Shown: in pieces, positions 1-64,000 of the stretch
Layout: every line of letters begins with the position of its first letter
Position numbering within the stretch: position 1 is the first letter of the stretch
DNA from: Isoptericola halotolerans
GTDB lineage: Bacteria > Actinomycetota > Actinomycetes > Actinomycetales > Cellulomonadaceae
Assembly (NCBI RefSeq): GCF_003003075.1
Contig: NZ_PVTX01000001.1
Coordinates: forward strand, 1 to 64,000
Length of the DNA: 64,000 nt
Reading direction: 5' to 3'
Program-made: the position numbers and the translations under genes
Notes under the pieces: model-generated
The model's input: the letters and a program-made list of their open reading frames with translations, nothing else
What the model was told of the DNA's origin: nothing
Databases searched by the model: none

Positions 1-144
1 TGGGAGCACGCCTTCTACCTCGACTACCTCAACGTCAAGGCCGACTACGTCAAGGCGTTCTGGAACATCGCCAACTGGCGCGACGTCGCCGCCCGTCTCG
101 ACCGCGCCCGCACCCAGACCACCGCACTCATCCTCCCCGCCTGA
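1..144 (+). CDS. sodA: superoxide dismutase, Fe/Mn family (3' end only)
   Basis: The window opens inside this gene; 47 residues and the TGA remain. They contain the C-terminal Fe/Mn superoxide dismutase signature: WEHAFYLDY, including the metal-ligand histidine three residues after the W, then an [16 protein letters not shown] stretch. The enzyme converts superoxide to oxygen and peroxide in the cytoplasm. The metal (Mn or Fe) cannot be told from this fragment. The gene is followed by a strong hairpin at 166-200, so it probably ends its transcription unit. Confidence 0.93.
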
Positions 145-165
145 GGATCTCCTGCACGGCGTCGT

Positions 166-200
166 AGGGCCCGGTTCGCGCACCACGCGAACCGGGCCCT
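166..200 (+). terminator. intrinsic terminator after sodA
   Basis: A perfect 15-bp inverted repeat (166-180 and 186-200) with a 5-base loop lies 21 bases after the sodA stop. No T-run follows, which is usual for high-GC actinobacterial terminators. Confidence 0.75.
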
Positions 201-308
201 GTCGCACGGTGCGGAGCGGAGTGCGGAGCGCCTTTTGCCGAGCTTTGGTTATCCCGTGACGTGATGCGCTAGGGTCCCTGGCAGCGACGACGCCCAAGGA
301 GATGCTCG

Positions 309-1931
309 GTGACCAGCAGTGCCGCGGTACGGACCATGCCCCTCCCGGACCACCGGCACGCGGTGATGCGGCTCCTTGCCGCAGTGCTGGCGTTCACCCT
401 GGCCGGCGTGGTGGCCGTCGTGCCGGGGGCGCGCGCGGCGACCGCGGACGATCTGATCGCCACCACGGTGAGCGTGAGCCAGTACGAGACGTGGTGGCCG
501 GCCGGTGCGCGGCATCTCGACGTGCGGGTGACCACGCCCGACGGAGAGCTGGTCCATGACGGTGGGCTCCTGGCCGAGGTGAACGGGATCGACTACTCCG
601 GCTCGAGCACCTGGGCTTCCGGCCGTCTCCCGATCCATGCCGAGTTCCCCGCGGCAGGCACCTACCCCGTCACGGTGCGATATTTCCCGGCGGCCGGGTA
701 CGCGGGGTCGGAGTGGACCGGCACGGTGGAGGTGTCGGAGGGCACCGTGGCCACGACGACCACCGTCGTCGACGCTCCTGAGCAGCTCCACTACGGCGAC
801 CGAGGAGCGGTCGACGTCCAGGTGGACGTTCGGGGTGAACACCTGCCGAGTGGTGTGGTGGAGCTGTGGTCGCTCGACACCGGCGAGTTCGTCGACCAGG
901 AGCGGGTCGGCGCCGGAGGGCGGGTCAGGCTCCATCTGCGTGAGGTCCTGCCAGGCAACGAGTCGTTCGAGGTCGTCTTCGTGCCGTATGGCGGCCTGCA
1001 GCGGTCGCGGGCGGAGCTGACGGTCCCGATCCTGAAGGCGGAACGCGACCTGGACGCCTGGGTCGTCGGCGGATCCGTCGACCCGCACGACACCTGGTGG
1101 AAGGTGGCCGTCGACGTCCCGGACGTCGACCGCGTCGCAGGGACCTTGGCTCTCTACGCCGGCGACCGCCGCCTCGCGCGCATCCGGCCGGACGAGGAGC
1201 ACAACCGCACCGAAGTCTTCGTGATCGAGTCGGACGTGCTCCCGCCGGGGAACCACCGGCTCCACGTCCGGCTCACCGGCTCGCCGACCGTCGAGGACAC
1301 CAGCGCCGACGTCGTGCTGCGCGTCGCCAAGGTCGAGAGCGACATGTGGGCCAGGGAGAAGCGGCAGATGCGCTGGGGGGTCGATCACCGGCTCCTCGTC
1401 CGGACGGGCGCCGAGACCTCCTGGTCCGGCAACGACGGCCACTTCGCCACCGGCACCGTGACGGTCTATCGGGGCCGTACCAAGGTGGGCAGCGAGAAGA
1501 TCCGGCGTGAGGGCGAGACCACGGTGCGCATCGACGGTCACCGGCTGCGCGTGGGCAGGACGACGCTGCGCGTCGTCTACTCGGGCGACAGTCGGTACGC
1601 CTCGTCGACGAGCTACGAGACGGTTCGGGTGCGCAAGGCCAAGACGAAGGTCCGGGCCAAGGTGGTCGACAAGACGGTGAACGATCCGCAGCGAGCCAAG
1701 GTGAAGGTCCGTGTGAAGTCGCCGTCGGACGTCGACCCGACGGGCAAGATCAAGATCAAGGCCGACGGCAAGACGGTCAAGAAGGTGCGGCTGAAGAAGA
1801 GGCACGACGGCTCCCGCACGGTGAAGCTGCCCGGGCTCAGCGACGGCCACCACACGATCAAGGTCGTCTACACGGGGTCGTCGAAGACGAAGCGGGCGGT
1901 CAAGAACAATCTGTACGTCTGGTTCCGCTGA
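309..1931 (+). CDS. secreted Ig-like repeat protein
   Basis: 540 residues starting at GTG, with an AAGGAG-type ribosome site 7 bases upstream. The N-terminus (MTSSAAVRTMPLPDHRHAVM, then a hydrophobic stretch ending near GARAATA, about residue 45) is a signal peptide. The rest is beta-rich and repetitive: several segments look like bacterial Ig-like (Big_3-type) domains, with recurring patterns such as GDSRYASSTS and YTGSSKTKRAV that resemble the 'Y-x-G-D/S' ends of such repeats. The last 110 residues are very Lys/Arg-rich, which could bind anionic cell-wall polymer or substrate. No catalytic domain was recognised. The likely role is an exported adhesion or wall-associated protein. A possible promoter (TTGGTT at 245, TAGGGT at 270, 19-base spacing) precedes it. 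Confidence 0.8.
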   Translation: MTSSAAVRTMPLPDHRHAVMRLLAAVLAFTLAGVVAVVPGARAATADDLIATTVSVSQYETWWPAGARHLDVRVTTPDGELVHDGGLLAEVNGIDYSGSSTWASGRLPIHAEFPAAGTYPVTVRYFPAAGYAGSEWTGTVEVSEGTVATTTTVVDAPEQLHYGDRGAVDVQVDVRGEHLPSGVVELWSLDTGEFVDQERVGAGGRVRLHLREVLPGNESFEVVFVPYGGLQRSRAELTVPILKAERDLDAWVVGGSVDPHDTWWKVAVDVPDVDRVAGTLALYAGDRRLARIRPDEEHNRTEVFVIESDVLPPGNHRLHVRLTGSPTVEDTSADVVLRVAKVESDMWAREKRQMRWGVDHRLLVRTGAETSWSGNDGHFATGTVTVYRGRTKVGSEKIRREGETTVRIDGHRLRVGRTTLRVVYSGDSRYASSTSYETVRVRKAKTKVRAKVVDKTVNDPQRAKVKVRVKSPSDVDPTGKIKIKADGKTVKKVRLKKRHDGSRTVKLPGLSDGHHTIKVVYTGSSKTKRAVKNNLYVWFR

Positions 1932-1998
1932 GCTGGTTCGCTGAGCACGGGTCAGCCGAAAGCCTGGCGTGGGCAGCAGGCCCGCGCGACACCGCGAC

Positions 1999-2043
1999 GA
2001 GAGGCCCCTCCCGGGACGGCTACCCGCCAGGGAGGGGCCTCTC
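1999..2043. terminator. bidirectional terminator between convergent genes
   Basis: A perfect 14-bp inverted repeat (1999-2012 and 2030-2043) lies between the converging ends of the Ig-like protein gene and the ThuA gene. It can serve both. Confidence 0.75.
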
Positions 2044-2062
2044 GCCGCAGCTCCCGCGACGG

Positions 2063-3235
2063 TCAGAGATCGGCGTCGGCCAGGCCCTGCTGCCACTCGA
2101 TCAGGTCGGTGACCTTGGCCTGCAGGGTCGCGGCGGCCTCGTCGTCGCGGACCAGCGCGCCGGCGAGCGCCGCCGTCGGGCGCAGGATCCGGACGGCCTT
2201 CGAGGCGTCACCGGCGTTGGCGGCCTCCTGGGCGTTGTCCAGGCGTCGCTCGAGCTGGTTGACGGCGACACGGTCACGGGCGGTGTCGCTCGGCAGCTCC
2301 TCGACGAGCGTGTCGACCTCGGACCACGTGACGCAGTCGCCGCCACCGGAGACCGTGCCCGCGGTCCACTGGATGCCGCGGAGCACGGAGCCGAGGAAGG
2401 TCGGGTCGGCCCAGGAATCCTCGACGTGCCCGGCGCCCTGGTGCCAGGAGCGCCCGCCCTCGAAGTTCTGGCACCAGGCGATCGGGTGGTCCTCGCCCAT
2501 CGTGCCGCCCTGGTAGGTCGACTCGTCGAGGGTCATCAGCACGTGCACGTCGCCGCGCGGGTTGAGGGTGTAGTTGTACCACTCGTCCCAGCGCTCCCAC
2601 TCGAGCGGGACGCCCTCCATGGAGGGGTGCGCCGGGCTCTCGACCCGCATGGTGGCGGTCTGCTGCTGCGGGTGGCCGGCGAACCGCGCCCCGCCGCCGA
2701 TCAGCTGCGTGAACCAGCTCGAGGTGTGCATCGTGTCGGTGGCCGCGTGGATGCCGACGACGCCGCCGCCGTCGTGCACGAAGCCCTGCAGCGCGGCGAG
2801 CTCGGCGTCGTCGAGCAGCCGCGGCTGGTCGGGGTCGAGGTTGTTGGTGTTGTCCACCGGGGAGACGAACACGATCGAGTCGTACTGCGCCAGGTCCTGC
2901 GCCGACGTGAACGGCGTGGAGTCCATCGTGAGGTCGGGCTGGCCGGGGGAGCCGGGGCCCCACCAGCCGCCGGAGCTGTTGGGCGGGTCCCAGACGTCGA
3001 CGTCGAAGCCGTGCTCCGCACCGAGGTCGATCAGGGCGTGGGTGGTGTCGTCGATGTGGGAGTGGCGGAATCCCAGGGTCTTGCCGACCACGAGGATCTC
3101 GTCGAGCTCCTCGCCGGCGGTGGCGCCCGGTGCGGCGGTGGCCGACCCGGCGGCAGCCAGGCCCAGCGTGAGGGTGAGGGTGGCGGTGGCCGTACCGGCG
3201 ACGGCACAGCGGGTGGCGGAGGTTCGCTTGCTCAT
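2063..3235 (-). CDS. secreted ThuA-like protein with C-terminal FIMAH-like domain
   Basis: 390 residues. The start at 3235 is chosen because AAAGGAG lies just upstream and the protein then begins with a typical Sec signal peptide (MSKRTSATRCAV, Ala/Leu-rich core, cleavage near SATAAP). Residues about 45-285 match the ThuA (trehalose-utilisation) glutamine-amidotransferase-like fold: GHTxGFRHSHID-like start, IVFVSPVDNTNN, GGGVVGIHAATDTMH, and GGARFAGHP. The last 90 residues (EVDTLVEELP...LADADL) resemble the small helical FIMAH domain often attached to actinobacterial secreted carbohydrate-active proteins. ThuA homologues are linked to sugar conversion, but the reaction here is unknown. A palindrome at 3264-3278 suggests LacI-type control. 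Confidence 0.82.
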   Translation of the reverse strand: MSKRTSATRCAVAGTATATLTLTLGLAAAGSATAAPGATAGEELDEILVVGKTLGFRHSHIDDTTHALIDLGAEHGFDVDVWDPPNSSGGWWGPGSPGQPDLTMDSTPFTSAQDLAQYDSIVFVSPVDNTNNLDPDQPRLLDDAELAALQGFVHDGGGVVGIHAATDTMHTSSWFTQLIGGGARFAGHPQQQTATMRVESPAHPSMEGVPLEWERWDEWYNYTLNPRGDVHVLMTLDESTYQGGTMGEDHPIAWCQNFEGGRSWHQGAGHVEDSWADPTFLGSVLRGIQWTAGTVSGGGDCVTWSEVDTLVEELPSDTARDRVAVNQLERRLDNAQEAANAGDASKAVRILRPTAALAGALVRDDEAAATLQAKVTDLIEWQQGLADADL

Positions 3236-3263
3236 GACGCTCCTTTGCGCATGCGGCACATTC

Positions 3264-3278
3264 GTTGACCGGTTCAAC
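3264..3278 (-). promoter_or_regulatory. candidate LacI-type operator upstream of the ThuA gene
   Basis: GTTGACCGGTTCAAC is an imperfect palindrome centred on CCGGT, 29 bases upstream of the ThuA start. Its shape (TTGA-CCGG-TCAA) is like operators of actinobacterial LacI-family sugar regulators. No cognate regulator gene lies beside it. Confidence 0.45.
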
Positions 3279-3385
3279 TTAACCCCGGGAGCGGTAGATG
3301 TCACCACCTGAGAGCAAAAGTCTGCTGGCCTGCGACAAAAGCCTGCCGGGCGCCTGTCCCGGCTGCGCTCGGTCACGACCCGGGC

Positions 3386-3391
3386 TACCGT
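3386..3391 (+). promoter_or_regulatory. -10 element of a leaderless promoter (PAP2 gene)
   Basis: TACCGT ends 6 bases before the ATG at 3398, and no Shine-Dalgarno sequence is present. Transcription would start at or next to the ATG. Confidence 0.5.
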
Positions 3392-3397
3392 CCCCTG

Positions 3398-4081
3398 ATG
3401 CCCCGATCCTCTGACCGCACCCGTGCCCTGGTCCGCGCCGGAGCGTTCGGCCTGGCCGGCTTCCTCCCGGTGCTGGTGCTCGCCTGGCTCGTCCGTGCCG
3501 AGGCGCCGGCCGTGCTCGACGCCGACCAGGCCGCCGTCGCCGCGGCCCTCGAGGCCACGCGCGACCTCCCCGCGCTGCAGACCGGCCTGGTCGTCTGGCA
3601 GGAGGTCACCCAGCCGCGCTGGGTGGTGCTCGCCGGGGGTCTGCTCTGCCTGTGGGTGTGGCGCCGCCGCGGCCTGGGCGGCCGTGCGCTGTGGGCCTTC
3701 GGCACGCTCGTCGCCTCGTGGGGTCTGTCGGTGCTCGCGAAGGAGGCGGTGGGCCGCCTCCGGCCGCAGGTCGACGACGCGATCACCGCGGCGCCGGGCT
3801 TCAGCTTCCCGTCGGGCCACGCCATGGCGGCGGCGACCGGCGCGGTGACGCTGACGTTGCTCGTGTGGCCGCTGCTCGGACCGCGGGCGCGCGTCGCCGT
3901 CCCGGCGGTCGCCGCTACGCTGGCCCTCGTCACCGCCGCGCACCGCGTGATGCTCGGCGTGCACTTCCCCTCGGACGTGGTCGCCGGAGCGTTGCTGGGT
4001 GCGACGTTCGCCGGCGCCTCGTACCTCGGCTACGTGGGCTGGACCAGCACTGCCCGCATCCCCGAGCCGGAGGTCCGATGA
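3398..4081 (+). CDS. PAP2-family membrane phosphatase (first of a pair)
   Basis: 227 residues with five to six hydrophobic membrane segments. It carries the three phosphatidic-acid-phosphatase-2 motifs: K-x6-RP (KEAVGRLRP, from about residue 115), PSGH (138-141, the histidine being the acid/base), and R-x5-H-x3-D (HRVMLGVHFPSD). Such enzymes dephosphorylate lipid phosphates such as undecaprenyl pyrophosphate or phosphatidic acid at the outer membrane face; the substrate here is not evident. The gene overlaps the next PAP2 gene by ATGA, so the two are translationally coupled. Confidence 0.88.
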   Translation: MPRSSDRTRALVRAGAFGLAGFLPVLVLAWLVRAEAPAVLDADQAAVAAALEATRDLPALQTGLVVWQEVTQPRWVVLAGGLLCLWVWRRRGLGGRALWAFGTLVASWGLSVLAKEAVGRLRPQVDDAITAAPGFSFPSGHAMAAATGAVTLTLLVWPLLGPRARVAVPAVAATLALVTAAHRVMLGVHFPSDVVAGALLGATFAGASYLGYVGWTSTARIPEPEVR

Positions 4082-4773
4082 CCGCGTTCGTCCACCGCTA
4101 CGAGCTCGACCCGAGCCGACCCGACGGCAGAGCGGTGGCGCGCGACCTCGCCGTCCGGGCCTTCGCGCCGGCTGCCGCCTGGTGGTGCCTCCTGGTGGGT
4201 CTCGGCCTCCTCGTCGTCGGACCGCTCGGCGACCTGCCGGCCGGGGACCCCGTGGAGACGTGGTTCGCCGACCGCCGGACCCCGGTGCTCAACACGGTCT
4301 CGGAGTGGGTCGGGCACCTCGGGGCGACGCAGGTCGTCATCGGCGTCACCGTGCTCACCGTCGCGGTCCTGTGGTGGCGCACGCGCCAGTGGTGGTTCGC
4401 GCTGGTGCCGGCGCTCGCGGTGTCGTTGCAGTCGCTGGTCTTCGTGACCGCGTCCGCCGTCGTCGGGCGGGAGCGTCCGGACGTCCCGCACCTCGACGAC
4501 GCGCCACCGACGTCGAGCTTCCCGAGCGGGCACACGGGAGCCTCGACCGCGTTGTGGCTCACCCTGGCGCTGCTGGCCCAGCGCATCCGCCATCCCGTGC
4601 TGCGCGTCGTGGTGACCGCCCTGTGCGTGCTCGTGCCGCTGCTGGTCGGGATCTCCCGGATGTATCGCGGGATGCACGGGCCGGCCGACGTCGCCCTGGG
4701 TCTGGTCAACGGCGCGGTCTGCGTGGTCCTCGCGTGGGGCTACCTGCGACGCTCCGCGCCCGGACGCCCGTAG
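4078..4773 (+). CDS. PAP2-family membrane phosphatase (second of a pair)
   Basis: 231 residues, starting at the ATG that overlaps the upstream stop (ATGA). Membrane helices alternate with the PAP2 motifs: VVGRERP, SFPSGHTGAS and SRMYRGMHGPAD. The lysine of the first motif is replaced (TASAVVGRERP), but the catalytic histidines and aspartate remain. It differs clearly from the upstream PAP2 protein in its N-terminal 60 residues and loops, so the pair is not a recent duplication. It is probably a lipid phosphate or undecaprenyl pyrophosphate phosphatase acting outside the membrane. Confidence 0.87.
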   Translation: MTAFVHRYELDPSRPDGRAVARDLAVRAFAPAAAWWCLLVGLGLLVVGPLGDLPAGDPVETWFADRRTPVLNTVSEWVGHLGATQVVIGVTVLTVAVLWWRTRQWWFALVPALAVSLQSLVFVTASAVVGRERPDVPHLDDAPPTSSFPSGHTGASTALWLTLALLAQRIRHPVLRVVVTALCVLVPLLVGISRMYRGMHGPADVALGLVNGAVCVVLAWGYLRRSAPGRP

Positions 4774-4783
4774 CGCCGCCGGG

Positions 4784-5932
4784 TCACGGCGCCGGCTCCT
4801 CGTGCTCGGTCGCGGGGACCGGCACGGTGCATCGGGCGAGGAGCGTCCCGCCGTCGTCCAGCAGGACTGCGGTGGCGGTCGCGCCCGAGAGGTCCTGGGG
4901 CGCCTCGACGCTCACCGAGGCGATCGGCTCGGGGACGCTCCACCACACGCTGTTGTCGGCGTCGGCGCCCGGCTCGTCGTCCGGCATCGGCCCGCCCTCC
5001 GCGGAGTAGAAGCTCCCGTCGGGTGCGCGGACCTCCAGCGCGGCGGACGGGGCGTCGAGCGGAGGGTTCCCGCCGTCGTCGACCCCGAGCGCGGCCGACC
5101 AGACGACCGCCACCTCCCACGACCGTTCGACCGGCCGCTCGATCCCGAGCCGGGACTCCCACGTCGCCGACGCGGCGCTGCCGATCGTGGCCGTGGCGAC
5201 GAACGGACTGGTGCTGGTGCAGGAGGTCATGTCGGACGAAAAGTGTCCCGACCCGCCGCTGCCCTGCACCAGGCTCATGGCCGCCGCCGCGGCACACACG
5301 ACCAGGGACACGCCGCTCGTGACGATCCGAGGCCAGCGCAGCCACGGCGCGCGGGCGTCGCGGAGGCGGCGCAGCCACGCCACCCAGCGGTGAGGTCGCG
5401 GCCGGGTGCTGGTCACGACGACGGTACCGAGCAGCGAGTCCGCGTAGGTGCGGCCCTCCGGGTGCCACGTGGCGCGCAGGTAGCCGAGCAGGAGGAACGC
5501 GTCGAGGAAGTGGGCGAGCCAGCGCAGCACGGTGCCGAGCATCCCGATCGGGCGGCCCGAGCCGGCGTCGACCACGCTGATGCCGCACACGCGCTTGCCG
5601 GGCGTCATCCCGGTGTAGGCCTGCAGGATGCCGAGGCCGAGGAGCGAGCCGACGGTCCACGAGACGGCGTCGGAGCCGAGCTGTGGCTGCTCACCGCGGT
5701 GCAGCAGCGGCAGCGCGGCGTACGTCGGGGCGTCGCTCGTGGCGAGCCACGCGATGGACGCGACGACGGCCGAGTCCAGGAGCACGGCCAGCACGCGCAG
5801 GAGCCAGCCGGCCTTCTCGTGGCCGTCCACGAGGGGCTCGGGTCCCAGCGGCGGCCGACGGCGCGGAGGCACCTGCCGTGGCCGACGTCGCGGCCGCGGG
5901 GAGCGTGCGTGCGTCGGGACCGTCGTCGTCAT
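4784..5932 (-). CDS. RDD-family membrane protein
   Basis: 382 residues from the ATG at 5932. After a basic, proline/arginine-rich N-terminus of about 40 residues comes an RDD domain: WLLRVLAVLLDSAVVASIAWL, then GLGILQAYTGMTPGKRVCGISVVD and a further helix. The typical R-D-D arrangement is degenerate. A separate helix at about residue 245 (IVTSGVSLVVCAAAAAMSLV) is followed by an extracellular domain of about 130 residues of unknown type. The function of RDD proteins is largely unknown (some act as ion antiporters). No clear ribosome site was seen, so the start is uncertain. The gene converges on the PAP2 pair. Confidence 0.72.
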   Translation of the reverse strand: MTTTVPTHARSPRPRRRPRQVPPRRRPPLGPEPLVDGHEKAGWLLRVLAVLLDSAVVASIAWLATSDAPTYAALPLLHRGEQPQLGSDAVSWTVGSLLGLGILQAYTGMTPGKRVCGISVVDAGSGRPIGMLGTVLRWLAHFLDAFLLLGYLRATWHPEGRTYADSLLGTVVVTSTRPRPHRWVAWLRRLRDARAPWLRWPRIVTSGVSLVVCAAAAAMSLVQGSGGSGHFSSDMTSCTSTSPFVATATIGSAASATWESRLGIERPVERSWEVAVVWSAALGVDDGGNPPLDAPSAALEVRAPDGSFYSAEGGPMPDDEPGADADNSVWWSVPEPIASVSVEAPQDLSGATATAVLLDDGGTLLARCTVPVPATEHEEPAP

Positions 5933-6072
5933 GGGAGGAGGCTCCCACAGGCGTGCGCCCAGGTCACGGGCGTGTCCGTGGCGCCGGCGCCCGTTGCCCG
6001 TGCGAGCCCACGCCGTCCCTGGGCACGATGACAGCCGCGTCGAACCTGTCGCACGAAACGAGGGGAGCACCT

Positions 6073-6873
6073 GTGGACCTGGGCATCGAAGGCCGCGTCG
6101 CGGTCGTCACCGGAGCGGACTCCGGCATCGGTCTCGCGACCGCCCACGAGCTGCTGCGCGAGGGGGCGCGCGTCGTCCTGACCGACGTCGACACGGACCG
6201 GGTCCGCGCGGCCGCGGAGTCGCTGGGCGTGCCGCAGGAGAGATGGGCGGCCGTCGGCGCGGACCTCGCCCGGCCCGACGACGTCGCGGCGCTGGTGCGC
6301 GCCACGGAGGAGGCCTTCGGCCCGGCGGGCATCCTGGTGCACTCGGCCGGGATCCACGGGGCGCAGGGCCTGTTCCACGAGATCGACGACGACGGCTGGC
6401 TGGAGACGCTGCAGGTCGACCTGCTCGCCGCCGTGCGGACCGTGCGGGCGCTGCTGCCGGGGATGCGCGCGGCCGGGTGGGGCCGCGTCGTGCTGGTCTC
6501 GTCCGAGGACGGCGTGCAGCCCTACGTCGACGAGCTGCCGTACAGCGCCTCGAAGGCGGCGATCCTCAACCTCACCAAGGGCCTGTCCAAGACGTACGGC
6601 CGCGAGGGCGTCCTGGTGAACGCCGTCTCGCCCGCCTTCGTCGAGACGCCCATGACCGACGAGATGATGGACGCCCGCGCCGCCGAGCTCGGCGTCGACC
6701 GGGACGAGGCGGTCCGCAGCTTCCTGGCCGAGGAGCGGCCCTTCATCGAGCGGGACCACCGGGGGAGGCCCGAGGAGGTCGCCGCGGTGGTCGCGCTGCT
6801 CTGCTCGTCCCGCGCGAGCTACGTCGTCGGGTCGAACTACCGGGTCGACGGCGGCTCCGTCGCCACGATCTGA
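6073..6873 (+). CDS. short-chain dehydrogenase/reductase
   Basis: 266 residues starting at GTG 6073, with AGGGGAG 5 bases upstream. Classical SDR features: TGADSGIG at 13-20 (cofactor binding), NAG-like HSAGIHG, catalytic Ser in VLVSSEDG, Y157-x3-K161 (YSASK), and a C-terminal VVGSNYRVDGG. It oxidises or reduces an alcohol/ketone with NAD(P). The substrate is unknown. It is followed 9 bases later by an FAD-dependent reductase gene, so the two are probably cotranscribed and may work in one pathway. Confidence 0.88.
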   Translation: MDLGIEGRVAVVTGADSGIGLATAHELLREGARVVLTDVDTDRVRAAAESLGVPQERWAAVGADLARPDDVAALVRATEEAFGPAGILVHSAGIHGAQGLFHEIDDDGWLETLQVDLLAAVRTVRALLPGMRAAGWGRVVLVSSEDGVQPYVDELPYSASKAAILNLTKGLSKTYGREGVLVNAVSPAFVETPMTDEMMDARAAELGVDRDEAVRSFLAEERPFIERDHRGRPEEVAAVVALLCSSRASYVVGSNYRVDGGSVATI

Positions 6874-6882
6874 GGAGGCCAC

Positions 6883-8142
6883 ATGACGAGGGACCACTAC
6901 GACTACCTGCTGCTCGGCGGCGGCATGGCGTCCGACGCCGCAGCGCGCGGCATCCGCGAGATCGACGCGGAGGGCACCATAGGGATCGTCGGCCGGGAGC
7001 CGACCGAGCCCGTCACCCGCCCCGCGCTGTCCAAGAAGCTGTGGACGGACCCTGACTTCTCCTTCGAGCAGGTCTGGACGGGCACCGCCGAGGACACCGG
7101 CGCCGAGCTGCTGCTCGGCGAGACGGTCGTGGGACTCGACACCGCGCGGCGCACGGTTCGCACGGCGTCCGGCCAGGAGATCGGCTACGGCAAGGCCCTC
7201 GTCGCGACCAGCGGCACGCCCGCCTCGCTCGACGTCGACGACCCTCACGGGTCCGGCCGCGTCATCCCGTTCCGCAGCGTGCGCGACTACGAGACGCTGC
7301 GCGGACTGACGGCGCAGGGGAGCCCGCACGTCGCCGTGGTGGGCGGGAGCTACATCGCCACCGAGCTCGCGGCCGGGCTCACCGAGACCGACGCGCGCGT
7401 CACGCTCGTCTTCACGCAGGACACGCTGCTCGGGCAGATGCTCCCGGCAGACCTCGCCCAGCGTGTGGAGAGCCTGTTCCGCGAGCACGGCGTCGAGCTC
7501 GTCCGCGGCACCGAGGCCACGGGCGGCGAGGTGCGCGGCCCCGACGGGCCGGTGCGCCTGACGCTGTCGTCCGACGACGAGCTCGAGGTCGACGTCGTCG
7601 TCGCCGGCCTGGGCATCTCGCTCGAGACCGGGTTCGCCGTCGAGGCAGGCCTGGAGGCGGTCGACGACGGCGGGATCGTCGTCGACGCGCACCTGCGGTC
7701 GAGCGACCCCGCGGTGTGGGCGGCGGGCGACGTCGCGCACTACCCGGACCCGGTGCTCGGCACGCGGCGGGTCGAGCACGTGGACCACGCGACGTCGTCG
7801 GGCCGGTCCGCCGGCCGGGACATGGCCGGCGCCGACGAGCCCTACACGCACACGCCCTTCTACTACTCGGTGCTGTTCGGCGTCCGGTACGAGGCGGTCG
7901 GCATGCTCGACGCGTCGCTGGAGATCGTCGAGGACCGGCAGGGCGGCGCCGAGGATCCGCTGGAGCAGGTGGTCGCGTACTACGTGGAGCGAGAGGCCGA
8001 CGGCGCGGACACGGCGCGGGTGCACGGCGTGCTGCTCTGGGGCGTCGAGGAGGGCACCGGCGCCACCGACGCGGCGCGCGAGGTGCTGGCGGCCGGACCG
8101 GTCGACGTCGGCAAGCTGCCGGGGCGGATCCGGCTGGACTGA
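6883..8142 (+). CDS. FAD/NAD(P)-dependent oxidoreductase, ferredoxin-reductase-like
   Basis: 419 residues. The N-terminal dinucleotide-binding motif is GGGMAS (12-17), a second is VVGGSYIATELAAGL near residue 150, and the FAD-ribityl motif is VWAAGDVAHY near 280. The architecture matches the AIF/rubredoxin-reductase-like family often annotated as NAD(P)/FAD-dependent or apoptosis-inducing-factor-like oxidoreductase. It would transfer electrons from NAD(P)H to a small redox protein or quinone. No ferredoxin gene is adjacent. It is separated by 9 bases from the upstream SDR gene. Confidence 0.85.
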   Translation: MTRDHYDYLLLGGGMASDAAARGIREIDAEGTIGIVGREPTEPVTRPALSKKLWTDPDFSFEQVWTGTAEDTGAELLLGETVVGLDTARRTVRTASGQEIGYGKALVATSGTPASLDVDDPHGSGRVIPFRSVRDYETLRGLTAQGSPHVAVVGGSYIATELAAGLTETDARVTLVFTQDTLLGQMLPADLAQRVESLFREHGVELVRGTEATGGEVRGPDGPVRLTLSSDDELEVDVVVAGLGISLETGFAVEAGLEAVDDGGIVVDAHLRSSDPAVWAAGDVAHYPDPVLGTRRVEHVDHATSSGRSAGRDMAGADEPYTHTPFYYSVLFGVRYEAVGMLDASLEIVEDRQGGAEDPLEQVVAYYVEREADGADTARVHGVLLWGVEEGTGATDAAREVLAAGPVDVGKLPGRIRLD

Positions 8143-8164
8143 CCGGCGGCGGGCCGGGGCTTCG

Positions 8165-10363
8165 TCAGCGACTCAGCCGGTCGAGGACGTGCGCGGCGAC
8201 GACCAGCGGTGGCTCGTCGTTCACGTCGTCGCTGCCGAGAGATGCGCGCCAGTCCTCCTCCAGCGCGACCACGCGCTGCCGTAGCACCGCGACATCGGGC
8301 TCGGCGTCCCGGTCGACGGCGTCGGCGAGCCACGCGGCCCACGTCCGCCACCGCGGGAGGTAGAGCCCCTTGATCAGGCCTGCCCAGTGGCGGCCGGAGT
8401 AGTCGTGCAGCCCGCTGGTCTGGTGACCCCACACCGAGACGAGGCTGCGGGCGTCCCGCTCCATGACGTCGGCCTCGGCGACGGTCTCACCCCACCGGCG
8501 TGCCTGAGCGATCCACGTCGAGACACGTGACTCCGGCCGGGTCGCGCACAGCGTGTCGAGGTCCGCGAGGTCCTGCTCCAGTCGGAGCGCATGCCTGCGC
8601 AGACCCGCGGCGTCATGCGCCGCGTAGCACTCGAGGATCCCTCGGATGTGGGCCCGGGAGCCCTGCGCCAGCACGTGACCCACCAGCTCAACGACGTCTC
8701 GCGCGAGGGCGTCGCTTATCGCGCGGTTCCCGATCGCGAGCAGCAGTCGTGCGCTCTCCGAGACCGTCGGCAGGTCACCGAGCACAGCGGGGTCGTTCTC
8801 GGCGTCGATGTTCGCGGACATCCGCGACCCGCCCGGCGGGAGTGCCTCGCCGGCGACGCGCTGCGCGGCGAACGGGGCCGCGGCGCTCCATGGCCGCGCG
8901 TACACCGGTGACGGGATGGAGCGCGTCCGGCCGGGGCCGTACAGGGTCTGCGCCAGGAGGCGCCATGCGTTTCGGGCAACGTCGGCTGCCGGGCCGGTGA
9001 CCCCGTACCGCTGGACGGCGAACCGGTCGAGCCAGGTCTCGACGTCGGTCTCGCCCCACGCCGAGTCGGTGGCCAGCTCGTAGTAGACGGTGTTGTTCTC
9101 GATCGCCTCGGGCGCGAGCCCGACGCCTTCGAGCCTGTCCGGCCGCGTCCGCCGCAGCTCCTCGACGTCACGCACGAGCCCGTGGAGGTCGCCGAACAGC
9201 GCGAAGCGCCCCCCGAAGTTGTGGATCGCCGTCCACAGCCACCGCCGCCCGTGCATCCCAGCGCGCCACATCGGCGCGTGCTCGCCCCACAGGTCGATCA
9301 GCAGAAGGTTCTCGTGCGGCACGCCACCCAGGTAGGCCTGCACCCGCTCGGATGTCCAGAAGGCCTGGTGATAGTGGAAGGGCCAGCCCTGGAGCAGCCA
9401 GGTGGCGTCGGGGTGCACACCGGCGATCGTGTCCCACGTCGCGGCGCCAGCGGCGGCGAGCGTCTCCACCTCGCCGGTCGGTGGCAGCGACTCGAGGTAG
9501 GGGTCGACGGCGAGCACCGGACGGTCCCCGAGGTCACCGAGCAGCTCCTCCTGCGTCTCGAGGAACGTCGTGACGAACCGCCGGAACGCGGCGCCGGTGG
9601 GGTCCAGGACGGGAGTCCGCCAGCCCTGCCACTCGATGGCGTCGGCGCCGTCCCCGGCGAGCGAGTCGGGCACATGGCCGCCGGCTACCGGCAGGACGGG
9701 CGTCATCCCCAGCTCCCGGGTGCGCGCCAGGATGCGCCGTGCGAGATCGAGCCGTCTCGCGGGCCAGCTCGCGGGCAGGGGGCCGCCGAACGAGTGCATG
9801 CCGCCGGCCGCCGTCCACGGCAGGTGGGCAGCGCTGCCGATCCACGTCCAGGCTTCCTCGTCGGTGATGCCGCTGCGTCGCAGCGTCTCGGCCAGGACGA
9901 CCTCGTGGGCGGTCAGGACGTACGGGTGGTTGATGCCGTGCAGCGCCATCCAGTCGATCTCGCGCTCCCACCGGGGCCAGCCCCAGAACGCCGCGCTGTA
10001 CGCGTGGGTGACGAGGTTCAGGTAGTAGCGGGTGCCGAACGGTGTCGCGACGTGCGCCGATCTCGATGGCCCGTCGTCCGGGCCGAGCGGGGGATCGAGG
10101 CTCGGATGCTCCCAGGTGATGCGGCGGCCACGGGCCTGCAGGTGATGGTGGTAGCCGACGCTGGCGGCGACCGCGTCGGTAGCGCTGATCCTCAGGCGAC
10201 CTCCCGACGTCGTCCACGTGGCGTCCGCGACCCCTCCGTTCCCGGGGTGCTGCTCGACGAAGCTGACTCGTGAGGCATCGCCTCCCGCGCGGCGGACCAC
10301 GCCGCGCACGGCGTCCGCCCAGGGCGCCTCCTCGGAGGCTCCGCGCGGTGTCGTGGTGCTCAT
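8165..10363 (-). CDS. GH89 alpha-N-acetylglucosaminidase
   Basis: 732 residues. It resembles human NAGLU and bacterial GH89 throughout: an N-terminal small domain, then YYLNLVTHAYSAAFWGWPRWEREIDWMALHGIN-type (beta/alpha)8 barrel start, MHSFGGPLPASW, and GWPFHYHQAFW, followed by an all-helical C-terminal domain. GH89 enzymes release terminal alpha-linked GlcNAc. There is no signal peptide, so it acts in the cytoplasm on an imported oligosaccharide. It is the last gene of a five-gene coupled unit (stop/start TGATG with the dehydrogenase gene) that also encodes a sugar ABC importer lacking its own ATPase. Identification of the family is firm; the natural glycan is not known. Confidence 0.9.
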   Translation of the reverse strand: MSTTTPRGASEEAPWADAVRGVVRRAGGDASRVSFVEQHPGNGGVADATWTTSGGRLRISATDAVAASVGYHHHLQARGRRITWEHPSLDPPLGPDDGPSRSAHVATPFGTRYYLNLVTHAYSAAFWGWPRWEREIDWMALHGINHPYVLTAHEVVLAETLRRSGITDEEAWTWIGSAAHLPWTAAGGMHSFGGPLPASWPARRLDLARRILARTRELGMTPVLPVAGGHVPDSLAGDGADAIEWQGWRTPVLDPTGAAFRRFVTTFLETQEELLGDLGDRPVLAVDPYLESLPPTGEVETLAAAGAATWDTIAGVHPDATWLLQGWPFHYHQAFWTSERVQAYLGGVPHENLLLIDLWGEHAPMWRAGMHGRRWLWTAIHNFGGRFALFGDLHGLVRDVEELRRTRPDRLEGVGLAPEAIENNTVYYELATDSAWGETDVETWLDRFAVQRYGVTGPAADVARNAWRLLAQTLYGPGRTRSIPSPVYARPWSAAAPFAAQRVAGEALPPGGSRMSANIDAENDPAVLGDLPTVSESARLLLAIGNRAISDALARDVVELVGHVLAQGSRAHIRGILECYAAHDAAGLRRHALRLEQDLADLDTLCATRPESRVSTWIAQARRWGETVAEADVMERDARSLVSVWGHQTSGLHDYSGRHWAGLIKGLYLPRWRTWAAWLADAVDRDAEPDVAVLRQRVVALEEDWRASLGSDDVNDEPPLVVAAHVLDRLSR

Positions 10364-11736
10364 CACGGCGCACCGTCCGTCCCGTGGATCGCCAGCCAGG
10401 CGGGGAAGTCGACGCGCTGGCCCCGCAGGCGGGACTCCTCGGCGGCGAACGCCATGAGGTGAGCGTCGAGCGCCGTGCTGAACGAGAGCTGGCCCTGCCC
10501 GACGGTGTCCTCGGTCAGCGCCGTGACGAAGGCGGCCATGAGCCCGGCGTCGCCGCCGGCATGACCGGCGTGGTCGCCCAGGTCGGTCGCGCTGCTGGCC
10601 ACGGTCAGGGTGTATCGCGTGTGGCCCATCGGGCCCTTCGCCTCGGCGTGCTGCGTGAGGGTGGGCAGGCCGGTCGGCAGGGTCGCGCCGGGGGAGAAGA
10701 GGTCCACGGTGATCTCGCCGGACTCCATGTGACCGTTGAGCTGGCCGAGCGGCCCGCTGATCGACACGTTCCGCGTGTTCTCGGCGGTGAACGCGGAAGC
10801 GGTGAGAGTAGCCGTGACGCCTCCAGGAAAGAGCATCGTCGTCTGCTGGTGGTCGGCCACGTCGTTGTCGCAGCGATAGACGCAGCGCCCGTAGTCCCCG
10901 GTGCGCAGCGCTTCCAGGCGACCGGTAGCAGAGGTGTCGGGGCCGAGGAGGTGCACCGGGTGGCCGTGCTGTTCGGCGAGCGCCTCGACGTAGTAGCGCG
11001 GCGCATAGAACGGGCAGCTGTCGGCGACCGGGCAGCCGTCGAGACAGTGTTCCGGAGCGCCGACCGGGGCGTTGCCCCGGTGGAACCAGCCGAGCTCGCC
11101 GATGCTGTAGATCGTCTCGGGGGCCGAGCCGACGAGCCACCGGATGAGGTCGAGGTCGTGCGAGGTCTTGGCGAGCACCATCGGGCTGGAAGCGGTGGCG
11201 TTGCGCCAGTTGCCACGCACGTAGGAGTGAGCGAAGTGCCAGAAGCCGATGTTCTCGCGGACCTCGACCGTCATGAGAGGTCCGAGGGTCAGGGCGGACG
11301 TGATCTGGTGGATCGTCCTCCAGAAGGGCGTGAACCGTAGGACGTGCCCGATCGCCAGGCGTGCCCGGGAGGTGCGGACGTGGCGGGCGAGCCGCTCGAG
11401 CTCGGAAAGGCTGGGCGCGGCGGGCTTCTCCAGGAGGAAGGGCAGCCCGGCGTCCGCGACGGCGAGAGCGATGTCGACGTGCTCGTTGTCCGGGGTGGCG
11501 ATCACCACGCCGTCCAGACCGAGGCCGGTCGCGTCGGCGAGGAGCGGCCGCCAGTCGGCGTACTCCCGGGCGCCGGAGGTCGTGGCCAGGGCGCGGCGCC
11601 GTGACGGATCGGGGTCCGCCACGGCGACGAGCGTGGTGCGGTCGGGGTGGTCGACAGCCCATCGTCCGTAGGCGTCGCGGCCACGGCCGCCCGCTCCGAT
11701 GACGGCGAGGCGCATGGGGCGCGGCGACGCGATCAC
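10363..11736 (-). CDS. Gfo/Idh/MocA-family dehydrogenase
   Basis: 457 residues from GTG 11736, which overlaps the upstream permease stop (GTGA) and has GGGAG upstream; an internal ATG at 11715 is the alternative. The N-terminal Rossmann fold shows AVIGAGGRGR, followed by ATPDNEHVDIALAVADAGLPFLLEKP with the typical E-K-P lysine. The C-terminal half is the substrate domain. It contains a cysteine-rich insertion, C-x3-C-x5-C (HCLDGCPVADSC) and C-x3-C (RCVYRC), plausible for metal binding. Family members oxidise or epimerise sugars with NAD(P). The coupling to GH89 suggests it acts on the same imported alpha-GlcNAc sugar, perhaps oxidising a ring hydroxyl. Confidence 0.86.
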   Translation of the reverse strand: MIASPRPMRLAVIGAGGRGRDAYGRWAVDHPDRTTLVAVADPDPSRRRALATTSGAREYADWRPLLADATGLGLDGVVIATPDNEHVDIALAVADAGLPFLLEKPAAPSLSELERLARHVRTSRARLAIGHVLRFTPFWRTIHQITSALTLGPLMTVEVRENIGFWHFAHSYVRGNWRNATASSPMVLAKTSHDLDLIRWLVGSAPETIYSIGELGWFHRGNAPVGAPEHCLDGCPVADSCPFYAPRYYVEALAEQHGHPVHLLGPDTSATGRLEALRTGDYGRCVYRCDNDVADHQQTTMLFPGGVTATLTASAFTAENTRNVSISGPLGQLNGHMESGEITVDLFSPGATLPTGLPTLTQHAEAKGPMGHTRYTLTVASSATDLGDHAGHAGGDAGLMAAFVTALTEDTVGQGQLSFSTALDAHLMAFAAEESRLRGQRVDFPAWLAIHGTDGAP

Positions 11737-12596
11737 TTGTCCGCTCCCGTCGTGAGGCCCTCGACGAGGTAACGCTGGGCGACGAAGAACAACAGGATCA
11801 CCGGGAGGGTCACCAGGATGGATCCCGACAACAGCACCGTCACCGGCACGTTGAAGTCCGCGAGCTGGGAGATGCCGAGCGGTGCCGTCCACAGGCTGCG
11901 GTCCTCCACGAGGAACAGCAGGGCGTAGAAGTACTCGTTCCACGCGATCATGAAGACGTAGATGGCGGTGGCGACGACGCCGGGCAGCGCGATCGGCAGG
12001 ACGACGGAGCGCAGCATGCGCGGCAGGGAGGCCCCGTCGATGATGGCCGCCTCTTCGACGCTCTCCGGGAGCGCCTCGAAGTAGTTGCGCATCATGTAGA
12101 TCGACACCGGCACCGTGGCGGCGACGTACACCAGGAACAGTCCGAGCAGCGACCCGGTGAGCCCGGCCCGCGCGAGCAGGACGAACAGCGGCACCGAGAG
12201 CACGATCCCGGGGAAGAGGTAGACGGCCAGGATGAGCCCGCTGACCGCGCCCCGGCCCCAGAATCGAAGGCGCGCTGCGGCGTAGGCGCCCAGGATGCTG
12301 ACCACGACCGACAGGGCGACCGTGCTGATCGCGACGACCAGCGAGTTGAGGACGAAGCGGCCCAGTCCGAACCCGCCCTGGTCCGGATCGAGCAACGCCG
12401 TCGTGTAGCCCGTCAGGTCGATCTGGTCGAAGGACGGGATCAGGTCCAGGGGAGCTTGGACCACCGCGGAGTAGGGCCGCAGCGAGAGCAGGAACCCGTA
12501 GGCCACCGGCGCGAGTGCGAGGAACAGGGCGAGGGCGATGAGGGCGAACCGGCCGGCCTCCGTGGCACGGCGGGGGCGGGTCGCTGAGCGTGTCAC
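11733..12596 (-). CDS. carbohydrate ABC transporter permease (MalG type)
   Basis: 287 residues starting at GTG 12596, which overlaps the upstream permease stop (GTGA). Six membrane segments are visible, and the EAA loop reads EALPESVEEAAIIDGASLPRMLRSVVLPIALPG-like, the site that docks the ATPase. It forms the membrane channel with the upstream permease. No ATPase gene is present in the operon, so a shared MsiK-type ATPase elsewhere is likely. Confidence 0.92.
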   Translation of the reverse strand: MTRSATRPRRATEAGRFALIALALFLALAPVAYGFLLSLRPYSAVVQAPLDLIPSFDQIDLTGYTTALLDPDQGGFGLGRFVLNSLVVAISTVALSVVVSILGAYAAARLRFWGRGAVSGLILAVYLFPGIVLSVPLFVLLARAGLTGSLLGLFLVYVAATVPVSIYMMRNYFEALPESVEEAAIIDGASLPRMLRSVVLPIALPGVVATAIYVFMIAWNEYFYALLFLVEDRSLWTAPLGISQLADFNVPVTVLLSGSILVTLPVILLFFVAQRYLVEGLTTGADK

Positions 12597-13549
12597 TCGA
12601 CGTCCACCTTTCGTCGGGAGAGCAGGACGTAGGCGCTCAGCAGCACGACCAGGACGACGGACATGAGGAGCCCGTACGAGGCGGCGCTGCCGATGTCGGC
12701 TCGTGTCACGAGCTCGGTGTAGACCTTCAGCGCCATGACCTGGGTACCCCCCGCTCCCTCGGTGAGCAGGTAGATCTCGCTGAAGCTCTGGAACGTCCAG
12801 ATGAACCGCAGCAGGCAGAGGAGCAGGATCACGCCGCGGAGCTGGGGCATGACGATACGTCCGAGGATCTGGCGACCGTTCGCGCCGTCGAGTGCCGCGG
12901 CCTCCTCGATGTCGGGCGGCACGGACTGCAACCGCGCAGTGATGAAGAGGAAGGACAGCGGCGCCGAGGTCCAGATCTCGAACAGGACGACGACGAGCAG
13001 GGTGAGCGGGACGGAGACGCCCCAGACCTCGGTGCTGGTCGTGTTCAGAAAGCCGACGGACGACTCCCATCCGAGGTGCTCCCGGCCGAAGACGTTCACG
13101 ATCCCGTACTGCGGGTTGAGCATCGTGCGCCAGATCGTCGCCGCGGCGACGATGGGCAGCACATAAGGCACGAGCAGCAGCGCACGCACGACGCCGCGGC
13201 CCCGGAAGGGGCGACGCATCGCCAGCGCGACGGCGAGCCCGGCGCCGACGGAGCCGAACATCGTCAGCGTGGCGTAGAGCAGCGTGGTGCTCAACGCCTG
13301 CCAGAAAGCCGGATTACTGAGCGCCCGTCGAAAGTTGTCGAACGACCAGTCGATCGGCTCGGTGAACAGGTACGGGATGTCGACGAGCCGGACCTCGCTG
13401 AACGCGAACACGAAGACGAGGGCGAACGGCAGGATCGAGGCGAACAGCACGACGGCGAGCGTCGGCGCGGACATCAGCAGGCCGTTGCGGTTCTCGCGCC
13501 GGGGGCGCGCACGACCCGCGAGCCCCCGGCGCGAGGTGTCCGTGGTCAT
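12593..13549 (-). CDS. carbohydrate ABC transporter permease (MalF type)
   Basis: 318 residues from ATG 13549; a GTG at 13558 overlapping the upstream stop (GTGA) is an equally plausible start and would fit the pattern of this operon. Six membrane segments, with the EAA motif near DIEEAAALDGANGRQILGRIVMPQLRG. It pairs with the downstream MalG-type permease. Confidence 0.91.
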   Translation of the reverse strand: MTTDTSRRGLAGRARPRRENRNGLLMSAPTLAVVLFASILPFALVFVFAFSEVRLVDIPYLFTEPIDWSFDNFRRALSNPAFWQALSTTLLYATLTMFGSVGAGLAVALAMRRPFRGRGVVRALLLVPYVLPIVAAATIWRTMLNPQYGIVNVFGREHLGWESSVGFLNTTSTEVWGVSVPLTLLVVVLFEIWTSAPLSFLFITARLQSVPPDIEEAAALDGANGRQILGRIVMPQLRGVILLLCLLRFIWTFQSFSEIYLLTEGAGGTQVMALKVYTELVTRADIGSAASYGLLMSVVLVVLLSAYVLLSRRKVDVE

Positions 13550-13554
13550 GGTGC

Positions 13555-14949
13555 TCACAGACCGGCCTGGACCTCGCTCACCGCCTGCTCCATGGCAGCC
13601 GTGACCTCCTCGGGGTCGGCACCGGAGTACAGCGGCTCGATCTGGTTCGCGAGGACGCCCTGGCTGGACACGAGGCCCGCTAGCGCAGCGTCGTCGGTCC
13701 CCATTCCCCAGAGGTAGACGGCGTTGATGCCTGCGGACATGTCGTCCACGAACTCCTCGCCGTAGAGCTCGACGCTGGTCCGTTCCTGGCCCGGTCCGAT
13801 GCCGAGCTCTCCCCAGGCGTCGATGAACTCGGTCGGGTTCTCCGGCGTCCCGTTGCGCAGCGGGATCCGGCCTTCCGTCGCGACCCCGAGGGTGTCGACG
13901 TACCCCTCGCCGAGCACGTACTCGATGTACTGCTGGGCGGCCTCGGTGTTCGCGCCGGTGGGGACGCCGTAGCTGAGGATCGCGCCGTACTGCGCGGGGT
14001 TCGTCTCGTCGAGGACGGTGACGAACTCGGTGTTCTCGGCGAGGAAGGCCGGGTCGTCGGCGCACTCGGCGCACGTCGCGGGGGTCGCCTCGTCGAGTCC
14101 CGCGAGCTCGTCGAGGATGTGGGTGGAGAACAGCAGCATGGCCGCATCGCCGTTCATGTAGGCGGCCCGGGCGCTCAGCACGTCGAAGTCGCCCGCGGTC
14201 GAGGAGTTCCGCAGCTCGAGGAAGTTCTCGGCCGCTCGGGCGCACTCCGGGGAGTCGATCGTGACGTCGCCATCGGTGGCGAGCTCGCAGCCCGAGCTCT
14301 GGAAGATCGACTGGATCCCCTCGGTGGCGGAGGCGGTCCCGGCCTGGGTGCCGAGGGCCATCCCGGTGATGCCGAGCTCCTCCTTGACGGTCGTCGCCGC
14401 GGCGGCGAGCTCGTCGACGCTCGTGGGGGCGTCGACGCCGGCCTCCTCGAGCAGGTCTGCGCGGTATGCCACGACGTGGATCCATCCGTCGCTGGGGACA
14501 GCGGCCGTGGATCCGTCGACCGTCACGGCCTCGAGAGCGTGCTGGTTGAACGTGTCGGCTCCGAGCGAGTCGACCGCGGCGCTCGAGGCCTCGACGTCGA
14601 GCAGGCCCTGGGAGTTCCAGGCGCTGGTCTGCGTCGACGCGTGCAGGATGACGTCGGGCACGTCGCCCGAGGCGGCTCCCGTGGCGAGCGCCTGGTCCTG
14701 GTCGGCGCCGGCCATCGGCACGACCTCGACCTCGATGCCGCTCTCCGCCGTGAAGGCCTCGGCGATCTCCTCCTGAGCCGCGAGCCGTTCCGGTGTCGTC
14801 TGCGGTGTCCAGAAGGTCACGGTCTGGTCGCCACCGCTCGCCCCCTCGCCGCCGTCACCGTCGCCGCTGCCGGAGCAACCGGCTGCCACGCCGACCGCTG
14901 CGACCGCCGCCACCGTGGCCGCCCACCGCGGCCAGAACCTTGATGTCAT
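13555..14949 (-). CDS. ABC transporter sugar-binding lipoprotein
   Basis: 464 residues. The ATG at 14949 is preferred over GTG 14958 because GAGGAG sits 8 bases upstream of it. The signal peptide ends in a lipobox with AAGC at Cys25, followed by a flexible Gly/Ser/Asp linker. The rest is a family 1 extracellular solute-binding protein: TVTFWTPQTTPERLAA, then IEVEVVPMAG, then repeated Trp/Tyr-rich ligand segments. It captures the oligosaccharide and delivers it to the two permeases. It is the first gene of the GH89 operon and is divergent from the double Lrp/AsnC regulator. Confidence 0.92.
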   Translation of the reverse strand: MTSRFWPRWAATVAAVAAVGVAAGCSGSGDGDGGEGASGGDQTVTFWTPQTTPERLAAQEEIAEAFTAESGIEVEVVPMAGADQDQALATGAASGDVPDVILHASTQTSAWNSQGLLDVEASSAAVDSLGADTFNQHALEAVTVDGSTAAVPSDGWIHVVAYRADLLEEAGVDAPTSVDELAAAATTVKEELGITGMALGTQAGTASATEGIQSIFQSSGCELATDGDVTIDSPECARAAENFLELRNSSTAGDFDVLSARAAYMNGDAAMLLFSTHILDELAGLDEATPATCAECADDPAFLAENTEFVTVLDETNPAQYGAILSYGVPTGANTEAAQQYIEYVLGEGYVDTLGVATEGRIPLRNGTPENPTEFIDAWGELGIGPGQERTSVELYGEEFVDDMSAGINAVYLWGMGTDDAALAGLVSSQGVLANQIEPLYSGADPEEVTAAMEQAVSEVQAGL

Positions 14950-15010
14950 CCGTCTCACTCCTCGAGGTGCGTCGTCACCACCGGCCCTGTCTCCGGCGGA
15001 CGGGCTCGCG

Positions 15011-15016
15011 TATCGT
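15011..15016 (+). promoter_or_regulatory. possible -10 hexamer for the Lrp-type regulator
   Basis: TATCGT in the 143-base divergent spacer between the sugar-binding lipoprotein and the Lrp-type regulator. It would start transcription near 15023. The -35 is poor, so this is tentative. No convincing palindrome was seen in this spacer. Confidence 0.25.
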
Positions 15017-15092
15017 CACGATGGTCGACGGCGCGAGATTGACGCACGATCTCGCCCGCGGGCTGCAAGGAACGATCGCTGATGAACCGAAG

Positions 15093-16187
15093 ATGAACGA
15101 ATCGGAACGTGCTCGCCGCGCGAGCGGGAAGGCTGTCGTGGACGACGCCCTGGAACGCCGGATCGTCGGCGCACTGCTGGCCCACCCTCGCGCCTCGATC
15201 TCGCAGATCGCCCAGGCAGTCTTCACCTCGGAGGCGACGGCGTCACGGCGGGTAGCTGCCCTGACCGCGGCGGGTACCGTGCGCGTCACCGCGAGCCTCG
15301 ACGCCGAGGCCACCCGGCGGTCCCGGTCCGTCTTCGTCCGGCTCCGGTGCCGCCCCGGACAGGGCAGCCGGACCGCCGAACGGCTGGCCGAGTGGCCCGA
15401 GTGCGGGTCGGTCAAGGTGCTCACCGGCAGCGTCGACTGCATCGCCGAGGTCCGCTACACGTCCCCGGCCCATCTGCTGGCGATCACCCGTGACCGCCTC
15501 CCAGCGCTGGACGACGTCCTGGCCGTCTGGAGCAACCAGGTCATCCGGCGGTTCTCGACCCCGCACCGCTGGATGCCGCAGCTGCTGCCTGCCGACGCCG
15601 TGGAGCGACTTCGTGCCTGCAGGATCGACTGGTGGAACGACCGCGTGCCCGCCACCGCGGCGGTGCTCGACCACCTCGACCACCAGATCGCGGCGCTGCT
15701 GACCGAGGACGGGCGTGCGACGTGGCAGCGGCTCGGGCAGCAGTGCGGCGTCTCGCCGATCACCGTGCGTCGCCGGACGGAGGCGATGATGCAGTCCGGG
15801 GCGCTCCGCATGCGCACCGTGGTCGAGCCCGAAGCGGTCGACCTCCCCGTCGATGCCTTCATCTCCCTGAACGTCAACCCGACGCACCTCAGCCGCGCCG
15901 GTGAGCTCCTGGCGGCTCACCCGTCGGTGCTGATGATCGCTGCCACCACCGGCGACCGGAACCTGTGCGGCGAGGTGGCGCTCGAGTCGGACGCAGGGCT
16001 CTACACGTTCATCTCGGAGACGGTCGGGAACCTGCCGGGCCTGCAGCTCGCCGACGTGGCGGTGGCGCTGCGCAGCCTGAAGCGGGCAGGACGTACGGTC
16101 ACGGAACCGCCCGACGCGACCCGGACCGAGTCGCGGGGTCGTCCGTCCGTTCCCCGGCCCGACGGATCGATCGCGCTCTCCGTCTGA
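15093..16187 (+). CDS. double-length Lrp/AsnC-family regulator
   Basis: 364 residues, about twice the usual Lrp length (about 150). Two copies of the family layout run in tandem. An AsnC winged HTH at about 17-66 (LERRIVGALLAHPRASISQIAQ) is followed by a RAM-like ligand domain at 70-165. A second HTH at about 188-238 (LDHQIAALLTEDGRATWQRLGQQCGVS) is followed by a second RAM domain to about 335. Such fused proteins could form the Lrp dimer within one chain. The gene is divergent from the GH89/ABC operon and followed by the secreted phosphodiesterase gene, so it probably controls both. The ATG at 15021 (388 residues) is an alternative start; neither has a strong ribosome site. Confidence 0.82.
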   Translation: MNESERARRASGKAVVDDALERRIVGALLAHPRASISQIAQAVFTSEATASRRVAALTAAGTVRVTASLDAEATRRSRSVFVRLRCRPGQGSRTAERLAEWPECGSVKVLTGSVDCIAEVRYTSPAHLLAITRDRLPALDDVLAVWSNQVIRRFSTPHRWMPQLLPADAVERLRACRIDWWNDRVPATAAVLDHLDHQIAALLTEDGRATWQRLGQQCGVSPITVRRRTEAMMQSGALRMRTVVEPEAVDLPVDAFISLNVNPTHLSRAGELLAAHPSVLMIAATTGDRNLCGEVALESDAGLYTFISETVGNLPGLQLADVAVALRSLKRAGRTVTEPPDATRTESRGRPSVPRPDGSIALSV

Positions 16188-16311
16188 TCGCACTCCTGGT
16201 TGTCGCTTTCTTGCAGACCCCGGTGCACGTCCGGCACGCCCGGCGACGATGCCGAGTGCCGGCCCGGTCACCGGGCCGCGTCCCTGCACCTGACGATGAG
16301 GAGCAACGCTG

Positions 16312-17625
16312 ATGAACCTCGGACCCCGGCCACGTGCCCTGGCCGTCGCGACGACGCTCGCGGGAGCCGTCGCGACGACCCTGGGCCTCGTGGCGCCGAC
16401 CGCCGCGGCGCCGTCTCCCGCCGCCGAGCGAGCACCCGCGGACCATGTGGTCCTGCTGGCCTTCGACGGCTTCGACGCCGACTACCTCGAGCTCGTCGAC
16501 GAGCTGCCCACCCCGCACCTGGACCGACTCGTGCGCCGCGGCAGCCTGACGACCAGCAGCGGCGTCATGACCACCATCACCAACCCGTCGTGGTCGTCTG
16601 TGGCCACCGGCGCCTGGCCGGAGCGGCACCTCAACACGGCCTACTGGTTCGACCCGGAGACGAACACCGCGCGTGGCCAGCAGCGCGACCTCGCCGTGCC
16701 GACCATCGCGCAGACGATCCGTGACCAGGGCGGCACCGTCTTCTCTTCGCAGTGGTACATCCTGCAGAACTACGGCACCGCGTACGGCGACCCGGACGGT
16801 CTCTACACGCAGCCCGGCGGCGACTGCTCGCGCCGGGTCGACGACGCCGTCGACGTCCTTCGGGGCGAGCCGGTGAACAGTGGCGGCCAGATGGTGACGG
16901 CGAGCGGGACACCGGAGCTCCTCGCCGTGTACTGCGACACCCTGGATGCACTCGGCCACGCCGGCGGTGCGGAGAACCCGGCGATCCCCGAGGCCCTGAT
17001 GATGCTCGACGAGCAGGTCGGGCGCGTCGTGGACGCCACCAAGGAGGCCGGGATCTACGGTCGCACGACGTTCATCATGACGGGCGACCACGGCATGACC
17101 ACGTTCGACCAAGGGTTCGGCGACGAGGCTCTCGCCGCGATCGCCGACACGGGCTACGACGCCCAGATCCTGTCGCCGGGCAGCTCGCCGGCTGCCGGCA
17201 CGGACGTCGCGATCGTCGTCGGTGGCGTCGCGAGCCTGCACCTGGTGGGTGATGCCACCGGTGATGCCGGTGCGGTCGAGGCGATCCGCGCCGCGCTGGA
17301 GGAGCTCCCGCAGGTCCGCGCCGTCTACGACGAGACCGACCAGGCAGAGCTGCGGATGAGCCCGAACTACGGTGAGCTCGTCGTCGAGCCGCAGCCCGGC
17401 TGGTCGTTCGGGGCGACGCCGTCCCAGCCGGTCGGGCGCCACGGTGCGTCGACGGAGCTTGACGTCGCCTTTGCGCTCGCGGGCGCCGGCGTGCTGCCGA
17501 ACCGGCCGCCCTCGGACGCCCGGCACGTCGACGTCGCCCCGACGATCGCCGCGCTGCTCGGCATCGACCCGCCGTCGGGTGCGCAGGGACGGGTGTTGAC
17601 CGAGTCCGTGCGCGTCCCGGAATAG
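16312..17625 (+). CDS. secreted type I phosphodiesterase/alkaline phosphatase-like protein
   Basis: 437 residues with a GAGGAG site 8 bases upstream. A signal peptide (Arg-rich start, Ala/Thr core, cleavage near TAAAPS, about residue 36) is followed by a nucleotide pyrophosphatase/phosphodiesterase fold. It begins HVVLLAFDGFDADYL (first metal-binding Asp), then TTITNPSWSSVATG (the Thr/Ser region that acts as nucleophile), and MTGDHGMTTF (the metal-binding D-H-G-M). A close paralogue without a signal peptide lies at 23053-24288. Export here, plus the divergent glycan operon and regulator, suggests it removes phosphodiester groups from an extracellular polymer before uptake. That is inference. 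Confidence 0.85.
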   Translation: MNLGPRPRALAVATTLAGAVATTLGLVAPTAAAPSPAAERAPADHVVLLAFDGFDADYLELVDELPTPHLDRLVRRGSLTTSSGVMTTITNPSWSSVATGAWPERHLNTAYWFDPETNTARGQQRDLAVPTIAQTIRDQGGTVFSSQWYILQNYGTAYGDPDGLYTQPGGDCSRRVDDAVDVLRGEPVNSGGQMVTASGTPELLAVYCDTLDALGHAGGAENPAIPEALMMLDEQVGRVVDATKEAGIYGRTTFIMTGDHGMTTFDQGFGDEALAAIADTGYDAQILSPGSSPAAGTDVAIVVGGVASLHLVGDATGDAGAVEAIRAALEELPQVRAVYDETDQAELRMSPNYGELVVEPQPGWSFGATPSQPVGRHGASTELDVAFALAGAGVLPNRPPSDARHVDVAPTIAALLGIDPPSGAQGRVLTESVRVPE

Positions 17626-17646
17626 GCGAGACGGAGTAGGCGAGGA

Positions 17647-17692
17647 ACGCTGCGCCGTCGTCCCGGCCTCAGTCGGGCTGACGGCGCAGCGT
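17647..17692. terminator. terminator hairpin overlapping the end of the BrkB gene
   Basis: A perfect 13-bp inverted repeat (17647-17659 and 17680-17692) with a 20-base loop. The right arm lies inside the last codons of the convergent YihY/BrkB gene, so the C-terminal amino acids and the terminator stem share bases. Confidence 0.65.
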
Positions 17693-18706
17693 CCGGGCCT
17701 CGGCGACAGCGTCGGCGCGCTTGGCGGCCTTCTTGTCGCTGGCGCTGGTGTCGCGGGGCGGGAGCTGGATGGTCTCCTCGGCGGCGATGCCGCCCTGCAG
17801 CTCGCGGCTGCGCTCCATCTCGGCGTCGAGCTCCGCGCCGAAGAGCAGGGCCAGGTTGGTGATCCACAGCCAGAGCAGGAACACGATGACGCTACCGAGG
17901 GTGCCGTACGTCGACCCGTAGCTGCCGAAGTTGGCGACGTAGAACCCGAACGCGGCGGAGGCCAGCGCCCAGATGACGATCGCGACGGCCGCACCGACGC
18001 TGACCCACCGGAACTTCGGCTGCTTGACGTTCGGCGTCGAGTGGTAGAGCAGCGCGATCACGATGATGACGAGCAGCAGCGCGACGGGCCACTTGGCGAT
18101 GTTCCAGATCGTCATTGCGACGTCGCTGAGCCCGACGGCGCTGCCGACGGCGGAGGCGACCGGCCCGGACAGCACCAGGCTGGCGATGACCAGGATCACC
18201 AGGACGAGGACGACGGCGGTGATCACCAGCATGACGGGGCGCAGCTTCCAGAACGGCCGGCCCTCCTCGACCTCGTACACGCGGTTCATCGCGCGGCTGA
18301 AGGCGGTGACGTACCCGGAGGCGGACCACAGGGCCAGCGCGACACCGAGGATCAGGGCGAGGCCCGCACCGGTGGAGTTCGCGGCGTTCTCGACGAGCGG
18401 CTGGACGATCGACAGCGTCTCCTCGGGCAGGAAGTCGGAGACGGTGTTCATGACCGAGCTCACTGCCGCCTCGGCGTCAGCGACCAGCCCGAGCACGGAG
18501 ATGAGGGCCAGGAGAGCCGGCGCGGACGCCAGCACCGCGTAGTAGGTGAGGGCGGCGGCCAGGTCGGTGCACTGGTCGTCGCTGAACTCGCGGAACGCGC
18601 CCTTGAGGGCGAGCTTCCAGTGCGGGCCCTTCATGTCGGGCGGGGAGTCGGGCTTGCTGGAGTCGCGGTGCGTCCGTTCCGTGCGCGACTCGTCGGTGTC
18701 AGCCAT
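17669..18706 (-). CDS. YihY/virulence factor BrkB family membrane protein
   Basis: 345 residues starting at 18706, with GGAGGG just upstream. The hydrophilic N-terminus (about 35 residues) is followed by the BrkB signature LTYYAVLASAPALLALISVLGL and further membrane segments, six in total. The C-terminus contains FGAELDAEMERSRELQGG, typical of the family, and a basic tail. Family members are inner-membrane proteins of uncertain function, once mis-annotated as ribonuclease BN. The gene is convergent with the secreted phosphodiesterase and shares its terminator. Confidence 0.9.
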   Translation of the reverse strand: MADTDESRTERTHRDSSKPDSPPDMKGPHWKLALKGAFREFSDDQCTDLAAALTYYAVLASAPALLALISVLGLVADAEAAVSSVMNTVSDFLPEETLSIVQPLVENAANSTGAGLALILGVALALWSASGYVTAFSRAMNRVYEVEEGRPFWKLRPVMLVITAVVLVLVILVIASLVLSGPVASAVGSAVGLSDVAMTIWNIAKWPVALLLVIIVIALLYHSTPNVKQPKFRWVSVGAAVAIVIWALASAAFGFYVANFGSYGSTYGTLGSVIVFLLWLWITNLALLFGAELDAEMERSRELQGGIAAEETIQLPPRDTSASDKKAAKRADAVAEARTLRRQPD

Positions 18707-18858
18707 CGGCCCTCCAGGTGTCGTCGGTCCTGCCACCAGGCTCTGCGGCGACGCGGATGCCCGCAACGCGAGGCCGCGGCCGGGTCGGGCCCACGGCGCG
18801 CGACGAGACGGCGTCGGTGCCTACGGTGGAGACGAACCTCGACACGACGGAGGCCTCG

Positions 18859-19098
18859 ATGACGCACGACGCCGACGACCGGGCGCACCGCCCGGACCCC
18901 GAGCCGGGACGAGACAGCGAGACCGATGTCCAGCCGGGCGACACCCCGCCGGCCGCAGGCCAGGTGAGCGCTCCGCAGGGCCACGACGAGCACGGCCCGC
19001 GCCGCGCCACGCCGTGGGTGTGGCTCGTGGCGATCGGGGTGGTGGTCGTGCTCGCGGCGGCCTACTTCGTGGGGTACGGCATCGGTCTCTTCGACTGA
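18859..19098 (+). CDS. small single-pass membrane protein
   Basis: 79 residues from the ATG at 18859, with GGAGG 5 bases upstream. The first 50 residues are very hydrophilic (Asp/His/Pro/Gly-rich). One C-terminal helix (WVWLVAIGVVVVLAAAYFVGY) anchors it. No family was recognised. It is divergent from the BrkB gene. Confidence 0.6.
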   Translation: MTHDADDRAHRPDPEPGRDSETDVQPGDTPPAAGQVSAPQGHDEHGPRRATPWVWLVAIGVVVVLAAAYFVGYGIGLFD

Positions 19099-19115
19099 TC
19101 CGTGACGCTGAAAAG

Positions 19116-19136
19116 GTAGTCACTACTATTGACTAC
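19116..19136 (+). promoter_or_regulatory. hipBA operator 1
   Basis: GTAGTCA and TGACTAC form a perfect 7-bp inverted repeat with a 7-base spacer, extended by flanking A/T runs. It overlaps the promoter region 57 bases upstream of hipB. Confidence 0.7.
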
Positions 19137-19154
19137 TTTTTCGACGTCATCGAT

Positions 19155-19178
19155 GATGACTACTCAAGCGTAGTCATC
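19155..19178 (+). promoter_or_regulatory. hipBA operator 2
   Basis: GATGACTAC and GTAGTCATC form a perfect 9-bp inverted repeat with a 6-base spacer, ending 14 bases before hipB. It shares the TGACTAC half-site with operator 1; the centres are about 40 bp, or four helical turns, apart. HipB-type proteins bind such repeats to repress their own operon. Confidence 0.72.
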
Positions 19179-19192
19179 GGAGGCGGATACTC

Positions 19193-19432
19193 ATGTCGTA
19201 CACAGGCCGGGTCACCAGCCCCGAGTCCTTGGGTCGGATCCTCCAGCAGGCAAGGCTGCTCAACGGCTGGAGTCAGCGGGAGCTCGCGGCGCGCATCGGC
19301 ACCACGCAGCGCTACATCTGGGAGATCGAGAGCGGGAAGCCCTCGATCTACACCGAACGGCTCTTCGCAGTCCTGCGGGAGACGGGGACCGAGCTCTCGG
19401 CGACGATCACCGAGCAGAGCACCGATGGTTGA
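19193..19432 (+). CDS. hipB: HipB-like antitoxin, XRE HTH
   Basis: 79 residues with GGAGG upstream. A Cro/C1-type helix-turn-helix spans about residues 12-66 (LGRILQQARLLNGWSQRELAARIG, then RYIWEIESGKPSI). The last residues (TITEQSTDG) form the usual short tail. It would repress the operon through the two operators upstream and neutralise HipA. Its 3' end overlaps the hipA start by 8 bases, so translation is coupled. Confidence 0.88.
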   Translation: MSYTGRVTSPESLGRILQQARLLNGWSQRELAARIGTTQRYIWEIESGKPSIYTERLFAVLRETGTELSATITEQSTDG

Positions 19433-20664
19433 GCTGGTGGTCGAGCTTTACGGAGTCACGATCGGGAGGCTGACGGGCGACGGGAGGACCTTCGACTTCG
19501 ACGCCGACGCCGACGCGATCGAGGAGTTCGGCCTCGACAGCCTGGTGATGTCGGTGGCGGTCCCGCTCGCGGTGGTGCCCGCGCGGGCACGCCGAGGGCG
19601 CCGGCAGAACTTCTTCCGTGAGCTGCTGCCCGAGGGTCGGATGCTGACACGTCTCGCGCAGCAGGCTGGGACCTCGGAGCACGACGTGGTCGCGCTGCTG
19701 CGGGCGTACGGACGCGACGTCGCTGGTGCTCTGCAGATCTGGGATCCCGAGATGCCCGGAGAGCCCAGGACGCCGGCGGTGGAACCGCTGACTCCTCGCG
19801 GGGTCGCCGACCTTCTGAGCGAGGTGGCCTCGTTCCCCCTGGCGAACAAACCGCGAGGCGGCAAGACGTCGTTGGCTGGAGTCCAGGACAAGGTGGTCCT
19901 GGTCCGGACCTCCACAGGATGGGCGCGCGCTGGACGGATACCCGTCGACCCACATCCTCAAGCCCGCTTCGCGGGACCACCCCACGATCATCTACGACGA
20001 GGAGTACGGCGCGAGGATCGCTCGTGCCCTCGGCCTGGCAGACGTCGACACCCGCATCACGGAGTTCGACGGCGTGCCCGCCCTCGTCGTCGAACGTTAT
20101 GACCGCGAGGACGGCGCGGGCGACAGCCCGCCGCAGCGGATCCACCAGGAGGACTTCAACCAGGTGCTCGGCACACAGGGGGACCAGAAGTATCAGCGGT
20201 ACGGCGGCAAGGCCTCGTTCCTTCGGGTAGCCCGGGAGCTCACCACCCTGGGAGATCGACGGTCCGTCCGTCGTCTGGCACGCATGACGGTGCTCTCGGC
20301 GGCGATCGGCAACCTCGACCTGCATGCCAAGAACCTGGCGCTTCTCCATCCCCGTGACGGGTCCGTCCAGCTCGCACCGGCCTACGACGTCGTGCCACAA
20401 GCGCACCTGCCGAACGACGGCGAGCTCGCTCTCGCCGTGGATCGCGTCTACCGGCACGCAGCGATCACGCGGGCCCACCTGGTGGCAGAGATCCACTCAT
20501 GGGGTGTGCGCGACGCCGACCACGTTGTCGACGAGAGCCTGGCGGCGGTGCTCGAGACGGTCTCCGTCGAGACCCCGGACCCGCGGGCGCACCCAGGCCT
20601 GGCCGACGACATCGTGCGGTTCGCGACCAATCTTCGCGCCGGACGCGAGGCCGGCCACCACTGA
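19425..20664 (+). pseudogene. hipA: hipA-type kinase toxin gene, frameshifted
   Basis: Two frames together give one full HipA of about 412 residues. Residues 1 to about 168 (MVELVVELYGVTIG to TSTGWAR) are in the frame of the start codon; the rest (ALDGYPSTHILKPA onward) continues in the +1 frame to the stop at 20664. The break lies in a short GC tract (gggcgcgcgc, about 19921-19930). Adding one GC unit would restore the frame exactly as W-A-R-A-L-D-G-Y. All kinase motifs are present in the second part: HLAKN-like DLHAKN with the catalytic Asp, and LAPAYDVV with the metal-binding Asp. The Ser-containing SLAGVQDK loop is in the first part. HipA phosphorylates a glutamyl-tRNA synthetase in E. 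coli. This copy is inactive unless the shift is a sequencing error, a phase-variable state or a programmed shift. Confidence 0.82.
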
Positions 20665-20697
20665 TCGTGGTGGTGGCTGCGGCTTCCCTCTTCAAGG

Positions 20698-20703
20698 TAT
20701 AGC
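20698..20703 (+). promoter_or_regulatory. possible -10 element of helR
   Basis: TATAGC lies immediately upstream of the inverted repeat at 20709-20731, which would place that repeat at the transcription start. Confidence 0.35.
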
Positions 20704-20708
20704 GCAGA

Positions 20709-20731
20709 GGGGGTCTTGCGGCAAGGCCCCC
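20709..20731 (+). promoter_or_regulatory. rifamycin-associated element (RAE)-like inverted repeat
   Basis: Left arm GGGGTCTTGC (20710-20719) and right arm GCAAGGCCCC (20721-20730) pair with a single central G and one mismatch; one more G/C pair extends it to 23 bp. In shape and core (CTTGC-G-GCAAG) it resembles the RAE known upstream of rifamycin-inactivation genes and helR in actinomycetes. It lies 62 bases before helR. I compared with the consensus from memory. Confidence 0.7.
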
Positions 20732-20792
20732 TGGGAGGCGCAGAATCTCAGGTCTCCGCCCCGGCACCCCCGGGGCTTCGCGACCGGAGCCG

Positions 20793-23066
20793 ATGCCCGT
20801 GACCTCCCGTTCCCCGAGCGCCTTCGACCTGCCCGCCTCCCGCGCCGCCAAGGCCGACGCCACCCTGATCGCCCCCGACGAGCGGCACTTCGCGGCCATC
20901 GCCGCCAGCCTCGCGGCGTCGACGGCGGACCTCACCGAGCGGCTCGACGCCGCGCGCCGCACGCCCGCCGGTTCCGGCCAGGCGGCGATGGACCGCGACC
21001 AGGAGGTCCACCGCCTCACTGCCCGCCTGCGCACGCTCCAACGGTTCGGCCTCGACCTGTGCCTGGGCCGCATGGTCCCGGCCGACGGCGGTGAGCCCGT
21101 CTACGTGGGGCGTCTCGGCCTGACGGACGGCGACGGGGCGCGCCTGCTCGTCGACTGGCGCTCGCCGGCGGCCGAGCCGTTCTTCGGCGCCACCCACGCC
21201 GACCCGATGGGGCTGGCGAGCCGCCGCCGCTACCACTGGGCGGACGGCCGGGTCAGCGACTACTGGGACGAGGTCTTCGCCACCGACGGAGCCGTCGGCG
21301 ACGGCGCGCACGGGCTCGCCCACCACCCGGCGCTCGACGACCAGTCCGCGTTCATCGCGGGCCTCGGCGCCGAGCGTTCGGACCGGATGCGCGACGTCCT
21401 GGGCACCATCCAGGCCGACCAGGACGCGATCATCCGCGCAGGCGCGCAGGGCACCCTGGTGGTCGACGGCGGTCCGGGCACCGGCAAGACGGTGGTCGCC
21501 CTGCACCGCACCGCCTACCTGCTGTACTCGGACCCGCGGCTCGGTCACCGGCGGGGCGGGGTGCTGTTCGTCGGCCCGCACCGGCCCTACCTGGCGTACG
21601 TCTCCGACGTCCTGCCCAGCCTGGGGGAGGAGGGCGTGCAGACGTGCGTCCTGGTCGACCTGGTGCCCGAGGGTGCGGCGGCCGTCCCCGAGCCCGACCC
21701 GCTGGTGGCACGGCTGAAGGCGGACGCACGCATGGTGGCCGCGCTCGAACCGGCGGTGCAGCTCTACGAGGACCCTCCGACGGAGGGGCTGCTGGTGGAG
21801 ACGCCCTCGGCCGACGTCTGGATCAGCGCCGACGACTGGGCGGAGGCGTTCGACGCGGCCGAGCCCGGCACGCCGCACAACGAGGCGCGCGACCAGGTCT
21901 GGGAGGCGTTGCTGCGCATCGGCATCGACAAGCTGGCCGACGAGCCGGTCGACGAGCCGGTCGACGAGCGGGTCGACGAGCCGGACCTCGACGGGGCGTC
22001 CGACGACGCGGACGGCGAGTTCGACGCCTACGGGCGGACCGCCGTCGACCCCGACGACGCGTCCCGGCGGGCGCTCGCCGCGAACCGGGACCTGGCGCGG
22101 GCGTTCGGCCGGGCGTGGCCGCTGCTCGAGCCGACCGACGTCGTCGGCGACCTGTGGGAGGTGCCCGCCTACCTGCGGCGGTGCGCGCCGTGGCTGGCGC
22201 CGGACGAGGTCTCGGCGCTGCAGCGCGCGGACGCCCGCGCGTGGACGGTGGCCGACCTGCCCCTGCTGGACGCGGCCCGCCGTCGGATCGGTGACCCGCA
22301 GGCGGCGCGCCGTCGACGGCGGCAGGAGGCGGCCGTCGCCGCGGAGCGGGCGCGCCTGGCCGACGTGGTCGACGACCTGATCGCCACCGACGACTCGGAG
22401 ATGGCCGTGATGTCGATGCTGCGCGGCCAGGACCTGCGCACGGCGCTGGTGGACGACTCGGCGGTCCCGGCGGCCGAGCCGGACGCCCTCGCCGGACCGT
22501 TCGCGCACGTCGTCGTCGACGAGGCGCAGGAGCTCACCGACGCGGAGTGGCAGATGCTGCTGGCGCGCTGCCCCTCGCGCAGCCTGACGGTGGTGGGGGA
22601 CCGGGCGCAGGCCCGGCACGGCTTCACGGAGTCGTGGAAGCAGCGGCTGGAGCGCGTCGGCCTCGACGGCGTGGGCCTCGCCTCGCTGACCATCAACTAC
22701 CGCACGCCGAGCGAGGTCATGGCCGCGGCCGAGCCGGTGATCCGGGCCGCGATCCCGGACGCCAACGTCCCGACCTCCGTGCGCAGCGCCGGCCCGGTGG
22801 TCCACGGCACGACGGCGGAGCTGGAGCGCGTGCTCGACGGCTGGCTCGCCGAGCACGCCGGCACCGCGTGCGTGATCGGCGCGGCGGACCTCGCGCCGCG
22901 GGAGCGGGTGCGGGCGCTGACGCCGGAGCTGGCGAAGGGGCTCGAGTTCGACCTGGTGGTGCTGGTGGACCCGCACCGGTTCGGCGACGGGATCGAGGGG
23001 GCGGTGGACCGCTACGTCGCGATGACCCGCGCGACGCAGCGGCTCGTGGTGCTCACCGGCGGCTGA
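20793..23066 (+). CDS. helR: HelR/HelD-like RNA polymerase-recycling ATPase
   Basis: 757 residues, GGAG 4 bases before the ATG. It is a UvrD/Rep-like (SF1) NTPase split as in HelD: an N-terminal coiled arm (about 1-90), domain 1A with Walker A GGPGTGKT (226-233), a long insertion, Walker B DEAQ (576-579), and VVGDRAQARHG. The C-terminal motif region reads AKGLEFDLVVLVDP and VAMTRATQRLV. HelD-class proteins pry nucleic acid off RNA polymerase; HelR members also displace rifampicin and give tolerance. An acidic region at about 381-412 made of VDEP repeats lies where HelD has its primary-channel loop. An RAE-like repeat precedes the gene. Its last 14 bases overlap the convergent phosphodiesterase gene. 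Confidence 0.88.
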   Translation: MPVTSRSPSAFDLPASRAAKADATLIAPDERHFAAIAASLAASTADLTERLDAARRTPAGSGQAAMDRDQEVHRLTARLRTLQRFGLDLCLGRMVPADGGEPVYVGRLGLTDGDGARLLVDWRSPAAEPFFGATHADPMGLASRRRYHWADGRVSDYWDEVFATDGAVGDGAHGLAHHPALDDQSAFIAGLGAERSDRMRDVLGTIQADQDAIIRAGAQGTLVVDGGPGTGKTVVALHRTAYLLYSDPRLGHRRGGVLFVGPHRPYLAYVSDVLPSLGEEGVQTCVLVDLVPEGAAAVPEPDPLVARLKADARMVAALEPAVQLYEDPPTEGLLVETPSADVWISADDWAEAFDAAEPGTPHNEARDQVWEALLRIGIDKLADEPVDEPVDERVDEPDLDGASDDADGEFDAYGRTAVDPDDASRRALAANRDLARAFGRAWPLLEPTDVVGDLWEVPAYLRRCAPWLAPDEVSALQRADARAWTVADLPLLDAARRRIGDPQAARRRRRQEAAVAAERARLADVVDDLIATDDSEMAVMSMLRGQDLRTALVDDSAVPAAEPDALAGPFAHVVVDEAQELTDAEWQMLLARCPSRSLTVVGDRAQARHGFTESWKQRLERVGLDGVGLASLTINYRTPSEVMAAAEPVIRAAIPDANVPTSVRSAGPVVHGTTAELERVLDGWLAEHAGTACVIGAADLAPRERVRALTPELAKGLEFDLVVLVDPHRFGDGIEGAVDRYVAMTRATQRLVVLTGG
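21939..21986 (+). repeat. 12-bp tandem repeat within helR
   Basis: About four copies of a gacgagccggtc-like unit encode D-E-P-V repeats (residues about 383-398). Copy number could vary by slippage without breaking the frame. Confidence 0.7.
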
Positions 23067-24288
23067 GGTCCGGGTACCCCGCCAGCGCCTCGGTCAGCAC
23101 CCGCCCCTGCGCACCGGCCGGCGGGTCGATGCCGAGCAGCGCGGCCACGGTGGGCGCCACGTCGACGTGCCGGGGGTCCGACGGCGGCCGGCCGGGGGCG
23201 ATCCCGGCACCGGCCAGCGCGAACGCCACCTCCAGCTCGGTGCTGGCCCCGTGCCGGCCGGCCGGTCGGCGGGGCGTGGAGCCGAACGACCAACCGGGCT
23301 GCGGCTCGACCACGAGCTCGCCGTAGCGAGGGCTCATCCGCATCCGGGCCTGGTCGTCCTTGCCGTGGACGGCCCGCACCTGGGGGAGCGCCTCGAGCGC
23401 CGCGCGGATCGCCGCCACGGCTCGGGGGTCGTCGGCCGCGCGGCCGACCAGGTGCAGGCTCGCCACCCCGCCGACGACGGCGACGACGTCGGTCCGCCGC
23501 CGGGGCGCGTCGCCGGGGCGCACGATCTCCATCCGGTACCCGGCGCGCGCGACCGCGGTACGGGCCGCCCGGCCGAAGCCCCGGTCGAACGTCGTCATCC
23601 CGTGGTCGCCCAGCAGCACGAAGGCGGTGCGGGCAGCGATGCCGGCCTCCTCGGTGGCCGCGACGAGCCGCCCCACCTGTGCGTCGATGTCTCGCAGCGC
23701 GGCCGGGATGCCCGGGTGCCGGTCGCCGCCCGCGTGGCCGAGGGCGTCGAGGACGTCGCAGTAGACCGCGACGAGCTGCGGCGGCCTGCTCAGGGTGACC
23801 GGCGTGCCCCCGCTGAGCACTGGCTCGCCGCGCAGGACCGCGACCGCGTCGTCGACCCGTCGCGCGCTGTCGCCGCCCGGCCGGGTGTACAGACCGTCCC
23901 GATCGCCGAACGCGGTGCCGTGGTCCTGCAGCACGGGCCACTGCACGCACAGCACGGTGCCGCCCTGCTCGCGCACGGCCTCCGCCAGGGTGGGCACCGC
24001 GACGTCACGCTGCTGCCCACGGGCGACGCGCCCCTCCGGGTCGTACCAGAACGCCGAGTTCAGGTGGCGTTCCGGCCAGGCACCGGTGGCGATCGAGGTC
24101 CACGACGGGTTGGTGATGCTCGGCATCACCCCCGTCCCGGTGGTCAGGCTCCCGCGGCGCACGAGGGCGTCCAGGTGCGGCGTCGGCAGGCCGTCGAGCA
24201 GCGGGAGGTAGCCGGCGTCGAACCCGTCCAGGGCGAGGAGGACGACGTGGTCGGCCGGCGGTGCGGGCGTGCCGGCAGCGGATTCCAT
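23053..24288 (-). CDS. type I phosphodiesterase/alkaline phosphatase-like protein, cytoplasmic paralogue
   Basis: 411 residues from the ATG at 24288. It is very similar to the secreted protein at 16312-17625 over its whole catalytic domain: HVVLLALDGFDAGYL, SITNPSWTSIATGAWPERHL, QQRDVAVPTLAE, LGDHGMTTFDRGFG and VASLHLVGRA. But it starts directly at the domain, without a signal peptide. The GTG at 24324 would add 12 basic residues, also not a signal peptide. It probably hydrolyses phosphodiester or pyrophosphate bonds in the cytoplasm. No ribosome site at proper spacing was found, so the start is uncertain. Confidence 0.84.
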   Translation of the reverse strand: MESAAGTPAPPADHVVLLALDGFDAGYLPLLDGLPTPHLDALVRRGSLTTGTGVMPSITNPSWTSIATGAWPERHLNSAFWYDPEGRVARGQQRDVAVPTLAEAVREQGGTVLCVQWPVLQDHGTAFGDRDGLYTRPGGDSARRVDDAVAVLRGEPVLSGGTPVTLSRPPQLVAVYCDVLDALGHAGGDRHPGIPAALRDIDAQVGRLVAATEEAGIAARTAFVLLGDHGMTTFDRGFGRAARTAVARAGYRMEIVRPGDAPRRRTDVVAVVGGVASLHLVGRAADDPRAVAAIRAALEALPQVRAVHGKDDQARMRMSPRYGELVVEPQPGWSFGSTPRRPAGRHGASTELEVAFALAGAGIAPGRPPSDPRHVDVAPTVAALLGIDPPAGAQGRVLTEALAGYPDLSRR

Positions 24289-24392
24289 GCCTCCATGGTC
24301 GCGCCGGTGGCGCCGATTCGGCACGACGACGGCGGGTCGGGCACTATGTGACCGGTCGTGAAGCAGCCGCGGCCTGAGGATGAGCTCAGAAG

Positions 24393-24713
24393 GTGACTGT
24401 GGACGACGAGATGATTCACGGTGGTGTCCGCATCGACCCCGAGCGTGCCCACTGGACGATGTGGGGCGAGATCGACGGGGCCGTGCAGAAGCGGGTGGAG
24501 ACGCAGGTGGCCGATCACCTGCGCAGGACGGCCGGGGAACCGCTGACGGTGGACCTCGGCCAGGTGACGTTCATCGACTCGGGCGGGCTGCGCCTGCTGT
24601 ACACCGCGGTGGAGTCGAAGCCCACGCCACCGGTGCTCGTCGACGCGTCGAGCAGAATTCTCGACCTGCTGCGCATCACGGGTGTCGATAGGCTGTTCGT
24701 CCTCGGTGACTGA
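24393..24713 (+). CDS. STAS-domain anti-sigma factor antagonist
   Basis: 106 residues. The sequence shows the STAS fold: a beta strand (LTVDLGQVTFIDSGGLRLL) with the D-S-G motif whose Ser63 is the expected phosphorylation site, and a final ILDLLRITGVDRLF helix. In partner-switching systems the unphosphorylated form binds the anti-sigma kinase. The kinase-type gene follows at once. Starts at GTG 24399 or ATG 24411 are possible. Confidence 0.85.
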   Translation: MTVDDEMIHGGVRIDPERAHWTMWGEIDGAVQKRVETQVADHLRRTAGEPLTVDLGQVTFIDSGGLRLLYTAVESKPTPPVLVDASSRILDLLRITGVDRLFVLGD

Positions 24714-24726
24714 GGAGGACGACTTC

Positions 24727-25170
24727 GTGCACCAGACGCTTCCGGTGGCGCGAGCCCCGCAGGGGTTCCGCGAGGTGAGGTCCTGGCCGCTCCTGGCGGT
24801 CGAGGAGCTCGCCATGATCCGCGACGACCTGAGCGCCACCCTGCCGGGGTCGCCGGAGTCCTCGCTCGAGGACGTCCCGGAGTCCGTCGTCCTGGTCGCC
24901 AGCGAGCTCGCGACGAACGCCCTCAGCTACGCCGGCCGCCCGGCCGTGGTGCGGTTGTCCGAGCGGGACGGCGAGTACCTGCTGGACGTGGTCGACCGGG
25001 CACCGGACCGTGTGCCGGGCGCGGTCGAGGGGCCCAGCGGCCGCGGCGGCTTCGGGCTGCTGCTCGCCGCGCGGCTGGCCGCCGAGGTCGGCTGGTACAG
25101 CACGGAGACGGCCAAGCACGTCTGGGCGCGGTTCGCCGCGCGTTCCCGGCAGCCGAGCCTGACCTCCTGA
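24727..25170 (+). CDS. RsbW-like anti-sigma kinase, HATPase domain
   Basis: 147 residues. GTG 24727 is chosen because AGGAGG lies 8 bases before it; GTG 24706, which overlaps the STAS stop, is an alternative. The Bergerat ATP-binding fold is visible: N-box SELATNAL, G1 box DRAPDR, and G2 box GRGGFGLLLAARLA. It would bind and inhibit a sigma factor, or phosphorylate the STAS protein encoded just upstream. No sigma factor gene is adjacent. Confidence 0.84.
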   Translation: MHQTLPVARAPQGFREVRSWPLLAVEELAMIRDDLSATLPGSPESSLEDVPESVVLVASELATNALSYAGRPAVVRLSERDGEYLLDVVDRAPDRVPGAVEGPSGRGGFGLLLAARLAAEVGWYSTETAKHVWARFAARSRQPSLTS

Positions 25171-25201
25171 GCGCGCGGCTGCGTGCTGGACGGACCCGGC
25201 C

Positions 25202-25207
25202 TAGCGT
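25202..25207 (+). promoter_or_regulatory. -10 element of a leaderless promoter (DUF4235 gene)
   Basis: TAGCGT ends 6 bases before ATG 25214. Confidence 0.5.
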
Positions 25208-25213
25208 CGAGGG

Positions 25214-25528
25214 ATGAGCAAGAACGACGGAGCCCGTCGCGAGGCGTCGGGCAGCAAGAGCGCCAAGATCCTCTACCGGCCCTTCGGCCTCGCGAGCTCC
25301 ATCGTGGGCGGCCTCGTGGCAGGGCAGGTGTTCCGCCAGGTCTACAAGCGGCTGGCGCCCGGCCACCCGGACGACCCGCCGAAGCCGCTCGAGTCCGAGT
25401 ACGCGATGCGAGAGATCGTCCTCGCGTCGCTCCTGCAGGGCGCGATCTTCGCGCTGGTCAAGGCACTCATCGACCGGGGCGGGGCGCGCATGTTCCAGCG
25501 GTGGACGGGGGAGTGGCCGGGGGACTGA
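25214..25528 (+). CDS. DUF4235 membrane-associated protein
   Basis: 104 residues. The pattern KILYRPFGLASSIVGGLVAGQVFRQVYKRL, followed by a second hydrophobic segment (IVLASLLQGAIFALVKALIDRGGARMFQRWTGEWPG), matches DUF4235, a small two-helix actinobacterial membrane family of unknown function. It has a leaderless-type start. Confidence 0.83.
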   Translation: MSKNDGARREASGSKSAKILYRPFGLASSIVGGLVAGQVFRQVYKRLAPGHPDDPPKPLESEYAMREIVLASLLQGAIFALVKALIDRGGARMFQRWTGEWPGD

Positions 25529-25584
25529 CGGGCAGGCCGACCGGCGGACCGACCTGCCCGGCGCGGCGCGCCCCGGCGGCGGGA

Positions 25585-25590
25585 TAGGTT
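25585..25590 (+). promoter_or_regulatory. -10 element of a leaderless promoter (MFS gene)
   Basis: TAGGTT ends 6 bases before ATG 25597, and no ribosome site is visible. Confidence 0.5.
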
Positions 25591-25596
25591 GCCGGG

Positions 25597-26811
25597 ATGC
25601 GCCAACCCTCCACCTCGCCCGGTGGGCCGATCACCCGGGTGCCGGGGATGCGGTCGCTGCTGACCATGTCCGCGCTCGGGTTCGCCGGCTACGCGCTGCT
25701 CCTGCCCGTCGCCCCCCTGTGGGCGGTGCACGGCGGGGCGGGGTCGGGCGGCGCCGGGCTCGTCAACGCCGTGCTCATGCTGGCCACGGTGCTGACCCAG
25801 ACCACGATGCCGGCGGCGCTGCGCCGCATCGGCTGGCGCCCCACGATGGTCGCGGGCATGCTGCTGCTCGGCCTGCCGTCGGCCCTGTTCGTGCTGACCG
25901 ACTCCCTGCCGTGGCTGCTCGTCCTCTCGGCCGTGCGGGGGATGGGGTTCGCGGTCCTGACGGTCTGCGGGTCGAGCGCCGTGGCCGCGCTCGTGGACGG
26001 CCCCCGCCACGGGCGGGCGATCGGCGTGTACGGGTTGTCCATCGCGATACCGCAGCTCCTGCTGGTGCCGGGTTCGGCCTGGATCGCCGAGTCGCTCGAC
26101 TTCCCGGTCGTGTTCGCGCTCGGGTCGCTGCCGGTGCTCGGCGTCCCGGCGGCCGCGGTGCTCGGGGGCCGGCTGGAGCGGGTCACGGCCGACGACGGCG
26201 GTGACACCGAGCCCGCCGCGCCGGACCGTGCCCGCTGGCGGGTCCTGGCCGGCCTGGTCCTGCCGTCGCTCGTGCTCCTGGCGGTCACGACGCCGGGCGG
26301 CGCGCTGCTGACGTTCGCCCCGCAGTTCGCCGGCAGCGCCGCGCTGGCGGCGGTCGGTCTGCTGGGCTTCACGGCGGCGACGGCGCTGTCCCGGTGGGCG
26401 GTGGGCGGCCCCGCGGACCGGTACGGCCCGCGCGTCTTCCTGGCCCCGCTGCTGGGCCTGTGCGCGGCCGGGCTCGGCGTGTGCGCCTGGGCGATCGCCG
26501 ACGGCGGCACGCGCGGCGCCGCCCTGGTGCTGGGCATGACCGTGGTGGGCCTGTCCTACGGCAGCCTGCAGAACCTGACGCTCGTCGAGGCGTTCGCGGC
26601 GGTGCCGCACCGGTCCCACCCGACCGCCAGCACCGTGTGGAACATCGGGTTCGACACGGGCACCGGGCTCGGGTCGCTGGTGGTCGGGTTCATCGCGGCG
26701 GGCTCGAGCTTCGCCGCCGGGCTGGCGACCACCGCCGTGGTCTGCGTGGTCGCGGCGGGTGCCGTGCTCCTGGCAGGTCGGTCGCCTGCCCGGACGGGAC
26801 GGACGGCATGA
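25597..26811 (+). CDS. MFS transporter
   Basis: 404 residues with twelve membrane segments in two halves joined by a hydrophilic loop near residue 190-205. The loop-2 motif has the form ALRRIGWRPTMVAGMLLLG. It is a major facilitator of unknown substrate; drug or sugar export is possible. It overlaps the downstream YdcF-type gene by ATGA. Confidence 0.87.
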   Translation: MRQPSTSPGGPITRVPGMRSLLTMSALGFAGYALLLPVAPLWAVHGGAGSGGAGLVNAVLMLATVLTQTTMPAALRRIGWRPTMVAGMLLLGLPSALFVLTDSLPWLLVLSAVRGMGFAVLTVCGSSAVAALVDGPRHGRAIGVYGLSIAIPQLLLVPGSAWIAESLDFPVVFALGSLPVLGVPAAAVLGGRLERVTADDGGDTEPAAPDRARWRVLAGLVLPSLVLLAVTTPGGALLTFAPQFAGSAALAAVGLLGFTAATALSRWAVGGPADRYGPRVFLAPLLGLCAAGLGVCAWAIADGGTRGAALVLGMTVVGLSYGSLQNLTLVEAFAAVPHRSHPTASTVWNIGFDTGTGLGSLVVGFIAAGSSFAAGLATTAVVCVVAAGAVLLAGRSPARTGRTA

Positions 26812-27848
26812 GCGCCGACTGGCTCGCCGTCGTCGGCTCCGTCGCGGTGTGCGCCTTCTGGACGGCGTGGTTCGTGCTGTCGCTGCGCACCGACCGCCGT
26901 CGGTTGCGCAACGGGTTCCTGCTCATCGCGTCCGTGTACTCCGCCGGTGGCGTGCTGGCCCAGCTGGCGGCGCTCGTGCCGCACGGGACCACCGTCCTGG
27001 ACTGGGCCGACCTCGCGGTGGTCACGGTGCTCGGGCTGTTCCTCCTCGCCCTGCCGGTGCTCCTGGTGATCAACGGGCTGACGATGGTGCGTCGTGAGCG
27101 GCGGTCCCTCGCGAACCTCCTCTCGCTCGCGGCAGGGCTCGCGATGCTGGTCGTGCCGGCGGTCGTCGTGGCACCGGTCGTGCTGCGGGCGCCGTGGGCG
27201 ATCGGAATCGCGCTGGCGGTGGGGATGACGACGGCCTGGCTCGGTCTCGTCTTCCTGGGGTTCGTCACGCAGATCCTCCTGTACCGGCGGGCCGCCGCCC
27301 GGGTGCCGGCTCACGGCGTGATCGTCCTGGGCAGCAAGGTCGTCGCTGGGCGCGTGCCTCCGCTGCTGGCCGCCCGGCTGCGTGCGGGTGCCGACGCCGC
27401 ACGTCGGCTCGGCGGGGAGCGGCCCGTGCGGATCGTCCCGTCCGGCGGTCAGGGCGCCGACGAGGACCGGCCCGAGGGGGTGGCGATGGCAGAGTGGCTG
27501 GTGGCCGAGGGCATACCGCGCGACGCGATCCTGGTCGAGGACCGCGCCCGGACCACGCGGGAGAACCTGACCCTCGGGTCCGCGCTGCTCGACGGTGCGG
27601 GGCTGACCGGTCCGTACCTGGTGGCGACGAACAGTTACCACGCTCCGCGTGCCGCCATGGAGGCGATGGACCTCGGCCTCGACGTCCACGCGATCGGTGC
27701 GCCCACGGCGGGGTACTTCTTCCCCAGCGCGTACCTGCGGGAGTTCGTGGCCGTGCTGCGCCGTCGGCCGGCCGTCCATGTCGTGGTGGTGACGGGCATC
27801 GTTCTCGTGAGCGGCCTCGCGAGCGTGCTGACCGTCGCCGGGACCTAG
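26808..27848 (+). CDS. YdcF/ElyC-family (DUF218) membrane protein
   Basis: 346 residues, starting at the ATG that overlaps the MFS stop. Five N-terminal helices (about 1-155) are followed by a DUF218 domain. That domain includes [57 protein letters not shown] and the acidic/Asn motifs [10 protein letters not shown] and [10 protein letters not shown]. The last helix ([15 protein letters not shown]) closes the protein. Homologues (SanA, ElyC) affect envelope integrity. Confidence 0.87.
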
Positions 27849-27861
27849 CGAGCCCTTCCCT

Positions 27862-29007
27862 TCATGCCGTCCGGGCGCCGAGCCACGGCTCGAGGACGTC
27901 CTCGCGGCCCAGCCAGCGCAGCCCGCCGTCGTCGACCTCCGCGCCCGTGGCGAGCGCCTCGCCGAACGCGTCGAGGATGCGGTCCCGCGTGCTGCGCGCC
28001 TCGTCGGGCTCCCCGGCGCCCACGACGAGGATGCGGGTGACGGGTGGCCGGTTCCCGGCGACCTCCTGCCAGGTGCCGAGGTCGGCGACGCACAGCGCTC
28101 CGCCGGCGCCGTCCCAGAGGCAGACGGAGTCGGGTCGGTCCGGCACGTGGAAGACGCCGCGGCTGCGGACGGGGCCCGTGCCGAGGTGCTCGATCTGCTC
28201 GAGCAGCCGTTCCGGGTGGAAGGGGCGGCGTGACTTCAACAGCAGGCTCCAGCTCCGGTCGGCCGGGTCGCTGCTCGACCGGTGCGGGTTGCGCGCGCCG
28301 AGGGGGTGGGCCCTGCCCTCCGCGGCGACGCTGTCGTGCCGGCAGGCGGCGAGCTCGGTGACGTCGAGCTCGTGCAGCCCGTCGATCCGGCGGCTGTCGC
28401 GGGCGCGCAGCCGGTCGACCAGGCCGGCGCCGGTCGGGTCGTCGCCCGTGGTCACCACGACGTCGACCTGCTCGAGCTGGGCGGCGAGCGCCTCGCCGAG
28501 CGGTCGTTCGTCGTCGGGAGTGAGGGCCAGGTCGCGCTCGTCGACGAGGTCGTCGCCGAGCAGGTCCGCCTCGACCCGGTCCAGGTCCACGACCGCCACG
28601 GTGGCGGTGAACCGGAGGTCCTCGAGCACCTCTCCGGCGTCGGTGTGCGCGGCCAGCGCCCGCCCGACCGGCAGCGGCTCCGCGGTGACGGGCAGCGCGA
28701 GGACCAAGTCGGTCCAGCGTCCGGTCCAGGCCAGCCGGGCCAGCGTGGGCACGGCGTCCTCACGCACGCTGCAGGACACGCACGCGTGCTCCAGCTCGAC
28801 CGTGACGTCCTCGATCACGCCGGTCGCGTCGACGACGACGCGGCGGAGCGCTCCGTCGTCGGGCAGCAGGTCGTGGCGGACGACGACGGCGCCCGGTGAC
28901 GTGAGCGCGAGGCTCGCGGCGGTGGTGTCGCGGAGCACGGGGTCGGTGCTGACGAGCACGCTCAGCGCGGGGTGGTGGCTGGCGGGGTGGTCCGGGCGGG
29001 AATGCAC
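27862..29007 (-). CDS. COG0523-like (CobW/ZagA-related) protein with degraded P-loop
   Basis: 381 residues from GTG 29007, with AGGAGG 5 bases upstream. The layout follows COG0523 metallochaperones: an N-terminal alpha/beta domain, a CxxC motif (C76, C79) in [29 protein letters not shown], and a C-terminal CobW_C-type region ([14 protein letters not shown], then SRGVFHV and WEVAG-like segments). However, the Walker A position reads [14 protein letters not shown] with no G-x4-GK-T/S, so GTP binding is doubtful. The gene is divergent from the zinc-free ribosomal operon, and each side has a Zur-type palindrome, so it is expected to be made under zinc starvation. Confidence 0.82.
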
Positions 29008-29022
29008 AGCGCCTCCTGTGGT

Positions 29023-29037
29023 TGAGAATCATTATCG
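29023..29037 (-). promoter_or_regulatory. Zur box 1 (COG0523 side)
   Basis: TGAGAATCATTATCG, read on the other strand as CGATAATGATTCTCA, is close to the GATAATGATTATCA-type Zur operator. It lies 15 bases upstream of the COG0523 GTG. Zinc-loaded Zur would repress. Confidence 0.75.
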
Positions 29038-29061
29038 CTTCTGCCACACTCTAGCGCCAGA

Positions 29062-29076
29062 TGAGAACTGTTCTCA
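29062..29076 (+). promoter_or_regulatory. Zur box 2 (ribosomal side)
   Basis: TGAGAAC-T-GTTCTCA is a perfect 7-1-7 palindrome 14 bases upstream of rpmB, with the actinobacterial Zur-box form (TGANAAC). Confidence 0.75.
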
Positions 29077-29090
29077 CACGGAAGGAAGTC

Positions 29091-29327
29091 ATGTCCGCCC
29101 GCTGCCAGGTGCTCGGCACCGTCCCGGGGTTCGGCCACTCGATCTCGCACTCGCACGTGCGGACCAAGCGGCGGTTCGACCCCAACATCCAGAAGAAGCA
29201 CTACTGGGTCCCCTCGCTCGGCCGCACCGTCACCCTGCGCGTGAGCGCCAAGGGGATCAAGACGATCGACCGCGACGGGATCGATGCCGTCGTCGCCCGC
29301 ATCCGGGCCCGAGGAGAGAAGATCTGA
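29091..29327 (+). CDS. rpmB: ribosomal protein L28, zinc-free paralogue
   Basis: 78 residues from ATG 29091 (GAAGGAA upstream). [22 protein letters not shown] and [12 protein letters not shown] are diagnostic of L28. Only one Cys is present, so the zinc-binding CxxC pairs are absent. It would replace the zinc form in the 50S subunit when zinc is scarce. First gene of the Zur-controlled operon. Confidence 0.93.
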
Positions 29328-29494
29328 TGGCCTCCAAGACCGACCTGCGCCCCGTCATCAAGCTGCGGTCCACCGCGGGCACCGGCTTCACCTACGTGAC
29401 GCGCAAGAACCGCCGCAACAGCCCGGATCGCGTGGTGCTGCGCAAGTACGACCCCGTCGTGCGCCGGCACGTCGAGTTCAAGGAGACCCGCTGA
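29327..29494 (+). CDS. rpmG: ribosomal protein L33, zinc-free paralogue
   Basis: 55 residues, TGATG-coupled to rpm[32 protein letters not shown] is L33. The protein has no cysteine, so it is the zinc-independent form. Confidence 0.93.
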
Positions 29495-29799
29495 TGGCCA
29501 AGAAGTCGAAGATCGCCGCGAACCTGCGCCGGCAGCAGGTCGTCGAGCGGTACGCCGAGCGTCGCGCCGAGCTCAAGCGGGTCGTCGCCGCGCCGTCGTC
29601 CACCGCCGAGGAGCGGGCCGCCGCCGTCATGGAGCTGCAGCGCCAGCCGCGTGACGCCAGCGCCACCCGGCTGCGCAACCGCGACGCCGCCGACGGCCGC
29701 CCGCGCGGCTACGTCGGCAAGTTCGGGCTCTCGCGGATCCGGATGCGCCAGATGGCGCACCGAGGCGAGCTGCCCGGCGTGACCAAGTCGAGCTGGTGA
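29494..29799 (+). CDS. rpsN: ribosomal protein S14, zinc-free paralogue
   Basis: 101 residues, TGATG-coupled to rpm[25 protein letters not shown] and the C-terminal [27 protein letters not shown] identify the long S14 form, which lacks the CxxC zinc motif of the short form. Confidence 0.93.
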
Positions 29800-29809
29800 G
29801 GAGACCACC

Positions 29810-30133
29810 ATGAAGAAGACCATCCACCCGACCTACGGCCCCGTCGTGTTCCGCGACACCAGCGCCGGGTTCACGTTCCTGACGCGATCCACGCTGGCCG
29901 GCCAGACGCCGTCCGGCCCCGGCCGACCCGCTCGCACGATCGAGTGGGAGGACGGCAACACCTACCCCGTGATCGACGTCGACATCTCGAGCGCCAGCCA
30001 CCCGTTCTGGACCGGCGCCGCGCGCGTCGTGGACACCGCGGGCCGCGTCGAGAAGTTCCGTCGCCGGTACGGTGCCGGTTCGGCGGCCGGTGCTGCTGCG
30101 GCCGCCGCCGTCCCGGACGGAGGTGCGCGATGA
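29810..30133 (+). CDS. rpmE2: ribosomal protein L31 type B, zinc-free
   Basis: 107 residues. [28 protein letters not shown], and the [18 protein letters not shown] region, are type B L31, which lacks the zinc ligands. The last 25 residues are an Ala-rich tail ([12 protein letters not shown]), longer than usual. Confidence 0.93.
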
Positions 30134-30252
30134 AGGTGCGCGCCTCCCTGCGGTCCCTCAAGGACAAGCCCGGCGCGAAGGTCGTGCGGCGCCGCGGCAA
30201 GACCTACGTCATCAACAGGCAGAACCCGCGCTGGAAGGCGCGTCAAGGCTGA
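30130..30252 (+). CDS. rpmJ: ribosomal protein L36, zinc-free paralogue
   Basis: 40 residues, ATGA-coupled to rpmE2. [40 protein letters not shown] matches the second type of L36, with no Cys or His zinc ligands. Confidence 0.92.
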
Positions 30253-30261
30253 GGAGCACCC

Positions 30262-30432
30262 ATGGCAGTCCCCAAGCGCAAGATGTCCCGCTCGCGCACC
30301 CGCAGCCGCCGCGCGCAGTGGAAGGCCGTCGAGCCGGCCCTCGTGCCGGTCGTGGTCGGCGGCGAGAGCGTCCAGGTCCCGCCGCGGCTCGCCCGCGCGG
30401 TCCGGGAGGGGCGAGTGGTCGTCCCCCGCTGA
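30262..30432 (+). CDS. rpmF: ribosomal protein L32, zinc-free paralogue
   Basis: 56 residues (too short for many gene finders). [22 protein letters not shown] is the L32 start, and no Cys pairs are present downstream. GGAG lies 6 bases before the ATG. Last gene of the operon. Confidence 0.9.
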
Positions 30433-30445
30433 CGACGACGCGACG

Positions 30446-30473
30446 CCCGGCCCCGCCGTCGTGCGGGGCCGGG
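30446..30473 (+). terminator. terminator of the ribosomal paralogue operon
   Basis: A perfect 11-bp inverted repeat (30446-30456 and 30463-30473) with a 6-base loop, 13 bases after rpmF. Confidence 0.75.
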
Positions 30474-30565
30474 ACGGCCGTCGTGCAGCGTGGCCGTCGT
30501 GCAGCGAGGCCGGACCAGCCATATCTTGGCCGGGGGGCGCGACCCGACGACCAGGAGGTTCAGTC

Positions 30566-30832
30566 ATGACTGCAGGCGGCATCATCACGGCCATCATCAT
30601 CGGCGCCATCATCGGCGCGCTCGGACGGCTGGTGGTCCGCGGGCGTCAGAACATCTCGATCATCGTGACGATCCTCGTCGGCATCGTCGCCGCGCTGCTC
30701 GGTACGTGGCTCGCCAGCCTCATCGGTGTCCAGGACACCGGCGGGATCGACTGGATCGAGCTGGCCTTCCAGATCGGCCTGGCCGCGATCGGCGTCTCCA
30801 TCGTGGCCGGTGCGTCCGGACGGAAGGCGTGA
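30566..30832 (+). CDS. GlsB/YeaQ/YmgE-family small membrane protein
   Basis: 88 residues with AGGAGG 6 bases before the ATG. Three hydrophobic segments: GIITAIIIGAIIGALGRLVV, IIVTILVGIVAALLGTWLASLIG, and FQIGLAAIGVSIVAGASGR. This is the transglycosylase-associated (YeaQ/GlsB) family, often stress-induced and of unknown mechanism. Confidence 0.86.
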   Translation: MTAGGIITAIIIGAIIGALGRLVVRGRQNISIIVTILVGIVAALLGTWLASLIGVQDTGGIDWIELAFQIGLAAIGVSIVAGASGRKA

Positions 30833-30836
30833 GCCG

Positions 30837-31103
30837 ATGACGGTCACGACCACCGACCACCGGGAGATCCGTTCGTGGGTCGAGGGGCGTTCCGGCGTGC
30901 CGATGCTCGTCGAAGCGGCAGGGCTCAGCGGCGGCCGCCCCGTTCCCGCCGTCGTGTTCCCGCAGGACGACAGCATGCCGGAGGCCCGTGAGGTCGGCTG
31001 GGACGAGTGGTTCGAGGTGTTCGACGCCTCGGGTCTCGCGTTCCGCCACTCGGCCGGTGGGCCGCAGGACTCGCCGCCGGTCTACGAGCTGCTCAACCCC
31101 TAG
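30837..31103 (+). CDS. small acidic protein of unknown function
   Basis: 88 residues. The N-terminus (TTTDHREIRSWVEGRSGVP) and the centre (VGWDEWFEVFDASGLAFRH) resemble small proteins widely mis-annotated as '1,4-alpha-glucan branching enzyme'. They have no catalytic site for that reaction. It starts 4 bases after the GlsB/YeaQ stop, and its end overlaps the convergent HAD gene by 11 bases. Confidence 0.6.
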   Translation: MTVTTTDHREIRSWVEGRSGVPMLVEAAGLSGGRPVPAVVFPQDDSMPEAREVGWDEWFEVFDASGLAFRHSAGGPQDSPPVYELLNP

Positions 31104-31788
31104 GTCCCCGAGGTTCCAAGACCGGCGCCAGCGCGCTGGCGTCCAGGTCGGCGAGGAGCTCCGCGACATCGGTGCGGACCTCGACGGCGCCGGCGTCGGT
31201 CAGTTCCTGCGCGCTGACACCGCCGCTCAGGACACCCAGGCACGGCACGCCGGCGCGCTGCGCAGCCATGACGTCCCACACGGAGTCGCCCAGGAACACG
31301 GCCTCCGTGGGTGCGACGCCCGCTGCCCGGAGCGCCACCTGCACGAGCTCGGGCTCCGGCTTGGAGGCCTCGACGTCCTGCGACGACGTCACCGCGTAGA
31401 GCGCGTCCTCCACGTCGAGCAGGTCCCGCAGCCGCTCGAGCTGGTCGGGCGACGCCGACGTCGCGAGGACCGGTCGGGCACCGCGGGCCGAGATCTCATG
31501 GACCAGCTCGCGGGCGCCGTCGAACACCCGCATGCGGTGGGCCGACTCGGCCTCGTGCCGAGAGTGTGCCTCGTCGACCTCGTCGGCGGCGCCGGGGCGC
31601 AGCTCCACGCCGCTGAGCGTGGCGACGCGTGGGATCAGCTGCGACCCGGCCATCCCGAGCGCGCGGTGGATGCGCCAGGCGTCGACGTCGATCCCGACGT
31701 CGCGGAACGAGCGGAGCCAGGCGTCGACCTGCAGGTAGTTGGAGTCGACGAGCGTCCCGTCGACGTCCAGCAGCACCGCGCCGGTCAT
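31093..31788 (-). CDS. HAD-superfamily hydrolase (phosphatase)
   Basis: 231 residues. Motif I LLDVDGTLVDSN (Asp8 nucleophile, Asp10 acid/base), motif II LATSAS, motif III lysine in KPEPELV, and motif IV VFLGDSVWDV. The cap is the helical type found in beta-phosphoglucomutase and phosphoglycolate phosphatase. It dephosphorylates a small sugar or other phosphate; the substrate is unknown. Confidence 0.88.
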   Translation of the reverse strand: MTGAVLLDVDGTLVDSNYLQVDAWLRSFRDVGIDVDAWRIHRALGMAGSQLIPRVATLSGVELRPGAADEVDEAHSRHEAESAHRMRVFDGARELVHEISARGARPVLATSASPDQLERLRDLLDVEDALYAVTSSQDVEASKPEPELVQVALRAAGVAPTEAVFLGDSVWDVMAAQRAGVPCLGVLSGGVSAQELTDAGAVEVRTDVAELLADLDASALAPVLEPRGPRG

Positions 31789-31876
31789 ACGGCACCGAGG
31801 GTGCGGGGCAAAGGGTGGTGGTCTGGGGTCATCTGTCGATCCTGTGGTCCGTCCTGCGATCCCGCCACCCCGGGCG

Positions 31877-32365
31877 TCAGCCGGAGGAGGCCGTCCCCAC
31901 GTGGTGCTCGAGCACCTCGAGGGGGCCCTCGTCCGGCGTCGGCACCTCGAAGGCGTCGAGGTAGCGCAGTGCCGTCTCCCGGGAGACCACCACGTCGTCG
32001 GGCCCGGTGCCCGAGCGGTGCGCGAGTCGTTCGAGCACGACCTCGCGCGGTGTGGGCAGGTACACCGTCACGGGGAACACTCCCAGCGGCCGCAGCAGGT
32101 CGCGGTACTCGTCACGCATGGCGCGGGACCAGAACGACAGGTCGACGACGACGTCGCGACCGGCGCGGACCAGGTCGAGGCACTCCTGCCGCAGCTCGGC
32201 CTGCAGACGGGTGGTGACGTCGTCGGGCAGCGGGTGGTCCCGGCGGCCCTCCCGCCACGCGGCGACGTCGACGGAGAGGCGTGCCCAGCCCTGAGCCTCC
32301 AGCGCTCGGGCGCGCGTCGACTTCCCGGACCCCGCAGGGCCGCACATCAGGAACACCCGGCTCAT
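31877..32365 (-). CDS. AAA_33 / zeta-toxin-like P-loop kinase
   Basis: 162 residues. Walker A GPAGSGKST is at the N-terminus, followed by VVVDLSFWSRAMRDEYR, resembling the acceptor region of the small P-loop kinases (AAA_33). It probably phosphorylates a small molecule. The start at 32365 fits the leaderless -10 at 32372-32377. No antitoxin gene adjoins it, so it is not called a zeta toxin. Confidence 0.78.
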   Translation of the reverse strand: MSRVFLMCGPAGSGKSTRARALEAQGWARLSVDVAAWREGRRDHPLPDDVTTRLQAELRQECLDLVRAGRDVVVDLSFWSRAMRDEYRDLLRPLGVFPVTVYLPTPREVVLERLAHRSGTGPDDVVVSRETALRYLDAFEVPTPDEGPLEVLEHHVGTASSG

Positions 32366-32371
32366 CGGCCG

Positions 32372-32377
32372 AGACTA
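32372..32377 (-). promoter_or_regulatory. -10 element of a leaderless promoter (P-loop kinase gene)
   Basis: TAGTCT (on the minus strand) ends 6 bases before the ATG at 32365. Confidence 0.5.
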
Positions 32378-32393
32378 GCGCCCTGCCTGTCGG

Positions 32394-34043
32394 TCATGCC
32401 GCCTCCTGCTGGTCCTGGAGCTCCGGGAACTCCTGGTGCTTTCGGGGCTCCTGCTCCCGGAACGCCGCGTGGGTCGGTTCCCGCGCGCCATCGAGCCCGT
32501 CGCTGTGGGGCTCGCGGCCGGTGCCGATCGGGTTGCCGAACCTGTCGTGGAACTCCCAGCGGCCACGGTGCCAACGCATCGTGACGCCCTGACCGTCGAC
32601 CCGGTCGTGATGGTGCCAGCACAGCAGCGCCCCGTTGTCGACGCTGGTGCCTCCGCCGTCCGCCCAGTGGGTGACGGCGTGGTGGACCTCGCAACGACTC
32701 GGTGGTTCCTCGCACCCCGGCCAGGTGCAGTGCCGGTCCCGGGTGATCACCGCCCGGCGCAGCTGCCCGGTGACGGTCCGGCGACTTCGTCCGACGTCCA
32801 GGACCTGGCTGTCCGGTCCGAACACGATCCGGGACAGCTCGCTGTCGCACGCGAGCCGGCGCAGGAGCGACGCGGGCAGCGGGCCGCGCCCGTCCGCGAA
32901 CGTCGGCAGGCCGTCGCCGCCGTTGTGGCCGCCGCCTCCCGGACCGTCGCCTCCCGGGCCGTCGCTTCCGTGGCCGTCGCTTCCGGGAAGGTCGTATCCG
33001 CGGCGCGCGCTGTCCGTGGCGACGTCCGCCGTGCCGTCTTCGCTGATGCTGTCAGCGCCGACGATCCGGCGCGGGTCGATGCCGGCGGCGTTGCCCAGCA
33101 CCAGGGCGCCCTGGGAGCCGTTGCCGGTGGCGCCGGGTGGAGCGTCGACCGACGCGGCGAGCGCCGCACGCAGCTCCGTCAGGCCGACGGTGACGTTCAG
33201 GTGGGGACGTACTGAGGCTCCGGTACCCACGGCCGCGTTGTCCAGAGCGATCCTGGCGAGGTCGGCGATTCCCTGGGCCCGCCGCTGGGTGGAGGTCCGG
33301 GTCTCGGCGGCGGCGGGCGCCCCGACGACGCTGTCGAGCGCCGTCCGCAACACCTGGCCGTGCTCCTCGGTGAGAAACCCGGCCACGTGGTAGCCGTCCC
33401 AGGTGGGCGAGACCTCGAAGAACTCCTTCCCGCGGGCGCGGGCATAGCCGCGCTCGTCGGACTCCGGGTCGGCGACGTGCGCGAACCGGCGCACCATGCG
33501 GCGGAAGGGTCCGACCGGGTACCGGCCGGCGAGCGCGAGCAGGAACTCCTCGCCGGTGGGTGGCGCTGAGGTGTCCGCAGGCGTACCCGATGCGTCGGCC
33601 TCCTCCGCGCCATCGGTCGCCACCGGGGCCGCCAGGGCATCACGGCGGGCCTGCGAGGTCGGGGCGATGTCCACCATCGCTCGCACGTGGTCCGCCCCGA
33701 CCGCTCCCTCCACGGCCGCGAGGGCGGTGGCCGGCAGGGCGTCGCGGAGGGTCTTTGCCGTGCGCACCTCGCGGCGCGCGGTGGCGAGCGTGACGTCCTG
33801 CGTCCGGGACAACCAGTGGGCGAACGACCGGGACCCGTCGATCGCCCACGTCCCGGCGTCGTCGAGCTCCGTGAGCAGTCGGAGGCGCACCGCGCCGAGG
33901 CGTTCTTCGATCGTCCGGAGCCTTGCGGTCACCTCTGTCAGGGGACCGACGTCCTCTCCGGCCGAGAGGCCATGGGCCGCGAGGGAGTCGACGGCGGACT
34001 CGATCTCGGCGAGCAGGCCGAGCGTGTCGCGTCGAGTCGTCAT
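32394..34043 (-). CDS. DUF222 / 13E12-family HNH endonuclease
   Basis: 549 residues from ATG 34043 (GGAGGG upstream). DUF222 occupies about 1-330. A Gly/Asp-rich linker (about 365-395) is followed by the HNH nuclease: RQLRRAVITRDRHCTWPGCEE with the C-x4-C zinc pair, CEVHHAVTHW, and NGALLCWHHHDRV. Proteins of this family are numerous in actinobacteria; in Mycobacterium tuberculosis several are SOS-induced. An almost perfect LexA box lies 59 bases upstream of this gene. The protein likely cuts or nicks DNA after damage or as a mobile or defence nuclease. Confidence 0.87.
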   Translation of the reverse strand: MTTRRDTLGLLAEIESAVDSLAAHGLSAGEDVGPLTEVTARLRTIEERLGAVRLRLLTELDDAGTWAIDGSRSFAHWLSRTQDVTLATARREVRTAKTLRDALPATALAAVEGAVGADHVRAMVDIAPTSQARRDALAAPVATDGAEEADASGTPADTSAPPTGEEFLLALAGRYPVGPFRRMVRRFAHVADPESDERGYARARGKEFFEVSPTWDGYHVAGFLTEEHGQVLRTALDSVVGAPAAAETRTSTQRRAQGIADLARIALDNAAVGTGASVRPHLNVTVGLTELRAALAASVDAPPGATGNGSQGALVLGNAAGIDPRRIVGADSISEDGTADVATDSARRGYDLPGSDGHGSDGPGGDGPGGGGHNGGDGLPTFADGRGPLPASLLRRLACDSELSRIVFGPDSQVLDVGRSRRTVTGQLRRAVITRDRHCTWPGCEEPPSRCEVHHAVTHWADGGGTSVDNGALLCWHHHDRVDGQGVTMRWHRGRWEFHDRFGNPIGTGREPHSDGLDGAREPTHAAFREQEPRKHQEFPELQDQQEAA

Positions 34044-34102
34044 CGTCCCTCCCGTGGCCGTCTCGGTGGGTTCCTGTTCCCCTGTGGGCACCTCCGATGC
34101 TA

Positions 34103-34118
34103 TCGAACATATGTTCGT
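34103..34118 (-). promoter_or_regulatory. LexA (SOS) box
   Basis: TCGAACATATGTTCGT differs from the actinobacterial SOS consensus TCGAAC-N4-GTTCGA at only the last base. It is 59 bases upstream of the DUF222-HNH start. Confidence 0.8.
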
Positions 34119-34322
34119 CTCACCAGGTCAACGGGCATTTCTGCGCATTCTGTGGACAGCCCCGAGTGTCCACAGGTCCGCCGTAGCCTCGGTGCCCGCA
34201 GGCGAGCCACGGCGACCTACCTGGTGCCGTCGGCACGACGGCGAGCAACCCAGCGGTGACCGTCGAGGCTCGCCGCCCCGCGGCCTCTGGGGCGCCCAGG
34301 AGCGGCGACCCGGACCCCAGGA

Positions 34323-34775
34323 TCAGCGCCGCGTCAGCCGGACCACAGGGATCTGCCGGTCCGTCTTGCGCTCGTAGCCCGCGAACTGCTTCGCGGAGGC
34401 CTTGATGCGCTCCCACGCGACGGTGCGCTCGTCGCCCTGGAGCTCGGTGGCGGCGACGGGGATCTTCTCGCCCCCGAGCTCGATGGTGACCTCGTCGGGG
34501 TGGGCCGCGACGTTGCGGTACCAGCCGGGGTTCGACGCGTCCCCGCCCGCGGACGCGACCACCAGCCAGCCGTCGCCGTCGGGGAACCAGGCCAGCGGGG
34601 TGGAGCGCGGCTCGCCGCTCGTGCGTCCGACGGCGGTCAGCACCAGCAGTCTCATGCCCATCGTGGTCCCGGACGTGCGACGGGCGCGCCAGGCGGCGAG
34701 CTTGTTCGCCAGCTTCATGAGGGGGCCGCTGGGCATCCTTGCGCCGTACGTTCCCTGCGGGTGGGTGAAGGACAT
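34323..34775 (-). CDS. deazaflavin-dependent nitroreductase family protein
   Basis: 150 residues from ATG 34775, GGGAGA 5 bases upstream. The motif GRTSGEPRSTPLAWFPDGDGWLVVASAGG and the Trp/Asn pair in NPGWYRNVAAHPDEV identify the F420-binding Ddn family. It reduces unknown substrates with cofactor F420. A second family member is at 47296-47865. Confidence 0.85.
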   Translation of the reverse strand: MSFTHPQGTYGARMPSGPLMKLANKLAAWRARRTSGTTMGMRLLVLTAVGRTSGEPRSTPLAWFPDGDGWLVVASAGGDASNPGWYRNVAAHPDEVTIELGGEKIPVAATELQGDERTVAWERIKASAKQFAGYERKTDRQIPVVRLTRR

Positions 34776-34833
34776 CGGCTCTCCCGGTCGTCGGTGACGT
34801 CGCACCGACGAGGCTACGCGGAACAGGCTGGCG

Positions 34834-35712
34834 TCACTGCAGCGCGAAGCCGCCGTCCGTGGTGAGCCGCTGACCCACCACCCACGACCCCGCCGGGCTC
34901 ACCAGCCACCCGATGAGGCGGGCCGGGTCGGTCGGCTCGCCCCATCGCCCGAACGGTGTCGCCGTCCGCAGCTCCTCCAGCTCCGCCAGCGGGCGGTCCG
35001 TCGTCCCCGGGTCGAGGTAGCCGGTGTTCACCGGGCCAGGGTTCACGGTGTTGAGGACGATGCCGAGTTCGAGCAGCTCGGCCGCCACCGTGGCAGTCAC
35101 CCCGGCCAGCGCCGCCTTCGACGTCGCGTAGGCGACCTCCCCACGCATCGGTCCGTCCTCCTGGCCCGACGTCATCCACACGACCTTCGGCGCGGTGGCC
35201 GGGTCCGACGGCGCGGTGCGGCCCAGACGTTCGCCGGGACGTACCGTCGTGCCGGGTCCGACGGGACGGAGCTGCTGCGCGAAGCGGCGGGTCAGGAGCA
35301 GGGTGGACCGAGTGTTCGTCTGCCAGAACGCGTCCAGGGCGGCGACGGTCATGTCGAGGATCGACCCGTCGCCGCCGCTTCGCGCGTGGTTGCACACCAG
35401 GATGTCCACGGAACCGGTGAGCGCCCGGGCGGCGTCGAACAGCTCGTCCACCTGGGCGGGGTCGCGCAGGTCGGCGCTCGCGGACCCTGAGGCGGCGTCG
35501 CCCTGCAGTGCCGCCCGGACGCCGGAGTGCACGGCGGCGAGATCGTCGGCACCCCACGGCTGATCTGCATCGTGCGGGGAGTAGTGGTGCGTGAAGACGC
35601 TCGCCCCGAGCCCTGCGAGCTCGCGGGCGACGGCGTAGCCGATGCCTTTCCGGCGGGAGACTCCGGTGACGAGCGCCGTGCGGCCGGCGAGGGAGGTGTC
35701 GTGGTGCGTCAT
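34834..35712 (-). CDS. short-chain dehydrogenase/reductase
   Basis: 292 residues. TGVSRRKGIGYA is the cofactor motif (with a two-residue longer turn than usual), NHA replaces the NAG motif, and Y-x3-K is in YATSKAALAG. The protein has inserts of about 20 residues compared with standard SDRs. The substrate is unknown. The start fits a leaderless -10 at 35720-35725. Confidence 0.86.
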   Translation of the reverse strand: MTHHDTSLAGRTALVTGVSRRKGIGYAVARELAGLGASVFTHHYSPHDADQPWGADDLAAVHSGVRAALQGDAASGSASADLRDPAQVDELFDAARALTGSVDILVCNHARSGGDGSILDMTVAALDAFWQTNTRSTLLLTRRFAQQLRPVGPGTTVRPGERLGRTAPSDPATAPKVVWMTSGQEDGPMRGEVAYATSKAALAGVTATVAAELLELGIVLNTVNPGPVNTGYLDPGTTDRPLAELEELRTATPFGRWGEPTDPARLIGWLVSPAGSWVVGQRLTTDGGFALQ

Positions 35713-35719
35713 GCCGGCG

Positions 35720-35725
35720 ACGGTA
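35720..35725 (-). promoter_or_regulatory. -10 element of a leaderless promoter (SDR gene)
   Basis: TACCGT on the minus strand ends 7 bases before the ATG at 35712. Confidence 0.45.
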
Positions 35726-35818
35726 GCGACGCGAGTCGACCCGGGGCCCGCTGATTTCGGTCGGGCCGCAGGTCGTCACCCACGGTCCGGCGGCCCCACG
35801 CCACGGCGTCCGCGCCCC

Positions 35819-36799
35819 TCACCCGCCGACGAGCGCCTCGCCCAGCGGCGTGCGCACGTGCACGACGCGGGTGCCCTCGCGCCGCGAGTCGACGAGCCGC
35901 GCCGCCGCCAGCCGCGACAGGTGGTGCGACGCGGTCGAGACGGCGAGCCCCTCGGCGACGGCGACCTCGCTGGTCGACAGGGGCGCGCGCAGGGCGAGGA
36001 GCACCCCGGCCCTGCCGGCACCGAGCAGGCCGGCGAGCGCCTGCGTCGGGTCGGCCGCGGTGTCGGACCAACGCTCCGACACCCCCAGCGCCGGGTAGAA
36101 CAGGGTCGGCTGGGCCGGCGGCTCCGTCACCACGGCGCAGCGCGGCGCCATGACGGACGGCGTCAGCACGAGTCCGCTGCCCGCGCAGTCGAGCACCTCG
36201 TGGTGCAGGCGGAGCCGGACGTGCACGGCGTGCGAGCCCCAGGTCACCGCGTCGTTCAGGGTGTCGACCATCGCCGCGAGGCCGTGCGTCGTCGTCCGGC
36301 GGGAGCGCACGCCGATGTCGGCGCGCAGCAACCTCTCGAGCTGCGGCCAGTACGGCGCCAGGACGGCGTCCCAGACCTGCTGCCAAGCGTCGGCGACGGC
36401 GGACCGGGTGCGCGGGAGGTCGTCGGCCAGCGCGCGCAGCAGCCGCTGCTCGGTGCCGCTGGTGCGGGCGACGCGCTTGTGGAGGTCCACGCGCATCGGC
36501 TCGAGCGCGGTCTCGCGCAACCGCTCGACCTCCTCGACGGGGCCGAGGTCCCAGCCGGGTGTGGATGTCAGGAAGTCCGGCAGGTAGCCGTCCGGCCCGA
36601 CGAGGAGCCGGAGCAGGTCGAAGGCGCGTGCCGGGACGCGGTGACGCGCCTGGCGCAACCAGCCCCACTGCAGCGGGTGGTACTGCGGTCGGCCCAGCAC
36701 CCGCACGGCGTGCGCGAGCTCGTGGCCCGGGGAGACGCCGAACCGGATCGCGGAGAGGTCGTCGGGCGTGAGGCGGAACTCCACCATGTTTCGATGCAC
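35819..36799 (-). CDS. ArsR-like HTH regulator with long N-terminal domain
   Basis: 326 residues. GTG 36799 is chosen over ATG 36787 because a TAGAGT -10 ends exactly 6 bases before it. The first 240 residues form a domain of unknown type (similar actinobacterial proteins are annotated DUF5937). The C-terminal 70 residues are a winged HTH: LLALRAPLSTSEVAVAEGLAVSTASHHLSRLAAARLVDSRREG. The HTH lies at the C-terminus, unusual for ArsR proteins. A palindrome covers the start codon and transcription start, so autoregulation is likely. Confidence 0.8.
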   Translation of the reverse strand: MHRNMVEFRLTPDDLSAIRFGVSPGHELAHAVRVLGRPQYHPLQWGWLRQARHRVPARAFDLLRLLVGPDGYLPDFLTSTPGWDLGPVEEVERLRETALEPMRVDLHKRVARTSGTEQRLLRALADDLPRTRSAVADAWQQVWDAVLAPYWPQLERLLRADIGVRSRRTTTHGLAAMVDTLNDAVTWGSHAVHVRLRLHHEVLDCAGSGLVLTPSVMAPRCAVVTEPPAQPTLFYPALGVSERWSDTAADPTQALAGLLGAGRAGVLLALRAPLSTSEVAVAEGLAVSTASHHLSRLAAARLVDSRREGTRVVHVRTPLGEALVGG

Positions 36800-36807
36800 G
36801 TCGAAAC
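36788..36807 (-). promoter_or_regulatory. operator over the ArsR-like start codon
   Basis: GTTTCGA and TCGAAAC form a perfect 7-bp inverted repeat with a 6-base spacer. The GTG start (36797-36799) lies in the spacer, so a bound regulator would block transcription start. Confidence 0.65.
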
Positions 36808-36811
36808 TCTA
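36806..36811 (-). promoter_or_regulatory. -10 element of a leaderless promoter (ArsR-like gene)
   Basis: TAGAGT on the minus strand, 6 bases before GTG 36799; its edge overlaps the palindrome. Confidence 0.5.
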
Positions 36812-36884
36812 GGCGGGAGCCGGCGCGCGCACGAGGCTGGGTCCACCTCGACCGCACGGGTCGAGGGCACCGAACGGAGGAGTC

Positions 36885-37220
36885 ATGGCCACGGTCGTCA
36901 GCGCGGAGGCCATCCGCATCCCGGGCTCGAGGACGTTGCGCTTCGAGGGGCGCGACCACGGGTCGGGGGTCTCGTTCTTCCTCGTGACGAACGAGCCGGG
37001 TCAGGGGCCTGGCCTGCACCGCCACCCGTACACCGAGACGTGGTCCGTCCTGGAGGGCGAGGCCAGGATCACCATCGGCGACGAGACTGTCGTCGCCCGG
37101 GCGGGTGACACCGCCGTCGTGCAACCTGGCGTCTGGCACAGGTTCACCAGCACCGGCGCCGGCACCCTGCGCATGATCTGCCTCCACGCGTCCGCCACGA
37201 TGATCCAGGAGTTCCGCTGA
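36885..37220 (+). CDS. cupin-domain protein
   Basis: 111 residues with GGAGG upstream. A single cupin barrel: GPGLHRHPYTETWSVLEGEA (motif 1, His-x-His...Glu) and PGVWHRFTS (motif 2, His). These are metal ligands. Cupins bind small molecules or act as dioxygenases or isomerases; the ligand is unknown. TGATG-coupled to the downstream DUF4287 gene. Confidence 0.86.
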   Translation: MATVVSAEAIRIPGSRTLRFEGRDHGSGVSFFLVTNEPGQGPGLHRHPYTETWSVLEGEARITIGDETVVARAGDTAVVQPGVWHRFTSTGAGTLRMICLHASATMIQEFR

Positions 37221-37513
37221 TGTCCTTCCAGGCCTACCTCGACGCCGTCGAGACCAAGACCGGGCTGACCCCGCGCCAGCTCGTCGACGCCGCTGCCGAG
37301 CAAGGGTTCGGCACCGGCAGCAAGGCGACCCCTGTCGCGACGTGGCTCAAGGAGACCTACGGCCTCGGCCACGGGCACGCGATGGCCATGGTCCACGTCA
37401 TCACGAAGGGTGACCGGATCAGCAGCAAGCACGTAGGCACCGACGGCGCGCACCGGGACTCGGGCGACCGGCTGTGGCTCGAGGGGAAGGATTCCCGGCC
37501 CGACGACTGGTGA
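37220..37513 (+). CDS. DUF4287 domain protein
   Basis: 97 residues. The YLDAVETKTGLTPRQLVDAAAEQGF and TWLKETYGLGHGHAMAMVHVITKG pattern matches DUF4287, a small helical family of unknown function. Its start overlaps the cupin stop by one base. Confidence 0.83.
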   Translation: MSFQAYLDAVETKTGLTPRQLVDAAAEQGFGTGSKATPVATWLKETYGLGHGHAMAMVHVITKGDRISSKHVGTDGAHRDSGDRLWLEGKDSRPDDW

Positions 37514-37582
37514 CACGGCGCCGCCTTGCCGACGGGCCACGGCACCACGGCGCCGCCGGGCTGCCTTGCCTCGCCGCCGGGC

Positions 37583-38800
37583 CTACGGGCCGGGGAACGA
37601 CCCGCTCCCGAACAGGATCCGGCGTGCCGCGGCGCGCCCGGGCGGCGTGCGCAGCAAAGCCACCCCGGCGGCCGCGGCGGCGGGTGTGCGCACCATCGAC
37701 AGTCCTCGACGCAGGGTGAGCCGGCCGCGGAACCGGGCCCGCAGCGCGGCGCCGTCGTAGCGGCGCAGCGCGTCCCGCCGGCCGGTGCGCAGGGCCTCGT
37801 CGAGCACGTCGACGGCGTGCTCGGACAGCCGCAGGCACGGGTCCAGCCCGCCGGCGGTCAAGGGGGAGACGGCTCCGGCGGCGTCGCCGACGAGGAGGCC
37901 GTGCGGGCCGGCGATCCGGCGCAGCAGCCCGCCGACCGGGATCGGCCCGCCACGCCGTTCGACCTGCCCGGGCGACGTGGTGGCGCCCGGCCGCGCTCCG
38001 CCGTCGGGCCCCGCGACGTCGCCCGGCCGCGCTCCGCCGTCGGGCCCCGTGCCGCCCGGGAGGCCCGGGACGCCCGCCAGCCCGGGGGCCGACGCCGAGA
38101 ACTCGCGCAACGCCTGGCGCATCCCGCGGGGAAACCGGTCGGCGTAGCCGGCCACCCCCACGTGGACGTGCTCGCCGTCGTCGAGCACCCACGCGAGATA
38201 CCCGGGGGCGAGCCGGGGGTCGACGACGCAGTGGAACGCGGGCACGACGGCGCGGCGTGGCACGGGGTAGACCTCCTCCGCGCCGATGAGCAGCTCGGTG
38301 TTCCGGTCGAGACCGAGCTCGCGCGCCACGGCCGACCGGGCGCCGTCGGCCCCCACGACGAACCGGGCTCGGAGCCGTGCCGGGCCGTCCGGGCCGTGCA
38401 GCACGTGCTCCGCGCCGTCCCGCCCGGCGTACCGGGTGCCGAGCAGGATGCGCACGCCGGCGGCGGCCGCGGCGCGCGCCTGCGTCACGTACAGCGGCGC
38501 CATGTCGCCCACGCGGTACTCGTCGTGGGCGCTGTCGAGGACCACCGGACGGTGGTGCGACGGCGGGTAGAGCACCATGCGGCGGATCGGCGGGCCGAGG
38601 TGCTCGGGCGGCAGGTCGAAGTCCTCCAGCGTGCGGCGCACGAAGATGCCGGTGGTGCGCACGGTCCCGTCGAGGTGGTGGCGGCGTTCGGCGAGCACGA
38701 CGTCGTGACCGCGCCGCGCGAGCTCGGTGGCGGTGTGCAGGCCGGCGAGCCCGGCGCCGACGACGAGCAAGTCCGTGGTGGGCAGGCGTCCGGTGAGCAC
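37583..38800 (-). CDS. FAD-dependent oxidoreductase, geranylgeranyl-reductase/monooxygenase type
   Basis: 405 residues from GTG 38800. FAD-binding GxGxxG motif is VVGAGLAGLHTATELARRG, followed by FVVGADGARSAVARELG and HGLLVGDAAGAVSPLTAGG, the second FAD motif. This is the pattern of the group that includes geranylgeranyl reductases and aromatic monooxygenases. A Pro/Gly-rich stretch (PDGGARPG repeats) near residue 260 disrupts the usual domain and is encoded by a 36-bp repeat. The gene follows the XRE/DUF2975 pair on the same strand with a 3-base gap. Confidence 0.8.
   Translation of the reverse strand: MLTGRLPTTDLLVVGAGLAGLHTATELARRGHDVVLAERRHHLDGTVRTTGIFVRRTLEDFDLPPEHLGPPIRRMVLYPPSHHRPVVLDSAHDEYRVGDMAPLYVTQARAAAAAGVRILLGTRYAGRDGAEHVLHGPDGPARLRARFVVGADGARSAVARELGLDRNTELLIGAEEVYPVPRRAVVPAFHCVVDPRLAPGYLAWVLDDGEHVHVGVAGYADRFPRGMRQALREFSASAPGLAGVPGLPGGTGPDGGARPGDVAGPDGGARPGATTSPGQVERRGGPIPVGGLLRRIAGPHGLLVGDAAGAVSPLTAGGLDPCLRLSEHAVDVLDEALRTGRRDALRRYDGAALRARFRGRLTLRRGLSMVRTPAAAAAGVALLRTPPGRAAARRILFGSGSFPGP
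37985..38049 (-). repeat. 36-bp period direct repeat in the FAD oxidoreductase gene
   Basis: A 29-base sequence occurs twice, at 37985-38013 and 38021-38049 (period 36, so 12 residues). Each encodes PDGGARPG. Confidence 0.7.
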
Positions 38801-38803
38801 GGC

Positions 38804-39058
38804 TCAGGCCGCCGGCTCGTCGTCGGACGGAGTGTCGCCGTCGGACGGGGCATCGTCGTCGACCCACTCGAGGAGGTCGCCGGGCTGGCACCCGAGCACG
38901 CGGCACATGGCCTCGAGCGTGGAGAAGCGCACGGCCTTGGCGCGACCGTTCTTCAGCACGGCCACGTTGGCGGGCGTGAGCCCGACGCGCTCGGCGAACT
39001 CGCCGACGCTCATCTTGCGGCGGGCGAGCTCGACGTCGAGGCGGACGACGATCGGCAT
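38804..39058 (-). CDS. small XRE-family HTH regulator (YozG type)
   Basis: 84 residues. MPIVVRLDVELARRKMSVGEFAERVGLTPANVAVLKNGRAKAVRF is the HTH of the YozG family. An acidic tail follows (DDDAPSDGDTPSDDEPAA). These regulators are usually next to DUF2975 membrane proteins, as here (TGATG-coupled). Confidence 0.86.
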   Translation of the reverse strand: MPIVVRLDVELARRKMSVGEFAERVGLTPANVAVLKNGRAKAVRFSTLEAMCRVLGCQPGDLLEWVDDDAPSDGDTPSDDEPAA

Positions 39059-39558
39059 CAGATCACCGCGTCCAGGTCGGTGCGCAGGGCGGTCGCCTGC
39101 ACCAGCAGGGCACGCAGCACCACCATGAGGAGGCCGACGGCGGCACCGACCAGGAGCACCACGAGCAGCAGCGCGGCGATCCCCGAGAGGCCCTCGGCGG
39201 CGGCGACCAGCACGCAGGCGACGAGCACGATCACCCAGGCGACGGCGACCGCGGCGAGGATCGTGTTCACCCAGACGAACGAGCGCGCGGAGAAGATCTG
39301 GTCGTCGCGGACCATCGCGAGCAGCTTCCAGGCGCACACGAGCACCACCTCGACGCAGGCCAGGACGACGACGGCGAGGGCGAGCAGGGGCCAGCGGAGC
39401 GGTTCGAGGTCCGGGCTCTGCTCGGCCATACGGCGGAAGACGGCGGGGAGCACGGCGACCTGCGCGCCGACCAGCGTGAGGAAGACGGCGGCGAGCAGGA
39501 CGCGCAGGGGGACGACGAGGCGAGATGTCCGGGACATGAAGCGAGGCTCGCGCGACAT
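39058..39558 (-). CDS. DUF2975 membrane protein
   Basis: 166 residues with four hydrophobic segments (LVVPLRVLLAAVFLTLVGAQVAVL, PLLALAVVVLACVEVVLVCAW, TILAAVAVAWVIVLVACVL, and LLLVVLLVGAAVGLLMVVLRALL). It fits DUF2975 and is coupled to the YozG-type regulator. The start at 39558 or the ATG at 39537 cannot be decided. Confidence 0.84.
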   Translation of the reverse strand: MSREPRFMSRTSRLVVPLRVLLAAVFLTLVGAQVAVLPAVFRRMAEQSPDLEPLRWPLLALAVVVLACVEVVLVCAWKLLAMVRDDQIFSARSFVWVNTILAAVAVAWVIVLVACVLVAAAEGLSGIAALLLVVLLVGAAVGLLMVVLRALLVQATALRTDLDAVI

Positions 39559-39654
39559 CTATCGAAAGTCAATAGGAAGAGACCGTTTTTCGATGTCTCC
39601 ACGAGGGCGACACCGGACCTGTGCGCCGGGCGCGGGGGAGCGGTGCCCAGCGGC

Positions 39655-39660
39655 TAGTTT
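39655..39660 (+). promoter_or_regulatory. -10 element of a leaderless promoter (phzF remnant)
   Basis: TAGTTT ends 6 bases before the ATG at 39667. The promoter outlived the gene body. Confidence 0.45.
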
Positions 39661-39666
39661 TCCCGG

Positions 39667-39936
39667 ATGGAGCGCAGATTCCGGCAGGTGGACGTCTTCG
39701 GCCAGGATCCGTGCACGGGCAACCCCGTGGCGGTGGTGCTCGACGTCGAGGGGCTCGACAACGGGCCCGGCTGGGTGGGCCTGCTGCTCGACGGTCCGGG
39801 CACTGTTCTCGACCTGCGCCCCGATGCCTCCGCGCACCTGGGCAGGTGGGACATCGGGGTGATCGGCGCCCACGACCCGGGCGCCGAGAAGGCGTTCGAG
39901 CTGCGAGCGTTCTTCACCGACGGCGACGAACCACCC
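39667..39936 (+). pseudogene. phzF-family epimerase/isomerase remnant
   Basis: Only about 90 of the usual 280 residues remain recognisable. Residues 1-31 (MERRFRQVDVFGQDPCTGNP) are the PhzF N-terminus. They join in frame to NGPGWVGLLLDGPGTVLDLRPD, normally found in the middle, and on to DIGVIGAHDPGAEKAFELRAFF. The usual DPVTGS motif should follow but is missing. The intervening about 120 residues, including the catalytic Glu, and the C-terminus are lost. The open frame runs on to 40302 as non-PhzF sequence, antisense to the LLM gene. Confidence 0.75.
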
Positions 39937-39965
39937 GCACCCCGCGGTGGGCAGCCGCGCCCGGT

Positions 39966-40925
39966 TCACAGCACCGTCGCGAGCTGTTCCAGCGCGGCGA
40001 GCGGGTCAGGACCGGCGGGCATGAGCACGTTGGACGTGACCCCCGCCGCCGTCAGGTCGTCGATCCGTGTGCGGACCTGGGCGGGCGTCCCGGCGAGCGC
40101 GAGCTGCTGTACCCATGGTGCGGGCAGTCGCTCGGCGAACTCTTGTCGAGTGGCGCAGCCGGCACGCAACGCCGCAAACTCCGCCGCGAACGGCAGCGGA
40201 CGGAGGTGCGGCGCCCAGTCCGGCTCCCCGATCCACTCGAGGCCTGGCCGCGCCGTGGCGATGGCGACGTCCGGGTCCGGGTCGACAGCAGCGAGGTTGT
40301 AGGCGACGACTCGGTGCGCGTCCTGGGCCGCGATCTGCTCGCGCGCCGCGACCACGTACTCGGGCGTGACCGGCTCGGCCAGCACGGTTCCGTCCGCCAC
40401 CTGCCCCGACGCCGCGAGGGACCGCGGCCCACGGACACCGAGCAGGAGCGGCGGCGAGGTCTCGGGCAGCGACGACGGTTCCAGCCGCACGTCCTCGAGG
40501 CGAGCACCCGCGACCGTGCCGTTCAGGGTGTCGCCGCCCAGGAGTGCACGCACCCCTTGCGTGTACTCGCTCAGGAACGTCAGCGGTCGGTCCGGCCAGC
40601 AACCGGCCTGCCGCATCCAGCCCGGCATGCCGTGCCCGATGCCGACGGCGACCCTCCCGGGGAAGAGCTGGCCGAGCGTCGCGATCTCCATCGCTGCGAA
40701 GGCAACGTTGCGGGACGCCGCAGGCAGGATCCCGATCCCGACACCGATGTTCTCGGTACCGGCCAGGACGGCCCCGGCCTGTGAGAAGCCGCCGCGGAAA
40801 CCGAGGTCCTCGACGACCCACAGCTCGTCGAACCCGAGGCGCTCGGCCTTCTGGGCATAGCCCAGCACCTGGTGCGCGGGAAGGTCACGCGGGAGGATCA
40901 CGCCGATGCTCGACTGCGAATTCAT
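39966..40925 (-). CDS. LLM-class flavin-dependent oxidoreductase
   Basis: 319 residues. The bacterial luciferase-like fold is clear: GFDELWVVEDLGFRGGF, GVGIGILPAASRN, LGQLFPGRVAVGIGHGMPGWMRQ, and the C-terminal LAGTPAQVRTRIDDLTAAGVTSNVLMPA. It uses FMN or F420 with a small substrate. Given the two Ddn-type F420 proteins in this window, an F420-dependent enzyme is plausible but not shown. Confidence 0.87.
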   Translation of the reverse strand: MNSQSSIGVILPRDLPAHQVLGYAQKAERLGFDELWVVEDLGFRGGFSQAGAVLAGTENIGVGIGILPAASRNVAFAAMEIATLGQLFPGRVAVGIGHGMPGWMRQAGCWPDRPLTFLSEYTQGVRALLGGDTLNGTVAGARLEDVRLEPSSLPETSPPLLLGVRGPRSLAASGQVADGTVLAEPVTPEYVVAAREQIAAQDAHRVVAYNLAAVDPDPDVAIATARPGLEWIGEPDWAPHLRPLPFAAEFAALRAGCATRQEFAERLPAPWVQQLALAGTPAQVRTRIDDLTAAGVTSNVLMPAGPDPLAALEQLATVL

Positions 40926-40970
40926 CGAGCATGTCTACCAGAGCGCTCGTCGACGAGCGCGATCGACACG

Positions 40971-41801
40971 TCAGAACTCCTCGTAGACCGCCGGGTCCTG
41001 GTCGTTGTTCCGCCCGTCGGGACGGGCGAGCGAGGCGATGGCCTCGACGTCGGCGTCCGTCAGCTCCAGGTCGATCGCGGCGAGGTTCTGCTGCTGCCGC
41101 TCCAGCGCCGTCGCCTTGGGCAGCGGCACGACGCCGAGCCGCGCGTGCCAGGCCAGGATCACCTCGGGCACGCTCGCACCGTGGCCCTCGGCGATCCGCA
41201 CCAGCACCGGGTCCTGCAGCACCTCGCTCGCCCGGCCGAGGGGGCTCCACGCCTCGGTGACGATGCCGCGCGACGCGTCGTCCGCGCGCTGGTCCGCCTG
41301 CGGGAAGTACGGGTGCAGCTCGACCTGGTTCACCGCGGGGACCACGCCGGTGGCCTCCACCAGCCGGTCGACGTGCTCGGGCAGGAAGTTCGACACGCCG
41401 ATGGCGCGGACCAGCCCGCGCTCGCGCGCCTCGATCAACGCCTCCCAGGCCTCGACGTAGCGGCCCTGCGAGGGGTTCGGCCAGTGGATCAGGTACAGGT
41501 CGAGGTGGTCGAGCCCCGTGCGGTAGACGCTCTCCTCGATCGCCGCGATCGCCGCGTCGTGCGCATGGTGCCGGCCGGGCAGCTTGGAGGTGACGATCAC
41601 CTCGTCGCGGGGCACGCCGCTCGAGCGCACCGCAGCACCGACGGCGCCCTCGTTCTCGTAGTTGAACGCGGAGTCGATCAACCGGTAGCCCGTCCGCAGG
41701 GCGGCAGCGATCGTCCGGGCGCCGTGCTGCCCCTTGAGGGCGGCGGTGCCGAACCCGATCCGGGGGAGCGTCAGTCCGTCGGTGGTCGTCGTCTCGGGCA
41801 T
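40971..41801 (-). CDS. aldo/keto reductase
   Basis: 276 residues. The AKR signature is present: RLIDSAFNYENEGAVG with the catalytic Asp and Tyr, KLPGRHH with the catalytic Lys, and LYLIHWPNPSQG with the His. VPLPKATALERQQQNLAAIDL is the NADPH-binding loop. It reduces aldehydes or ketones, as in the 2,5-diketo-gluconate reductase group. A ribosome site (GAGGAGG) precedes the ATG. Confidence 0.9.
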   Translation of the reverse strand: MPETTTTDGLTLPRIGFGTAALKGQHGARTIAAALRTGYRLIDSAFNYENEGAVGAAVRSSGVPRDEVIVTSKLPGRHHAHDAAIAAIEESVYRTGLDHLDLYLIHWPNPSQGRYVEAWEALIEARERGLVRAIGVSNFLPEHVDRLVEATGVVPAVNQVELHPYFPQADQRADDASRGIVTEAWSPLGRASEVLQDPVLVRIAEGHGASVPEVILAWHARLGVVPLPKATALERQQQNLAAIDLELTDADVEAIASLARPDGRNNDQDPAVYEEF

Positions 41802-41877
41802 CGGGTCCTCCTCGTGAGCGTGCGGTGCGGTCCTCGGTGCGACCGTACGCGCGGACCGGTCCCGTCGCCCGGGAGCC

Positions 41878-42651
41878 TCAGGAGAGGTCCCGCACCACCA
41901 GGGACTGGGCCAGTCGGCCGAACGCCCCCTCGGTGTCGTGCAGGACGGCGGAGGTCAGCCCGGCCCCGTCCGGCCCGAACGTGACGGTCGTGTCCAGGCC
42001 CAGCCAGTCGCCGCGCGGCGCCCGGAACAGGTGGGCAGCGAGGTCGAGGTTGGGGAACGCCACCCGGCGCGGGTCGCTCCGGACCGTCATCCCGTTGGCG
42101 ACGTCGAGGAGCCCGGCGGTGCGCGCGAGCGTGCCGACCTCCTCGCCGTCGAGCAGCGGGACGTCCGTGCGCGCCCACACCCGGCCACGGCCGGGCTCCT
42201 CCAGGGCCCGCCGCACCTCGATGGAGGCGACGAACCCGCCGGGCCAGTCCGTCGTCGGGTCCCAGGACGGCGTCTCGTCCGGCCCCGGCATCGCGGCCGG
42301 GACGCCGGCCGCCAGCGCCGCCGTGTCGCCGACGCCCGCGAGCCACGCCCGCAGCGTGGCCACCCGGCGGCCGCCGCACGAGGCCTCGGCCTCGACCAGC
42401 TCGACCCCGCGCCCGGGCCGCAGCACCTGCACGGCCGTCTCCATCGGGGCCAGCGGGTAGGGGCCCCAGACGTCGAACGACAGGCGCGTCACGGCGAGGT
42501 CGTCGCGCCCTCGCGCGACCCGGTCCGTCTCGACGAGGTGGGTGAGCAGGCCGAACGTCGGGGCGACGTGCTGCTCAGCGGTGTTCCAGGCGCCGCCGAC
42601 GGCGGAGGTCGGGTCGAACGTGGAGGCGCCGGTGCGTCGGAAGTAGGCCAT
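41878..42651 (-). CDS. acyl-CoA thioesterase-like protein (TesB/hotdog family)
   Basis: 257 residues. The beginning (MAYFRRTGASTFDPTSAVGGAWN) and the pair of hotdog-type halves (LSFDVWGPYPLAPMETAVQVLRPGRGVELVEAEA; FPNLDLAAHLFRAPRGDWLGLDTTVTFGPDGAGLTSAVLHD) match actinobacterial thioesterase-family proteins. It should hydrolyse an acyl-CoA. A CAGGAT hexamer 6 bases upstream could be a weak leaderless -10. Confidence 0.84.
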   Translation of the reverse strand: MAYFRRTGASTFDPTSAVGGAWNTAEQHVAPTFGLLTHLVETDRVARGRDDLAVTRLSFDVWGPYPLAPMETAVQVLRPGRGVELVEAEASCGGRRVATLRAWLAGVGDTAALAAGVPAAMPGPDETPSWDPTTDWPGGFVASIEVRRALEEPGRGRVWARTDVPLLDGEEVGTLARTAGLLDVANGMTVRSDPRRVAFPNLDLAAHLFRAPRGDWLGLDTTVTFGPDGAGLTSAVLHDTEGAFGRLAQSLVVRDLS

Positions 42652-42717
42652 GGCGACATCCTGGCAGGGCTGACGAGCGGTGACCGCCGAGCACCGCGCC
42701 CGTCCGCGACGAAGACG

Positions 42718-44169
42718 TCATCGAGCGCCGGCGACCGCGTCGTGGCGCGGCAGCCGGAGGAAGACGGCGACGAGGGCGGCGGCAGCCAGCGCAAGGAGAC
42801 CGTTGACGCCGATCGCGACCTGGAGCCCGGGCAGCAGCGTCGCGGCGGCGAACGCGGTGGCGACGGCGGACATGAGGGGCGTCCCCAGGGCGATGCCGAC
42901 CTGCTGGCTCATGGTGACCAGCCCGGTCGCCAGCCCTTGCTGGTCGGCCGGCACGCCGGCGGTCGACGTGACCGTGAACCCGACGATCGCGACGAGGTTG
43001 GCGACGCCGCCCACGAAGGTGACCATGATGAGCGGGACGATCCAGGCACGATTGTCGGAGACGAAGGCGAGCGGGATCGTGGCGGCGCCCTGCACGACGA
43101 ACCCGAGGACGACGGCAGTCTTCGAGCTCGTCCTGCCGATGATGCGCGGGGCGATCAGGCCGCCCACGACGGTGCCGATGCCGAGGACGCCGAGGACGAG
43201 CCCGGCGGTGACGGCGTTGTAGCCGAGGACGTCCTGCAGGTACAGGGTCAGCAAGAACACCAGCGAGGTCTCCGTGGCGAACGCCAGCAGTCCGGCCACG
43301 TTGCCCCAGGCGACGTTCCCGCGCCTGAGCAGCGCGGGAGCGACGAGGGGTTCCCGCAGCCGGGACTCCACGGTGAGGAAGGCCGCGAACAGGACGAGCG
43401 CGGCGACGATCGACCCCCATGATCCGAGGTGGCTCCAGCCGGCGTGGCCTGCCGTGTCGATCCCGAGCACGAGGGCGACCAGGGCGAGGGTGATGAGGAC
43501 CGCACCGGGCACGTCGAGCCGTGGCCGCGGGCCGCGGGTCGGCTCGCGGAGGACGAACGGCGCCGTGAGGATCACGGCGAGGGCCACCACGACGTTGAGG
43601 AAGAACGCCCAGCGCCACGAGGCGGCACCGGTCAGGACACCGCCGAGCACCGCGCCGGCGGTGAATCCGGCAGCCATGAGCGCACCGTTGAGCCCCAGCG
43701 CCCGGGAGCGGGCGGGGCCCTCGGGGAACATCGTCGTCATGAGCGACAGCGCCGCCGGGGTGATCATGGCGGTGGCGATGCCCTGTCCCACGCGCGCGGC
43801 GATGAGCAACCCGGGCCCCTGGGCGAGGCCGCCGGCCAGCGAGGAGACACCGAGCAGCACGGTCCCGATCAGGAAGAGCCGCTTGCGGCCGAACAGGTCG
43901 GCGAGCCGACCGAAGAACAGCGTGAAGCCGGCGGCGCAGAGGGCGAACGCGGTGACGATCCACTGCAGGGCTGAGGTCGGGAACCCGAGGTCGGCACCGA
44001 TGTGGGGCAGTGCGACGTTCAGGATCGAGAAGTCCACGGCGAGAGTGAAGTTCGCCGTGAGCAGGACGGCCATCGCGGTCTTCTGCATCCGGTCGAAAGG
44101 GCTCCCGGCCCCGGCCGGTCGAGGAGCGACATGCGTGCGGGTGGTGGCCGAGGGTTCGATGGTGCTCAT
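42718..44169 (-). CDS. MFS transporter, DHA2 (EmrB/QacA) drug-export family
   Basis: 483 residues with fourteen membrane segments. MAVLLTANFTLAVDFSILNVALPHIGADLGF is the DHA2 start, with the D-x-x-x-x-N-V-A-L-P motif, and FGRLADLFGRKRLFLIG is motif A. It exports toxic compounds by proton exchange. It is divergent from the XRE regulator at 44278, which probably controls it through the palindrome between them. Confidence 0.88.
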   Translation of the reverse strand: MSTIEPSATTRTHVAPRPAGAGSPFDRMQKTAMAVLLTANFTLAVDFSILNVALPHIGADLGFPTSALQWIVTAFALCAAGFTLFFGRLADLFGRKRLFLIGTVLLGVSSLAGGLAQGPGLLIAARVGQGIATAMITPAALSLMTTMFPEGPARSRALGLNGALMAAGFTAGAVLGGVLTGAASWRWAFFLNVVVALAVILTAPFVLREPTRGPRPRLDVPGAVLITLALVALVLGIDTAGHAGWSHLGSWGSIVAALVLFAAFLTVESRLREPLVAPALLRRGNVAWGNVAGLLAFATETSLVFLLTLYLQDVLGYNAVTAGLVLGVLGIGTVVGGLIAPRIIGRTSSKTAVVLGFVVQGAATIPLAFVSDNRAWIVPLIMVTFVGGVANLVAIVGFTVTSTAGVPADQQGLATGLVTMSQQVGIALGTPLMSAVATAFAAATLLPGLQVAIGVNGLLALAAAALVAVFLRLPRHDAVAGAR

Positions 44170-44231
44170 GGGTTCACGCTCGTGCGCGCCGGCGGGGGCA
44201 GCCAGGGCCCTGGTCCGTCGATCCTCTCGCT

Positions 44232-44254
44232 GCCTAGCACCGACAGTGCCAGGC
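44232..44254. promoter_or_regulatory. operator candidate between MFS and XRE genes
   Basis: GCCTAGCAC and GTGCCAGGC form a 9-bp inverted repeat (one mismatch) with a 5-base spacer, 24 bases before the XRE start and 63 bases before the MFS start. Confidence 0.55.
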
Positions 44255-44277
44255 TCGGCCGAGGCAGGAGGAAGACA

Positions 44278-45165
44278 ATGGAGCGCATGGAACCTCACGG
44301 CATCGATGTGCGGCCCGCGGACACGGACCGACCCGTGACCGAGCTCGGCGCGTTCCTGCGCTCGCGACGTGATCGGCTCAGTCCCGACGCGGCCGGTGTC
44401 AACAGCTACGGCCGTCGGCGGGTGCCGGGGCTCCGCCGGGAGGAGCTGGCGCAGCTCGCCGGGGTGTCCATGACCTACCTGACCAGGCTGGAGCAGGGGC
44501 AGTCGCAGAACGCTTCCGACGCCGTGATCGACGCGCTCGCGCGTGCCCTGCGGCTGGAGGCCGACGAGCGGGCCCACCTGTTCGCGCTGGCGCGTCCGGT
44601 CACGCCGAGGCGTCGCCCCGTCGCGCCTGAGAGGGCCACTCCGGGCGCGGAACAGCTCCTCCACGCGATGGGCGAGGTGCCCGCGGTGCTGCTGGGCCGG
44701 TTCAGCGACATCCTCGCGTGGAACCGTGCGGGGCACCTGCTGCTGGCAGGCCACCTCGACGCCGAGGCGCCCGTCCCGCCCGAGGACCGCCCGAACCAGC
44801 TGAGACTTCTCTTCCTCGACCCGCACACGCGCGACCTCTACGTCGACTGGGACGACGAGGCCGCCCTGGCAGTCGCCTCGCTGCGCTACGTGGCGGCGCA
44901 GTTCGCCGACGACAGGCGACTGGCGGAGCTCGTCGGGGACCTCAGCGTGAACAGCCCCGAGTTCGCGCACCTCTGGGCCGGGCACGATGTCAGGCTCTGC
45001 ACGAGCGGTTCCAAGCGGTTCCGCCACCCCGAGGTCGGTGATCTCGAGCTCGACTACGAGGTGCTGCACCTGCCGGAGGGGAACGGGCAACGCCTCCTCA
45101 CCCACACCGCCGAGCCCGGCAGCACGTCCTCCGCGGCCCTCCGTCTGCTCACCACCACGTCCTGA
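44278..45165 (+). CDS. XRE-family regulator with MmyB-like ligand domain
   Basis: 295 residues, AGGAGG upstream. The HTH (RREELAQLAGVSMTYLTRLEQGQSQNASDAVIDALARALRLE) is followed by the MmyB-type domain: LLHAMGEVPAVLLGRFSDILAWNRAG, then FLDPHTRDLYVDWDDEA, and DYEVLHLPEGNGQRLLTHTAEPGS. This domain binds fatty acids or other ligands in homologues. Divergent from the DHA2 exporter. Confidence 0.88.
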   Translation: MERMEPHGIDVRPADTDRPVTELGAFLRSRRDRLSPDAAGVNSYGRRRVPGLRREELAQLAGVSMTYLTRLEQGQSQNASDAVIDALARALRLEADERAHLFALARPVTPRRRPVAPERATPGAEQLLHAMGEVPAVLLGRFSDILAWNRAGHLLLAGHLDAEAPVPPEDRPNQLRLLFLDPHTRDLYVDWDDEAALAVASLRYVAAQFADDRRLAELVGDLSVNSPEFAHLWAGHDVRLCTSGSKRFRHPEVGDLELDYEVLHLPEGNGQRLLTHTAEPGSTSSAALRLLTTTS

Positions 45166-45188
45166 CGACGGGATTCGCCGGCGTGGGC

Positions 45189-45971
45189 TCAGAGCTGTCG
45201 GAGGGCGCCGCCGTCGACGGCCCACTCGGAGCCCGTGACCTGACGGGACCGGGGGGAGAGCAGGTAGGCGATGATGCCGGCGACGTCCTCCGGGGTCCCG
45301 ATCCGACCCGTGGGCAGGCGCCGCTCCTCACGGACGAACCGGTCGACAGCGGTCTCGGGGTCCGTCCGGAACCGGTCCGCGAGCTGGTCGGCAAACCCGC
45401 CGGGCGCATCGAACAGGGCGGTGCGGGTCGGGCCGGGCGAGACGACGTTGGAGCGGATCCCGGCGGGTCCGAGCTCGATCGCCAGGGCCTTCGACAGCGA
45501 CAGGACGGCAGCCTTCGACGCCGCGTAGGCGGCCATCGTCGCGCCGGGCATCCGGGCCGCCTCGCTGCCCAGGTGCACCATGCTGCCTCCCGCTGCGCGG
45601 AGCGCGGGCAGAGCCGCGCGGACCAGGCGTGCCGGGGCGAACAGGTTCACCTCGAACGTCGCCCGCCACAGGTCGTCCTCGACCGCTTCGAACGAGTCGC
45701 GGGTATCGAACAGGGCCGCGTTGTTCACCAGCCCGTCCACCCGCCCGTGCCGTGCCAGCACCTCGGCGACGACCCGCTCCGGCATGGAGGCGTCCGACAG
45801 GTCTGCGGCGACGAAGCCTGCCGCATCCGGGAGCAACCCGGGACCCGGCGTACGACGTGCGACGGCGATCGGACGTGCTCCCTCCGCGGCCAGCTGGTGA
45901 ACGGTCGCCAGGCCGATGCCGCGGGTGCCGCCGGTGACGACGACGACGGCGTCGTGCAGGTCAAGGTCCAT
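45189..45971 (-). CDS. short-chain dehydrogenase/reductase
   Basis: 260 residues from ATG 45971, which has GGAGGAG upstream. TGGTRGIG is the cofactor motif, NNAALFD corresponds to NNAG, the Ser is in VHLGSEAAR, and the catalytic pair is in YAASKAAVLS. The C-terminus ends with VTGSEWAVDGG. Substrate unknown. Confidence 0.88.
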   Translation of the reverse strand: MDLDLHDAVVVVTGGTRGIGLATVHQLAAEGARPIAVARRTPGPGLLPDAAGFVAADLSDASMPERVVAEVLARHGRVDGLVNNAALFDTRDSFEAVEDDLWRATFEVNLFAPARLVRAALPALRAAGGSMVHLGSEAARMPGATMAAYAASKAAVLSLSKALAIELGPAGIRSNVVSPGPTRTALFDAPGGFADQLADRFRTDPETAVDRFVREERRLPTGRIGTPEDVAGIIAYLLSPRSRQVTGSEWAVDGGALRQL

Positions 45972-46191
45972 TTCAGCGCTCCTCCCGGCCGGACCCGGGC
46001 GGATCGGCCGTCCGTCCACGGTCGGTGATCGAGATGACGCCAGCCAGCACCCTGCCTTGACCAGCATCCGCAGGGTGACCCTGCTCCCTCGGCGACCGAC
46101 CGTCGGGCAGAGAGCCTGCCCTCGACGGGAGGCCCTCCGTCGGGGGATGGTTCTCGGGAGTCAGAAACTCCGACCCACGAGGGGAGACGGG

Positions 46192-47277
46192 ATGGACTCC
46201 CACGACGGGGTGCGCGGCATCCTGATGGCCGCGGCCCTGGGGCCGGTGCTCGCCGTCCTGCTGACGGCGTGCGCCACGGACCCGCCCGACCCGGCGGCGC
46301 CGCAGGGCACGAGCGCGGCCTCCGTGCCGGCGGAGCCTGTCGCCGCGGGCCTGGAGGCGCCGTGGTCGGTCGCGTTCCTCGACGGGACGCCGCTGGTGAG
46401 CGAGCGGGACAGCGCCCGGATCCTCGAGGTCGCCGACGACGGCACCACGCGCGAGGTCGGGGTGGTGGAGGGCGTGGACGCGGCCGGCGAGGGCGGGCTC
46501 CTCGGGCTGGCGCTGGACGACGAGGACCGCCTGTACGCCTACTCGACCGGGACGGACGGCAACCGGGTCCAGCGCTACGACCTGGCGGGCGGGCCCGGAG
46601 CGCTGACCCTGGGGGAGCCGACGACGATCCTGGACGGCCTGCCGTCCGCGAGCGTCCACGACGGCGGACGCCTCGCGTTCGGGCCGGACGGGATGCTGTA
46701 CGCCACGGTGGGGGACGCGGGGGACCGGGACAGCGCCCAGGACCTGGGCTCGCTCGGCGGCAAGATCCTGCGGATGACGCCCGACGGCGACGTCCCGACC
46801 GACAACCCCTTCGCCGGGTCGCTCGTGTACAGCTACGGGCACCGCAACGTCCAGGGCCTGGCCTGGGCCGACGACGGCACGCTGTTCGCCACCGAGTTCG
46901 GCCAGGACACCTGGGACGAGCTCAACGTGATCACCCCCGGTGCCAACTACGGCTGGCCCGAGGTGGAAGGGATCGCCGAGCGGGACGATTTCGTCGACCC
47001 CGTGCAGCAGTGGTCCCCGGCCGACGCGAGCCCGAGCGGGATGGCGCACGTGGACGGGACGCTGTTCGTCGCCAACCTGCGCGGCCAGGTGCTGCGCACC
47101 GTCCCGGTGAGCGACCCGACCACGTCGAGCGAGCACCTCGCGGGTGAACACGGACGGCTGCGCGACGCGGTCGCCGCACCGGACGGGGCTCTGTGGATCG
47201 TCACGAACAACACCGACGGCCGCGGTGACCCCGGGCCCGACGACGACCGGATCCTCGCCGTCGACGTCCGGCCCTGA
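46192..47277 (+). CDS. PQQ-dependent sugar dehydrogenase-like lipoprotein
   Basis: 361 residues from ATG 46192 (GAGGGGAG upstream). The signal peptide ends in lipobox LTAC (Cys27). The mature part is a six-bladed propeller of the soluble glucose-dehydrogenase/Hhip family: GLEAPWSVAFLDG, EGGLLGLALDDE, GGRLAFGPDGMLYATVGDAGD, GGKILRMTPDGD, YSYGHRNVQGLAW, TEFGQDTWDELNVITPGANYGWPEVEG. Such proteins oxidise aldoses at the cell surface, but PQQ use is not shown by the sequence alone. Confidence 0.9.
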   Translation: MDSHDGVRGILMAAALGPVLAVLLTACATDPPDPAAPQGTSAASVPAEPVAAGLEAPWSVAFLDGTPLVSERDSARILEVADDGTTREVGVVEGVDAAGEGGLLGLALDDEDRLYAYSTGTDGNRVQRYDLAGGPGALTLGEPTTILDGLPSASVHDGGRLAFGPDGMLYATVGDAGDRDSAQDLGSLGGKILRMTPDGDVPTDNPFAGSLVYSYGHRNVQGLAWADDGTLFATEFGQDTWDELNVITPGANYGWPEVEGIAERDDFVDPVQQWSPADASPSGMAHVDGTLFVANLRGQVLRTVPVSDPTTSSEHLAGEHGRLRDAVAAPDGALWIVTNNTDGRGDPGPDDDRILAVDVRP

Positions 47278-47283
47278 GGCGTC

Positions 47284-47289
47284 TACGGT
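47284..47289 (+). promoter_or_regulatory. -10 element of a leaderless promoter (second Ddn gene)
   Basis: TACGGT ends 6 bases before the ATG at 47296. A weak GAGGT also lies there. Confidence 0.45.
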
Positions 47290-47295
47290 CGAGGT

Positions 47296-47865
47296 ATGCC
47301 CGAGTCGTCCACGCCGGACCGCGCGCCGGCGCCGAAGCAGTTCCGCTCGAGCCGCCTCAGCCGTGCCGAGGACGCGGTGATGCGCGTCCTCGTCCGCCTC
47401 CACGCCGTTCCGCGGACGTCTCTGCTGACCACGCGCGGCCGCAAGAGCGGCCGCCCTCGGACCAACCCGGCGACCGTCGTCGCCCAGGACGGGTCCCGCT
47501 GGCTGGTGTCGCCCTACGGTGTCGTGTCCTGGGTGCACAACGTCCGGGCCGACGGCCGGGTGGTGCTCCACCGGCTCCTCGAGCGGCAGACGTACCTGGC
47601 GCAGGAGCTTCCCGCGCAGGACGCCGCGCCGATCCTGCGGGAGTACGTGCGGATCGCTCCGGCGACGCGGCCGTACTTCGCGGCCGCCGTCGACGCCCCG
47701 GTGGAGGAGTTCGCCGCAGAGGCGGACCGTCACCCCGTCTTCGCGCTCGTCCCCGCCGGGCCGTACGGCGGCTGGGCCGGCAGCGTCAGGTCAGGCCCCG
47801 CCCGGCCGCGTACGTCGCCGCGGCCGCCCGCGAGCCCAGGCCGAGCACACCGTAGATGTTCGTGA
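47296..47865 (+). CDS. deazaflavin-dependent nitroreductase family protein
   Basis: 189 residues. RGRKSGRPRTNPATVVAQDGSRWLVSPYGVVSWVHNVRADGRVVL is the F420-binding core of the Ddn family. The last 30 residues (from GGWAGSVRSGPARPR) are basic, low in complexity and not family-like. They lie over the 3' end of the convergent LuxR-type gene (80-bp overlap), so a stop codon may have been lost. Confidence 0.82.
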   Translation: MPESSTPDRAPAPKQFRSSRLSRAEDAVMRVLVRLHAVPRTSLLTTRGRKSGRPRTNPATVVAQDGSRWLVSPYGVVSWVHNVRADGRVVLHRLLERQTYLAQELPAQDAAPILREYVRIAPATRPYFAAAVDAPVEEFAAEADRHPVFALVPAGPYGGWAGSVRSGPARPRTSPRPPASPGRAHRRCS

Positions 47866-49380
47866 CGTGCCGGTGGACGGTGTGTGCGCTGAGTTGCAGC
47901 GCCACGCCGATCTCTGCGTTCGTGAGCCCGCGGGCGAGGAGGCGCAGCACCTCGGCCTGCCGGGCAGTGAGGGGATCGGTGGCCCCGCGCGCGAGGATCG
48001 CCCGGGCCCGCTCGACGTCCCGGCCGGCCTCCAGCGGCACCAGCGTCTCCAGCGCCGCGGCGGCGTGCTCCCGGGCGCCGGAGCCGTCCCCGAGCGCGAG
48101 CAGCGTCTCGGCGAGCTCGAGGCGGCACTCGGCCTCGTCGAACGGCAGCCGTGCGTCGTGCAGGTGCCGCACGGCCGCCCGCCAGCGGCTCACCGCCTCC
48201 TGCGGGCCGAGGAGCCGCGCCTCGGCGGCCGCCGCAGAACCCCGGAGGAAGTCGGTGCCGACCCTCTCGGCCAGCGCGCCGAGACGCGCGGCGGCCTGGC
48301 GCGCCTCGTCCACGTGACCTGCGGCGAGACCGGCCGAGACCGCCACCGCCAGCGCGTCGACCTGCTCGAGCTGGTGCTCCGGGAGCCAGTCCAGCAGCTC
48401 GCTGACGATCGACCAGGCACCGCTCGCGTCGCCCTCGGCGAGCCTGACCTGCGCGAGACCGGTCAGCGCCCCCGGATGGAGGTGCCCCTGTCGCAGCAGG
48501 GCGCCGGCGTCGGCGAGCCGTCCCTGCCGCCGGCGCAGCTCGCCGAGCTGCACCACGGCCTCCAGCCGGCTCCCGCGCCGGGAGTGCTCCGACCGTTGCA
48601 GCACGTCCGTCAGGCTCGACTCGGCCTCGGTGACCTCGCCCTGCGCGAGGAGCACGGCGGCGTACTGGGTGCGGCAGACGAGGAACAGCGGCGCGAGGTC
48701 GCGCCGGGCGCACATCTCCTCGACCCGGACGCACCACTCGCGGGCGCGGTCCAGGTCGTGCGCCTCCTGGCAGGCGACGATCAGCCAGCAGCAGATCTTG
48801 CCCATCCACATCAGGTCGTCGACGTCGCCCGCGGTCGCCGCCACGGAGGCCGCGTCGAGCAGCGCCATCCCCTCCGTCACCTCGCCGAGCCGGACGCGTG
48901 CGAGCCCGGCCAGGGCGTGGGCGACGATCGACAGGTCGCCGTCCGCGGTGTCGTGCGCGACCCGCTGCGCCGCCGTCGCGGCGTCGAGAGCCGCGGCGGC
49001 GTCGTGGTCGACGGCGAGCGCCAGCTCGGCGCGGCGGACCGCCAGCCACCCCGCCTCGGGGACGTCGGTGCGGCCGTCGAGCAGGTCGGCGGCGCGTTCC
49101 AGCCAGCCGCGTCCGACGGCGACGCCCGCCCCGAAGAGGACGGAGTCGTAACCCAGGGCCGCGGCCGTGCGGACCGCACCCCGCAGGTCGCCGCGTGCAC
49201 GGTAGCCGCGGTAGGCGGCCTCGCGGGCCCCGAGGGCCTGCTCGGCGTCGTCCAGCCACCAGGCGGCCTGCCCTCGTGGTGGCCGGGTTCGTCGCTCTCC
49301 GCCGCCAGCGCGGAGAGGCCGACCGCCGCCTCGTGCCAGCGGCCGGTCCTCAACGCGGTCCGTGCGCCGACGGCGTCCAT
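47786..49380 (-). pseudogene. LuxR-family regulator with TPR-like domain, frameshifted
   Basis: Residues 1 to about 37 (MDAVGARTALRTGRWHEAAV to GHHEG) are in one frame. The rest, starting AAWWLDDAEQALGAREAAYRGYRARGD, is open in another frame from about 49270 to 47786 but has no usable start of its own before GTG 48880. A one-base deletion near 49271-49275 explains the shift. Together they give about 531 residues, the normal length. The long helical repeat domain ends in a LuxR HTH: LTARQAEVLRLLARGLTNAEIGVALQLSAHTVHRHVTNIYGVLG. The C-terminal 364 residues could still be made from GTG 48880. Confidence 0.8.
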
Positions 49381-49418
49381 CTCGTCAGACTGCGCCCCGG
49401 CGGCGGAGGTGGCAACCC

Positions 49419-49649
49419 TCAGGCGCTGACTCCGGCACCGGCGGCGAGGGCGTGCACGTCGGCGGTGGTGAGCGCGTTGCCGGCGATCCCCCAGTCGCCG
49501 CTGGCCACCTCGTGGATGACGCACCACGTGACGGGGCGCATCGCCTCGCCCTCGACGCTGACCATCGCGTCGGTGACGCGCGTGATGATCTGCGCCTTCT
49601 GCTCGGGTGTGAAGACGTCCTTGATGACGTTGACCTGGACGAGCGGCAT
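49419..49649 (-). CDS. tautomerase, 4-oxalocrotonate tautomerase family
   Basis: 76 residues from ATG 49649. MPLVQVNVIKDVFTPEQKAQIITRVTDAM puts Pro1 (after Met removal) as the general base, the hallmark of the family. It isomerises enols and keto acids; natural substrate unknown. Confidence 0.86.
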   Translation of the reverse strand: MPLVQVNVIKDVFTPEQKAQIITRVTDAMVSVEGEAMRPVTWCVIHEVASGDWGIAGNALTTADVHALAAGAGVSA

Positions 49650-49785
49650 GGTTCCGGTCCCTTCGGTGGGCCGCCCCGGAGCGGGGCGGGCTGGGACCAG
49701 CATCCGGCGGGCGAGGCCCGCCCCGCTTCGACCGTGCGGGCCAACTTCCGCGGTGCGTGGACTGGCCCGATCGGGTCACCGGGTG

Positions 49786-50352
49786 TCAGTGCACGGCGAG
49801 CGCCTCGTCGACGGCACCGAGGAAGTCGTCGAGATCCTTCGGCGTCCTCGACGTGATGAGCGTGCGGTCCTGCGCGGTGCACACGACCACGGACTCGTCG
49901 CGCCACTCCTCGGCCCCCGCGTTGCGGATGTCGGTCTGCAGGGACGGGTAGGACGTGAGCGTCTTGCCCTCGACGACGCCGGCCTCCACGAGCGCCCAGG
50001 GGCCGTGGCAGATCGCGGCGATCGGGCGCTGCGACTCCGTGAACGACCGCACGATGCGCGACGCCGCATCCTCCAGGCGCAGCGAGTCGGCGTTCAGCGT
50101 GCCGCCGGGCACGAGCAGCAGGTCGAAGCCGGCCGGGTCGACGTCGTCGAGGGTGACGTCGACGGGGACGGTGCGGCCGGGATCCTTGTCGCCGACCAGG
50201 GTGGCGACGTCGTCGGTGGTCTGGGCGGCGACGGTCACGACCGCTCCCCGCTCGCGCAGGTGCTCGAGCGGGACCACCAGCTCGTCCTGCTCGACGCCGT
50301 AGTTGGTCACGATGGCCAGCACGGTGCGTCCGGTCAGGTCGGTGTCTGCCAT
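49786..50352 (-). CDS. DJ-1/PfpI-family protein (YfkM-like)
   Basis: 188 residues from ATG 50352 (AAGGAG upstream). The nucleophile elbow AAICHGPWALVEAG has the conserved Cys and His, and DLLLVPGG precedes it. The family includes general stress proteins and deglycases/chaperones. The activity here is not established. Confidence 0.87.
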   Translation of the reverse strand: MADTDLTGRTVLAIVTNYGVEQDELVVPLEHLRERGAVVTVAAQTTDDVATLVGDKDPGRTVPVDVTLDDVDPAGFDLLLVPGGTLNADSLRLEDAASRIVRSFTESQRPIAAICHGPWALVEAGVVEGKTLTSYPSLQTDIRNAGAEEWRDESVVVCTAQDRTLITSRTPKDLDDFLGAVDEALAVH

Positions 50353-50507
50353 GTCGGTCTCCTTCCCTGAGGGGTCTGCGTCCGAGCGGCCACGGTAGGC
50401 ACGGCGTCCGGATGGACGCACCCGGGCGGGCGGTGCCCGGTGGCCCCCTGTGGCCCCCACCACCCCGGCACGGCAGGATGGGGAGCACCCCACGAACGGA
50501 GGTCACG

Positions 50508-50813
50508 ATGGAATCGCCCAAGACCAGCAAGAAGCGCGGCGGCCCGCTGAGCCTGTTCAAGCTGGTGATGTTCGCCCTGTTCGTCGCCGCCGTCACCAAG
50601 GAGCTGCAGAAGGACCCGGAGGAGCGGGAGTGGCACGGCACCGTCGCCGGGTTCGTGCCCTACGAGTTCCGCATCCCCACGCTCGAGCGCGTCAAGGAAC
50701 GCGTGTGGGACCCCGACGGCGCGCACATCCTGAGCCCCCACGTCTGGGGCGTCGGCTGGACCGTCAACGTCGGGCGCGTCGTCGCCGTCGTGCGGGAGAA
50801 GCTGGCGGACTGA
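50508..50813 (+). CDS. DUF5808-like protein
   Basis: 101 residues with GGAGG upstream. One hydrophobic segment (LSLFKLVMFALFVAAV) is followed by DPEEREWHGTVAGFVPYEFRIPTLERVKERVWDPDG and ILSPHVWGVGWTVNVGRVVAV, similar to DUF5808. It is probably a membrane-bound protein of unknown function. Confidence 0.7.
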   Translation: MESPKTSKKRGGPLSLFKLVMFALFVAAVTKELQKDPEEREWHGTVAGFVPYEFRIPTLERVKERVWDPDGAHILSPHVWGVGWTVNVGRVVAVVREKLAD

Positions 50814-50930
50814 CCACCCGGCCCCGCCCGGTTCCGCCACGGCGGCGGCGTGCCTCGTCCTCATCGGCGCGATGGCACGGCGCGTCGTCCGAGACCGGTC
50901 GGGAACGTCGGAACCGTCGGGGACGAGGCG

Positions 50931-51359
50931 CTACCCGTCGATCGCCAGAGCGTCGGAGGTCAGTGCCGGACCGCTGGTGACCGTGACCTCGGCGCGCACC
51001 TCGGTGCCGGCGGGAAGGTCCGGGGGCAGGGCGACCTGGAAGTCGAGGTCGCCGGCCTCGGACGCGGTCAGGGTGCCGCCGTCGATGGCCGGAGGCGGCG
51101 CGGCGAGCTCGCCGTCAGCGAGGAGGGCGACGCCGGTCACGCTGAGCGGCTCCACCGTCTCGCCCTGGCCGTCGTCGCAGCCGGACAGCAGGTTCTCACC
51201 GTGCAGGGTCACGAGGTCGCCCGCCGAGGCCGCGTCCACGGACCAGCGCAGCTCGGGCGCTGCGCAGGCAGCCGAGCCGTCGGCGTCCTCGGCCGCGCAC
51301 CCGGCCACGGTCAGAGCGGTGGCGGCGGTGAGGGCGAGGAGAGCTCCGCGGTGTGCCAT
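50931..51359 (-). CDS. small lipoprotein
   Basis: 142 residues. The signal peptide ends in lipobox VAGC (Cys21). The rest is a small beta-rich domain with cysteines at C32 and near LLSGCDDGQG, probably forming a disulfide. No family was recognised. The start fits a leaderless TACGCT. Confidence 0.68.
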   Translation of the reverse strand: MAHRGALLALTAATALTVAGCAAEDADGSAACAAPELRWSVDAASAGDLVTLHGENLLSGCDDGQGETVEPLSVTGVALLADGELAAPPPAIDGGTLTASEAGDLDFQVALPPDLPAGTEVRAEVTVTSGPALTSDALAIDG

Positions 51360-51365
51360 GTCTCG

Positions 51366-51371
51366 AGCGTA
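51366..51371 (-). promoter_or_regulatory. -10 element of a leaderless promoter (lipoprotein gene)
   Basis: TACGCT on the minus strand ends 6 bases before the ATG at 51359. Confidence 0.45.
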
Positions 51372-51385
51372 GGGGTGAGGCGACT

Positions 51386-52396
51386 TCAGCGTGCTGCCGG
51401 GCCGGTCGAGTCCCGCACCACCAGGCGGGTCGGGAGCTCGGCCCCCGGGTCCGACGACGTCGCGTCCGCCCCCGTCGCTCCGCCGGCGCCGTCCAGGACC
51501 GCCAGCAGCCGGGCGGCCGCCCGGGCGCCGAGCTCCTCGGCGGGGACCGCGACGGTGGTCAGTGCCGGCGTGGTGAGGTCCGCGCCGAAGACGTCGTCGT
51601 GACCGACCACGCTCAGCTCGCCCGGGACCGGCACCCCGCTCTCGGTCAGCCGGTCGAGCGCGCCGAACGCGATCAGGTCGTTGTACGCCAGCAGCGCCGA
51701 GGCCCCGGACCGCCGGGCGGCGTCCGCGGCGGCGGGCCCGGCGTCGCGCCGGGGGGCGTGGTGACCCAGGTCGCTGAAGCGGGTCCCGAGCCGGGCGCAC
51801 GTCTCGACGACCGCGCGACGGCGCCGCTCCTCGGACCAGGAGGTCGCCGGCCCGCGGGCGTAGGCCACGTGCCGGTGGCCCCGCTCGTGCAGGTGCTCCA
51901 CGGCGGCGACGACGCCCTGCGTCCCGGTCCGGACGGTGGGGACGTCTGCCACGTCGCGGTTGATCGCGACCAGCGGGACGCGTCGGGTCCAGGCCGCCAG
52001 GGCGGCGCGGTCGAGGCGTGACGCCGCGAGCACGATGCCGTCCACCCGGCCCGCCAAGGCCTCCAGCACCTGCTCCTCGGAACGGGGTTCCTCCTCGACG
52101 TCGGCGACCACCTGCACCATGTCGTGCTCGCGCAGGTGCCGCGTGGATCCCCGGACCAGGGCCATGAAGAACGGGTTGGTCAGGTCGGGGACCACGAGCG
52201 CCACGGTGCCGGACCGCCCGGAGCGGACCTGGCGGGCGGCGGCGCTGGGCACGTACCCGAGCTCGTCGGCGGCCTGCTGGACGCGTGCTGTCGTCCCGGC
52301 CGAGACGCGGCCGGGACGGTGCAGCGCCCGGGAGGCCGTCGAGACCGACACCCCGGCGCGCCGGGCGACGTCGGCGAGCGTGGCCCGCCGGGTCAT
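51386..52396 (-). CDS. LacI-family transcriptional regulator
   Basis: 336 residues. HTH: TLADVARRAGVSVSTASRALHRPGRVSAGTTARV, hinge LGYVPSAAARQVRSGRS, then a periplasmic-binding-protein-like sugar domain (VALVVPDLTNPFFMAL; ELSVVGHDDVFGADLTTPALTTV). ATGA-coupled to the GH115 gene upstream. It should bind the CAAACGTTTG-type operators between the GH115 and uxuA genes and release them when a glucuronic-acid-derived sugar binds. Confidence 0.9.
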   Translation of the reverse strand: MTRRATLADVARRAGVSVSTASRALHRPGRVSAGTTARVQQAADELGYVPSAAARQVRSGRSGTVALVVPDLTNPFFMALVRGSTRHLREHDMVQVVADVEEEPRSEEQVLEALAGRVDGIVLAASRLDRAALAAWTRRVPLVAINRDVADVPTVRTGTQGVVAAVEHLHERGHRHVAYARGPATSWSEERRRRAVVETCARLGTRFSDLGHHAPRRDAGPAAADAARRSGASALLAYNDLIAFGALDRLTESGVPVPGELSVVGHDDVFGADLTTPALTTVAVPAEELGARAAARLLAVLDGAGGATGADATSSDPGAELPTRLVVRDSTGPAAR

Positions 52397-55300
52397 GCGC
52401 CGGCCGCCGCCGGCCAGGGCGTGCACCGCGACTCGGTCCAGGCGGCGTCGACGGGCGGCCGCTCGCCACCGAGGGTCAGGTACAGCCGGTCGACGCGCAG
52501 CCCGGCCTTGCGCGCCAGCACGGAGAGCGTGTGCTGGCCGGCGGTGAGCTCGACGTCCATGAGCTCGTGCCACACCCACGCCTGCGCCGTGCCGAAGCTG
52601 AACATGTCCCCGCCGCAGAACTGGTCCTCGGGCGGCAGCGGCGTGCCGTCCACCGCGAGGGTCAGCGCGTCGTCGGAGTCGGCGTCGAACTTCACCAGCA
52701 CCCACACGGCGTACGTGCCGGGCCGGGGGACCTCGACGCGCAGGTGCAGTCCGGGCGCCTGGAGGGCGTCGTCCCAGCGGCGGCCGGGGGCGTCGACGTG
52801 CATCGCCAGGCCCGTCCGCCCGTTCGTCTCCGCCTGGGTGTGCGTCCAGCCCACCACCGGCTCGTCGGTGCTCGGCGTGGTCCAGGCGCCGGGCTCCTCG
52901 CGCAGCGTGCGCTCCACCTCCAGGGCGAGGACGCCGTCGTCGGCCACCGCGACGCCGCTCGCGAGCCGGGCCAGCACGTCCTGGGTGCCGTCAGGGCTCG
53001 CCGCGTACCGGGGCGGGCCGAGCGTCGGTTGCGCCACGACCTCGTTGCGCGTGAACGTGGTGGGCGTCGCCCAGTACTCGCGCGGCACGAACACCGCCTG
53101 GTGCGGCGGCACCTCGGCGGGCAGCACGCCGTAGAGGGTCCGCGCGACGTGGTCCAGCGCGGCGAGGTCCACCGACACCGGGTCCGGGTCGTCGCGCACC
53201 GGCAGCGGCTGCCCGGCACGGGTGCTCGACGGCGGCGCCAACGTCGTGGCGCGCCGCTCGCCCGTCCACAGCACCAGCGCGGACAGCGCGAACCCGTCGT
53301 CGACCACGTGGAGGCGGACCGTGTGCGTCCCGGCGCCCAGGAACGGCAGGCGCAGCGTGAGCCGCTCGACGTTCTCCACCACGGCCTGCGCCCACACCCC
53401 GCGGTGCTCGTCGGTGGTGGGGGACTCGACCAGCACGGGCGGCAGGTCGTCCACCGACACGCCGACGCGGAGCCGGCCCGTCGAGTCCAGGCCGGGGAAC
53501 CGGAACAGCTCGAGCAGGTGCGCACCCGGGGTCTCGAGGTGGACGCGGAACCCCACCGTCCCGGCGTCGTGCACCGTGGCGGGGTCGGCGCTCGCGGCCC
53601 GGCCGTGCGCCTCGAGCAGTCCGCCGCCGCCGCGGCCGAGGCCCGGCACCACGGTCCAGGAGCTCTGCTCGGTGTCGTGCCGCTCGTCGGGCGCGTCGGC
53701 GGGGAGGGACACGTACCCGTCGGCCTCCAGCGCGCACCCGTCCTCGGGCGTCGAGGTGGGAGCGCTGGTCCGCACGGGGACGACGACGGTGCTCCCGTCG
53801 GTCTCGCAGCGCACCACGACCTGGCCCACCCGGTCGGCGGCGTCCTGCGGGACGCGGACCGCGATCCGACGCTCGGTGGCGACGGTGAGACGCGCGGCAC
53901 CGGACCCGGGGGCGCCGAGCTCGATCCACGGGTCGGCCTCGAGGGTGACCTCGATCTCGCCCGCGCCGGTGGTGAACACCTCGATCCACTTCGACCGCGT
54001 GCCGTGCGCCGCGAACTCCAGGGCGGGCGCGTCGCCGGGGCGTTCCTCGCCCCACACGACGACGCCGAGACCGGGCGCGCCGATCTGCAGGGCGGGCCGC
54101 CCGGCCGGGAACAGTGCGGTGGCCGGGGGCGGGAAGTCCTCCGGCGTCATGATCCCGTCCCACTTCCCGCCCGACATGACCGTGTTGTAGGCGCGGATCA
54201 TCGCGCGCTTGTGCCCGTCGAACGTCCGTGACAGCGCCAGGTGGTGGTCCGCGGCCGCCATCTTGCCCTGGGCGTACGCGAGCGCCGAGCGGTCGGCGTG
54301 CACGAACTGGGCGTTGGTCAGGTACGAGGCGTGCACCTTGAGCGCGACGAGCTGGAAGAAGGCGTCGCGCTCGCGGTCCGGGAGCTGCGCCCAGACGGCG
54401 GAGACCTGCTCAGCGAGCTCGCGCAGGCGGTCCAGCCGCCGGGCCGCCTCGTCGCCGTACGCCGTCTGCGAGAAGGCGCGGGCGGACAGATGCTCGATCT
54501 TGCGCACGTCGGTGACCTGCGCGAACTCCTCGAGGAGCGGTCCGACCTGTGCACCGATGCCGCCGGAGAACGATCGGTCGACCCAGTCGCGGGCCCAGGC
54601 GGAGACGTCGGACGTGCTCGTCGGGGCGCGGTGCGTGCCGTCCTCGCCCTCCACGCGGCCGACCTCCCACGCGTACCGCAGGAAGAACTCGGTGTCCTGC
54701 TCGAGCGGCTTGAGCGCGCCGACGTTGTTCACCCACAGGGTGCGGATGCCGCGGTCCCAGGCCTTGCCCAGCTCGTTCTTCATGAGGGTCAGCGGCATGG
54801 ACGAGATGAACAGGTAGCTGCGCGGTGGCGGGGACCAGTACGACGAGTGGTAGTACAGCCCGTGACCGCCGCGGCGGCCGCGCTCGGCGTCGTCCGGGAA
54901 GCGGCGCACGTGCCCGAAGCTGTCGTCCGACCAGATGAGGGTGACGTCCTCGGGGATCTCCACGCCGTCGTCGTAGAGGGGGAGCACCTCCTTGTACGGG
55001 ACGAAGCACTGCAGCTCGCCGGCGGCCCGCTCGGCGCCGAGCTCGTCGGCGAGCAGTGCTCGCTGGTCGTCGATCAGGGTGTTCAGCAGGCTGACGCGGG
55101 CGCGGTGCTTCTGCTCCGCGGACAGGTGCGGGTCGTCGTCGATCCTCGACGTGACGAATCCCGAGTCGTGGATGCCCCGCATGCCGACGGTCCAGCCGAC
55201 CTCGTAGTCGGCGTTCTGCTGGATGCTCTCCCGCCAGTACCGGTGCAGCAGGTCGCGGTTGGCGCCCTCGATCGAGTAGTCGTACTCGACGTGGTGGCCG

Positions 55301-56082
55301 GCCCGGGCCTGCTCGGCGGCCCACGGCGCCCACTCGTGCTCGTTCGAGCGCAGCAGCATGTCGCAGTGGCTGGTGCCGATGACGATCCCTGCCTCGTGCG
55401 CGAGCCGGCCGTTCTCCGGGTCCGCGTTGAACGCGTTGACGTGCATGGCCGGCCACAGGTAGTTGCCCTTGAGGCGCAGCACCAGCTCGAAGACGTGCGC
55501 GTAGAGGGTGGGTCCGATGGTGCCGTCGGGGGTGTGCCGGCGCGCCCAGGTGTCGAGCTCCTCCTCGTCGTTGAGGAAGATGCCGCGGTAGCGCACCGAC
55601 GGCCGATCGGTGTGGTCGGTGTCGCGCGCCACGGTGAGGTGCTCGCGGGTGCGGACGGGCACGTCGGCGAACCAGTGCCACGGCGAGACGCCGGCGCGCT
55701 CGCACAGGTCGTAGATCCCGAACACGGTGCCGCGCCGGTCGGCGCCCACGATCCAGAGCTGGTCGCCGAGCGTCCGGACGAGGAGCGCCTCCCAGGCGGG
55801 GCGGCCGTCGTCGTCGAGCAGGGCGGTGACGTCGAGGCGGCCGTCGGCGACGGCGTCGTCCACCCACCGGCTCGTGCCGAGCGTGCCGACGACGACGGTG
55901 GCGCGGTCCGCGTGCGCGTGCCGGTCCACCGTGGCCCCGGGGCAGACGCGACCGATATCGCCGACGAGGTGGCCGACGGCGCGGAGCACGGCGGCGGTCT
56001 CGGCCGGGTCGACGGCGACCGTCGTCGTGGCGCCGGGTGCGGCCAGCGGGGTGCCGTCGCGATCCTCGAGGACGTAGCTCAT
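52393..56082 (-). CDS. GH115 xylan alpha-glucuronidase
   Basis: 1229 residues, longer than usual by a C-terminal beta-rich extension. GH115 features: PSVRYRGIFLNDEEELDTWARRHTPDGTIGPTLYAHVFELVLRLKGNYLWPAMHVNAFN, GIVIGTSHCDMLLRSN, GEELQCFVPYKEVLPLYDDG, TLIWSDDSFG, and VNNVGALKPLEQDTEFFL. The enzyme removes glucuronosyl side chains from xylan. No signal peptide, so it acts in the cytoplasm on imported oligosaccharides. The start is leaderless (TAGGGT 6 bases upstream) and the gene is divergent from uxuA, with its LacI regulator downstream. Confidence 0.9.
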   Translation of the reverse strand: MSYVLEDRDGTPLAAPGATTTVAVDPAETAAVLRAVGHLVGDIGRVCPGATVDRHAHADRATVVVGTLGTSRWVDDAVADGRLDVTALLDDDGRPAWEALLVRTLGDQLWIVGADRRGTVFGIYDLCERAGVSPWHWFADVPVRTREHLTVARDTDHTDRPSVRYRGIFLNDEEELDTWARRHTPDGTIGPTLYAHVFELVLRLKGNYLWPAMHVNAFNADPENGRLAHEAGIVIGTSHCDMLLRSNEHEWAPWAAEQARAGHHVEYDYSIEGANRDLLHRYWRESIQQNADYEVGWTVGMRGIHDSGFVTSRIDDDPHLSAEQKHRARVSLLNTLIDDQRALLADELGAERAAGELQCFVPYKEVLPLYDDGVEIPEDVTLIWSDDSFGHVRRFPDDAERGRRGGHGLYYHSSYWSPPPRSYLFISSMPLTLMKNELGKAWDRGIRTLWVNNVGALKPLEQDTEFFLRYAWEVGRVEGEDGTHRAPTSTSDVSAWARDWVDRSFSGGIGAQVGPLLEEFAQVTDVRKIEHLSARAFSQTAYGDEAARRLDRLRELAEQVSAVWAQLPDRERDAFFQLVALKVHASYLTNAQFVHADRSALAYAQGKMAAADHHLALSRTFDGHKRAMIRAYNTVMSGGKWDGIMTPEDFPPPATALFPAGRPALQIGAPGLGVVVWGEERPGDAPALEFAAHGTRSKWIEVFTTGAGEIEVTLEADPWIELGAPGSGAARLTVATERRIAVRVPQDAADRVGQVVVRCETDGSTVVVPVRTSAPTSTPEDGCALEADGYVSLPADAPDERHDTEQSSWTVVPGLGRGGGGLLEAHGRAASADPATVHDAGTVGFRVHLETPGAHLLELFRFPGLDSTGRLRVGVSVDDLPPVLVESPTTDEHRGVWAQAVVENVERLTLRLPFLGAGTHTVRLHVVDDGFALSALVLWTGERRATTLAPPSSTRAGQPLPVRDDPDPVSVDLAALDHVARTLYGVLPAEVPPHQAVFVPREYWATPTTFTRNEVVAQPTLGPPRYAASPDGTQDVLARLASGVAVADDGVLALEVERTLREEPGAWTTPSTDEPVVGWTHTQAETNGRTGLAMHVDAPGRRWDDALQAPGLHLRVEVPRPGTYAVWVLVKFDADSDDALTLAVDGTPLPPEDQFCGGDMFSFGTAQAWVWHELMDVELTAGQHTLSVLARKAGLRVDRLYLTLGGERPPVDAAWTESRCTPWPAAAGA

Positions 56083-56088
56083 GCGGCG

Positions 56089-56094
56089 ACCCTA
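56089..56094 (-). promoter_or_regulatory. -10 element of the GH115 leaderless promoter
   Basis: TAGGGT on the minus strand ends 6 bases before ATG 56082. A LacI-type operator (56099-56110) lies just upstream of it, inside the promoter spacer. Confidence 0.55.
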
Positions 56095-56098
56095 GGCT

Positions 56099-56110
56099 GC
56101 AAACGTTTGT
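56099..56110. promoter_or_regulatory. LacI-type operator 1 (GH115 side)
   Basis: GCAAACGTTTGT contains the palindrome CAAACGTTTG, typical of LacI/GalR operators with a central CG. Confidence 0.75.
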
Positions 56111-56154
56111 CGGTCCACCGGCCACGGGTTTACTTGACCGGTCGAGAGGCTTGT

Positions 56155-56166
56155 GACAACGTTTGC
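56155..56166. promoter_or_regulatory. LacI-type operator 2 (uxuA side)
   Basis: GACAACGTTTGC shares the AACGTT core with operator 1. Centres are 56 bp apart. It lies 46 bases before the uxuA start. Confidence 0.7.
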
Positions 56167-56211
56167 CATCGCGGCGAAGCGACATCGCGACGGAGCGACG
56201 AGAGGACGACG

Positions 56212-57402
56212 ATGGAGCACACCTGGCGCTGGTTCGGACCGCGCGACCCCATCACGCTGGCGGACGTCCGCCAGACCGGGGCGACCGGCGTCGTCACCGC
56301 CCTGCACGACGTCCCCAACGGCGAGGTGTGGACCGTCGAGGCGATCACCGAGCGCCGCGAGATGATCGAGGCCGCCGGTCTGCGCTGGTCGGTGGTGGAG
56401 AGCATCCCCGTGCACGACGACGTCAAGCGGCGCGCACCGGGCTACGAACGGTGGCTCGAGACGTACGCCCAGAGCGTGCGCAACGTGGCGGCCTGCGGCA
56501 TCGACGTCGTCTGCTACAACTTCATGCCGGTCCTGGACTGGGTCCGCACCGACCTGGCGTACCCGCTGCCCGACGGCGCGCTGGCGCTGCGGTTCGACCA
56601 GGACGCCTTCGCGGCGTTCGACCTGTTCCTGCTGCAGCGACCGGGCGCCGAGGGCGACTACACCGACGTCGAGGTCGAGCGCGCGCGCCGGCATCTCGAC
56701 GCGATGACACCGCCGGAGGTCGACCGGCTCGTCGCGACCGTCTCCGCCGGGCTCCCGGGCTCGGAGGAGACGTGGACGCTCGACGGCCTGCGCGCCGAGC
56801 TCGCCGCCTACGCCGAGGTGGACGAGGCGTCCCTGCGCGCGGCGCTCGTCGAGTTCCTCGAGGCGATCGTGCCGGTGTCCGAGGAGTGCGGGGTGCGCCT
56901 CGGCATCCACCCGGACGACCCGCCGCGTCCGGTACTCGGGCTGCCGCGCATCATGTCCACCGCCGCCGACGCGCGCTGGCTCCTCGACGCCGTCCCGCAC
57001 CCCGCGAGCGGGCTCACGTTCTGCACCGGGTCCTTCGGCGTCCTGCCCGAGAACGACCTCGTGGCGATGGTCGACGAGCTCGCGCCGCGCATCCACTTCG
57101 CGCACCTGCGCTCCACCCGCCGCGAGGCTGACCCGCGCACCTTCCACGAGGCGCACCACCTGGGCGGTGACGTCGACATGGTCGGTGTGATCGCGGCGCT
57201 CGTGCGCGAGGAGCGGCGCCGCGAGGAGCACGGCGGCGCCCGGATCCCGATGCGCCCCGACCACGGCCATCTGCTGCTGGCCGAGCAGGCCTCCGAGCGC
57301 GCGTCCGCCGTGCCCGGCTACTCCCTGGTCGGGCGGCTCAAGGGCCTGGCCGAGCTGCGCGGCGTGGAGCTGGCGGTGCGGCAGCTCTCCACGTCCGGCT
57401 GA
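56212..57402 (+). CDS. uxuA: mannonate dehydratase
   Basis: 396 residues with GAGAGGA upstream of the ATG. The start MEHTWRWFGPRDPITLADVRQTGATGVVTALHDVPNGEVW is diagnostic of UxuA. Metal ligands are in LGIHPDDPPRPVLGLPRIM, TFCTGSFGV, FAHLRST and MRPDHGHLLL. It dehydrates D-mannonate to 2-keto-3-deoxygluconate, downstream of glucuronate released by the GH115 enzyme. Confidence 0.94.
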   Translation: MEHTWRWFGPRDPITLADVRQTGATGVVTALHDVPNGEVWTVEAITERREMIEAAGLRWSVVESIPVHDDVKRRAPGYERWLETYAQSVRNVAACGIDVVCYNFMPVLDWVRTDLAYPLPDGALALRFDQDAFAAFDLFLLQRPGAEGDYTDVEVERARRHLDAMTPPEVDRLVATVSAGLPGSEETWTLDGLRAELAAYAEVDEASLRAALVEFLEAIVPVSEECGVRLGIHPDDPPRPVLGLPRIMSTAADARWLLDAVPHPASGLTFCTGSFGVLPENDLVAMVDELAPRIHFAHLRSTRREADPRTFHEAHHLGGDVDMVGVIAALVREERRREEHGGARIPMRPDHGHLLLAEQASERASAVPGYSLVGRLKGLAELRGVELAVRQLSTSG

Positions 57403-57429
57403 GCTCTCCCGCCCGGTTTCGCGACGCCA

Positions 57430-57448
57430 AGTATGATGGGGAGTATGA
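57430..57448 (+). repeat. direct repeat at the mazEF-type start
   Basis: AGTATGA occurs at 57430-57436 and 57442-57448 (period 12). It overlaps the -10 and the start codon, so it may be an autoregulation site. Confidence 0.45.
57432..57437 (+). promoter_or_regulatory. -10 element of a leaderless promoter (antitoxin gene)
   Basis: TATGAT ends 7 bases before the ATG at 57445; this argues against the in-frame ATG at 57433, which is inside it. Confidence 0.5.
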
Positions 57449-57690
57449 GCGCTCCTACGAAGGCATTCAGCAGCAGTCTTCCGGTGCCGGACCTGGAGTT
57501 CCTGGAGGACTACGGTCGCCGCCACCAGCTGTCCTCGCGAGCGTCGGCCCTCCGTGCTGCCGTGCGAGCCTTGCGCGAGGCCGAAGCCGAGGACCACTAC
57601 GTGGCTGCCTTCGAGGAGTGGAACGAGTCCGACGACTCGGCGCTGTGGGAGGGGACCGCTACCGACGGTCTGGAGACTCCGGGTCCATGA
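57445..57690 (+). CDS. antitoxin of a MazEF-type pair
   Basis: 81 residues from ATG 57445. The N-terminal part is a ribbon-helix-helix-like domain (SSSLPVPDLEFLEDYGRRHQLSSRASALRAAVRALREAE). The acidic tail (DHYVAAFEEWNESDDSALWEG) fits the toxin-binding part. ATGA-coupled to the toxin gene. Confidence 0.8.
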   Translation: MSAPTKAFSSSLPVPDLEFLEDYGRRHQLSSRASALRAAVRALREAEAEDHYVAAFEEWNESDDSALWEGTATDGLETPGP

Positions 57691-58058
57691 GCCTGGCACC
57701 GGCCAAGCGGCGGAGCGAGATCTGGGACGTCGAGTTCGATCCGGCGCAGGATGGCGAGGTCGCCACAACCCGTCCCGCCGTGATCGTCTCCAACGACGGG
57801 GCGAACCGCGCCGCGGGACGAGCCCGAGAGGGCGGTGTGCTGGTCGTCGTGCCGATCACGTCGAACGTGCGTCGAGTGCTGCCGTTCCAGACGGCCCTCC
57901 CGGCGGACGAGCACACCGGGCTGGCTGCCGACTCGAAGACCCAGCCCGAGCAGCTCCGCGCTGTGCACGTCCGGCGTTTCGTCGGACGGCGCGGCTCGTT
58001 GTCGGCCGAGCAACAGGCAGCGCTCGACACGGTGCTGATGGACCACCTCGGTCTCTGA
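57687..58058 (+). CDS. MazF/PemK-family toxin
   Basis: 123 residues. RRSEIWDVEFDPAQDGEVATTRPAVIVSNDGANR is the PemK/MazF start with the conserved Arg; VVVPITSNVRRVLPFQTALPADEHTGLAADSKTQPEQLRAV follows, with the conserved Ser/Thr and Asp. It would cut mRNA at specific short sites. Paired with the antitoxin gene just upstream. Confidence 0.88.
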   Translation: MSLAPAKRRSEIWDVEFDPAQDGEVATTRPAVIVSNDGANRAAGRAREGGVLVVVPITSNVRRVLPFQTALPADEHTGLAADSKTQPEQLRAVHVRRFVGRRGSLSAEQQAALDTVLMDHLGL

Positions 58059-58083
58059 CGGCGCTCGTCGTCGTGGCCGGGGG

Positions 58084-59340
58084 ATGATGGCCGCGATGAG
58101 CACCGACACGACACCGGGTCGCCCGGGCCGCCCGGACCTGGTGGCACGCCGGGCGCGCGCCGCCGTCGCGGCGCTCTTCCTGACGAACGGTGCGCTGTTC
58201 GCCAACCTGCTGCCCCGGTACCCCGAGATCAAGGCGGCCCTGGACCTCAGCAACACCGTCTACGGCCTCGCCGTCATCGCCTTCCCCGCCGGTGCGATCG
58301 TCTCGGGGTTCGCGACCGCCGCTGCCGTCCGCCGGTTCGGCTCCGCCCGGATCGCCGCCGTCGGCACCGTGCTGACCGCCGTCGGCGTGCTGTGCGCCGG
58401 GTTGGCTCCGGCGCTCGGGCTGTTCGTCGCCGCGCTGTTCGCCGCCGGGGCGTCCGACGCGTTCACCGACGTCGGCCAGAACGCGCACGGCCTGCGCGTC
58501 CAGCGCCGGTACGGGCGGTCGATCTTCAACTCCTTCCATGCCCTGTGGTCCGTTGGGAGCGTCGTCGGCGGGGCGATGTCCGCCGTCGCGATCGCGCTCG
58601 ACGTCCCGCTCGGGATCCACCTCGCCGTCTCCGGGGCGATCTTCTCCGCCGTGGCCCTCGTCGCGCTGCGGTACTGCCTGCCCGGCCTGGACGAGCAGGA
58701 GCGCGCGGCCGGCGGGCGTACCGGGGACCGACCGGCCGACGGCGGCGCCCCGGCCGCCGGACCACGAGGCCGGACGATCTTCCTCCTGGTCGCGTTCGTC
58801 GTCGTCGCGATCTCCGGCACCGTGGTGGAGGAGGCGACGAACTCCTGGGCGGCCGTCTACCTGTCCGGGTCGCTCGACACCACCGGCGCGGTCGCGGCCA
58901 CCGCGTTCATCGCCTTCATGGCGGCGGAGTTCGTGGGACGGGCGACGGGGGACCGGTTCGTGGACCGGTTCGGCCAGCGGGCGGTCGCCCGGGCCGGCGG
59001 CCTCCTCGTGGCGGTCGCGATGGGTCTGGCGCTTGCCTTCCCCTCGGTGCCGGGGACCGTCGTCGGGTTCGCGGTCGCCGGCTTCGGCGTGGCCACGGTG
59101 ATCCCCGCGGCGATGCACGCGGCCGACGAGCTGCCGGGCCTGCGCGCCGGCACCGGGCTGATGGTCGTCACCTGGCTGATGCGCCTCGGGTTCCTCCTGA
59201 CGCCGCCGTTCGTGGGGCTCGTCTCGGACGCGACCACCCTGCAGGTCGGGCTCCTCGTGGTGCCGGCGGCCGGGATCGCCATCGTGCTGGCCGGTTCGCT
59301 GCTGCAGGGACGCCGGACGACCCCCAGGATCGACCTATGA
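58084..59340 (+). CDS. MFS transporter, purine-deaminase-linked
   Basis: 418 residues with twelve membrane segments. The loop motif is GFATAAAVRRFGSARIAAVG, and the second half includes GRATGDRFVDRFGQRAVAR. It resembles fucose/multidrug-type MFS proteins. Its stop is ATGA-coupled to the deaminase gene, so it may import purine bases. Start could be 58096 instead. Confidence 0.83.
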   Translation: MMAAMSTDTTPGRPGRPDLVARRARAAVAALFLTNGALFANLLPRYPEIKAALDLSNTVYGLAVIAFPAGAIVSGFATAAAVRRFGSARIAAVGTVLTAVGVLCAGLAPALGLFVAALFAAGASDAFTDVGQNAHGLRVQRRYGRSIFNSFHALWSVGSVVGGAMSAVAIALDVPLGIHLAVSGAIFSAVALVALRYCLPGLDEQERAAGGRTGDRPADGGAPAAGPRGRTIFLLVAFVVVAISGTVVEEATNSWAAVYLSGSLDTTGAVAATAFIAFMAAEFVGRATGDRFVDRFGQRAVARAGGLLVAVAMGLALAFPSVPGTVVGFAVAGFGVATVIPAAMHAADELPGLRAGTGLMVVTWLMRLGFLLTPPFVGLVSDATTLQVGLLVVPAAGIAIVLAGSLLQGRRTTPRIDL

Positions 59341-60323
59341 CCCACCTGCCGTTCGCCGAGCTGCACCTGCACATCGAAGGAACGCTGGAACCCGAGCTCG
59401 TCATGGAGCTCGCCCGGCGCAATGGCGTCGCCCTGCCGTACGACGACGTCGGCGAGCTGCGTGCCGCCTACGACTTCACCGACCTGCAGTCCTTCCTGGA
59501 CCTGTACTACGCGAACATGGCGGTGCTGCGCACCCGTCAGGACTTCGCGGACATGACGGCGGCGTACCTCGCGCGGGCCGCGACGGCGGGGGTGCGGCAC
59601 GCCGAGATCATGTTCGACCCGCAGGCGCACCTGGTCCGCGGCGTCCCGCTGGAGGTGGCGGTCGAAGGGATCGCCTCCGTGCTCGCCACCAGCGAGGACG
59701 ACCACGGCGTCTCGACGCTGCTCATCGCGGCGTTCCTGCGGGACCGTCCGGAGGCGGAGGCCCTGGACGTCCTCGACGGGCTGCTCGGCATGGGCGCCCC
59801 GATCGCCGGCGTCGGGCTCGACTCAGCCGAGATCGGCCACCCGCCGGCGAAGTTCGCGAGGCTCTTCGCGCGGGCCCGGGCCGCCGGTCTGCACCTCGTC
59901 GCCCACGCGGGGGAGGAGGGCCCGGCCGCGTACGTCACCGAGGCGCTCGACGTGCTGGGTGTGGAGCGGATCGACCACGGCATCCGCGCGCTGGACGACG
60001 ACGCCCTGGTGTCCCGGCTGGTCGCCGAGCAGGTGCCGCTGACGGTCTGCCCGCTGTCGAACGTCGCGCTGCGGGCGGTCGGCACGCTGGCCGAGCACCC
60101 GGTCGTGGCGATGCTGGAGCGCGGGCTGAACGTCTCGGTGCACTCCGACGACCCCGCCTACTTCGGCGGCTACCTCGACGACAACCTCGACGCCCTCACG
60201 ACGGCGGTGGGCCTGACCCGGGCGCACCGCGTGCGGCTCGCCGAGAACTCGCTCCGGGCGTCGTTCCTCCCCGCCGGGCGCCGCGACGCGCTGCTCGCCG
60301 AGGTCGCCGCGGCGTCGGACTGA
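59337..60323 (+). CDS. adenine/adenosine deaminase
   Basis: 328 residues. HLHIEG at 10-15 holds the first two zinc histidines; HAEIMFDPQAHLVRGVP is closer to adenine deaminases of the Aah1 type than to adenosine deaminases. HAGEEGP, DHGIRAL and VHSDDPAYFGG give the remaining His/Asp residues. It converts adenine to hypoxanthine (or adenosine to inosine). Coupled to the upstream transporter. Confidence 0.88.
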   Translation: MTHLPFAELHLHIEGTLEPELVMELARRNGVALPYDDVGELRAAYDFTDLQSFLDLYYANMAVLRTRQDFADMTAAYLARAATAGVRHAEIMFDPQAHLVRGVPLEVAVEGIASVLATSEDDHGVSTLLIAAFLRDRPEAEALDVLDGLLGMGAPIAGVGLDSAEIGHPPAKFARLFARARAAGLHLVAHAGEEGPAAYVTEALDVLGVERIDHGIRALDDDALVSRLVAEQVPLTVCPLSNVALRAVGTLAEHPVVAMLERGLNVSVHSDDPAYFGGYLDDNLDALTTAVGLTRAHRVRLAENSLRASFLPAGRRDALLAEVAAASD

Positions 60324-60337
60324 GGGCATCAGCAGGG

Positions 60338-60377
60338 CGTCAGGGTTCCCGGCCCGGGCGTCAAGGATCCGTCAGGG
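60338..60377 (+). promoter_or_regulatory. three phased direct repeats upstream of kdp
   Basis: CGTCAGGG (60338), CGTCAAGG (60359) and CGTCAGGG (60370) are spaced 21 and 11 bp, two and one helical turn. This is the layout of OmpR-type response-regulator sites, so a KdpE-binding region is likely. Confidence 0.6.
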
Positions 60378-60416
60378 CCGCCGATCAGGAGGCCGGCGAC
60401 GGCTAGACCTGGAGTC

Positions 60417-60497
60417 ATGACCGATCTCGCCTTCGTCGTGTTCACCGTCGCGTTCTTCGCGACCGTGGCCGCTCTGGTCCGCCGGAGGGTCGCATGA
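60417..60497 (+). CDS. 26-residue membrane peptide upstream of kdpF
   Basis: MTDLAFVVFTVAFFATVAAL, then VRRRVA. One hydrophobic helix and a basic end. GGAG 4 bases before the ATG. Its stop overlaps the next start by ATGA. Similar small leader peptides stand before kdp operons in related bacteria, but a role is not known. Confidence 0.65.
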   Translation: MTDLAFVVFTVAFFATVAALVRRRVA

Positions 60498-60586
60498 ACG
60501 CCCTCGACTACCTCTTCTTCGTCCTGATGCTCGGCACCCTGGGCTATCTCTTCGTCGTGATGCTCCGCGACGGACGGGAGCGCTGA
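60494..60586 (+). CDS. kdpF: KdpF-like small membrane peptide
   Basis: 30 residues: [20 protein letters not shown], then [15 protein letters not shown] is 5 bases before the ATG. It sits exactly where KdpF should be, before KdpA; KdpF stabilises the pump complex. Its sequence is only generally similar to KdpF. Confidence 0.7.
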
Positions 60587-60593
60587 CGGGCCG

Positions 60594-62267
60594 ATGAGCA
60601 CCACCACCACCGTCCTCGCGGCGGTCGGGCAGCTTGCCCTGCTCGTCACGCTGCTCGGCGCGGCCCACGCTCCCTTCGGGGCCTACATGGCCCGCGTGTA
60701 CTCCAGCCCCCGGCACCTGCGCGGTGAGCGGCTCTGGTACCGCCTCGTCCGGGTCGACCCGGACGTGGAGCAGCACTGGCGGACCTACGCCCTGTCGCTC
60801 CTCGGCTTCTCCCTCGTCTCGGTGCTCGCCCTCTTCGGTCTCGGCCGGCTGCAGGGGCACCTGCCCGGGAACCTGGGGTTCCCCGGCCTCGACCCGGCCG
60901 GAGCCTGGAACAGCGCGGTCAGCTTCACCACGAACACCAACTGGCAGTGGTACTCCGGGGAGCAGACGGCCGGCCACCTGCTGCAGATGGCGGGCTTCGC
61001 GGTCCAGAACTTCCTGTCCGCCGCCGTCGGCATGTCGGTCGCCATCGCCCTGGTCCGCGGGTTCGCCCGATCCGGGACGGACGCCCGGATCGGCAACTTC
61101 TGGACCGACCTCACGCGGTCCGTCGTGCGCATCCTGCTCCCGATCTCGATCGTCGCGACGCTGGTCCTCGTGGCCAACGGCGTCGTCCAGAACCTCGACC
61201 CGCACTCCGCCGTCACCACGCTGACCGGAGACACCCAGCACGTGGTGGGTGGCCCGGTCGCCTCGCAGGAGGCCATCAAGGAGCTCGGCACGAACGGCGG
61301 CGGGTTCTTCAACGCCAACTCGGCGCACCCGTTCGAGAACCCGAACCCGGTGACCAACCTGGTGGAGATCTTCCTGCTGCTCCTCATCCCCATGACGCTG
61401 CCGCGCACGTTCGGCCTGCTGGTGGGCGACCGTCGGCAGGGATGGGCGATCCTCGGCGTCATGGCCACCCTGTGGGCGAGCGCCGTCGCGCTGACGACCT
61501 GGTCCGAGGTGGCGGGGCCGGGGACCGTGCCACAGCTCGCCGGTGCTGCCATGGAGGGCAAGGAGACGCGCTTCGGGCCCGCCACCAGTGCGCTGTTCGC
61601 CGCCTCGACCACCGGGACCTCCACCGGTGCGGTGAACTCGATGCACGACTCGTTCACCGCCCCGGGTGGAGGTGTCGCCCTGTTCGACATGCTGCTCGGA
61701 GAGGTCGCCCCCGGAGGCGTCGGGGCCGGTCTGTACGGGATGCTCGTGCTCGCCGTCGTGGCCGTGTTCGTCGCCGGGCTCATGGTCGGGCGCACGCCCG
61801 AGTACCTCGGCAAGAAGATCGGTCGCGGCGAGATGACCCTCGTCGCGTTCTTCGTGCTCACGACGCCGGCGATCGTGCTCGTGGGCACCGCCGTCTCGGT
61901 GTCGGTCGCTCCGGGCCTTCTCGGGATCCAGGAGCCGGGACCGCACGGGTTGTCCGAGGTCCTCTACGCCTTCGCCTCGGCCGGCAACAACAACGGCTCG
62001 GCCTTCGCGGGCCTGAGCACCGGAACGCCCTACTACAACACGATGCTCGGCCTCGCCATGCTCGCCGGCCGCTTCGTGCCGATCGTGCTCGTCCTGGCGC
62101 TGGCCGGGCGGCTGGCGTCGCAGCGCACCGTGCCGGCCTCGGTGGGCACCCTGCCCACGCACCAGCCCTTGTTCGCCGGCCTGGTCGCCGTCGTCGCGAT
62201 CGTCGTCGTCGGCCTCACCTTCGTCCCCGTCCTGTCTCTCGGGCCTGTCGTGGAGGCACTGTCATGA
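60594..62267 (+). CDS. kdpA: K+-transporting ATPase subunit A
   Basis: 557 residues. The four selectivity-filter segments are seen: [47 protein letters not shown], and [14 protein letters not shown]. It forms the potassium-selective channel part of the high-affinity pump. ATGA-coupled to kdpB. Confidence 0.97.
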
Positions 62268-64000
62268 CCCACCACACCACTCTCACCCCGCCCCAGCCGT
62301 CGACCCGGCCCTCGGGCACGACCGCGTCCGCCCCGCTGCGCGGCGCGCGGCAGCGGTCCGTGACCTGGGCCCAGGTGCGTGCGGCGCTCCCGGGGGCGCT
62401 GCGCGGCATGGACCCGCGCACGCTGCGGCACAGCCCGGTCCTGCTGGTCGTCGAGGGCGGCGCCGTCCTGACGACCGTGCTCGCCGCCGCCTCGCCGAGC
62501 CTGTTCTCCTGGCTCGTCACGCTCTGGCTGTGGGCCACGGTCTTCTTCGCGACCCTGGCGGAGTCGATCGCCGAGGCCCGGGGACGCGCGCAGGCCTCGT
62601 CGCTGCGGGCCACCCAGCGCACCACGACGGCCCGCAAGGTGGTGGCACCGCGGGACACCCTCGCGTCGGGGACCAGCCTGGGGGAGCTGCCCGCCGTCGA
62701 GGTCGCGTCCGCGGACCTCACCGTCGGCGACGTCGTCGTCGTGGTGGCCGGGGAGACGATCCCGGGCGACGGCGACGTGATCGAGGGGGTCGCGACCGTC
62801 GACGAGTCAGCGATCACGGGGGAGTCCGCCCCGGTGATCCGCGAGTCGGGCGGGGACCGCTGTGCGGTGACCGGTGGCACCGTGGTGCTCTCGGACCGGA
62901 TCGTCGTCCGCATCACCAACCCGCCGGGGCAGAGCTTCGTCGACCGCATGATCGCGCTCGTCGAGGGCAGCGAACGGCAGCGGACCCCGAACGAGGTGGC
63001 ACTCAACCTGCTGCTGACGGCGCTCACGGCCGTCTTCGTGCTCGCCGTGGCGACGCTCCAGCCGTTCGCGGTCTACAGCGGCGCGCGCCAGGACGTCATC
63101 GTCCTGGTGGCCCTGCTCGTCTGCCTCATCCCGACGACGATCGGCGCCCTGCTGTCGGCGATCGGGATCGCCGGCATGGATCGGCTCGTGCAGCGCAACG
63201 TGCTCGCGATGTCCGGCCGAGCGGTGGAGGCCGCAGGCGACGTGGACGTGCTGCTGCTCGACAAGACGGGGACGATCACCTACGGCAACCGACGGGCCAC
63301 CGACCTGCTCCCCGTCGGTGACGCGGGGGAGGCGGAGCTGGCCGCCGCGGCGCGGCTGGCGTCCCTGGCGGACGACACCCCCGAGGGGCGCAGCATCGTC
63401 GAGCTGGTCGACCACCGGTCCGACGCCCCGGCCGGCGAGCTGCCCGCGGGCAGCGAGCTCGTACCGTTCACCGCGCAGACCCGCATGTCCGGTGTCGACC
63501 TCCCGGGCACGCCTGGCGAGGGAGCGGTGCGACTGCGCAAGGGGGCCGCTTCCGCGGTGCAGCGCTGGCTGCGGAGCACCGCCGCGCAGCCGACCGCCGA
63601 GACGCTCGACGAGCTCTCCCGCCAGGTCGACTCCGTGGCGCGCACCGGCGGCACCCCGCTCGTCGTCGCCCAGCAGCTCGGTGACGCACCCGCTCGCGTC
63701 CTCGGCGTCGTCCACCTCAAGGACGTCGTCAAGGACGGGGTGCGCGAACGGTTCGACGAGCTGCGCGCCATGGGCATCCGCACGGTCATGGTCACCGGCG
63801 ACAACGCCGTGACCGCCCGGGCCATCGCCGCCGAGGCCGGCGTCGACGACGTCCTGGCCGAGGCGACGCCGGAGGACAAGCTCGCCCTGATCCGCCGCGA
63901 GCAGGAGGGCGGACGCCTGGTCGCGATGGCCGGCGACGGGACGAACGACGCCCCGGCGCTCGCCCAGTCCGACGTCGGCGTCGCGATGGCCTCGGGGACC
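62264..64000 (+). CDS. kdpB: K+-transporting P-type ATPase subunit B (3' end outside the window)
   Basis: 579 residues to the window edge; the family has about 680-710, so about 100-130 are missing. TGES at 185-188 (actuator domain), phosphorylation motif DKTGT (Asp333), the KGA nucleotide-binding motif, and [10 protein letters not shown] near 557 are present. The N-terminus has about 25 extra residues. It energises KdpA. KdpC is expected downstream. Confidence 0.97.

What the first reader, a model, noticed from the sequence alone, without database searches (positions are those of the whole stretch)
20709..20731. RAE-like inverted repeat in front of a HelR-type RNA polymerase ATPase
Seen: arms GGGGTCTTGC and GCAAGGCCCC with one central base, 62 bp before a 757-residue HelD/HelR-like protein, just after a TATAGC -10. 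Known: the rifamycin-associated element is a short inverted repeat upstream of rifamycin-inactivating genes and helR in actinomycetes, and HelR displaces rifampicin from RNA polymerase. Inference: this organism has inducible rifamycin tolerance. No inactivating enzyme gene is adjacent.
Basis: partly seen in the sequence, partly recalled or inferred. Interest (0 to 1): 0.72.

Follow-up and report, generated by a model that had tools for sequence, protein, structure and literature searches.

The report
Two-way promoter before rifamycin-protection gene
A bacterium carries a known antibiotic-response DNA signal in front of a gene that protects RNA polymerase from rifamycins, and comparison with relatives suggests that the signal is the shared middle of two back-to-back promoters, one of which usually makes only a tiny RNA that stops at once.

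Summary
In detail: 20710-20730 is a rifamycin-associated element (RAE) 62 bp before a 757-aa HelR (NF041254, 1211.9 bits, cut-off 750). It is the only cassette found in the 3.85-Mb genome, where Arr, Rox, Rph and Rgt models found nothing. New here is the anatomy. The palindrome is the centre of a rigid cassette of about 65 bp. Mirror-placed, each 19 bp from one of two overlapping TTGCnG -35 boxes, lie a sense -10 (CAGAAT, 20741-20746) and an antisense -10 (TACCTT, 20699-20694); their key bases are near-invariant in sites chosen by palindrome, by HelR protein or by cassette model. In 47 of 88 model-found sites an antisense hairpin begins exactly at the predicted antisense +1 (shuffles: mean 2.5, maximum 7), often followed by T's; Stenotrophomonas keeps this before arr. 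All 94 listed HelR genes of 200 family genomes have the cassette. So the RAE looks like the shared -35 of two mutually exclusive promoters, the antisense one self-terminating. The window copy lacks the terminator, there are no transcript data, and how rifamycin tips the balance is unproven.

The parts
20710..20730 (.). RAE palindrome GGGGTCTTGC-G-GCAAGGCCCC (19-bp core 20711-20729), centre 20720
20716..20721 (+). sense -35 TTGCGG, left half of the palindrome
   Evidence: conserved in all sets; overlap of the RAE with a sense -35 is reported for M. smegmatis and M. abscessus helD in PMC10719064
20741..20746 (+). sense -10 CAGAAT, 19-bp spacer; predicted start near 20753
   Evidence: A+22 67/68 and T+26 67/68; 88/90 and 89/90; YANNNT in 61/67, 24/30, 83/88; sequence inference, no RNA data
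20719..20724 (-). antisense -35 TTGCCG, right half of the palindrome read on the other strand
20694..20699 (-). antisense -10 TACCTT, mirror position, 19-bp spacer; predicted start near 20687
   Evidence: TANNNT in 66/67, 28/30 and 85/88 sites of three sets; sequence inference, no RNA data
20687..20709 (.). conserved left flank of the cassette, including TATAGC 20698-20703
20652..20679 (-). best antisense hairpin of this copy; begins 8 nt past the predicted start and lacks a T-run, so not a recognisable terminator; overlaps the end of the hipA-like ORF
20793..23066 (+). helR, RNA polymerase-protecting motor ATPase, 757 aa
   Evidence: NF041254 1211.9 bits, cut-off 750; best solved relative M. 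smegmatis HelD 6yxu/6yys

Best explanation
The RAE is the palindromic -35 region shared by two mirror-image, mutually exclusive sigma-A-type promoters. The antisense one has the better -10 (TANNNT) and is the default site for RNA polymerase; in about half of the sites its transcript would begin with a hairpin at +1, often followed by T's, so that it ends after about 30 nt and serves no gene. The sense one (C at the first -10 position, 19-bp spacer) is weak and drives helR, or elsewhere rox, rph, arr or an rgt-like gene. Competition keeps the gene low; sub-inhibitory rifamycin shifts occupancy to the sense side and HelR is made. Shown by sequence: the cassette, its near-invariant bases, its rigid symmetry, the antisense hairpin/terminator in many lineages, the link to rifamycin genes. 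Inferred: that both promoters fire, that they compete, and that rifamycin shifts the balance. Possible trigger without a regulator (inference): an antisense complex that is long-lived once it holds RNA longer than 3 nt becomes short-lived when rifamycin limits the RNA to 2-3 nt, freeing the site for drug-free polymerase.
For: Near-invariant bases outside the palindrome are A-26, T-22, A-21 (antisense T7, A11, T12) and A+22, T+26 (sense A11, T7): 67/68 each in palindrome-selected sites; invariant in the 79-row gapped alignment A1; 89, 90, 89, 88 and 89 of 90 in the second set, spacing fixed in 89/90 on each side. All 30 HelR loci chosen by protein score alone carry the cassette, as do 94 of 94 listed HelR genes in 200 family genomes (12 of these 94 sites are training rows of the model). 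Antisense stem with 5' base exactly at -33, the +1 predicted from the -10: 47/88 against 2.5 (maximum 7) in 40 shuffles; T in the next 8 nt 3.96 against 1.63 expected, 4 or more T in 30 of the 47. Stringent terminators in the first set: 28/98 antisense, 0/98 sense leader, 2/98 same segment on the other strand. Stem pairs not used for placing the arm covary beyond all 2000 permutations at 4 of 6 positions. Stenotrophomonas: TAGACT / TA(A/C)TCT in 27/27 loci read (24 distinct sequences), with different stems and five or more T in 25 of 27 (T-runs counted by eye). Precedents for promoter interference in rifampicin induction: B. subtilis helD and, as reported in a review, M. smegmatis rpoBC.
Against: No transcript data. 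In B. subtilis, bringing the two promoters so close that polymerases exclude each other abolished induction (PMC12802891); here an arrested polymerase on the antisense side should also block the sense side, so that model cannot be copied unchanged. The GGG/CCC arms are as conserved as the -35 boxes and are not needed for ordinary sigma binding, which favours a bound protein. The window copy has no antisense terminator, and 41 of 88 model-found sites lack the stem at -33. A sense hexamer YANNNT at -27..-22 fits as often as the antisense one or nearly so (64/67, 28/30, 85/88), and more often than the assigned sense -10 in two sets (61/67, 24/30, 83/88), though it does not explain A-21 and has no conserved -35. 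The reported M. smegmatis sense P1 start, about 20 bp upstream of the RAE, is not explained. The matrix and R1 favour fixed spacing.
Confidence: 0.55

Rival explanations
1. The RAE palindrome is the binding site of a dedicated rifamycin-responsive transcription factor dimer that represses or activates the sense promoter; the antisense promoter is a by-product or a fine-tuning element.
For: Default view in print: unknown factor (PMC10719064 section 9; PMC12802891 discussion passage). G-8, G-7 and C+8 are 90/90 and lie outside any -35 hexamer. [quoted passage not shown] abscessus (as reported in PMC10719064).
Against: It does not by itself explain the two mirror-placed -10 elements or the hairpin at the antisense +1. 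The cassette is also kept in 26 of 61 genomes of a Stenotrophomonas genus, which would need the factor in two phyla. A symmetric site centred on both -35 boxes should affect both promoters alike.
Confidence: 0.35
2. The conserved left block (CAACnTATAGC) is a sense promoter P1 that starts just before or in the RAE; the RAE then lies in a 5' leader.
For: TATAGC is strongly conserved; a sense YANNNT hexamer fits -27..-22 in 64/67, 28/30 and 85/88 sites. Two sense promoters are reported for M. smegmatis helD.
Against: C, not T, in 66/68 and 89/90 at the last base of TATAGC; no conserved -35 upstream; A-21 and the antisense-oriented hairpin with its T's stay unexplained.
Confidence: 0.15
3. The hairpin upstream is only an insulator against antisense transcription from the gene, unrelated to an antisense promoter.
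For: Terminator polarity is antisense.
Against: Its 5' base sits at the exact predicted antisense +1 in 47/88 sites, with many stem sequences, and in Stenotrophomonas at or one base from it.
Confidence: 0.1

Closest known systems
Rifamycin-associated element upstream of rgt, rox, helR and other genes (Spanogiannopoulos 2014, Surette 2022, Hurst-Hess 2022; known here through passages of PMC10719064 and PMC8655204, originals not read)
   Same: 19-bp palindrome, same genes downstream, overlap with the -35 of a sense promoter
   Different: The passages I read treat it as a palindrome in the 5' UTR for an unknown factor; they do not mention a mirror antisense promoter or an antisense terminator
B. 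subtilis helD/pps dual-promoter rifampicin alarm (PMC12802891)
   Same: A sense and an antisense promoter in front of a HelD gene, the antisense one dominant (measured there, inferred from the -10 here)
   Different: B. subtilis promoters are convergent, 39 bp from start to start, and induction was lost when they were brought to overlap; here they would be divergent, overlap at the -35, and the antisense RNA often ends at once
M. smegmatis rpoBC tandem promoters (reported in PMC10719064)
   Same: One promoter interferes with another and sub-MIC rifampicin relieves it
   Different: Two promoters of one operon, one upstream of the other; no palindrome mentioned
Class II HelD of M. smegmatis (PDB 6yxu, 6yys)
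   Same: Homologous motor ATPase over residues 31-372 and 436-754 of the window protein
   Different: The window protein scores above the HelR model and far below the HelD_MYCSM cut-off (1211.9 vs 750; 389.2 vs 1051); acidic insertion near residues 373-435

Membership tests
RAE | 19-bp inverted repeat | tested here: met
   GGGTCTTGCGGCAAGGCCC at 20711-20729; one mismatch between the arms, at the position that is also the most variable elsewhere
RAE | lies upstream of a rifamycin-resistance gene | tested here: met
   helR starts 62 bp downstream
RAE | agrees with RAE sites of other organisms | tested here: met
   matrix from 68 foreign sites: 67.0 against at most -37.0 elsewhere; R1 E 1.8e-17 (R1 contains the window as 1 of 79 rows)
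RAE | overlaps the -35 of a downstream sense promoter | tested here: met
   by sequence only: TTGCGG-19-CAGAAT; no start site measured
RAE | induction by sub-inhibitory rifamycin | not testable with these tools
   no expression data
HelR | score over the curated HelR model | tested here: met
   1211.9 bits, cut-off 750
HelR | HelD motifs: DWR in the N-terminal domain, Walker A | tested here: met
   DWRSP and GGPGTGKT in the translation; DWR as an absolutely conserved HelD motif from PMC8655204; the Walker A label is recalled
HelR | primary-channel loop that displaces rifampicin | tested here: inconclusive
   residues 436-754 align with M. smegmatis HelD 389-709; the loop residues were not mapped and no structure was predicted
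HelR | releases rifamycin from RNA polymerase | not testable with these tools
   biochemistry needed
B. subtilis-type convergent dual-promoter alarm | convergent promoters that do not exclude each other sterically | tested here: not met
   predicted starts at -33 (antisense) and +33 (sense), divergent, -35 boxes overlapping; feature from PMC12802891 section 48

The most novel reading that the evidence does not exclude
RAEs across Actinomycetes and in Stenotrophomonas are not simple operators but divergent promoter pairs built on one palindrome, with a decoy promoter that makes a self-terminating RNA of about 30 nt. RNA polymerase itself is the rifamycin sensor and no dedicated regulator exists.
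Probability: 0.25. Interest if true: 0.88.

Novelty: new variant of a known kind. Interest (0 to 1): 0.68.

Why it matters
How the RAE works is said to remain to be elucidated (PMC12802891, January 2026, passage), although it sits before at least five kinds of rifamycin-resistance genes. The anatomy found here makes sharp predictions (an antisense start at -33, a hairpin RNA of about 30 nt, competition for one -35) that existing 5'-end data or one in-vitro transcription assay can test, and it could bring the actinobacterial and Bacillus rifampicin alarms under one principle, promoter interference. The locus itself is an ordinary RAE-helR unit; the label 'new variant' refers to the promoter anatomy.

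Tried and rejected
Palindrome as the whole element: rejected; 8 of 81 palindrome sites lack the flanks and were not found before rifamycin genes. The two other exact cores in the own genome (L002, L003) lack the arms, and R1 gives no further convincing match (next E 1.31, where 150 of 3388 first-look candidates were scored). TATAGC as sense -10: disfavoured (above). Known RNA family: no Rfam match at gathering score for six loci; in the window region one hit of E 0.99, far below its gathering score. Simple consensus scan: no promoter or terminator called in 20400-21100; it allows only 16-18-nt spacers. Leader peptide idea: short frames beginning VRVLLSxYG after cassettes of some HelR, Rox and Rph loci look like the start of rgt, a fossil of cassette exchange, and are present in a minority of loci. 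Direct transfer of the B. subtilis model: rejected because of steric overlap.

Rows dropped and limits: of 70 classified ORFs, L093-5330 and L123-2977 (second reading of a site already counted) were dropped, leaving 68 sites; L107+31 (near the contig end) was dropped from the terminator and hexamer counts, leaving 67. A1 holds 79 of the 98 cassettes listed. Set B: loci L170-L259 (30 best matches, 54 places picked by me from its capped listing for diversity, 6 same-genus HelR loci); L224 gave no site; window added = 90; searches used 88. Twenty-seven Stenotrophomonas loci were read: the 26 and L262; the script's filter asked for the four -10 bases, and all 27 passed. One search used the 94 HelR places listed (92 genomes over the cut-off plus G013, whose best piece is under it). 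Searches ran with stricter filters that can lose weak matches. Family names: all 26 HelR-cluster ORFs match NF041254 at E<=1e-20, but four (L070, L083, L093-, L103) fit the HelD_MYCSM/motor_HelR_2 models better; all 25 Rox and 7 Rph ORFs match their models; of 5 Arr only one and of 5 Rgt-like only two were scanned one by one, the two Rgt-like ones under the cut-off (532.3 and 507.6 of 800).

Full report
1. Observation. The inverted repeat is at 20710-20730 as described, 62 bp before the ATG at 20793. A matrix built from 68 RAE sites of other organisms scores it 67.0; the next best value in the 64-kb window, -37.0, is the same palindrome on the other strand, and then -46.5. The downstream 757-aa protein scores 1211.9 bits against NCBIfam motor_HelR (cut-off 750) and stays below the cut-offs of motor_HelR_2 and of the two HelD models. 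The best solved relative is M. smegmatis HelD, 6yxu/6yys. The genome (3.85 Mb, 22 contigs) has a second HelD-type gene at 451 bits on another contig, with no cassette in its fetched locus (L017).

2. The RAE regulon of this genome. A sequence model of the cassette (R1; 79 rows, the window among them) finds it once, at helR, E 1.8e-17; the only other match away from this site has E 1.31 (150 of 3388 first-look candidates scored). Arr (E<=1e-4) and Rox, Rph, Rgt (E<=1e-10) were not found. So helR is the only RAE gene, and the only one of these rifamycin determinants, that was seen.

3. What the palindrome marks elsewhere. Downstream ORFs cluster as HelR/HelD 26, Rox 25, Rph 7, Arr 5, Rgt-like 5 and an MFS exporter 2. 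All 26 of the first cluster match the HelR model at E<=1e-20, four of them fitting the mycobacterial HelD/HelR_2 models better; all 25 Rox and 7 Rph match their models; one Arr (198.1 bits, cut-off 130), two Rgt-like (532.3 and 507.6 bits, under the cut-off of 800) and one MFS were scanned singly. Two of these 70 ORFs are second readings of a site, so 68 sites. Of the 13 remaining sites, 5 have the cassette flanks with the gene cut off by the locus end, and 8 have the palindrome only; none of these 8 records is titled as an actinomycete (titles).

4. The cassette. Aligned on the palindrome centre, the 68 sites are conserved from about -40 to +28, far beyond 19 bp: CCACTyTCAACnTATAGCGCACCG-[RAE]-GGTCGTGCCGCAGAATCG. 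The near-invariant bases outside the palindrome include A-26, T-22, A-21, A+22 and T+26 (67/68 each) and C-17 (66/68). The first five are invariant in the 79-row gapped alignment and hold in 89, 90, 89, 88 and 89 of 90 sites of a second set, mostly found with R1 in other genomes of the class. They are the key positions of two -10 hexamers at mirror places, -26..-21 on the antisense strand and +21..+26 on the sense strand, each 19 bp from a TTGCnG -35 lying in the palindrome. TANNNT on the antisense strand at that place fits 66/67, 28/30 and 85/88 sites of three sets; the sense hexamer fits YANNNT in 61/67, 24/30 and 83/88, nearly always with C first, so it is the weaker one. A third hexamer, YANNNT on the sense strand at -27..-22, fits 64/67, 28/30 and 85/88 but explains neither A-21 nor any conserved -35.

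5. The antisense terminator. From the antisense -10, +1 should fall at -33. In the first set a stringent rule found terminators in 28 of 98 sites on the antisense strand, 0 of 98 in the sense leader and 2 of 98 in the same segment read the other way. With -33 noted from that set, 47 of 88 sites of the second set have a stem beginning exactly there (40 shuffles: mean 2.5, maximum 7), with 3.96 T in the next 8 nt against 1.63 expected. Neighbouring offsets also score (45 at -34, 41 at -31), as expected of longer or shorter readings of one stem. R1 reaches only to -45, so the 3' arm and the T's were not selected for. Stem sequences differ between lineages; with the arm placed by other pairs (120 and 112 of 185 distinct sites), 4 of 6 test pairs exceed all 2000 permutations (relatedness not removed). 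In the genus of a Stenotrophomonas genome, 26 of 61 genomes carry the cassette; the 27 loci read show TAGACT and TA(A/C)TCT at the mirror places and a different stem, with five or more T in 25 of 27 by eye, mostly before a 144-146-aa ORF, which is in the Arr cluster for L116. The window copy has no stem at -33 and no T-run; same-genus relatives L255 and L257 have the stem.

6. Link to HelR. In 200 genomes of the family, 92 have HelR over the cut-off and 112 have the cassette. All 94 HelR places listed, one of them a split gene below the cut-off, have it upstream on the same strand, 14-678 bp (median 74.5) from the start of the profile match; 12 of these 94 sites are training rows of R1. Of the other 27 cassettes, 18 precede Rox, 4 Rgt-like, 1 Rph, 2 HelR-like sequence that the cut-off missed (L303; L323, cut by the contig end), and 2 something else. 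In print, some HelR-group genes of other lineages have no identifiable RAE (PMC8655204 passage).

7. Mechanism. The anatomy implies two divergent promoters that cannot be occupied together, the antisense one stronger by its -10 and, in about half of the sites, ending at once. I take the antisense promoter as the resting state and the sense promoter as released by rifamycin. Promoter interference relieved by rifampicin is documented for B. subtilis helD (PMC12802891; abstract, section 48 and discussion passages read) and reported for M. smegmatis rpoBC (PMC10719064, section 9 read). The B. subtilis system is convergent and fails when the promoters overlap, so the trigger here must differ: either drug-arrested antisense complexes are short-lived, or a factor bound to the GGG/CCC arms decides. 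No call separates these two.

8. Novelty. RAE and helR are known, as is the overlap of the RAE with a sense -35. I found no mention of an antisense promoter or terminator at the RAE in the listings of searches or in the passages read of PMC12802891, PMC10719064, PMC8655204 and PMC7283461. Two primary papers were not held and Surette 2022 was not looked up, so this is no proof of absence from print.

Noticed in passing
window 18546-20102 and 20074-20664, + strand: N-terminal (Couple_hipA) and C-terminal (HipA_C) parts of a HipA-like protein lie in two overlapping ORFs in different frames: an apparent frameshift just upstream of the RAE.
   Followed up: partly
window 16312-17625 (+) and 23053-24324 (-): Two similar alkaline-phosphatase-superfamily proteins flank the YihY/hipA/helR segment; both match PafA and phosphonoacetate hydrolase models weakly.
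   Followed up: no
L091, L110, L050, L122, L173, L183, L198, about +67 to +71 from the RAE centre: Short rgt-like reading frames (such as VRVLLSKYGSRRDVEP) follow the cassette in loci whose main ORF is not rgt or was not identified, as if the cassette had been exchanged together with the start of rgt.
   Followed up: partly
L261, L262, L268-L292: A full RAE cassette with mirror -10 elements and, in most, a strong antisense terminator is kept in 26 of 61 genomes of a Stenotrophomonas genus, before an arr-type gene.
   Followed up: partly
L067 and L123: RAE cassette before (L067) or divergent from (L123) an MFS exporter related to EmrB/OtrB, a possible further member of the RAE regulon.
   Followed up: no
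L313: A degenerate cassette lies before an ADP-ribosylglycohydrolase-like ORF, under that model's cut-off.
   Followed up: no
window 21909-22097 (HelR residues about 373-435): Acidic, partly repetitive stretch (DEPVDEPVDERVDEP...) not aligned to M. smegmatis HelD; several family members split the HelR profile near position 365.
   Followed up: no
L002 (C5:103994) and L003 (C8:20122): Two other exact CTTGCNGCAAG cores without the G/C arms; in L003 the core lies between a TTGAAA and a TACACT.
   Followed up: no
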